A DNA stretch of 26,067 nucleotides from a virus. Under the pieces are notes generated by a model. The model made no database searches, had not been told where the DNA came from, and was given only the letters and a program-made list of their open reading frames with translations. The position numbers and the translations under genes were made by a program. This document shows positions 1 through 26,067 of the stretch, piece after piece. The DNA lies in the IMG/VR virus record IMGVR_UViG_3300037584_001644, positions 1 through 26,067 of that record, one strand, 5' to 3'. The number at the start of each line of letters is the position of its first letter. Position 1 is the first letter of the stretch.

Positions 1-620
1 ACACCAGCAGATTCACCGCCTACAATGGCTTGAACATTACCATGACTACCCACAATGTCTTGAAAGCCTGACTGTGTTGCTTGGCTTGGAGTCCAAGTTG
101 AACTGTCATTGATACCTGACCATTTAACTCTTTGATTGTATTCTACACTTGACTCGTCAGTGTAACCGACAACAACAAAGTCTCTAATAACAGCTATAAA
201 CTTCGCTTTTAATGCTATTAGATCACTAAACGCACTATCTACACCTTCTTCAAACTTTTGTATATTGTCTGCAAAGTTTGTAGCAATAATGTTTGAACCA
301 AACTGTGTAAATGCCCAAAAGTCTCTAGCATTTTCTGTAGTTGAGTTATTATATCCACCAGATTTACTTTTATCTTGAAAGACAAGAGAGGAGTTCATCT
401 GATATAATTTAGTAGCATCACCAGCATAGTTAGTAGAACCACTGGCACTAAAACTTGTAAATAAACCTACTGCACTACCTGATAATCCTGTACCGCTTAG
501 TGCCTGAAAACCAGCTAGGCTTTTATAACCTTTAGCAAGAGGTAATACATTATCTACAACTAATGCACCTGAGTTCTCATAAGTGGGTAAATCTGATTGT
601 AAATCACCAAATTCAATCAT
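1..620 (-). CDS. Tail-hub / gp10-like virion protein, 3' end beyond window
   Basis: Open frame starting at an ATG at 618-620 and running without a stop to the left edge; 206 complete codons are visible. The protein starts MIEFGDLQSDLPTYENSGAL and has later segments VKWSGINDSSTWTP and IVGGESAG. As I recall these are typical of a virion protein found after the adaptor gene in marine short-tailed phages, often called packaged-DNA stabilisation or gp10-like. It would sit in the tail hub below the portal. The ATG lies one base after the stop of the adaptor gene, so the two are probably co-translated. Assignment rests on remembered family features and gene order (capsid, adaptor, this gene), as in P22. 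The C-terminal part is unseen. Confidence 0.7.
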   Translation of the reverse strand, partial: MIEFGDLQSDLPTYENSGALVVDNVLPLAKGYKSLAGFQALSGTGLSGSAVGLFTSFSASGSTNYAGDATKLYQMNSSLVFQDKSKSGGYNNSTTENARDFWAFTQFGSNIIATNFADNIQKFEEGVDSAFSDLIALKAKFIAVIRDFVVVGYTDESSVEYNQRVKWSGINDSSTWTPSQATQSGFQDIVGSHGNVQAIVGGESAG

Positions 621-621
621 T

Positions 622-1251
622 TTATGCTACCTGTGGTGTTGACATCTGTAATGGTGATGTTGTTGTTGATCCTCTTGATGATGTTTCGTTTGCATTTTTT
701 AATGCCTCTTTGTAAAGAGTTCCCCATGTATTTATTCTTTCATCTTGCATAATAAATGGAGCTGACTCTGCTAATGCACCATATAAATAGAGTTCAGGAT
801 AATTTGTTAATATTGTGTTTGTAGTATTTGTGTCAGAAAGTGTGTCTAATTTTTTGTAAAAGTTTATTTGTAATGTTGTTGCTGAGTCAGGTGGTCTGCC
901 CAAAAGAATATTTGTGCCAACTATTGTAAAAAATTGTGGCTTACCTCTACTCTGACTATCATTATATTTGTTATAAAAATCACTATTATTAATAAATTTA
1001 AGTGTGCAATAAGGATCACTTTGATAAATTACAGTGGTTGCTTCGATATATCCAGTTGGTAAAGCATAACTTTGTGTGCCTGACACAGTTGTTATTGATG
1101 TGTCTGTATTTACCATTTCTCTAACACGCAATTCTCTATTCAATCTTGCCTCTGTAAGTGTAATAAAATCACCAAGAAAAGCAGTCAAATCACTTCTATT
1201 AAGATAGTTAGCTATTGATGTTTTGAGATTTGTGTATGTGTCTATTGCCAT
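622..1251 (-). CDS. Phage adaptor (head-tail connector) protein, SU10/gp4-like
   Basis: 209 residues. The N-terminal pattern (MAIDTYTNLKTSIANYLNR, then FLGDFITLTEARLNRELRVR) is that of the SU10-type adaptor family, which docks under the portal ring and bridges it to the tail hub. The helical N-terminus is followed by a mixed region that includes a YALPTGYIEATTV segment. Its ATG overlaps the stop of the preceding 117-residue gene (TAATG), and a gp10-like gene follows after one base. Position between capsid and hub genes fits. Family assignment is from memory of the sequence pattern. It is probably expressed only as part of the long late transcript. Confidence 0.75.
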   Translation of the reverse strand: MAIDTYTNLKTSIANYLNRSDLTAFLGDFITLTEARLNRELRVREMVNTDTSITTVSGTQSYALPTGYIEATTVIYQSDPYCTLKFINNSDFYNKYNDSQSRGKPQFFTIVGTNILLGRPPDSATTLQINFYKKLDTLSDTNTTNTILTNYPELYLYGALAESAPFIMQDERINTWGTLYKEALKNANETSSRGSTTTSPLQMSTPQVA

Positions 1252-1604
1252 TATAGGTTTCCTGTATATATTCTAAAGTGTCTGTTATCTGAGTCGTTCA
1301 ACCATTTAAAAAATCTAGGTTTATCAAGGACTTTACCACTATAATTTAGTATTCCTTTTTTAGCTAGTTGATGAACTACAATGTTTGGTAGCCTTGCAAC
1401 TCGATAACCTTTTTCATTTTGCATAGCCTTAGACTTATATGCACCTTCATTTTGTGCTAATTTGTTTGCGTCTAAGATTTCTTTAATAGTTGCTTGATCT
1501 TGATAGTTTTCAATATGATATTTATTCTCAGCTTCATCAACGATAAGGTTAGTTCTAACTGATGCCTGATCGTCAGGATCATTAAGTGAAAACTTTTTTG
1601 CCAT
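1251..1604 (-). CDS. Conserved small head-region protein, unknown function
   Basis: 117 residues. I do not know a function; the pattern (MAKKFSLNDPDDQ start, VARLPNIVVHQLAKKGIL and DKPRFFKWLNDSDNR towards the end) recurs, as I recall, in marine phages between capsid and adaptor genes. It is soluble and charged, with no membrane segment. The start overlaps the stop of the 73-residue gene by one base and the stop overlaps the adaptor start by one base (both TAATG), so it is tightly coupled to both. A head-completion or assembly role is only an inference from position. Confidence 0.7.
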   Translation of the reverse strand: MAKKFSLNDPDDQASVRTNLIVDEAENKYHIENYQDQATIKEILDANKLAQNEGAYKSKAMQNEKGYRVARLPNIVVHQLAKKGILNYSGKVLDKPRFFKWLNDSDNRHFRIYTGNL

Positions 1605-1825
1605 TATTTAAGTGCTTTTGCAATCATCATATCTACTGTGTCTTGTATTTCTAGACCTTGATTGCTTCTCATACTAAGCATTGGATCATACTTTCGATCT
1701 CCACCTGATGTTTGTTTAGATTGTCTCTTACCAACACCTCTTGAGGTTGTTTGATCTTTTTTAATTGCACTAGCAACAATTTTGTAAAGTTTAGATGAAT
1801 GTTTTTTGTTTGCAAATACTGTCAT
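1604..1825 (-). CDS. Small basic protein after the capsid gene, unknown
   Basis: 73 residues, Lys/Arg-rich N-terminal two thirds and a short helical C-terminus (IQDTVDMMIAKALK). It starts with ATG at 1823-1825 behind a good Shine-Dalgarno (GAGAGGAAAAAATG). It is the first gene after the stem-loop terminator that follows the capsid gene, so it may be made at lower levels than the capsid. It overlaps the next gene by one base (TAATG). No family recognised. Confidence 0.65.
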   Translation of the reverse strand: MTVFANKKHSSKLYKIVASAIKKDQTTSRGVGKRQSKQTSGGDRKYDPMLSMRSNQGLEIQDTVDMMIAKALK

Positions 1826-1841
1826 TTTTTCCTCTCTAATT

Positions 1842-1867
1842 GAAAAGGGAGGGCATAAACCCTCCCT
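1842..1867 (-). terminator. Intrinsic terminator after the capsid gene
   Basis: Perfect 8-bp stem: AGGGAGGG (1846-1853) pairs with CCCTCCCT (1860-1867) around the loop CATAAA. Read on the minus strand the stem is followed by TTTTC. It lies 15 bases downstream of the capsid stop. It stands out in an AT-rich genome. Its likely role is partial termination or 3'-end protection that sets capsid mRNA above the downstream adaptor genes. Confidence 0.8.
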
Positions 1868-1882
1868 AGTATTTAACTACAA

Positions 1883-2860
1883 TTATGCAGTTAAGTTAAA
1901 TATACCAAAGTTTGCGTTAGGTGCTTTTGCACAAAGAGTCCACTCAGCTAAGAGTAGCTTCTTGTCTGAGTCACCAGTTTTTGCAAGATCAGTAGTTTGG
2001 AATGGTCTTAAAAAGTCCACACTCCACATATCCATTTGTAGGATATCTACTCTGTTTGCGTTTTGGTGTCTGTCAGGTACAAATGCAACTTCACCGAAGT
2101 CTGATACATAGATGTCTGTAGTTCCGATAGATACTTTATCACTAGCATCTTTGTATTTAGTTGCTACACCAGCAAATGCAGATGCAGTCTGCTTGTGTGA
2201 TGGTGACATAAGAATTGTCTCAGGCTCTCCACCTAGTTCAAAGGCTTTTAAAAGACCTTCTTTAAGTAGAGTTTCTGTGTAAGTTCTGTTTGTTCCACCA
2301 GCAATAGCTGTGCTTCCGTCACCAGCTGGACTAGCTGAAGGTGAACCACCTTTTGAGAAGTTACCAGCGGCACTTGAAGTTCCAGGTTTGTTACCTCCGT
2401 ACCAAGTTCCAACTGAAGCGGCTTCTCTAGCTGTAGATGCGTTACCAGCAACTTTTGCGTTTTCAATACCTACCATAGCTCTTTCAATGTCTCGCTTGAT
2501 TTCTTTACCCATCTTTGCGAGTTGATAAGCCATTTGTGTTGACATTCCAGCATTATCTACTGCATCGTCTGTACCTGAAATGGTTACTGACTTTGCTGAG
2601 ATTTGTGTTCTGTTGTTAAGTCTGACAGTAGCAGTTCTTGCTTCTCCGTCATAATCATCACCTTCGATCTGTGCGTTAGCCGCAGTATCAGCTAGTGAGT
2701 CTGTTTGCCATTCGTACAATGTACTTGAGGCTGTACCTTTTGATGCGTTGCTCATAAAAGGAGTTTCTGATGGACTAATATTATAAATTACATCAGCTAA
2801 ATCTTCTCTTATAGAGTTTGCACCATCATAGGTGTCAAAAGTATTGGTTGGTTGTGCCAT
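1883..2860 (-). CDS. Major capsid protein, SU10-like
   Basis: 325 residues. Start MAQPTNTFDTYDGANSIRED, followed by LADVIYNISPSETPFMS, is the hallmark of the SU10 major head protein family (HK97 fold). Middle segments (TISGTDDAVD, AKMGKEIKRDIERAMV) and the C-terminal LLAEWTLCAKAPNANFGI also fit. A Gly/Ser/Ala-rich stretch around residues 155-190 is probably a surface loop. Length is usual for the family. The gene follows the scaffold gene, has a clear ribosome binding site (AAAGGAAT) and is followed by a strong terminator-like hairpin, as expected for the most abundant virion protein. Confidence 0.92.
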   Translation of the reverse strand: MAQPTNTFDTYDGANSIREDLADVIYNISPSETPFMSNASKGTASSTLYEWQTDSLADTAANAQIEGDDYDGEARTATVRLNNRTQISAKSVTISGTDDAVDNAGMSTQMAYQLAKMGKEIKRDIERAMVGIENAKVAGNASTAREAASVGTWYGGNKPGTSSAAGNFSKGGSPSASPAGDGSTAIAGGTNRTYTETLLKEGLLKAFELGGEPETILMSPSHKQTASAFAGVATKYKDASDKVSIGTTDIYVSDFGEVAFVPDRHQNANRVDILQMDMWSVDFLRPFQTTDLAKTGDSDKKLLLAEWTLCAKAPNANFGIFNLTA

Positions 2861-2880
2861 TACTTATTCCTTTCTATATG

Positions 2881-3915
2881 TTATTGAGAATAAATCTGTT
2901 GAAGGACATTAGCGGCATCTTGAACTTTGCCTGTTCTTCTAAGATTTGCTTTTTGAGATTTTAACTTTTTTGCAACTTCATTATCATCTTGAACTTTTGG
3001 ACTTGATGAACTTACGACCTTAGATACTTTTGTTACTTTTTTGTTTTTTAAATTAGCTTTTTTTAACTTATCGTAACGATAAGCATTAGCTAACATAATA
3101 ACTGATCTATGATCCACTAACATATTAATTTCTTGATCGGTATATCCAATCTCTTTAGCATAATTTGTTAAATTTTTAACAAACTCTGCACCTTTTTCTT
3201 TGTCAGCGTATATAGGTAGTTTTTGTGCAAGGAGTTGTCTTTGCTGTTCAAGATAAGCATTATATTGTTTACCTTGTTCTTCTTGTTTTTCAGCTTGGAT
3301 TCTTTCTTGCTCTTGTCTAGACCTTTCTAAAAGTTCTTTCCTACGATCTTGTTCAGCTTTTACACGAACATACTCCGCTGGATCATCTTCATAAAGTCTA
3401 TCTAAATCTACCTTTTGTTCACTTGATCTTAATTGTTCAGACAATACTTGAATTTGCTTTTCGTATTGATCTCGTTTGATTTTAGCCTCCTCGTTTTGCC
3501 TAGTGTATTCGTTTTTTAATTCTTCAACAGTTTTTCTATCTTGCGATAGTTTTTCGGTTTTACGAGTATAATCGCTTTGTCGTGAATAACCTTTCGTGAG
3601 TTCGTCTAGGGTGACTTCTTGTTCTTGTCCATCGACAACAACTTTATAAAGTTCCTGATTACTTTCAGATGGTTGTTCATCTTCAATTTGATCTATCAGT
3701 TCATCATCATTGAAAGCATCTTCGATATTCGTTTCCGAGTCGCTTACCTCTTTCTTTGATTCTTCACTTGCTGATTCCTGAGTCTCTGAGGCGTTTACAT
3801 TTAATAAGTTCTTCAGGGCTTCAGCCGCCTCTCCAGTATTTAGAGGCTTGGGCGTTGGTGCAACAGACTCTGTTTGAGTCTCTGTTGCAGAGTCCATTAC
3901 TGGTTGTTCTGCCAT
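2881..3915 (-). CDS. Capsid scaffolding protein
   Basis: 344 residues, very acidic and Ser/Thr/Glu-rich for the first ~90, then long Glu/Gln/Lys/Arg-rich helices (roughly 110-235) predicted to form a coiled coil, and a basic C-terminal tail (NLKNKKVTKVSKV and later). This composition, plus its place between portal-associated genes and the capsid gene, is typical of phage scaffolds, whose basic C-terminus binds capsid protein. A short segment YKVVVDGQEQEVTLDELTKG near residues 88-107 is seen in many such scaffolds. No protease motif was found, so scaffold exit rather than cleavage is a guess. Confidence 0.85.
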   Translation of the reverse strand: MAEQPVMDSATETQTESVAPTPKPLNTGEAAEALKNLLNVNASETQESASEESKKEVSDSETNIEDAFNDDELIDQIEDEQPSESNQELYKVVVDGQEQEVTLDELTKGYSRQSDYTRKTEKLSQDRKTVEELKNEYTRQNEEAKIKRDQYEKQIQVLSEQLRSSEQKVDLDRLYEDDPAEYVRVKAEQDRRKELLERSRQEQERIQAEKQEEQGKQYNAYLEQQRQLLAQKLPIYADKEKGAEFVKNLTNYAKEIGYTDQEINMLVDHRSVIMLANAYRYDKLKKANLKNKKVTKVSKVVSSSSPKVQDDNEVAKKLKSQKANLRRTGKVQDAANVLQQIYSQ

Positions 3916-3927
3916 ATTTTACTCCTA

Positions 3928-4158
3928 TTATTTTTTTACGATCTTGCCTGTTTCCATAACTGATCGTATTTGCATCAAGACAACTTCTAACATTCTTCTC
4001 ATGACAAAGATGTTCTCTCGTTGTTCTGAATCTTTTGTGTCAGAGTTTAACCATTCAGTATTTAACTCTGCTCTAATCTTTTGTATTGCTTCTATAAATA
4101 TTTCATCTTCAAGTATTCTTTTAGCTTGATCGCTTCTTTTGATTTCACTATCTGCCAC
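3928..4158 (-). CDS. Small helical head protein between portal and scaffold, unknown
   Basis: 76 residues, nearly all helical and charged, ending MRSVMETGKIVKK-like (IRSVMETGKIVKK). I recall similar small proteins (SDQAKRILED near the start, VMETGK at the end) in marine podovirus-like genomes at this place. Its start lies within the last codons of the upstream 294-residue gene (11-base overlap), so translation is coupled. Role unknown; head assembly is inferred from position. Confidence 0.7.
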   Translation of the reverse strand: MADSEIKRSDQAKRILEDEIFIEAIQKIRAELNTEWLNSDTKDSEQRENIFVMRRMLEVVLMQIRSVMETGKIVKK

Positions 4159-5032
4159 CTAAGAAACCAGCCCTTCCTGTACCACCAATATCACTTCTAA
4201 ATTTAAATGGATTGGCTTTGACATTTCTTGCTAATGCGGCTCTGTAAGCATCATCATTTCTTGTTCTATTTCCACTTGAATCTACAGATGTTAATGGACT
4301 TGTGTATAATAAACCACCTGATAAATCTTCAGCTATAGGAGAACCACCACCTTTACTTGGTTCATTTCTCATCATTTGTTCAACAGCAGTGCCAACTGTC
4401 ATATTTTGTGATTCCATTTTGTTTTCTGGATCAACCATGTCTCTGCTTACTTGATTATAATATTCTCTAGGGGAGTAAAATCTAAAAAGATCGCTTCCAA
4501 TTTTTTTTCCATATTGGTTGTCCATCATATATTGAAGGGCATCATTGTATAAATTTTCTCGTCTGTTTGCTCCCCCAGTTAAAGAGTCTAATAATCCACC
4601 ACCTATAGCTAATAATGGACTAAAACTTCCAGCTCCTAATCTGCCAATATTTGGATCAAACTTTATAAAAGTTCCTTCACCTAATCCTTGTGTGATATAG
4701 TCATCTAAAATACTTGATGCACCAAATCCTGTTGTAGGATCTTTTTCCATTTGCCTAATAATAGCATTAGGATCTTTTTCATCAGATGTATCGTTGTCAC
4801 TTTGTGAAGATTGAATAGGAACACAACTTTTAATTACAGGATCATAAATAAAACCATCAGGGCAAGGATCAGTAGGTGATTTATTATCTTCTTCAGGTGT
4901 ATCAGAGACAGGTGGTCGAAAAGGATCGACATTAACTCTGTAAGGATTTGCTTGTGCTTCACTTGCATATCCACCTGATAAAAAGTTATTAATAATATCT
5001 TGTGCCGAAGAAGGCATATTAGGTGTTGCCAT
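4148..5032 (-). CDS. Conserved structural-region protein, unknown
   Basis: 294 residues. The N-terminus (MPSSAQDIINNFLSGGY) is followed by a Pro/Asp-rich linker and CPDGFIYDPVIKSCVP (residues ~57-72), a two-cysteine motif. Then come a Gly-rich hydrophobic stretch (GAGSFSPLLAIGGGLLDSLTGG, here split by a loop) and a polar C-terminus ending GRAGFLGGR. No enzyme motif was seen. The ATG overlaps the portal stop (TAATG). The glycine-rich hydrophobic segment could insert in a membrane, so an internal virion or ejection protein is possible but unproven. Confidence 0.6.
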   Translation of the reverse strand: MATPNMPSSAQDIINNFLSGGYASEAQANPYRVNVDPFRPPVSDTPEEDNKSPTDPCPDGFIYDPVIKSCVPIQSSQSDNDTSDEKDPNAIIRQMEKDPTTGFGASSILDDYITQGLGEGTFIKFDPNIGRLGAGSFSPLLAIGGGLLDSLTGGANRRENLYNDALQYMMDNQYGKKIGSDLFRFYSPREYYNQVSRDMVDPENKMESQNMTVGTAVEQMMRNEPSKGGGSPIAEDLSGGLLYTSPLTSVDSSGNRTRNDDAYRAALARNVKANPFKFRSDIGGTGRAGFLGGR

Positions 5033-7017
5033 TATTGTTTAATTCCTTGCTGTAATATTTGTGTTGCTAGTTTTTCTTTTTGTGATTCTTTTGCATCATC
5101 TTCTTTAATTAATTGTGATGCTAATTTTTGTTGATCGAGTTCTAACTTTTGTGCTTTTAGTTGTATTTCAGCTTGATCTTTTGCTTGTTGTCTTTGTAAA
5201 TCTGCTTGTGCTAATTGTATTGCTGGATCTGGTCTTTTTGGTTGTGGTCTTGGTGGATTAACTTGAGGATTATTAAAGAACTGACTTGCATCTTTGTAAC
5301 CAGCATTTTCTAAATACTTCTCTAAGGTATTATAAATCTTTTGTGGATCTACTATACCCATACCACCAGCACCGATTAGTTTTTCTTGGACTGCTAAAAC
5401 ACGACCTAAGACTTCGAGTCGTTGATCTTGTGATCCTGTGCCAAGTCCAACTTGCACTGTTGCATTATACCTATCAACCCACTCTCTAGGGTTCATTGGT
5501 ACAAACTGATTTCTCAATCTAATAATTCTTTCTTGATCTTGATACTTACATACTAAAGTCAAGATACCTTGAAACATTCTTTTGATACCTTCACTAAAGT
5601 TTCTAGCGTAAAGTTCTATTCTTTGAGTAGATGCGTTCATCATCACATTAGCACTGGTTGCTGTCGTGTGTGATTTATTAATCTGATCGGCATCTAATCC
5701 CATTTGAACTTTAGAGACACCTGATCTTGATTCACGAATGTTATCTACTTTGTCTAGCATCGCTAGACCTTGACTCATAAAGTTAGGAGAGGCGAGGGGT
5801 GTTACTGCATTTGGCGACTTTACTCGTACAATCCCCCCAGCTCTCGATGTAAGGAGGTCGTCTATATTAGCTTGTCCATCTACTACAACAGTTCTAGCAT
5901 TGTTTTGTAGATAGGCGTTGTTTAAAGTTTGTCTTAATAGGGTTGTTTTGATCTCTTGAACATCACCTATCAAATCATATATCGACAAACCATAAAATCT
6001 GTGAGGCATTGGGATAGCTGTTACCATTGCAAAAGGTATTTGCTCTATAGGTTCGTTCTCTAAGATGTGATAAGCGTTTTGTCCTGTACCACCAACTACA
6101 ATGTGGCGTAGTTCAGCTATACCATCGTTATCAAAGTCACACTTCATGTAACAATCAATAACTGCTACTCTTGTCAATAAAGGATCTATGTTTTGATACT
6201 CTTGAGGCATATCTTGATCGTCATAAGATCGTCTTGTAACAGCCTCTGTGTTGTAAATTTCTTCATCAGCTACAGGTAAATCATTGACCATTTTCTTATC
6301 AAAACCCATACTAATTAATTCAGACCTAGTTTTAAAAACTCTTTGTCCAATAAAGTTGCAATCTTCTAATGATGTAGCAGATTTGCTTACAAGCATACTT
6401 TCAGGTGCTACATTCTCTATACAAACACGACCATATTCTTTGACTCGCTTAACAGTGACATTGTAAGTCTGTTCTGTGAAGTCTTGGGCGGCTATATCTA
6501 GTTCTTCAGTAGTATCTTCGACCTCGACAACCTCTACTTCGGTGTCTGCAAGGATTGCTTGGTACTCAGCAGTGGTTAAATTTTCATATGATTCTTCTTT
6601 TTGCTCTTTATCTGTTTTCCAATAGTATTTTACGAAGCCATTTTTAGAAATAAGGGCATCTTTGAACATTGTATGCAAGATTTGGTAGCCATTATTGTCT
6701 TTGTTAAAGATATGATTGATATAATCTGATGATTGATCTGCGTAAGCAACATCTTCAGGCATTTGAGGTTCAAATCTGACTATACTTTCGCCCTGTGTGA
6801 AGATTCTCATCATGCTAGGGAGTATGCTTTCTACAACTTCTAGTACATCTTGTGATCTTACTTGTGATTGACCTTCTACTTCGTTACCTAATGGTTCTCC
6901 TAAGTAAAACTTTAGGGCATTTTTCCTCTGCTCTGTAAGTTCACCACCATAAAAACCTAAAGAGTTAGTTATCTCTTGTGATATTAGTGACTTCAATCTT
7001 TCTTTAGTTAATTTCAT
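5032..7017 (-). CDS. Portal protein
   Basis: 661 residues, the size of P22-type portals. The N-terminal region has RKNALKFYLGEPLGNE, then SQDVLEVVESILPSMMRIF, and the middle has VAVIDCYMKCDFDNDGIAELRHIV; these are typical of portal/head-to-tail connecting proteins of SU10- and P22-like phages. The last ~75 residues are Gln/Lys-rich helices (AQADLQRQQAKDQAEIQLKA region), like the barrel or crown of long portals. It follows TerL directly (TAATG overlap), the usual order. It forms the dodecameric DNA channel and motor docking site. Confidence 0.92.
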   Translation of the reverse strand: MKLTKERLKSLISQEITNSLGFYGGELTEQRKNALKFYLGEPLGNEVEGQSQVRSQDVLEVVESILPSMMRIFTQGESIVRFEPQMPEDVAYADQSSDYINHIFNKDNNGYQILHTMFKDALISKNGFVKYYWKTDKEQKEESYENLTTAEYQAILADTEVEVVEVEDTTEELDIAAQDFTEQTYNVTVKRVKEYGRVCIENVAPESMLVSKSATSLEDCNFIGQRVFKTRSELISMGFDKKMVNDLPVADEEIYNTEAVTRRSYDDQDMPQEYQNIDPLLTRVAVIDCYMKCDFDNDGIAELRHIVVGGTGQNAYHILENEPIEQIPFAMVTAIPMPHRFYGLSIYDLIGDVQEIKTTLLRQTLNNAYLQNNARTVVVDGQANIDDLLTSRAGGIVRVKSPNAVTPLASPNFMSQGLAMLDKVDNIRESRSGVSKVQMGLDADQINKSHTTATSANVMMNASTQRIELYARNFSEGIKRMFQGILTLVCKYQDQERIIRLRNQFVPMNPREWVDRYNATVQVGLGTGSQDQRLEVLGRVLAVQEKLIGAGGMGIVDPQKIYNTLEKYLENAGYKDASQFFNNPQVNPPRPQPKRPDPAIQLAQADLQRQQAKDQAEIQLKAQKLELDQQKLASQLIKEDDAKESQKEKLATQILQQGIKQ

Positions 7018-8270
7018 TATACAATTCCTAATCTCGGATATTTAATTTGTGTTGACCAGCTTTTAGTTTCTTGTAATCCAGTGCATAAATATCTAAATGC
7101 GTCTGCACTGTGCGATGTCCAATCGTGTTGTGGTCTATTTTTTGCTACACCCTTGTCATCAACAGCCCATTTATACTGTCTTAGGGCATCTAATCCTTCT
7201 TTTGTCTTTTCAAAGTCAAACCAACATCGTGATAATGTCATTCTGACTGCGTTAATTCCATCTTCGACACTCATTTTAGGTACAATGCTTGTCGATAGAC
7301 CTAAACTCTGTGCGATCTCTACTCTTGATTTACCAGTTCCGATTTCTCTCACACTGGCATCGTGTGGTAGGTAGTGCGTATCATACACATATCCTCTGTT
7401 ATCAAGAACTCCAGCGTAGTATTCTAGTGACTCACCGCTATCATCAAAATAGTCTATAAGGTGTATGGCTGTTCCTTTTTGTTGAACAAACCATATTGCA
7501 GTTTTATCTGCCATTCCTAGATCCCAAAAGGTAGATACCTTAATCGTTGGATCGTAGGGTACAGAAGTTACTCTTTCGTCATCATCTGCTTTATTAAGTC
7601 CTTGTGAGTAGATAGCTCCGATTGCAGAGCTTTCAAAACTACATTCGTATTCCGCCTCGTATATCTCAGGAGGCATTAATTTTTTTGCTTCTTCTAATTC
7701 TTCCTCTTTGACTACTTGTGTCTCTGATGCTTTGAATTTAGTAGCATACCAACTTTCATTGTGCATACCATGATTATACAGATCAAAGAAGGAGTTATGA
7801 CCTTGAGGAGTACCAATCGCAATCATAAAACCCTCTCGATCTGATAGTGCTGGTCGTATTACTTCAGTCCACATTTTTGGTGGCATCTGAGCTACCTCAT
7901 CTAGCACAACACCATCGATATAAAGTCCTTTGAGGGTTTGTGGTCGTTCACAACCGAGTAATTGTATTCTGCCTCCATTGGGGAGTTCAGCTCTTAGTTC
8001 GGTCTCGTGATAATCCATATTAGGCAAAACAGAAGTGTAATACTTGAGATAATCCCAAGCTATTCTTTTTGCCATGCTGTATGTCGGTGCTATATAATAA
8101 TACCGAGGTCTTGGTAACTCACATTGTAGGCACTTCTTAATCAGCTCATTTACAGTTAATACAGTCTTGCCAAATCGTCTATGACAGACCAAGACATTAA
8201 ATCTTTTGAGGTTTTTATGAACCTGTTGTTGTAATTCTCTAGGCTTGTATGGGATCGTAATCGTGTTCAT
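7017..8270 (-). CDS. terL: Terminase large subunit (packaging ATPase-nuclease)
   Basis: 417 residues. ATPase: Walker A HRRFGKT (30-36), Walker B VVLDE (121-125), motif III GTPQG (153-157). RNase H-like nuclease: acidic residue in FWDLGMAD (D250), PHDASVREIG (302-311) and the final HSADAFRYL (D390). Both catalytic domains are complete. The start overlaps the preceding 59-residue gene (ATGA) and the stop overlaps the portal start. The small subunit gene is not next to it but at 19605-20027. It cuts concatemers and drives DNA into the prohead through the portal. Confidence 0.96.
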   Translation of the reverse strand: MNTITIPYKPRELQQQVHKNLKRFNVLVCHRRFGKTVLTVNELIKKCLQCELPRPRYYYIAPTYSMAKRIAWDYLKYYTSVLPNMDYHETELRAELPNGGRIQLLGCERPQTLKGLYIDGVVLDEVAQMPPKMWTEVIRPALSDREGFMIAIGTPQGHNSFFDLYNHGMHNESWYATKFKASETQVVKEEELEEAKKLMPPEIYEAEYECSFESSAIGAIYSQGLNKADDDERVTSVPYDPTIKVSTFWDLGMADKTAIWFVQQKGTAIHLIDYFDDSGESLEYYAGVLDNRGYVYDTHYLPHDASVREIGTGKSRVEIAQSLGLSTSIVPKMSVEDGINAVRMTLSRCWFDFEKTKEGLDALRQYKWAVDDKGVAKNRPQHDWTSHSADAFRYLCTGLQETKSWSTQIKYPRLGIV

Positions 8271-8446
8271 ACTTCATCTTTTTGATTACCCTTTAGATAG
8301 TCATTCATACGAGATACATTACGATCAGATATAAGGTTTTTTCCTGAGTTCTGAACCACAGGAGACCTATCTGGTAGTTCACCTAGCAGTACACTCATCA
8401 CACTTATTTTAGGCTTTGTAGCCTTCTTATTTGCCTTTTTTTTCAT
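8267..8446 (-). CDS. Small protein at the head of the late operon, unknown
   Basis: 59 residues from the ATG at 8444-8446. A GTG four codons upstream is also in frame, but GAGGA six bases before the ATG favours the ATG. The N-terminus is Lys-rich (MKKKANKKATKPK), followed by SVMSVLLGELPDRSP and a polar tail. It overlaps terL by ATGA and is the first gene downstream of the control region. It has no helix-turn-helix and is not a recognisable small terminase; TerS lies elsewhere. Role unknown; interaction with the terminase is possible from coupling only. Confidence 0.6.
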   Translation of the reverse strand: MKKKANKKATKPKISVMSVLLGELPDRSPVVQNSGKNLISDRNVSRMNDYLKGNQKDEV

Positions 8447-8552
8447 ATCAGTCCTCACTGTGCCTTTTTTAATTATGTTACTTTTTTTATCTTACAAATC
8501 TACTATTTAGTGAGCCTTTAGAGAGATGTGTTCTGAGTTAATGTTGGTTACA

Positions 8553-8582
8553 ATGACTATCGTCATAGACCTATGGGGGTCT
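8553..8582. promoter_or_regulatory. Two adjacent stem-loops upstream of the late operon
   Basis: ATGAC (8553-8557) pairs with GTCAT (8562-8566) around TATC, and directly next to it AGACC (8567-8571) pairs with GGTCT (8578-8582) around TATGGG. They lie about 110 bases upstream of the first late gene, in a GC-richer island. Candidates are an operator or leader RNA structure, or a terminase recognition site near terL. The sequence does not decide between these. Confidence 0.45.
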
Positions 8583-8812
8583 GTGCGTATTCTGTTTGTA
8601 TAATTAATTAAATCTGTTTTGACTAGGTAGTTCTTATCTAATAAATACAACAATAATAACAATAGTGTTGGTTATATGTTTATTTATGTAGTTTTATGAC
8701 TGTAATTATATTGTTTCTGTGTTCTTTTAAGGACTTAGTTAATTGTTTTGTAATATTATATATCTACAAAAATAATCTAAACAATAACCCATTAACAAAG
8801 ATCAATATTAAC

Positions 8813-8848
8813 TAATAATATCAATGTATTATTACATTAATAATATTA
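8813..8848. repeat. AT-rich imperfect inverted repeat
   Basis: Left arm TAATAATATCAATGTA (8813-8828) and right arm TACATTAATAATATTA (8833-8848) are inverted copies matching at 14 of 16 positions, around the four-base loop TTAT. It contains only A/T pairs apart from three positions. It could extrude as a cruciform, unwind at an origin, or bind a dimeric regulator. Chance formation is easier at this composition, so function is open. Confidence 0.5.
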
Positions 8849-8991
8849 ATACTTCTTTACTATCTCTTTATTACTCTATCTTACTTACTCTATATATCTC
8901 TATAAGTTCTATATCTATTTAATATAAGATTGTCTCTAATTGGTGTTTATTTGGTCTAATTTGGTTGATATTTATTCGTGGTTTTTTTGGT

Positions 8992-9016
8992 TGAAAAAAG
9001 CCCTTAAAAAAGGGCT
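8992..9016 (-). terminator. Intrinsic terminator of the small minus-strand gene
   Basis: AGCCCTT (8999-9005) pairs with AAGGGCT (9010-9016) around AAAA. Read on the minus strand the 7-bp stem is followed by six T (complement of 8993-8998). It sits 17 bases downstream of the stop of the 53-residue gene at 9033. It would also keep that transcript out of the late-operon control region. Confidence 0.75.
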
Positions 9017-9032
9017 AATTCCTAATTATATA

Positions 9033-9194
9033 TTATTTTATATATTTCTTCCCTTTATCTCTAATAAATAAAAATAGTTCCTCTTTTTGTTTGTTAGTTG
9101 CCTTGTTGTATTCTTTGGCAAATTCAGGATTATTTACTAAGAGATCAATAAAAGCTCTATCTTTCTCTATTTCTTTTATATTTATATTATACAT
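9033..9194 (-). CDS. Small charged protein with its own terminator, unknown
   Basis: 53 residues: ATG at 9192-9194, stop at 9033-9035. Start MYNINIKEIEKDRAFIDLLV; middle NNPEFAKEYNKATNKQKEEL; basic end. It is rich in Lys/Glu with an even hydrophobic spacing expected of a small helical protein, while the opposite strand gives only low-complexity hydrophobic codons. A canonical terminator follows the stop. It is the only leftward gene between the late operon and the early operon and lies back to back with the rightward early promoter. A small regulator or host-takeover protein is possible; no family recognised. The ribosome binding site is weak. Confidence 0.55.
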   Translation of the reverse strand: MYNINIKEIEKDRAFIDLLVNNPEFAKEYNKATNKQKEELFLFIRDKGKKYIK

Positions 9195-9277
9195 ATATAT
9201 AATAACGAATATAATTATATTTTATTCCCTAATATACAAATATTTCTATTATTTTCATTATTTGTCATTAAATCTAC
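9195..9277. other. Very AT-rich divergent spacer
   Basis: Spacer between the leftward 53-residue gene and the rightward early promoter. It consists almost only of A and T with TATATATA runs. It presumably carries the promoter of the leftward gene, but no single box stands out. Confidence 0.4.
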
Positions 9278-9308
9278 TTGACATTATTTTATATATTTGA
9301 TCTATTAT
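9278..9308 (+). promoter_or_regulatory. Early rightward promoter, sigma70-like
   Basis: A perfect TTGACA at 9278-9283 and TATTAT at 9303-9308, 19 bases apart (an alternative TCTATT hexamer gives 17). The predicted start falls about 20 bases upstream of the ATG at 9337. It is the only exact -35 consensus next to the first early gene, so it probably uses host RNA polymerase at the onset of infection. Confidence 0.6.
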
Positions 9309-9336
9309 AGAAAATTAATAAAGCGAGGTATTAATT

Positions 9337-9708
9337 ATGAACCAACAAGACAAATACATCATGTATAAAAGAATTGAAAAGCATGGTGATAATTTAAAAT
9401 CTATATTCAATCTTGATGTAGATAGCGTTAAACTTTGTAAGCAGTTATTCAGATTAGAGAATAAGGCTCACAAATTAGCTACTGATTACTGCAACGGAGA
9501 TTTTCAAGGCGACATTGAAAAAGAAAGCAACAAAATATTAAATAAGGTTGCTGAGATATTAAATACAAATACTTTTAATATGTTCTTTAATTCTGACGCT
9601 AGAGGATATGCTTTGAAATTCTTTGAGGATTTTAGCAAGGATAAACCAATTCACAAAGACTTTGGAGGCTATGGAATTATAGCTCCAGATTTTAGAGAGG
9701 TTGCATAA
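9337..9708 (+). CDS. First early protein, unknown
   Basis: 123 residues. Not recognised. Charged and mostly helical, with MYKRIEKHGDNLKSIFNLD at the start region and DSARGYALKF-like text (NSDARGYALKFFEDFSKD) towards the C-terminus. The ATG follows AAGCGAGG, a leader motif repeated before other early genes. It is the first gene after the early promoter and directly abuts the next gene, so it should be made strongly and early. No membrane segment, no catalytic motif. Confidence 0.7.
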   Translation: MNQQDKYIMYKRIEKHGDNLKSIFNLDVDSVKLCKQLFRLENKAHKLATDYCNGDFQGDIEKESNKILNKVAEILNTNTFNMFFNSDARGYALKFFEDFSKDKPIHKDFGGYGIIAPDFREVA

Positions 9709-9939
9709 ATGGATAATAATCCTTTCCAGTATCACCACGACAGAAATATATCTTTTGCGGTGTCTAGTCTTTTAAATATGAATGATGAGATCATAAAAAA
9801 AGATAAGAATAATAAATTTCTTGCGTTGCGTAGTGTTCACAACTTAACACATAAAGAAGCTAAAGAGGTTTATAAAACTTACCAAGTGGTAAGACTTGTC
9901 ATGATTGAACAAGCTACCCCAGAGCCTTTTTTTAATTAG
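9709..9939 (+). CDS. Early protein, unknown
   Basis: 76 residues, starting directly after the stop of the first early gene. It has polar helices (HNLTHKEAKEVYKTYQVVRLV) and two histidines near the N-terminus (YHHDR). No family recognised. A pair of stem-loops follows its stop. Confidence 0.65.
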   Translation: MDNNPFQYHHDRNISFAVSSLLNMNDEIIKKDKNNKFLALRSVHNLTHKEAKEVYKTYQVVRLVMIEQATPEPFFN

Positions 9940-9947
9940 GTATTTAT

Positions 9948-9994
9948 TTAAGGGCTTTAAGTAGCCCTTAAGTCAATATCTAAGTTGATATTGA
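9948..9994 (+). promoter_or_regulatory. Twin stem-loops before the 35-residue gene
   Basis: First: TTAAGGGCT (9948-9956) pairs with AGCCCTTAA (9963-9971), loop TTAAGT. Second: TCAATATC (9973-9980) pairs with GATATTGA (9987-9994), loop TAAGTT. One base separates them and the ribosome binding site follows at once. No U-run follows either stem, so plain termination is unlikely; RNA processing, stability or translational control fits better. The first stem shares AGCCCTT/AAGGGCT with the terminator at 8999-9016. Confidence 0.6.
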
Positions 9995-10004
9995 AGGAAG
10001 CGAG
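9988..10004 (+). repeat. Leader repeat, copy 1 (ribosome-binding leader)
   Basis: ATATTGAAGGAAGCGAG, seven bases before the ATG at 10011, matches 14983-15000 except for one extra A there. It includes a GAAGG/GGAAG/GAGG Shine-Dalgarno-like stretch. The 5' half is also the descending arm of the second stem-loop (9987-9994). Confidence 0.6.
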
Positions 10005-10010
10005 GTTGTT

Positions 10011-10118
10011 ATGCCTTTTTATGGAATTGACGGAGCCGACCTAATTTTATTGGTTGTATTCTTTTATGTAGCTTACAAACTTCTTATGAGAGCTAAGAAA
10101 GAAAAAGACAATGAATAA
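10011..10118 (+). CDS. 35-residue single-span membrane protein
   Basis: ATG at 10011 behind GAAGCGAGG. The sequence has a short polar start (MPFYGIDGAD), one hydrophobic span (about residues 11-25, LILLVVFFYVAYKLL) and a basic tail (RAKKEKDNE), giving N-out/C-in by the positive-inside rule. It overlaps the following gene by eight bases. A role at the host inner membrane (exclusion, takeover) can be guessed from early timing only. Confidence 0.65.
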   Translation: MPFYGIDGADLILLVVFFYVAYKLLMRAKKEKDNE

Positions 10119-10305
10119 CTACGAAATTGTTGAATGTCTTAAATGTGATAATCGATTTATTTCATACGATCATCAAGACGAGCATATTGTTTGTAAACAT
10201 TGTGATAATCAAGATAGAATGGAAACTATTTTTTTAACTCAAGATGAGTTTAATCAATGTGATTGTGAACAATGCGAACAAATTAAAAAAGAGGTGAATA
10301 AATGA
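10111..10305 (+). CDS. Small zinc-ribbon-like protein
   Basis: 64 residues with C9-x2-C12 and C28-x2-C31 (ECLKCDNRF and VCKHCDN), the spacing of a zinc ribbon, plus a third cluster CDCEQC at 50-55. It probably binds zinc and may contact DNA, RNA or host RNA polymerase. It overlaps the membrane protein upstream and, by ATGA, the next gene downstream. Family unknown. Confidence 0.7.
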   Translation: MNNYEIVECLKCDNRFISYDHQDEHIVCKHCDNQDRMETIFLTQDEFNQCDCEQCEQIKKEVNK

Positions 10306-10523
10306 AAACATATACAGTTGAAAAGACTATTTATCGTTATGAAGTTTGGAACGCAAAAATTGAAGCAAACAGCGAAGAAGAAGCAGTTAAACTTATCCAA
10401 AAAGGCAAAGGCGATTGGCGTTTTACTTGTAATTTAGATCAAGATCAAGAAATTACAAATGTAGATGAATTAGATGTAAACACAAAAGAAAAAGAGGTAA
10501 ATAACAATGAAACCAATATTTAG
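10302..10523 (+). CDS. Early protein, unknown
   Basis: 73 residues; start (KTYTVEKTIYRYEVWNAKIE, then ANSEEEAVKLIQ) suggests a beta-hairpin followed by a helix, as in small 'DpnD/PcfM-like' phage proteins. This resemblance is weak. It is joined by ATGA to the zinc-ribbon gene and its 3' end overlaps the next gene by 17 bases. No catalytic residues visible. Confidence 0.65.
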   Translation: MKTYTVEKTIYRYEVWNAKIEANSEEEAVKLIQKGKGDWRFTCNLDQDQEITNVDELDVNTKEKEVNNNETNI

Positions 10524-10761
10524 TTATGATGATTTAGAAATTACAAAAGTAGAATGTATTAAATCAAAATGGGATAATAAGAAAGAAAAATCAATTAAGT
10601 TAAAAAAACCTTATATAAAAAAAGGTGAAACTATAAAATGTAATGTTTATGATTTAGTTGATCTTATAGAAACTCTTAGATTTCATTCTGATAAGCATTG
10701 TCATCTTTATGGTGATGATAACTATCTAGAAGTTAAATTTAAACTTACCACAGAATATTAA
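10507..10761 (+). CDS. Early protein, unknown
   Basis: 84 residues, Lys-rich, with a histidine/cysteine cluster near the C-terminus (FHSDKHCHLYGDDNYLEV). No family recognised. AAAGAGG before the ATG is a fair ribosome binding site. A second pair of stem-loops follows the stop. Confidence 0.6.
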   Translation: MKPIFSYDDLEITKVECIKSKWDNKKEKSIKLKKPYIKKGETIKCNVYDLVDLIETLRFHSDKHCHLYGDDNYLEVKFKLTTEY

Positions 10762-10769
10762 ATATTTAG

Positions 10770-10813
10770 TCAAAAGCCTGTCAAATGGCTTTTGAGTATG
10801 TATTTAGCATACT
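10770..10813 (+). promoter_or_regulatory. Twin stem-loops before the ParB-like gene
   Basis: TCAAAAGCC (10770-10778) pairs with GGCTTTTGA (10787-10795), and AGTATG (10795-10800) pairs with CATACT (10808-10813) around TATTTAG. The ribosome binding site of the next gene follows. Neither stem is followed by a U-run. The arrangement mirrors 9948-9994, though the sequences differ. Confidence 0.55.
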
Positions 10814-10831
10814 AGAAAGAGAATATATATT

Positions 10832-11578
10832 ATGAAACAAGATCAAATATATACTACTAGCAATTATCAAGAATTTATTTTCTTTGATGGTAATGCCAAA
10901 ATAAAGGCATCAAAAGTTAGTAAAATTATAGACAGTATTAAAAAATATGGTCTAGTAAATCCTATTGTTGTAAATCAAAATAAAGAAATAATTGACGGAC
11001 AACATAGATTTGAGAGTTGTAAGGCTTTAAAACTACCAATTAAATATTTTGTTAAAAATGTTGAAAATACAAATTTAGTTGAGTTAGTTAGAGATATAAA
11101 CTCAGTTCAAAAGAATTGGACAAATACAGATATTGGTTATGCTTATTCTGTTCATTCTGATAATAAAGAGCATTATCAAAAATATCTTAAATTAATACAA
11201 TTAGGTGTTTCTCACTCTACTGTTTTAGAGGCTTGCACCTATTTATCAGTTGGTGAAGAAAAAATAAGAGGCAGCTATTTTGATTTTAGAAATGGAAAGT
11301 TATCTATACCTGATTCAGTTTATGAAAAGGTCAAAAGTCAAATTCTAATGCTTAAAAATTCTTCAATGGAAAAGAAAATTTGGAATAGAATTTATTTTAT
11401 TAGAGCATTATTAAAGTTAAAAACTGTTAAAGATTTTAATGTTTATACTTTTATAGAAAACTTTACTAAATTTCCTCATCAATGGAAAAACGCATATACA
11501 GTTGAAGAAAACCTAAAAAGTATCTTATCTGTTCATAATTATAAAAACAGACAAAAAGCTAAATATTATTTCGAGTAA
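10832..11578 (+). CDS. ParB/sulfiredoxin-fold DNA-binding or nuclease-like protein
   Basis: 248 residues. The N-terminal ~90 residues have the ParB-like order: KIIDSIKKYGLVNPIVVNQN, then EIIDGQHRFESCKAL with the signature DGQHR at 55-59 (ParB boxes read GxRR or GQHR), and a VELVRDIN segment. The rest is helical, without a recognised domain. No ParA is nearby, so plasmid-style partitioning is not supported. Related stand-alone ParB-fold proteins in phages act as regulators, nucleases or CTP-binding clamps; which one applies cannot be told. Confidence 0.8.
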   Translation: MKQDQIYTTSNYQEFIFFDGNAKIKASKVSKIIDSIKKYGLVNPIVVNQNKEIIDGQHRFESCKALKLPIKYFVKNVENTNLVELVRDINSVQKNWTNTDIGYAYSVHSDNKEHYQKYLKLIQLGVSHSTVLEACTYLSVGEEKIRGSYFDFRNGKLSIPDSVYEKVKSQILMLKNSSMEKKIWNRIYFIRALLKLKTVKDFNVYTFIENFTKFPHQWKNAYTVEENLKSILSVHNYKNRQKAKYYFE

Positions 11579-11591
11579 TAAATATTATTTT

Positions 11592-11618
11592 AGGCAATCT
11601 GATATTCTTGGGTTGCCT
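11592..11618. terminator. Weak stem-loop between convergent genes
   Basis: AGGCAA (11592-11597) pairs with TTGCCT (11613-11618), extended inwards by three pairs that include G-U. It lies between the stop of the ParB-like gene and the stop of the leftward 83-residue gene, where a bidirectional terminator is expected. There is no clear U-run on the plus side and only an AT-rich flank on the minus side. Confidence 0.4.
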
Positions 11619-11869
11619 TAGTGTATTGTAAATAAAGAACCATAGTGTTCTTGATCTATTTCTTTATAAGATTTTGAGTCGCTTTTATAGTTCTCAACAA
11701 ACTTTAAACATTCGTCTTTATCATCAAATCCCTGAAATACGACTATAACATTGTTGTTATCATCTTGGTCATTATGAATGAATAAACTACATCTTATGTC
11801 TTTGTCTAGTAGTTCATCATTAGATGATTTTTTAGATTTTTTATTAGATTTTTTCATCATATTAAACAT
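11618..11869 (-). CDS. Small leftward early protein, unknown
   Basis: 83 residues with a Lys/Ser-rich N-terminus (KKSNKKSKKSSNDELLDKD) and then an alternating pattern (VIVVFQGFDDKDECLKFVENY) that suggests a small alpha/beta domain. It runs against the surrounding early genes and ends at a stem-loop. Ribosome binding site weak; the true start could be either of the methionines at residues 4-5. Function unknown. Confidence 0.5.
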   Translation of the reverse strand: MFNMMKKSNKKSKKSSNDELLDKDIRCSLFIHNDQDDNNNVIVVFQGFDDKDECLKFVENYKSDSKSYKEIDQEHYGSLFTIH

Positions 11870-12009
11870 AAATTAAAAAGAAAAATATAAACAAACAAGA
11901 ATTATTATGATGTTTATTTGAAATTTAGTCAAAAATTACGACTATATAAAATCCTTAACATTTACGATCCAATAATTAAATAGAACAGTGATAGAACAAA
12001 TTAGTGATT

Positions 12010-12022
12010 TTGACATGATGTC
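12010..12022 (+). promoter_or_regulatory. Possible promoter -35 with overlapping palindrome
   Basis: TTGACA at 12010-12015 overlaps the palindrome GACATGATGTC at 12012-12022. The best -10 candidates (TTATAT at 12036) are 20 bases away, which is long. If it is a promoter, the palindrome is well placed for a repressor such as the LexA-type protein at 14255-14533. Confidence 0.3.
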
Positions 12023-12193
12023 GCATTTATTATTGTTATATATCAATAAATTTTTTTTATAATTCAGAAATTTTTGCTCTAGAATTGTTGATTGATCTTG
12101 TCAAGTTTTTCAAATAATTTTTTTTTACCATTGATAATCAATAAAAGTAAATTTGATATCACCTTAATTTAGCCAAAATACAAAAATTGAAAA

Positions 12194-12214
12194 ATCCAAT
12201 TTGATATAATGGAT
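12194..12214 (+). promoter_or_regulatory. Extended -10 promoter inside an inverted repeat
   Basis: TGATATAAT at 12202-12210 is an exact extended -10 element; no good -35 is at the right distance, which such promoters do not need. ATCCA (12194-12198) and TGGAT (12210-12214) form an inverted repeat around it. A start near 12217 gives a 75-base leader before the ATG at 12292. Operator function is inferred from geometry. Confidence 0.5.
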
Positions 12215-12291
12215 CATAAATTAAATTTTTAGGAATTTAATTATGCTCTTTAACATTGTGAATATGGCTTCATTAAGAAAGGTAAATCATT

Positions 12292-12897
12292 ATGATGATA
12301 CAATCTTATGGTGCTAGTGAGATATCAGAACAATTAAGTATATCTCAGCAGTATCAAAAAAAAATGAGAAGAACTTATGGAAAAGTTAATAGACAATTTC
12401 CAAAAGAACTTCCTTACATAACTAAAGAAGAAGCGTTTAAGGCTTATAAACTTTTAATGAGTAAGTTTGGTAAAAAGAAAGTTAGAAACTTATCAAATAC
12501 TAAATGGATAACAAAAAAGTTAATAGCTGGAAGAACAAGACCTAGAAGATGTTGGATTGCTTTATCAGGCAATCCTAGTCTGTTAAGTAAAGGTTGGCGA
12601 AGATTAGTCCATGATGTTTCACATCGGATTTATTACTTCCAATACCCCAACAATAATGGAAATCACTCTTTAATACAGGCTGAGATTGAACTTCAAATAG
12701 GTCAATATGTTATGGATCAAGGTTGGCTAATTGGTAAATTAAAACCAAAAGCAAAACCAATCTTAACTAAAGATGAAAAGGTTGCTAAAAAAATTAGCAA
12801 TTTTCAAAAACTTCTAAGTAGGTGGGAAACTAAACAAAAAACTGCTCACACCTACATCAAGAAGTATAAAACAAAGATAAAACGACTAAGTAAATAA
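12292..12897 (+). CDS. Unknown basic protein with HDxxH motif
   Basis: 201 residues, strongly basic. Centre: WRRLVHDVSHRIYYF with H107-D-V-S-H111, then H125 and E131/E133 (HSLIQAEIELQIGQYV). I recall similar proteins as conserved unknowns in marine phages. The histidine/acid spacing resembles a metal site (an HDxxH variant of HExxH), but this is not a confirmed protease. The C-terminal ~45 residues are Lys-rich helix (KQKTAHTYIKKYKTKIKR). It starts behind AAAGG with ATGATG; the first ATG is used here. It stands alone after its own promoter and ends at a convergent stem-loop. Confidence 0.65.
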   Translation: MMIQSYGASEISEQLSISQQYQKKMRRTYGKVNRQFPKELPYITKEEAFKAYKLLMSKFGKKKVRNLSNTKWITKKLIAGRTRPRRCWIALSGNPSLLSKGWRRLVHDVSHRIYYFQYPNNNGNHSLIQAEIELQIGQYVMDQGWLIGKLKPKAKPILTKDEKVAKKISNFQKLLSRWETKQKTAHTYIKKYKTKIKRLSK

Positions 12898-12925
12898 ACA
12901 AAAGCCATATCACTTTGTTAAAGAT

Positions 12926-12951
12926 GCCCTCAGAAAGCGAGTAATGAGGGC
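12926..12951. terminator. Bidirectional stem-loop between convergent genes
   Basis: GCCCTCA (12926-12932) pairs with TGAGGGC (12945-12951) around a 12-base loop. It lies 28 bases after the 201-residue gene on the plus strand and touches the stop of the leftward 177-residue gene. The plus side continues TAGCCTATTTT, a short U-containing tail. Likely terminator for both convergent transcripts. Confidence 0.55.
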
Positions 12952-13484
12952 TAGCCTATTTTAAAAAATTCTCTCAAAGAATCAAGGCTTTCTTTTAAAT
13001 TTTCCATACCTTTGCGTCTGCCTACTGGTTGGTCGTTCACTATAAGATTGAATGTTAATGATCTTAAATTATATGGGATTGATAGAAATGCTTTATTGAA
13101 TTGGTCGTGTGCGTCAAAACCATTTATGTTCATTATCTCTAAAGAATTACCCATTGGAATACCCTCTAATCTATCCCAATTAAAAGTAGTGCTTCTTTGT
13201 AATCCTGAATAAACTGCAAGAGCTTCTAACTTTTCACCAGCAACAAAACGCATAGCATTTATTTTACTATCTTGTGGGCATAAAAGGTTTTTATGATAAT
13301 ACTTTTGCAAATTAGAATTTATTTCTCCATAAATATGGCGTAATCCAATTTTCATTTTTTTACCATCAGGCAAACGAAATAGTTCACCATTAATAGTAAT
13401 TAATTCTTGTGCTCCGTAATCTGTTGCCTCTAATTGGATAGATTCAGATTTGTTTTTTTTCTGCTTCTTTTTCTTTTTTGCCAT
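12951..13484 (-). CDS. Unknown protein after the replication protein (possibly DUF6456-like)
   Basis: 177 residues with a Lys-rich N-terminus (MAKKKKKQKKNK). The C-terminal half (MRFVAGEKLEALAVYSGL, then DAHDQFNKAFLSIPYNLRSL and an ENLKESLDSLREFF end) has a helix layout that reminds me of DUF6456, a family common in alphaproteobacteria and their phages. That is a weak, remembered match. It overlaps the DUF1376 gene by 41 bases, so the two are translated together. A role in replication or its regulation is inferred from that coupling. Confidence 0.6.
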   Translation of the reverse strand: MAKKKKKQKKNKSESIQLEATDYGAQELITINGELFRLPDGKKMKIGLRHIYGEINSNLQKYYHKNLLCPQDSKINAMRFVAGEKLEALAVYSGLQRSTTFNWDRLEGIPMGNSLEIMNINGFDAHDQFNKAFLSIPYNLRSLTFNLIVNDQPVGRRKGMENLKESLDSLREFFKIG

Positions 13485-14262
13485 TCAAATCTTTTTGTTT
13501 AATCATATTGCCTTGCTTGTCATAACACCAATCGACTATCCCCCATGCTTCTTTTGAAGTAAAATAAAGTAAATTGTCTTTTTCCTCTATAAAGTTAAAG
13601 TCAATATTGTGTGTTTTTTTAAAGTTATCAATGCTAAAAATGTCCTCGTCATTAAAGCGTTCTTGATTTAACCATGTAGCAAAGTGAGGAACATAAATAT
13701 TATCACTTGTTTCTTTGCAAAGGTTGTTAAATTTATTAACAATTAAATCACTGTCAATAGTATCTTTAATTTTTAACCACTTATCAAAAGCTAGTTTTTT
13801 TGATCCTCTTTTAACTTTGAGTTTTGACCATATATTATTATTAAAATATTTATCTGTATCTGTATCTTTATCTACAGAAACATCAATTTGATCTGACAAA
13901 ACGCTATCAAACTTTTCTTTAGACTTTTTTCTAGCAATACTTCTCTTATTAGAGAGTTCAATACCCTTTACAAATTCAATTTGTTGCCTTTTATTGAAGT
14001 AGCGATCATTCTCAATATAAAACTTTTTTTCTAAGACAAATATGAGATCAGCCCTGTTTTGCTCCATTTCTTCTAAATCAAATGTCATTTGAAATATAAG
14101 TTTGCAAAGTTCGTTAATATCACAAGGTAAACCTTTTCCATTCATTGTGTGGCTAAAAAATAAAAGGTCTGTATAAATACCTCTCTGTGCCATTGTTAAT
14201 GATCTTGTAGAAGCTATGTAATCATTTGGAAAAAAATACATAGCTGGTAATTTATCAATCAT
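13444..14262 (-). CDS. DUF1376-type phage replication protein
   Basis: 272 residues. N-terminal DUF1376 (YdaU-like) domain: YFFPNDYIASTRSLTMAQRG, then YTDLLFFSHTMNGKGLPCDI (about residues 9-50). Towards the C-terminus is the block FDKWLKIKDTIDSDLIV and then VPHFATWLNQERF (about 164-210), the usual partner region in lambda-O-like primosomal proteins. It is expected to bind the origin and recruit host replication machinery. An acidic Asp-rich linker (DVSVDKDTDTDKY) separates the parts. ATG behind AAAGGTGATT; overlaps the LexA-type gene upstream by eight bases. Confidence 0.8.
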   Translation of the reverse strand: MIDKLPAMYFFPNDYIASTRSLTMAQRGIYTDLLFFSHTMNGKGLPCDINELCKLIFQMTFDLEEMEQNRADLIFVLEKKFYIENDRYFNKRQQIEFVKGIELSNKRSIARKKSKEKFDSVLSDQIDVSVDKDTDTDKYFNNNIWSKLKVKRGSKKLAFDKWLKIKDTIDSDLIVNKFNNLCKETSDNIYVPHFATWLNQERFNDEDIFSIDNFKKTHNIDFNFIEEKDNLLYFTSKEAWGIVDWCYDKQGNMIKQKDLNGKKEKEAEKKQI

Positions 14263-14533
14263 GTTTAATCACCTTTACAGAATTTTTCATAGCTGGAATA
14301 AAATCTACAAAACCATTTTCTTTTAGTCTATACAAATATTTATGAATTGAATTAGTTGTCTTTACGCCTATGTGTTTTGCCATATCTCTATAACTTGGAC
14401 TACGCATATTTTTTAATTGGAACTTCAGTATATAGTCTATAATCCTTCTCTCTTGTTGTGTCGGCAAATAATCTGTTGAAATATTTAGCCTGTTGCAAGT
14501 TGGGCATTTGTTTTGGTTTTGCTCCGTATTCAA
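14255..14533 (-). CDS. LexA-type winged-helix regulator without protease domain
   Basis: 92 residues starting at TTG (14531-14533), directly after an in-frame stop, with GGGAG about ten bases upstream. After CPTC (10-13) comes the LexA DNA-binding pattern: LPTQQERRIIDYIL, SPSYRDMAKHIGV and SIHKYLYRLKENGFV (about 23-78). The LexA S24 autocleavage domain is absent, so RecA-triggered cleavage is not expected. It precedes the DUF1376 gene in the same leftward unit and probably controls early promoters; the palindromes at 12012 and 12194 are candidate sites. Confidence 0.75.
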   Translation of the reverse strand: MNTEQNQNKCPTCNRLNISTDYLPTQQERRIIDYILKFQLKNMRSPSYRDMAKHIGVKTTNSIHKYLYRLKENGFVDFIPAMKNSVKVIKHD

Positions 14534-14735
14534 TTAGTGTTGACTCCCAAATGATGTTTTCCATGTTCCAAAATTGAATATCATTCTCTTTACAAATTTT
14601 AAGGTAATGTTTATAATGATCGTAAATGCACAAAATAAAGCGTATTTCTCTGTTTTTTTGTGTATCTCTGTCAAACAAATATCCCTTAAAAAAAGCCACA
14701 TTTCTATCTTTACAGAAATATACATAAAAAATCAA
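14400..14735 (-). CDS. Possible upstream protein overlapping the LexA-type gene
   Basis: Open frame of 111 residues from a TTG at 14733-14735. The non-overlapping part looks protein-like (FKGYLFDRDTQKNREIRFIL, then YDHYKHYLKICKENDIQF), but the last ~45 codons overlap the well-supported LexA-type gene in another frame by 134 bases, which is long. No ribosome binding site and no family recognised. It may be a real leader gene of the operon, an old fragment, or chance. Confidence 0.3.
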   Translation of the reverse strand: MIFYVYFCKDRNVAFFKGYLFDRDTQKNREIRFILCIYDHYKHYLKICKENDIQFWNMENIIWESTLIEYGAKPKQMPNLQQAKYFNRLFADTTREKDYRLYTEVPIKKYA

Positions 14736-14752
14736 ATAAATTAATTTTTATT

Positions 14753-14781
14753 TTGCATTTTGTAAAACTTTCGTGTATTTT
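14753..14781 (+). promoter_or_regulatory. Possible promoter for the 62-residue gene
   Basis: TTGCAT (14753-14758), a 17-base spacer and TATTTT (14776-14781). The start would fall at or next to the ATG at 14788, so the mRNA would be leaderless, which agrees with the absence of a Shine-Dalgarno there. It lies in the divergent gap opposite the LexA-type operon. Boxes are imperfect. Confidence 0.35.
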
Positions 14782-14787
14782 CCAATT

Positions 14788-14976
14788 ATGGCAGATTATA
14801 AATATTCTCATTTAGGAAAATCTAAATTGTCTCCGCAAGACTGCGATATTTCAAAGTTATCTAAAAGAGAAGCAAAAGTCCAATTAGATTGCAAAAAACG
14901 AATAAGTAATTTCTCATTGTCCAAATTAGGTAAAAAACTGATTTGGTTGCATATCAAAAATACTTCTGCAACTTAG
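14788..14976 (+). CDS. Small basic protein, unknown
   Basis: 62 residues from the ATG at 14788. A GTG five codons upstream is in frame, but it lies in the putative -10 region. Sequence MADYKYSHLGKSKLSPQDCD, then Lys-rich helices (LSKREAKVQLDCKKR). Two cysteines. First gene of the second rightward early unit, divergent from the LexA-type operon, so a candidate target of that regulator. No family recognised. Confidence 0.55.
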   Translation: MADYKYSHLGKSKLSPQDCDISKLSKREAKVQLDCKKRISNFSLSKLGKKLIWLHIKNTSAT

Positions 14977-14982
14977 TCTGCC

Positions 14983-15000
14983 ATATTGAAAGGAAGCGAG
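14983..15000 (+). repeat. Leader repeat, copy 2 (ribosome-binding leader)
   Basis: ATATTGAAAGGAAGCGAG directly abuts the ATG at 15001. It matches 9988-10004 with one inserted A. In this copy AAAGGA, seven bases before the ATG, is the likely Shine-Dalgarno and GCGAG fills the spacer. Confidence 0.6.
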
Positions 15001-15132
15001 ATGAAAAAAAATAATCAAAAAGAAAAAATAGATATTCAAAGATTTATAAAAGTTATGGAACGCTTTGATAAAGCATCAAAAAAATTAGAACAAAGGATAA
15101 AAAATGCCAACAGGAACATACAAGCTAGATAG
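15001..15132 (+). CDS. 43-residue basic helical protein
   Basis: ATG at 15001 behind AAAGGAAGCGAG; stop at 15130-15132, overlapping the nuclease gene by 29 bases. Lys/Arg-rich (MKKNNQKEKIDIQRFIKVME, KKLEQRIKNANRN), one amphipathic helix expected. The strong ribosome binding site and overlap suggest a real gene coupled to the nuclease; it may assist or inhibit it. No family recognised. Confidence 0.55.
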   Translation: MKKNNQKEKIDIQRFIKVMERFDKASKKLEQRIKNANRNIQAR

Positions 15133-15745
15133 TGGTCAGCTAGTTGTTGGAACGACAACTGTTATTGGTGCATTTAAAAACTCTAGTGCATTAATACATT
15201 GGGCTTGGAACTTAGGTAAAGAGGGAAAAGATTATCGTCAAGAAAGAGACAAAGCTGGTGAGCAAGGAACAAGTGTCCATGACTTAGCAGAAAATTATAT
15301 TCTAGGATTAGATTACGAAATACCTGATGATAAAAAAGTTCAAAAGGCTTTTACTAAATTTACAGAATGGTGGGATAAACAAAGTTATGAAATTGTTTGG
15401 ACAGAAAAACAAATGGTCAGTGAGTCTTATGAGTATGGAGGTTGTCCTGATCTGTTAGTCAAAGATAAAGAGGGTAATCATATTCTCATAGATTTCAAAA
15501 CAGGTAAAAGAATTTACAACGACACGATTATACAACTTGGAGCTTATAGTTGGTTAATACATGAAAATGAAAATATCCAAATTGAAAAAGGAATTATTGT
15601 AAGACTACCAAAAAATAATAGTAAAATTGAATTGAAAGAATTTACAACAGAACAACTAGCACTTGGTTGGGATCAATTCAAATTATTTAGGGAGGCATAC
15701 GACAATAATGCAATCATTGAAAAATGTTTTAGAAAGGACAGTTAA
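15104..15745 (+). CDS. PD-(D/E)XK (RecB/Cas4-like) exonuclease
   Basis: 213 residues. Motif order of the RecB-like nuclease family: GTSVHD (55-60, H59), YGGCPDLLVK (111-120, D116), ILIDFKTGK (127-135; D130-x-K132 catalytic pair), and the closing Q144-x3-Y148 (QLGAYSWLI). All catalytic positions are present. It likely degrades or trims DNA during phage recombination, or host DNA. No annealing protein such as RecT was recognised beside it, but several unknown genes follow in the same operon. The ATG overlaps the upstream 43-residue gene. Confidence 0.85.
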   Translation: MPTGTYKLDSGQLVVGTTTVIGAFKNSSALIHWAWNLGKEGKDYRQERDKAGEQGTSVHDLAENYILGLDYEIPDDKKVQKAFTKFTEWWDKQSYEIVWTEKQMVSESYEYGGCPDLLVKDKEGNHILIDFKTGKRIYNDTIIQLGAYSWLIHENENIQIEKGIIVRLPKNNSKIELKEFTTEQLALGWDQFKLFREAYDNNAIIEKCFRKDS

Positions 15746-15746
15746 A

Positions 15747-16142
15747 ATGACAACAATGAAAGAAGCTCTTGAGTTTGTAGATAGAGATAAATGTAATGAT
15801 TTTGAAAAAAGTTTTTACGATAAAGGTATCAATGGAAGTTATACACCATCAGAAAAACAAATGGCTGTTATAAATAAAATGCCAAAAAAACTACCTGAAT
15901 ACAAAGAAGAAAGAAGTGATCCATTTGAAGGTCAAAAGCCACAACCGACTAATGATTTTAATTATGGTGCAAACATACAAACAAGTGAGATTGAAAAAAA
16001 CTTACAGTTGATTGATCGTGCATTTGATTTGATGGAAGAATATCCAAACTTAAAAGAACTAGATCAAGAAAACAAAAGAGCCATAGCGATCAGTTGTGCT
16101 ATTAATCAGTCAAGAGCTGATTACTTTAATGGCAAAAAATAA
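15747..16142 (+). CDS. Early protein, unknown
   Basis: 131 residues from the ATG at 15747, one base after the nuclease stop, with AAAGGA seven bases upstream; an upstream TTG in frame lies inside the nuclease gene and was not chosen. Polar and charged, with a Pro-rich middle (KPQPTNDFNYGANIQ) and a helical C-terminus (NKRAIAISCAINQSRADYF). No family recognised. Coupling to the nuclease suggests a partner in recombination or nucleotide salvage. Confidence 0.7.
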   Translation: MTTMKEALEFVDRDKCNDFEKSFYDKGINGSYTPSEKQMAVINKMPKKLPEYKEERSDPFEGQKPQPTNDFNYGANIQTSEIEKNLQLIDRAFDLMEEYPNLKELDQENKRAIAISCAINQSRADYFNGKK

Positions 16143-16366
16143 TGCGTAATGATTTAAATCCTATTAAATGGCAAAAGATAAAAAATGGGATTGAAATTTC
16201 ACAGTTGAAATGTGGTTGGTATAAATTTTCAGCAAAAGTAAATAATTTATATGAAGAAAAAGTTTATCTAAATGAAGATAACATATCTTCAGGAGGTTTT
16301 ACTTTGGAAGAAGCAGAAAAAAATTTTATGAACCACATTAACAAAGTCAAAGAAAGCAAAAATTAG
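16142..16366 (+). CDS. Small early protein, unknown
   Basis: 74 residues, starting in a TAATG overlap with the previous stop. Pattern of beta strands then one helix (GWYKFSAKVNNLYEEKVYL, FTLEEAEKNFMNHI). Unknown family. Sits between the nuclease unit and the HNH gene. Confidence 0.65.
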   Translation: MRNDLNPIKWQKIKNGIEISQLKCGWYKFSAKVNNLYEEKVYLNEDNISSGGFTLEEAEKNFMNHINKVKESKN

Positions 16367-16368
16367 TT

Positions 16369-16719
16369 ATGGGTATGGCTTTTAAATCATGGGTTCTTGA
16401 TGAACAAGAAAGAGAGGAGATTTTAGAATTGCGAGAACATACAAAAAATTTATTTAAAGGTAGAGGTTGGAAAATACCTGAAGATGCAATTTGTATAAAC
16501 TGTGGTGATTTTGCAGTAGATACTCATCACTATCGAAATAGGGGTTCAGGCTCAAGCAAGTATTTAGATTATTACGAAAATTTAATTCCTTTATGTAGAT
16601 TGTGCCATGATTGTGCAGAGGTTAATAAAAAAGTAAACCATGAATTTTACATAAAAAACCTTAAAGAAATTTTAAGAATAGAGGAGGATAAATACGCAAA
16701 TGGCGATCATTCCCAATAA
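16369..16719 (+). CDS. HNH-type endonuclease or zinc-binding HNH-fold protein
   Basis: 116 residues. C42-x2-C45 (CINCGD), D51-x-H53-H54 (DTHHYRNRG), N71 (ENLIPL) and C76-x2-C79-H80 (CRLCHD) give the beta-beta-alpha metal fold with zinc knuckles and the HNH order. Small HNH proteins in phages cut DNA, nick at cos or resolve recombination intermediates (NinG-like). Cooperation with the PD-(D/E)XK nuclease upstream is possible. Start has two nearby ATGs (16369 and 16375) and no strong ribosome binding site. Confidence 0.8.
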   Translation: MGMAFKSWVLDEQEREEILELREHTKNLFKGRGWKIPEDAICINCGDFAVDTHHYRNRGSGSSKYLDYYENLIPLCRLCHDCAEVNKKVNHEFYIKNLKEILRIEEDKYANGDHSQ

Positions 16720-17053
16720 TCTTGTAGATCAGTTAGAGGAAAAGGTTGGCGATGCCTTAATACAATTAGAAAGTGTTGAGGAGGTAGTTCAGGCTAAAGT
16801 CAATAAGGAAATGTTGAAAGAATGGAAGGCAAAAAAACTTGCAGAGCTACAACTAAAAGAAGAACAAAATGGTGTTGCACAATCTAGTAAGCAAGACCGA
16901 AATGCGAGAGCTAGTGATGAATGGGATAAGTATCTGAAGGAATTAGAGTCTAAGATGAAAGCAGATACTATCAATCTTATTAAAAGAGAAAATGCTCAGA
17001 TAGTCATATCAGCTTGGCAAACTTCAACTAAAGAGAAAGGAATAAAAGTATGA
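16700..17053 (+). CDS. Helical protein, unknown
   Basis: 117 residues, starting inside the last codons of the HNH gene (20-base overlap) with GGAGG about 12 bases upstream. Long charged helices (VVQAKVNKEMLKEWKAKKLA; DEWDKYLKELESKMKADTIN) and a C-terminal AQIVISAWQTS segment. I recall conserved unknown phage proteins with a final 'AQ..I.AW' pattern near recombination genes, without a defined activity. Coupled by ATGA to the next gene. Confidence 0.65.
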   Translation: MAIIPNNLVDQLEEKVGDALIQLESVEEVVQAKVNKEMLKEWKAKKLAELQLKEEQNGVAQSSKQDRNARASDEWDKYLKELESKMKADTINLIKRENAQIVISAWQTSTKEKGIKV

Positions 17054-17295
17054 ACACTGTAGAGATAAGAGAGCCTATGTGGAAGAATGGAGGAAGTGTA
17101 GGTATAGCAGAAAGAAAAATTGGGAAAGAAGGAACAATAGTAAAGATCGTTCACAAAAACAAACAAGGTGAATTGACTTATCCAAACACCTATAAAGTTT
17201 CAAGAGAAAAGGCTTTTAGTTGTGAAGTAATGTATGTGGGAAAAAATAAAACACCTTTGAGAATTATACCAATAAAAGATATGGAAGTACAATGA
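17050..17295 (+). CDS. Small beta-rich protein, unknown
   Basis: 81 residues, starting in an ATGA overlap behind AAAGGA. Mostly beta pattern with basic residues (VGIAERKIGKEGTIVKIVHK; PLRIIPIKDMEV). No family recognised. Overlaps the next gene by four bases (ATGA). Confidence 0.65.
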   Translation: MNTVEIREPMWKNGGSVGIAERKIGKEGTIVKIVHKNKQGELTYPNTYKVSREKAFSCEVMYVGKNKTPLRIIPIKDMEVQ

Positions 17296-17522
17296 CAAAC
17301 AAAATATATACATACAAAGATATAGCAGAAATGTTTGATTGCCATGAAAGAACAATACAAAATCACATCAAAGAAATAAGAATGAAAGATCCTAAAAACC
17401 CAATCATAAATAATTTTATGGGCAATAAATGGTATTGCTTTGAAAATGATCTAAAAGAAGTGTTAAATCTTTGTTCTAAATTAAGAACAGATAAATCAGA
17501 AAATAATACTAAAAGTTTATAA
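17292..17522 (+). CDS. Small helix-turn-helix DNA-binding protein
   Basis: 76 residues. IYTYKDIAEMFDCHERTIQN (5-24) is a helix-turn-helix of the excisionase/MerR type, followed by a wing-like NNFMGNKWYCFENDLKEVL. Probably binds DNA. Last gene of the rightward early operon; no integrase is visible in the window, so a transcription role is more likely than excision. Its stop codon directly abuts the stop of the leftward late operon. Confidence 0.75.
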   Translation: MTNKIYTYKDIAEMFDCHERTIQNHIKEIRMKDPKNPIINNFMGNKWYCFENDLKEVLNLCSKLRTDKSENNTKSL

Positions 17523-17789
17523 TTACTTTTTTTTTGCAAATGTTTTAACATTAGTTGGTTTACCACCAACTCCTTGAGCCTTTGATCTTTTTCTTCTAAC
17601 AGCAGATTTTATTTGTGATTTAGTCATGCTCATAGCTTTAGACTTAGGAACACATTTTGGATATTTTCGTTTACTACCCTTTGCAGATTTTCTTCCACAC
17701 TTGGCATAACCACCGCCTTTTTTTGGCGATCCTATATCTACCCAATCTTGTTTAAACCACTTCGTTAATCCACCACTAGCTCTGCTCAT
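17523..17789 (-). CDS. Small basic protein, DUF5872-like
   Basis: 88 residues, very Lys/Arg/Gly-rich. Ordered segments: TKWFKQDWVDIGSPKKGGG, YAKCGRKSAKGSKRKYPKC and QIKSAVRRKRSKAQGVGGKP. As I recall this is the DUF5872 pattern, found in marine phages and large algal viruses; two cysteines (CGRK, PKCVP) may bind metal. Last gene of the late arm; starts in an ATGA overlap with the 52-residue gene. Likely nucleic-acid binding by charge; virion location not shown. Confidence 0.7.
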   Translation of the reverse strand: MSRASGGLTKWFKQDWVDIGSPKKGGGYAKCGRKSAKGSKRKYPKCVPKSKAMSMTKSQIKSAVRRKRSKAQGVGGKPTNVKTFAKKK

Positions 17790-17944
17790 GCCTTTTTGGT
17801 TGTATAACCCCCACCTCTTTTTTTGTAAGTCCTAACTAACCAACTGTTTGCATAAGCTGAAGGATAAATTTTGAATTTTTTCTTAGCTTCTGCTTTTACT
17901 CTTGCATATAAAGCCTTATTAGTGGGTACATTCTTAGTTGCCAT
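17786..17944 (-). CDS. 52-residue basic protein
   Basis: ATG at 17942-17944, stop TGA overlapping the next ATG (ATGA). Sequence MATKNVPTNKALYARVKAEA, then KKKFKIYPSAYANSWLVR and RGGGYTTKKA. I recall very similar short proteins in many marine phages. Lys/Arg-rich with aromatic residues, as in nucleic-acid-binding peptides. The overlaps on both sides and this conservation support it although it is short. Confidence 0.7.
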   Translation of the reverse strand: MATKNVPTNKALYARVKAEAKKKFKIYPSAYANSWLVRTYKKRGGGYTTKKA

Positions 17945-17946
17945 GA

Positions 17947-18099
17947 TTAACCTTTATGTTTCTTTTGAATTGTAAATTTGGCTGACAATGATGCTCCCTT
18001 ATGAGGTTTGAATTTGCCTTCATGTTTCATCAGTTTATAGGTATTGCCTGACTTCATAAAGTGAAAACCTTTAGGAGCTTTAATAGATTTAGTTGCCAT
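17947..18099 (-). CDS. 50-residue basic protein
   Basis: ATG at 18097-18099, stop at 17947-17949. Sequence MATKSIKAPKGFHFMKSGNT, then YKLMKHEGKFKPHKGASLSA and KFTIQKKHKG. Basic with several histidines; similar proteins occur, as I recall, in marine phages next to the others of this cluster. Its start overlaps the stop of the 40-residue gene by one base (TAATG). Confidence 0.7.
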   Translation of the reverse strand: MATKSIKAPKGFHFMKSGNTYKLMKHEGKFKPHKGASLSAKFTIQKKHKG

Positions 18100-18221
18100 T
18101 ATTTTTTCTTCTTTCTTTTTTTTGGTTTTAGTTTTTTAAAGTCTGCACCTGTGATTTTATTAAAAGGTGGTGCGACTCTAGCTAACTTTTTTTGTTTTGG
18201 TGAGTATTTAGAAAAAGGCAT
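18099..18221 (-). CDS. 40-residue basic protein
   Basis: ATG at 18219-18221, stop TAA at 18099-18101, overlapping the genes on either side by one base (TAATG at both ends). Sequence MPFSKYSPKQKKLARVAPPF, then NKITGADFKKLK and a Lys/Arg tail. The N-terminal pattern is one I recall from conserved tiny proteins of marine phages. Nearly 40 percent Lys/Arg. Confidence 0.65.
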   Translation of the reverse strand: MPFSKYSPKQKKLARVAPPFNKITGADFKKLKPKKRKKKK

Positions 18222-18313
18222 TAGTAACTCATCTTTTTAGTTTTTTTTGTTTTTTTCTTTTTCTTCTTTTTAGGTTTCATTACCTTAGTCTTTTTACCAT
18301 ATCCGTATGCCAT
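18221..18313 (-). CDS. 30-residue poly-lysine protein
   Basis: ATG at 18311-18313 behind AAGGAAAGGAAAACACT, stop TAA overlapping the next ATG (TAATG). Sequence MAYGYGKKTKVMKPKKKK and so on; about half of the residues are Lys. The good ribosome binding site and the overlap support translation despite its size. Expected to bind nucleic acid non-specifically. Confidence 0.55.
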   Translation of the reverse strand: MAYGYGKKTKVMKPKKKKKKKTKKTKKMSY

Positions 18314-18328
18314 AGTGTTTTCCTTTCC

Positions 18329-18574
18329 TTAACAACCCCAAGCTCTGCGACTCCAGTAGTTAGCAGATAACTTGTTGTTCTTTCCTTTGATACCACCTGA
18401 TCTCGCACAATAACTTTTCTTACGAGCTGGTTGGTTTTTCTTAATGGTCATAGATTTATCACCGAAGTTTATCTTTTTGACCTTATCGCCATCTTTTACA
18501 AAGACTTTAAATTTTTTTACATCGCCTCTCATTGGCTTGTTTAGAGGTACTTTTTTACCTTTATAAGTAGCCAT
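18329..18574 (-). CDS. 81-residue conserved basic protein, unknown
   Basis: MATYKGKKVPLNKPMRGDVK, then KFKVFVKDGDKVKKINFGDK, PARKKSYCARSGGI and ANYWSRRAWGC at the end. I recall close relatives in pelagiphages, cyanophages and some environmental viruses. Beta-rich core with a basic surface and three cysteines. First and longest conserved member of the basic cluster after the holin gene. A virion or DNA-packing role is inferred only from charge and late-operon position. Confidence 0.7.
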   Translation of the reverse strand: MATYKGKKVPLNKPMRGDVKKFKVFVKDGDKVKKINFGDKSMTIKKNQPARKKSYCARSGGIKGKNNKLSANYWSRRAWGC

Positions 18575-18580
18575 AAATAA

Positions 18581-18976
18581 TTATTTCTTTTTGGTTATTA
18601 AACCCATAGCACCTTTTGCTCCCTTAATGCCAAAACTAGCAGAACAGGCGATATATAAAAGGTGTTTATAATAATCAGGTAATGAATGTAATGCTTCAAA
18701 CCCAGCTTTAATATGTGGAGTCCAACTAGGAATAAATACTGCCACCGCTGGAACTAAAAGGCATATTAAAATTAGTTCGTCTTTCCAGCTCCCTTTCATT
18801 TGATCGACAGCACTGGCTTCCCACGAAATTTTGCCCTGAATTTGTTGTTCTTTAATTGCCTTTTGTGCCTTAATTTCAGTCAAAGCAAGGTCTGCTTTTG
18901 CTTTTTTAGTTTCTACATAGCCACTTACTGCACTTGTTGCTACTCCCAACAAAGGCTTAATTAACATTTGTATCAT
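18581..18976 (-). CDS. Holin, GTA-type with 3 membrane segments
   Basis: 131 residues from the ATG at 18974-18976, which forms ATGA with the lysozyme stop and has GAGGAG nine bases upstream. An in-frame start 20 codons further up lies inside the lysozyme gene and was rejected. Layout: amphipathic/hydrophobic start (MLIKPLLGVATSAVSGY), charged linker with WEASAVDQMKGSWKDE (52-67), membrane span 68-84, short loop, and a last span about 105-122. This is the 3TM gene-transfer-agent-release holin family pattern. It permeabilises the inner membrane to free the lysozyme. Confidence 0.85.
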   Translation of the reverse strand: MIQMLIKPLLGVATSAVSGYVETKKAKADLALTEIKAQKAIKEQQIQGKISWEASAVDQMKGSWKDELILICLLVPAVAVFIPSWTPHIKAGFEALHSLPDYYKHLLYIACSASFGIKGAKGAMGLITKKK

Positions 18977-19401
18977 ACAATACTCCTCATAATCTCTGCT
19001 AGTTCGTTTGCCCTGTTCGGAGTTTGATTTGCCCAACGACTATCGAGCATTTCTGAACTAGCAGATACATAGTCTTTTTTTATTAGACAGTCTTTAAATT
19101 TGACAAATTTCGATAGTCTAGGTAGTCCTAGCTGAAATGCCATATTAATAACACAGCCAAAAGCACGAGGATCAATATCTTGCCCTTCGATGAAAGTCTG
19201 TGCATCAATGGAAGCCTGTCTAAAGTCTTGTTCAAAGAGTTCCATAATTTTGTCATCTTCATATTCTACTCCTTCCTCTAAATTGTCTGATGGTAAAACT
19301 AAATGCCCTATCCCTATTGTGGCATTTCCCAAATGATCGAGGTAAATTTTATTTCTCTTACCTTCATGTTTAATAATTTCTTGTTTTACTTCTTCGTACA
19401 T
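18973..19401 (-). CDS. Endolysin, T4-type lysozyme (GH24)
   Basis: 142 residues. Catalytic triad of the T4 family: E13 (KHEGKR), D22 (YLDHLGN) and T28 (ATIGIGH). Also the conserved NMAFQLG and SRWANQTPNRANEL segments near the C-terminus. No signal peptide or anchor, so it should be released by the holin encoded directly downstream. It hydrolyses peptidoglycan. Ribosome binding site TTGGAGTAAAT; four-base overlap with the holin. Shorter than T4 lysozyme (164 residues) mainly in the linker after the active-site region. Confidence 0.93.
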   Translation of the reverse strand: MYEEVKQEIIKHEGKRNKIYLDHLGNATIGIGHLVLPSDNLEEGVEYEDDKIMELFEQDFRQASIDAQTFIEGQDIDPRAFGCVINMAFQLGLPRLSKFVKFKDCLIKKDYVSASSEMLDSRWANQTPNRANELAEIMRSIV

Positions 19402-19413
19402 ATTTACTCCAAT

Positions 19414-19608
19414 TTATTTGTCAGATAAAAGATAGTTCTCTATCCAAATTATCTTCTCCTTAATAACAGCTATGTCTTTTTGCATTTCTGTTATAGAGTC
19501 AGCTTTCTTTTCTACTGCCTCAAGTCTCTGACTCCATGTACCCCAAGTAATAAGCATAGATGCGACTATCACTAAATAGGGTGCAAGTGTTTTTAGATTT
19601 ATGTTCAT
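19414..19608 (-). CDS. Membrane-anchored coiled-coil protein of the lysis cassette
   Basis: 64 residues: one span near the N-terminus (about 9-24, APYLVIVASMLITWGT) followed by a heptad-like helix (RLEAVEKKADSITEMQKDIA, VIKEKIIWIENYLL). The start overlaps the TerS stop (ATGA) and the lysozyme gene follows. It could be a spanin component, an antiholin or a holin partner. No lipobox and no second spanin partner was identified, so this is open. Confidence 0.65.
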   Translation of the reverse strand: MNINLKTLAPYLVIVASMLITWGTWSQRLEAVEKKADSITEMQKDIAVIKEKIIWIENYLLSDK

Positions 19609-20027
19609 TTAGACCACTCCACCTTAAACTCATTACCCTTTTGGTCTTGAATAGACATAGTTTGTTTTTCTGTGCCATATATTTTAGGTGCTAGTTTACC
19701 AGCCTTGAAATGAACATTTTTTTGTATGATTTCTAACAGTTTAACTTTAGTCATGTTTAATTTAGGATCTGTTTTTGCTTGTTCTAGCAAAGTATCTAAA
19801 TCTTCAATAGTGTATAAAACGCTATCATGCTTTGCTTGTAAATATTGTTTGTTTAGTTTTTCGTCTTTGTTTATCCATTGTCTCAGAGTAGTCCAAGATA
19901 CATCTAGTTCTTTGCAACATTCACGAATAGTTTGACCTCTTGCTAACATTTCAAACAAGTCTGATAAGATAGACTGTTTGTATTTGCTTGGTCTGTTGCC
20001 TTGTTTTCTTACTACTGCTGTTGTCAT
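19605..20027 (-). CDS. terS: Terminase small subunit
   Basis: 140 residues. N-terminal helix-turn-helix (DLFEMLARGQTIRECCKELD, VSWTTLRQWINKD; about 22-55), a middle oligomerisation helix pair, and the C-terminal NVHFKAGKLAPKIYG segment matching the 'WxxGKLAPKKYG' end of Sf6-type TerS. It recognises the packaging site and activates TerL. It is separated from terL by the entire early region and sits in the lysis cassette. Start forms TAATG with the upstream gene. Confidence 0.85.
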   Translation of the reverse strand: MTTAVVRKQGNRPSKYKQSILSDLFEMLARGQTIRECCKELDVSWTTLRQWINKDEKLNKQYLQAKHDSVLYTIEDLDTLLEQAKTDPKLNMTKVKLLEIIQKNVHFKAGKLAPKIYGTEKQTMSIQDQKGNEFKVEWSK

Positions 20028-20542
20028 TATTTCACCTTTGCTGACATATCACTCAATGGATTGTTCAATGCCTTGTTAATTTTTAACTCTATGTTTTCTT
20101 CTAGTAATTTCAACTCATCTAAAAGTTCACGATTATCTTCCTTTTGTCTATCCTCGACATCATTAACTATCTCAGTTATGTGTCGAATGTCAGAGTTCAT
20201 GGATCGTAAATCTTGTTTTAAATCGTTCTTCAATTCTGTGCTTACACCAGCTACAAGCTGTACTTCTTCAAGGATCATAGACATCTCGCCTTTAATCATA
20301 TCTAGTTCTTGTTCGATCAACTGAAGTCTTTTATCCATCTCAGCTTCAGCTAGTTCAATCTTTTTATCAAAACCACTAAGGTCAGGTGCAACAAAGTCTT
20401 GCACTTGCTGTTTCATATCAAGGTAATCGTCATAAAATTTATACCCTGTCCAGCCACCACCTACGATTGTACCTATAAGAGATAGAATGATAATAAATTT
20501 ACCACCTGTAAATTTCATTCCTTGATACTCAATACTGGGCAT
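20027..20542 (-). CDS. Membrane-anchored coiled-coil protein, unknown
   Basis: 171 residues with one N-terminal span (about 15-33, KFIIILSLIGTIVGGGW) and a long charged helix from ~50 to ~160 (heptads such as KKIELAEAEMDKRLQLIEQE). Its start overlaps the preceding gene by 14 bases. Topology matches a spanin-like or structural rod in the periplasm or cytoplasm. Together with the two secreted proteins upstream it forms an envelope module. No family recognised. Confidence 0.65.
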   Translation of the reverse strand: MPSIEYQGMKFTGGKFIIILSLIGTIVGGGWTGYKFYDDYLDMKQQVQDFVAPDLSGFDKKIELAEAEMDKRLQLIEQELDMIKGEMSMILEEVQLVAGVSTELKNDLKQDLRSMNSDIRHITEIVNDVEDRQKEDNRELLDELKLLEENIELKINKALNNPLSDMSAKVK

Positions 20543-22010
20543 TAATCATATCCTCCATAGTTTGTCCTTGTGCTTGTTCGAACAAGACTCCAAACTGATC
20601 TTGTAAGGATTTATCAAGATATTGATTAATATTAGTGTCTTGTATTGTTGCCTGTGCATCAAAGAAACCTTTTGTGTCACCGAGTATTTGCATCACAATC
20701 AATGTTTTGATCTGTGCTGTATCATCGTATCTTTCTTTATCGTCTATTTTCTTTACGATTTTAGTAGCAACCTTTTCTTTTTTAGTAGGTTCTTTGACAG
20801 GTTTTTTGGGTTCTTCCTTTTCAACTTCTTCTTCTTTGCTTTCAGCTTCTACTGGTGCTTCTTCTGTAGTTTCTTCAACAGTTTCAGTTTCTTCAGGCTT
20901 TTCATCAGATGGTTCTTCTGCTTGAGCAACCTCTACTGTTTCTTCTACTTCAGGTTCAGGTAGCTCCATCTCCATTTCAATCTCTAATTCTAATTCTAAT
21001 TCTGTTTCTATCTCAACTGCAACAATCTCAGGTTCAGGTAAATCTATCTCAAAATCTATTTCAAATTCTTGTATCTCTAGCTCTACAGTTTCGTAGGTAA
21101 TTTCTTCTGTTTCAGGCTCTATAGGGGTAAAATTTATCTCGCCATCGTCAAAACTTACATCATTATATTCAAAAACTTCTTCAACAAAATCTAACTCTGT
21201 TGGATCAAATATGTCTAAATAATATATTTCTTCTATTGTTGTGATATGTTGAGTAACTATTGTGTCAATTACATTATAGATTACATTGACTGATACATCG
21301 TCAAACATAACACCAACAGCCATGTTTATATCACGACCACCGACCTCAACTATAACTGATGTTAAACTACCTGAAAAATCAAATCCACCAGTATATTGTT
21401 GGTATTGACTATCTATCCCACTAGCACTTAAAATGTCAGTTCCAGTAAATACATTTGTATTACCATTTCTACCTGTAATGTGCATATAGATAGAGTCTTG
21501 TGCATCAGGCTTAAATACTTTTATTGCGTAATTAGTTTCTCCACCATTAGAGATACTGAGGTCTGATATATCTACTGTGTTTATGAATGTTGTACCCATA
21601 TTGGGAACACCCATAGCAGAGGTAGAATTTCCACTACCAGTAATCATGGCACATTTATCAGTGCCTAGCTGTCCGCAAGTAGATCCTGATGGCATACTAG
21701 CAGAACCTTGTCCACCCCAGTCAATGTCCATGTCACCTTCTTTGTTAGAAGAAACATAGTCATTTGATCCATCAAGAATATCACCTGAGTCATCGTTTGT
21801 AATAGTTGTAGTAGTAGTAGTTACAGTAGTTGTCGTTGTAGTGACTATTTCTGTGCCTTTATCTTCTTCAGTTATTTCAACTTGTGTATCTTCAGTTATG
21901 ATAACACTCGGATCGCAAAGACCTTCGTGGTCAGGTAAACAAGTATTAGCGTAACTAGAGTATGAGAAGCATAGAAAGAGCCATAAGAGCAAAGTTTTTA
22001 ATACTATCAT
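20529..22010 (-). CDS. Large secreted protein with Thr-run and Glu/Pro-rich rod
   Basis: 493 residues. Signal peptide (1-21, cleavage after SSYA expected), a near pure threonine run (57-72), a beta-rich globular domain (about 95-250), an extremely acidic Glu/Pro-rich region (about 270-410), a Lys/Pro turnover (EEPKKPVKEPTKKEKVATK), then a C-terminal helical domain. The order 'secreted globular domain plus Pro/Glu-Lys rod' recalls periplasm-spanning proteins such as TonB, but no TonB domain is seen. Late expression and neighbours point to the host envelope or virion surface. Start has AGGAA four bases upstream and overlaps the 186-residue gene by 56 bases. Confidence 0.7.
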   Translation of the reverse strand: MIVLKTLLLWLFLCFSYSSYANTCLPDHEGLCDPSVIITEDTQVEITEEDKGTEIVTTTTTTVTTTTTTITNDDSGDILDGSNDYVSSNKEGDMDIDWGGQGSASMPSGSTCGQLGTDKCAMITGSGNSTSAMGVPNMGTTFINTVDISDLSISNGGETNYAIKVFKPDAQDSIYMHITGRNGNTNVFTGTDILSASGIDSQYQQYTGGFDFSGSLTSVIVEVGGRDINMAVGVMFDDVSVNVIYNVIDTIVTQHITTIEEIYYLDIFDPTELDFVEEVFEYNDVSFDDGEINFTPIEPETEEITYETVELEIQEFEIDFEIDLPEPEIVAVEIETELELELEIEMEMELPEPEVEETVEVAQAEEPSDEKPEETETVEETTEEAPVEAESKEEEVEKEEPKKPVKEPTKKEKVATKIVKKIDDKERYDDTAQIKTLIVMQILGDTKGFFDAQATIQDTNINQYLDKSLQDQFGVLFEQAQGQTMEDMINAQY

Positions 22011-22515
22011 TGTTTCCTATTGGTTGTTCTCTCGCCTCTATTTGTTGTGTGTATTGTGTTTTGTATTTACTTCCGTCAGGGATTTCAGATATGTTGTTTT
22101 CCCAGTAAGTCATAGCGTCTGAGCCAATACCCTCTCTTGACGGACAAGGTGTCTGAGAGTCCATCATTGAATCAAATACTCTTGGATCTTGACACAGTAA
22201 AGATACAGCCGCAACTTTCATACCATAAGCATAAAGAGATCGACTGAGTTTTAGTTTTTGACATAGCTCATCGTCAATAACTATCCCACTTGCTAGTCCA
22301 ACAATATTATTTTGAACACTTGCTCCAACACCGACTTTACATATATCGGAGTTAGAATTAATTATACTAGGTGCATTAGCGGTAGGAGGTGTTGAATTAG
22401 TTACAACTGTGCTAGAAACTGTATTAGTTTCAGTGTGTGCTTCTGTACAAATCAACATTGTAACTAAAAAAACTACTGCTATTGATGTAAAAAAAGTTAA
22501 ATTGTCCTTTGCCAT
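21955..22515 (-). CDS. Secreted cysteine-containing protein with C-terminal anchor, unknown
   Basis: 186 residues. N-terminal signal or anchor (about 8-24, FFTSIAVVFLVTMLIC), then a Thr/Asn-rich segment, four cysteines in the exported part (DICKVG, DELCQKL, LLCQDPR, TPCPSRE) and a hydrophobic tail (NFALMALSMLLIL) that may be a second anchor. I recall similar 'TVVTNSTPPTANAPS' proteins in marine phages, function unknown. The 3' end overlaps the next gene by 56 bases, unusually long here. Starts in TAATG with the 12-residue microprotein. Confidence 0.65.
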   Translation of the reverse strand: MAKDNLTFFTSIAVVFLVTMLICTEAHTETNTVSSTVVTNSTPPTANAPSIINSNSDICKVGVGASVQNNIVGLASGIVIDDELCQKLKLSRSLYAYGMKVAAVSLLCQDPRVFDSMMDSQTPCPSREGIGSDAMTYWENNISEIPDGSKYKTQYTQQIEAREQPIGNNDSIKNFALMALSMLLIL

Positions 22516-22553
22516 TATTTACAGACACATTCGCCACCGCAATATTCACACAT
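22515..22553 (-). CDS. 12-residue cysteine-rich microprotein
   Basis: ATG at 22551-22553, TGT GAA TAT TGC follow; product MCEYCGGECVCK, four cysteines in a C-x2-C-x3-C-x-C pattern that could hold one metal ion. Its TAA overlaps the ATG of the 186-residue gene (TAATG), the same junction used between confirmed genes in this genome. The ribosome binding site is weak (AGAG). It fills a gap that is otherwise unused. It could instead be a translational coupler only. Confidence 0.4.
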   Translation of the reverse strand: MCEYCGGECVCK

Positions 22554-22556
22554 GAT

Positions 22557-22898
22557 TTAGCTCTTTGGATATTTGTCTTTTGTAGCTTTGATAGTAGTTT
22601 TCCAACCATCAACGCCATTGTGATATATGTCATCTAGCTGATCTGCTATAGATGGATATTCAGCTGCTCTTTTTCTCTGATACTCATTGTTATCGTAAGC
22701 AGTCTGTAACGCAGTTTTCTTGGCTGATACTTCTGCCCATGTAAATAACTGATCTCCAAAGATTGCAGTTCCATTTGAATCTGCTCCAGTTACATATTTT
22801 ACATTAGCTTTGTACTCAGTTTCATTAGTAGGTTCTCCACTAACTACAAACTCTGCATCATCTTTGAGAGCTTTGATTGCACTTGCTATATCTGTCAT
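22557..22898 (-). CDS. Possible tail-fibre accessory protein, conserved
   Basis: 113 residues. The C-terminal pattern YQRKRAAEYPSIADQLDDIY, then HNGVDGWKTTIKATKDKYP, is one I recall in many marine myo- and podophage proteins encoded beside fibre genes. The N-terminus (MTDIASAIKALKDDAEFVVS) is helical and soluble. It follows the fibre paralogues and has its own ribosome binding site (AAAGGAAAATAAA). Assembly chaperone or fibre tip component are both possible. Confidence 0.65.
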   Translation of the reverse strand: MTDIASAIKALKDDAEFVVSGEPTNETEYKANVKYVTGADSNGTAIFGDQLFTWAEVSAKKTALQTAYDNNEYQRKRAAEYPSIADQLDDIYHNGVDGWKTTIKATKDKYPKS

Positions 22899-22914
22899 TT
22901 TATTTTCCTTTCTT

Positions 22915-23493
22915 TTATCCAGCTATTTCCATAGCTTGAAACATTGATATTGCTCCAGCCATATACCCATTACCAGTATTACTTGCTGAGTCATGCCAAC
23001 CATTTATTGTTAAGATTTTTGTTGAGCCAGAGCTATGAGGTATTGCACCTAGAGTATATGTTGTTGCACTTGTAGTAGAGGGAGTGTCAAGAAATTGAAA
23101 TGAGACACCTTCACTATCATAATTCAAATTTTCTGTACCAGCATACCATGTAAAAGGAGGAACATTACCTCCATCTGTATTTTTTGCTATTTGTGTAGTA
23201 CCCCTTCGTAAAACAAAAGGTAAACCATAACCCTCACTTGAATTATGAGCTACTACCCTTCCTAAATTAACAGTCACTAAAATTTTACTTGATGTTGCAC
23301 TTGGAGTTATTGTAACTCCTATATCTCCACTTCCATTATTGATAACAGTTATACCAGCAGATCCTTGAGCTAAAGTTTGTTGAAATCTTGTGGTATAAGT
23401 GCTTTGGACAATTTGCAAAACTTTACCACCAACACCACTAGGCAAAGCACTAATACTACTAATAGAATTATTATTTAATCTTGTAATAGCCAT
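22915..23493 (-). CDS. Fibre-like paralogue 4
   Basis: 192 residues, Ser/Thr/Gly-rich beta protein. Shares with its three upstream neighbours the blocks ITPSATSSKILV (62-73) and FLDTPSTTSATTYTL (134-148). Its end is MEIAG rather than the MEVLA/EVLA of the others, and it lacks the embedded GGAGGT, consistent with being last of the array. Start in TAATG with paralogue 3. Likely receptor-binding or decoration module at the tail; no enzyme motif. Confidence 0.7.
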   Translation of the reverse strand: MAITRLNNNSISSISALPSGVGGKVLQIVQSTYTTRFQQTLAQGSAGITVINNGSGDIGVTITPSATSSKILVTVNLGRVVAHNSSEGYGLPFVLRRGTTQIAKNTDGGNVPPFTWYAGTENLNYDSEGVSFQFLDTPSTTSATTYTLGAIPHSSGSTKILTINGWHDSASNTGNGYMAGAISMFQAMEIAG

Positions 23494-24050
23494 TATGCTA
23501 GTACCTCCATGACTGAAATTGTTGATTGCATTACAGGAACATAGTCAGCATCACCAGTTGAGATAGTTCTATTTATATAAGCTGTTCCACTATAAGAAGC
23601 ACCCAAAGTAAGTTGCATTTTATAAGTTATTTGTGAGGTTGTGCTTGGACTATCTAAAAATTGTCCAGCCATGTTAGCAGTATCAAAATCATATACAGTA
23701 GAATTAGGTCTTGCAGAAGCAGTTGACCTAACTTGATTACCTTGTGCAGCATCTCCTATGCTTATAGCTGTACTATCTCTCATTAATCTTATGTGTCTTG
23801 TTCCTGAAGTAGCACTTGCATTAACAACATAAAAAATAAAAATTTTACTTGATGTTGATGTTGGTGTTATATTTACACTCAAACCTGAAATATCAACAAA
23901 GTTAGAGGTTGAAGAACTAGAAATTGAAACTGTACTGCTCAATGTGGTGCTTACTATTTGACCAACTGTACCACCGATACCTAAACCACTAGCTGTAGCA
24001 GATCCCCCTGATGATGTTTGAATACTATCTACTCTTAATATTGATGTCAT
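23493..24050 (-). CDS. Fibre-like paralogue 3
   Basis: 185 residues. Blocks: LRVDSIQTSSGG start, VGQIVSTTL (29-37), ITPTSTSSKIFI (61-72), LMRDSTAI (89-96), FLDSPSTTSQITYKM (131-145), end VMEVLA. The segment between the last two blocks differs from the neighbours. ATGA overlap with paralogue 2 upstream, and GGAGGT in its last codons serves the next gene. Confidence 0.7.
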   Translation of the reverse strand: MTSILRVDSIQTSSGGSATASGLGIGGTVGQIVSTTLSSTVSISSSSTSNFVDISGLSVNITPTSTSSKIFIFYVVNASATSGTRHIRLMRDSTAISIGDAAQGNQVRSTASARPNSTVYDFDTANMAGQFLDSPSTTSQITYKMQLTLGASYSGTAYINRTISTGDADYVPVMQSTISVMEVLA

Positions 24051-24568
24051 GCTAATACCTCCATTAGTGTAAGTGTTGATGTTGATGAAGCATGAGATGT
24101 TGCATTATCATTTGGTATATTTATATAAAATGTTCTTCCATCATACCCACCACAGTTTACAGTGTACGCTTGTTGGCTAGTGCTGTTTGGACTATCTAAA
24201 AATTGTTGTGTGTGAACCCCACTAAATTGTATTGAAGCATTATCACTAAAACCATTATAACTTGAAGTAGATCTTTGCCTACTACCTATTGCATCTGCTC
24301 TAAAAATATCAGATCCATTTCTTCTAATTGTGCTATATGGAAATGCTTGACTTGCTTGTTGTCCTACATGAAGTACATAAGAAACTAAAATTTTAGATGA
24401 TGTGGCAGTTGGTGTTATATTTGCTGTTAATAATGTTGTCAAAGATCCTGTAGATACTGCTAGTGTTGAACTATCAGTCTTTGTGACTTGTACTACTTGA
24501 CCAACCTTACCTACAGGAAATGTAGATCCGTCTAGCTTTTGTAGATTTGTAACTTTTAATGTACTCAT
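24047..24568 (-). CDS. Fibre-like paralogue 2
   Basis: 173 residues. Start LKVTNLQKLDGSTFPVGK is nearly the same as paralogue 1; blocks VGQVVQVTKT (22-31), ITPTATSSKILV (51-62), FLDSPNSTSQQAYTV (123-137), end LMEVLA. ATGA overlaps at both ends. Central and pre-C-terminal segments are unrelated to the other copies at first sight. Confidence 0.7.
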   Translation of the reverse strand: MSTLKVTNLQKLDGSTFPVGKVGQVVQVTKTDSSTLAVSTGSLTTLLTANITPTATSSKILVSYVLHVGQQASQAFPYSTIRRNGSDIFRADAIGSRQRSTSSYNGFSDNASIQFSGVHTQQFLDSPNSTSQQAYTVNCGGYDGRTFYINIPNDNATSHASSTSTLTLMEVLA

Positions 24569-25065
24569 GCTAGTACCTCCGTAGCCATTAAAGATGTAGG
24601 AAATCTATAATGATCTGCATTACCTTTTCTTCCAATAAATCCAGTGGAAGCATTTACTCTACATTGTATCTTATAAGTTATCTGTGATGTTGTACTAGGT
24701 TCGTCCATAAAATTCATAGATAAATTTACTAATTCATAAGAACCTGATACTGATGCAATACCAAATCCATCGTATACACCACCACCTGAACCTGATCCTA
24801 CTTCTGTACTATCTCTGAGTAACCTAGTAACAATAATATCTGTACCACCTGAATTAGATCCAAATGCTCTAAAGTCTATTAAAATTTTAGAACTTGAAGC
24901 GGTTGGTGTTATATTTAAAGTTGCACCAGTTAAGTCTACAAAAGATCCTGTGCTTGTTGTTGAAAAAGTATCTGTTTTTCTAGCAGTAACTATTTGACCT
25001 AATTTACCTATAGGGAATGTACTCCCATCTCTTTTTTGTAGTGTATCTACTTGTATAATACTCAA
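24565..25065 (-). CDS. Fibre-like paralogue 1
   Basis: 166 residues starting at TTG (25063-25065) behind AGGAG. Blocks: VDTLQKRDGSTFPIGK, LGQIVTARKT (22-31), ITPTASSSKILI (52-63), LLRDSTEV (82-89), FMDEPSTTSQITYKI (119-133), end ATEVLA. First of the four copies. The TTG start, unlike the ATG of the others, may set a lower level for this copy. Confidence 0.7.
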   Translation of the reverse strand: MSIIQVDTLQKRDGSTFPIGKLGQIVTARKTDTFSTTSTGSFVDLTGATLNITPTASSSKILIDFRAFGSNSGGTDIIVTRLLRDSTEVGSGSGGGVYDGFGIASVSGSYELVNLSMNFMDEPSTTSQITYKIQCRVNASTGFIGRKGNADHYRFPTSLMATEVLA

Positions 25066-25074
25066 TTTTTACTC

Positions 25075-25527
25075 CTATATAATTACAAACGCAGATCCAC
25101 TTGGAATTGTGAGCGTTCCTGAAATTGTTATCGTGCCAACTGCCATAGCATTTTTGCCTGAAGCAATAGACACATTGTTAAATGTCTGTCCGTTAGTCAT
25201 AAAGAATGTAGAGGATAGACTTGATGATGATACTGTTCCATCTGTTGGACTACCGATATCTCTGCTATCTCCTAAGACTCTACCACTAAAGTTATCTGAA
25301 GATGCTGGTGCAGAACTAAATGTTATCTGTGATCCACTAATCGTGTAAGCAGAAGTGTATTGCACGACACCTGAGATAGATATTAAGGCATTTGCATCTG
25401 TCTGAGGTACGACAGTAGTTCCACCTGATGTTAGATTGAAGGTTGTTGTTGATCCATTAAAGCTAGAGGATATATCGTCTAGTTCAATATAGTTGCCAAT
25501 AGTTGGACTTTTACCTATGTAAGCCAT
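25075..25527 (-). CDS. Fibre-like protein of the MAYIGKSP family
   Basis: 150 residues, starting MAYIGKSPTIGNYIELDDIS, a start I recall from many marine phage fibre or fibre-adaptor proteins. Ser/Thr-rich beta pattern (NLTSGGTTVV, QITFSSAPASSDNFSGR) and a hydrophobic strand end (TIPSGSAFVII). Not obviously homologous to the four paralogues downstream. Its ATG lies one base after the stop of the LamG-type gene. Confidence 0.75.
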   Translation of the reverse strand: MAYIGKSPTIGNYIELDDISSSFNGSTTTFNLTSGGTTVVPQTDANALISISGVVQYTSAYTISGSQITFSSAPASSDNFSGRVLGDSRDIGSPTDGTVSSSSLSSTFFMTNGQTFNNVSIASGKNAMAVGTITISGTLTIPSGSAFVII

Positions 25528-25528
25528 A

Positions 25529-26067
25529 TTAATATAATAATCCTACTCCCTGTATTTTTGTTTCCTTAGAATTAAAACTCTGATTTGCAAAAGACATTTT
25601 ATATTTAACTTGTGTTCCAGCAGTCACAGAAACACCTACCGCCCTTGCAATTTTTATACTTGCAGAGAAGTTGCCTATATCCTCCAATGTACAAGTAGAA
25701 AAATTACTACCATTGTCAGCAGACACCTGAGCAACTATATCAGTATTTAATGTTGCAGTGCCAACTGTATTTTCATATAGAATAATCATACCCATTTTTG
25801 AAATTGTTTCTGCGGCAGTTTGTGTAGTAGAAATGTAATTACCAGTAGCATTGACAACTGGAGATGTATCAATAAGTGTAGTAGATCCACTAGATTGATT
25901 TTGTGATTGTAATAAAAATTTTGTATTTGCATCAGCAGTAACCCTAGAAGTAGGTACTGTATAAGATGAACTTGTGTATCTTGCACCACTTGAAATTCTT
26001 ATGTCGTCCCATGCACCATCACCACCATTAGCTACTTGATTGTGTCCATAACCCCAATATAAATATC
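25529..26067 (-). CDS. LamG-type fibre / receptor-binding protein, 5' end beyond window
   Basis: 178 residues to the stop, open through the right edge. The first visible segment (YLYWGYGHNQVANGGDGAWD, then DIRISSGARYTSSSYTVP) has the closing signature of a concanavalin/LamG-like lectin domain (W-D-D-I-R-I-S-x-GARYT-x-YTVP). The C-terminal ~110 residues are beta-rich with TLNTDIVAQVSADNG. It probably binds a host surface glycan. A start at 25795 (MGMIIL) is only an internal methionine because the frame continues upstream with good sequence. Confidence 0.75.
   Translation of the reverse strand, partial: YLYWGYGHNQVANGGDGAWDDIRISSGARYTSSSYTVPTSRVTADANTKFLLQSQNQSSGSTTLIDTSPVVNATGNYISTTQTAAETISKMGMIILYENTVGTATLNTDIVAQVSADNGSNFSTCTLEDIGNFSASIKIARAVGVSVTAGTQVKYKMSFANQSFNSKETKIQGVGLLY

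Follow-up and report, generated by a model that had tools for sequence, protein, structure and literature searches.

Four tandem candidate adhesin genes in a marine phage combine position-specific tags, exchangeable heads and Shine–Dalgarno sites encoded in the head ends

Why should a phage keep four small and similar fibre-like genes side by side? The locus that raises this question lies in a 26,067-nucleotide stretch of DNA (the window), a 26-kb virus contig from a marine phage with SU10-type portal and adaptor proteins. Among phage records its portal is nearest to those of Pelagibacter phage HTVC106P and OM43 phage Venkman (43% each), and across the flanking gene C1 the nearest isolate is Pelagibacter phage Lederberg (59%). 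The initial annotation offered two possibilities, that the four products form mixed fibres, or that the array is a reservoir from which recombination at conserved blocks swaps binding segments. We refer to the genes as G1 to G4, occupying slots 1 to 4 between the flanking genes C1 and D (Table 1).

Table 1. Array genes, junctions and other features of the window
Feature	Coordinates	Strand	Description
C0	25529-26065	(-)	ORF upstream of C1, truncated by the contig end; without family match
C1, conserved upstream flank	25075-25527	(-)	Fibre-type N-terminal domain, phrog_18673, E 1.1e-43
G1, slot 1	24565-25065	(-)	166 aa, TTG start; tag LSIIQVDTLQKRDGSTFPIGK and type i head
G1/G2 junction	24565-24582	(-)	ATGGAGGTACTAGCATGA-type end, ACG GAG GTA CTA GCA TGA; GGAGG 7 nt before G2 ATG; ATGA overlap
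G2, slot 2	24047-24568	(-)	173 aa; tag MSTLKVTNLQKLDGSTFPVGK and type i head
G2/G3 junction	24047-24064	(-)	ATGGAGGTATTAGCATGA; GGAGG 7 nt before G3 ATG
G3, slot 3	23493-24050	(-)	185 aa; tag MTSILRVDSIQTSSGGSATASGLGIGG and type i head
G3/G4 junction	23493-23510	(-)	ATGGAGGTACTAGCATAATG; GGAGG 10 nt before G4 ATG
G4, slot 4	22915-23493	(-)	192 aa; tag MAITRLNNNSISSISALPSGVGG and type i head
D, conserved downstream flank	22557-22898	(-)	phrog_9114
Exonuclease	15104-15745	(+)	phrog_298, PD-(D/E)XK

Four paralogues and the predicted fold of their heads

Four fibre-like paralogues had been proposed at 22915-25065, and open reading frames were found exactly there, all on one strand and with neighbours overlapping by 1–4 nt. 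Mutual blastp E-values of G1–G4 range from 1.8e-22 to 1.3e-07, as expected for paralogues, and all four were matched by a head profile from which the window had been left out (E 1.7e-45 to 7.6e-29), with no match among 1000 shuffled sequences. The ordered blocks that had been noticed hold up in an alignment, in which G23, Q27/V29, ITP, SSKI, F-D-P..TS and a C-terminal E are invariant in G1–G4. The segments between these blocks had been taken to be unrelated; in fact they are parts of a single domain, homologous between the genes though highly divergent. G1 (E 8.2e-11), G3 (1.2e-17) and G4 (1.9e-12) match the tail-fibre C-terminal part of phrog_6942 (about residues 530–707 of 708), and G2 instead matches the C-terminus of phrog_29834. 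By sequence, the array belongs with the PHROG 6942 tail-fibre C-terminal domain; a Pfam search of G1–G4 returned no family.

Fold models, all of single chains, were made for two heads, that of G3 and that in slot 3 of L092 (labels of this form denote contigs or loci compared with the window); YGIK-type and glycine-rich heads also occur. In the G3 model (pLDDT 89), residues 28–184 form a TNF-like jelly roll, and the tag residues have moderate confidence only. The G3 head resembles the TNF-like lectin PLTL (9ib7; Z 14.3, rmsd 2.0 over 124 residues) and the N-domain of BC2L-C (2wq4; Z 13.9), and the best Foldseek match of G3 is the C-terminal domain of Pgp3. The L092 head, which belongs to a second clade (clade B), was modelled as a C1q domain (pLDDT 81), with a Foldseek match to C1QL3 at 6e-9 and a VIA Z of 16.8 to the C1q domain of Caprin-2; because the Pfam C1q matches of clade B heads fall below the curated cut-off, their C1q assignment relies on the fold search and a PDB profile match. 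Unrelated folds, which would have spoken against a diversifying family, were therefore not what we found: both modelled head types are predicted TNF/C1q-like jelly rolls. The heads of G1, G2 and G4 would share this fold by homology.

Type i heads also match residues 493–657 of a solved 658-aa protein (orf22, PDB 9efk; E 4.7e-35), whose last 165 residues belong to the type i head family. This structure was deposited with 18 chains, a number that would fit six trimers, and it could reveal how such a head is seated on a fibre.

TNF/C1q-like folds occur in non-phage surface proteins too, and the same cassettes might serve as capsid or tail decorations, or as secreted or superinfection-related surface proteins, rather than as fibre tips. 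We consider this unlikely. The placement of the products in a fibre does rest on sequence and genomic context, and a literature search found no usable virion proteomics for P-SSP7 or pelagiphages and no structure of these products. Against a non-fibre role stand the homology to annotated tail-fibre C-termini (phrog_6942) and to the 658-aa, 18-chain solved protein, the position of the array beside a fibre-type gene (in Lederberg it follows a putative tail fibre gene and C1q genes), and a hypervariability that fits host recognition (PMC3909814).

Tags and heads in related phages

Relatives were gathered from IMG/VR through C1, a route blind to the copy number of the array, and separately through D. 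In the window and in the 21 further contigs whose C1–D region is complete, there are four same-strand genes with their tags in a fixed order. D was in some cases identified by its sequence and not through the blastp cut-off, and near-duplicates occur among these contigs. The cultured Pelagibacter phages Lederberg (Lederberg_1, 71, 70 and 69) and HTVC115P (gp59–gp56) also carry four slot genes, both with the four-tag layout of the contigs and with different heads, and P-SSP7 has four small fibre-annotated genes after gp17. One or two fibre genes had been taken as the norm for phages, which is not the case in this group. Variable copy number, which had been put forward as a sign of a diversification array, was not observed either: the number is fixed at four in close relatives with the single exception of L085, which has an extra, fifth head-like ORF. 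This ORF (L085:2658-3269) follows the fourth slot, has a tag beginning MSKTTVAS and a YGVKKT end, and makes L085 the sole array with more than four among close relatives. Among more distant relatives, L013 and L193 have additional small ORFs and L196 has three heads.

We compared tags and heads by position, permuting slots within genomes. Tag identity is about 80% within a position and 32–34% between positions. In the six complete arrays of clade A, to which the window belongs, identity over the first 22 residues was 80% in the same slot versus 32% between slots (p = 0.0002), and the corresponding values for heads were 37.5% and 36.6% (p = 0.15). In clade B the permutation p value was 0.0002 for tags and 0.0016 for heads, the head effect amounting to just 1.4 points. 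The flanks contrast with the heads, with identities among relatives of 79–91% for C1 and up to 96% for D versus 30–45% for heads. In the tag codons of slots 1–2 (clade A) and 2–3 (clade B), synonymous changes exceed non-synonymous ones, a pattern that conservation of the peptide itself would produce. No such excess was seen in the tags of slots 3–4 (clade A) or of slots 1 and 4 (clade B). Tags vary more in clade A slot 4 and in clade B slots 1 and 4 than elsewhere. The presence of four distinct tags argues against random mixing of fibres.

Exchange of heads between genomes was evident. Among 354 head domains from 247 loci, 120 between-locus pairs were at least 70% identical, and in 36 of the 120 the accompanying tags were less than 50% identical. 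For 16 head pairs of at least 85% identity, nucleotide identity was 91–100% inside the head and mostly 47–62% outside it. The median breakpoints lie 6 nt into the head, which starts at the GK[IV]xQV motif, and 3 nt past the stop. L012, for example, carries in slot 1 the head that L014 and L102 carry in slot 2. An exact 87-nt match between G4 of the window and L002 covers the tag and is followed in L002 by a different head type (C1q-type by a weak Pfam match alone, under the curated cut-off); from the G4 stop codon onward the two are again mostly 97–100% identical. Arrays that are otherwise near-identical can differ by one replaced head; L098 and L103 agree in slots 1–3 and differ in slot 4. 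Single heads are also shared in a checkerboard pattern (L084/L095 in slot 2 only, L091/L084 in slot 1 only, L092/L095 in slot 4 only), in a comparison where gap removal inflates head DNA identity so that unrelated heads usually score 72–78%. The block-wise swapping that the initial annotation had anticipated is thus visible in the DNA, as replacements of single heads with breakpoints at head start and stop. Its opposite, fixed one-to-one orthologues without exchange, is borne out for the tags, which are orthologous slot by slot, and fails for the heads, which have been extensively exchanged.

Plain vertical descent of the paralogues, with rapid divergence under host pressure and no exchange of heads, would explain why some heads are co-inherited, as in slots 1–3 of L098 and L103, and why clade B heads keep a slight positional signal. 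We give this explanation very little credence. It does not accommodate head DNA that is 91–100% identical behind unrelated tags and ends at sharp breakpoints, nor the checkerboard sharing of single heads, and it is contradicted by the swap data unless all of those contigs are chimeric.

Chimeric metagenome assembly deserves attention in its own right, since the conserved blocks are natural misassembly points and every near-identical swap comes from IMG/VR contigs. When isolates were searched by tblastn with P-SSP7 heads, all matches outside P-SSP7 were below 60%, many of them beginning at the head boundary; the near-identical swaps thus rest on metagenomic contigs. Most swapped copies, however, differ by 1–9% of their nucleotides and come from several different metagenomes, which makes chimeric assembly unlikely as a general cause. 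The head common to L012, L014 and L102 recurs in more than one contig and in two slots. In the isolates the same arrangement of four tags carries different heads, and isolate matches often start at the head boundary. That the swaps are assembly artefacts is, in our judgement, highly improbable.

A further explanation, suggested by the tandem paralogues and their common conserved blocks, is that the array serves as an internal reservoir from which a single expressed adhesin is diversified, through intragenomic recombination, a diversity-generating retroelement (DGR) or an invertible segment. Across 171 within-genome pairs, head identity reaches 51% at most, which places recent exchange between genomes and not inside the array; the intragenomic part of the earlier proposal is not upheld. 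Moreover, each of the four slots has a start codon, an in-frame ORF and a coupled ribosome-binding site and so looks expressed, which counts against a reservoir. No reverse transcriptase or invertase was found among the scanned proteins (the contig is incomplete, and a distant reverse transcriptase is possible), nor was a template-like copy seen in the contig or a long inverted repeat in 22000-26067. We regard an internal reservoir as scarcely credible, and favour exchange of heads between genomes.

Neither specialised mechanism is supported by what this incomplete contig holds. A DGR makes point changes in its target, whereas here entire heads are exchanged at sharp breakpoints. As to an invertible fibre segment, the sole inverted repeat in 22000-26067 is weak (26 nt, 77%) and no invertase was found, the lone invertase-family match being the helix-turn-helix part of the terminase small subunit.

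Two kinds of gene outside the four slots also involve these heads. ORFs of about 92–100 aa lie directly after LGDT-ending heads (L003:605-904, L004:1266-1544, L013:1567-1860 and L193:7696-7998), and mostly have EIKEAFGI-like ends; they may encode a cognate chaperone that moves with that head type. Elsewhere (L003:1374-2180, L004:2095-2913 and Lederberg_5, L257:1439-2227) a type i head is fused to a larger C1-like N-terminal domain, which indicates that the head pool is common to longer fibre-like proteins.

Shine–Dalgarno sites in the C-terminal codons

The codons of the C-terminal MEVLA peptide, ATG GAG GTA CTA GCA TGA, contain GGAGGT, and GGAGG ends 7–10 nt before the next start. We counted codons in 369 head genes, taking the next start as abutting when it lay within −5 to +11 nt. 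The Glu of the MEV motif was GAG in 229/246 genes (93%) whose next start abuts, as against 57% of those without one (41/72; Fisher 7e-12) and a GAG frequency of 17% elsewhere in the same genes (175/1034; Fisher 4e-117).

The site is found well beyond MEVLA itself. At junctions 1-2, 2-3 and 3-4 of clade A, GGAGGT or GGAG was present in 18/18 cases. At junctions 2-3 and 3-4 of clade B, AGGAG was present in 26/26, encoded by other peptides, LIGA and LGDT; at the 1-2 junction of this clade the Shine–Dalgarno site is weak or absent. HTVC115P likewise encodes GGAG, through IGA and LGD, and the C-terminal peptides of C1q-type heads differ from MEVLA yet also spell GGAG. Slot-4 ends are without GGAG, as at the end of G4 in the window, and D has its own Shine–Dalgarno-like sequence upstream. 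We conclude that the MEVLA motif is conserved at least partly as an RNA signal, and the head appears to move together with the ribosome-binding site that it supplies for the next gene.

The start of slot 1 itself differs between relatives. It is TTG in the window (25065), L006, L060 and L102, with a gap of about 9 nt between C1 and slot 1, and ATG in L007, L012 and L014, where C1 and slot 1 overlap; possibly this difference reflects a tuned start.

A modular reading of the array and its relation to known systems

We think it likely that the array is a four-slot adhesin module in which each gene joins a docking tag to a swappable head and an end with an embedded Shine–Dalgarno site. This reading builds on direct observation of the four slots, their specific tags, the exchange of heads with its breakpoints and the Shine–Dalgarno bias, and on the predicted fold of two head types. 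Counting against it are the slight positional signal of clade B heads, the weak or absent site at the clade B 1-2 junction, the 57% use of GAG where no start abuts, the more variable tags in some slots, the moderate confidence of the modelled tag residues and the origin of the near-identical swaps in metagenomic contigs. The tag, 20–30 N-terminal residues specific to the slot, would probably dock the protein at one site on the tail or fibre. The head, of about 130 residues in a TNF/C1q-like jelly roll, is probably trimeric and would bind a receptor or glycan. The C-terminal peptide (MEVLA, or LIGA, IGA, LGD or LGDT in other head types) would code the Shine–Dalgarno site of the next gene, the next slot starting at an ATGA or TAATG overlap or a few bases away. 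Heads would be replaced singly, by homologous recombination with co-infecting phages at the tag–head and stop/start junctions, and a swap would spare the tags, the reading frames and the translation of the next slot because head and ribosome-binding site move as a unit between two fixed junctions. The exonuclease of the window is a candidate that could assist phage recombination. On a wider scale, we lean towards the view that several marine phage lineages draw on a common pool of plug-in adhesins, in which tags stay in place, at least four head types move freely and different C-terminal peptides have converged on GGAG.

Hypervariable host-recognition islands that include C1q and fibre genes are known from pelagiphages (PMC3909814, PMC10504331). 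In the parts of these papers available to us, such metaviromic islands resemble the array in their place and kinds of gene (tail fibre, C1q-like, XkdW-like and lectin-like) and in holding the same genes, widely diverged in sequence, between flanks that are conserved; they differ in being described as regions and as variability within genes. Hypervariable genes between conserved flanks were recognised here by contig comparison, not read recruitment. The array also resembles the branched tail-spike complex of Ackermannviridae, described in the available part of PMC11414711 as side-by-side adhesins (TSP1–4) with conserved N-terminal domains and exchangeable receptor-binding parts, in that it has tandem adhesin-like genes, position-specific N-termini and exchangeable C-terminal parts. 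The anchors there are tail-spike N-terminal domains, whereas here they are 20–30-residue tags on heads of about 130 residues. PSSP7_037-039 and 041 of P-SSP7 (PHROG 6942), which follow gp17 as a tandem run, have heads homologous to those of the array, but their tags are different and a D-like gene lies inside the run. Trimeric TNF-like lectins (PLTL, the N-domain of BC2L-C) and C1q globular heads are alike in predicted fold, with only 14–20% sequence identity, and binding by the array heads is putative.

Hypervariable fibre islands of marine phages are thus already known, and the tag-plus-head layout is new relative to the accessible portions of that literature; in the open-access text available to us, we found no description of four tag-defined slots, of slot-to-slot head exchange with these breakpoints or of the embedded Shine–Dalgarno site. 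The layout gives a concrete anatomy to the host-recognition islands of ocean phages, with a fixed tag, a moving head, cut sites and translatability after a swap, and would explain how a binding target can change without rebuilding of the tail. Heads could be catalogued apart from phage lineages, which would make prediction of host range from metagenomes more realistic, and a natural design is suggested in which four different adhesins are carried together, each exchangeable alone.

Two further proteins are encoded after D in the window. One, at 20529-22010, is an acidic E/P/T-rich protein of 493 aa with a signal-like N-terminus and without family; the other, at 21955-22515, is a 186-aa protein that is 52% conserved in HTVC115P.
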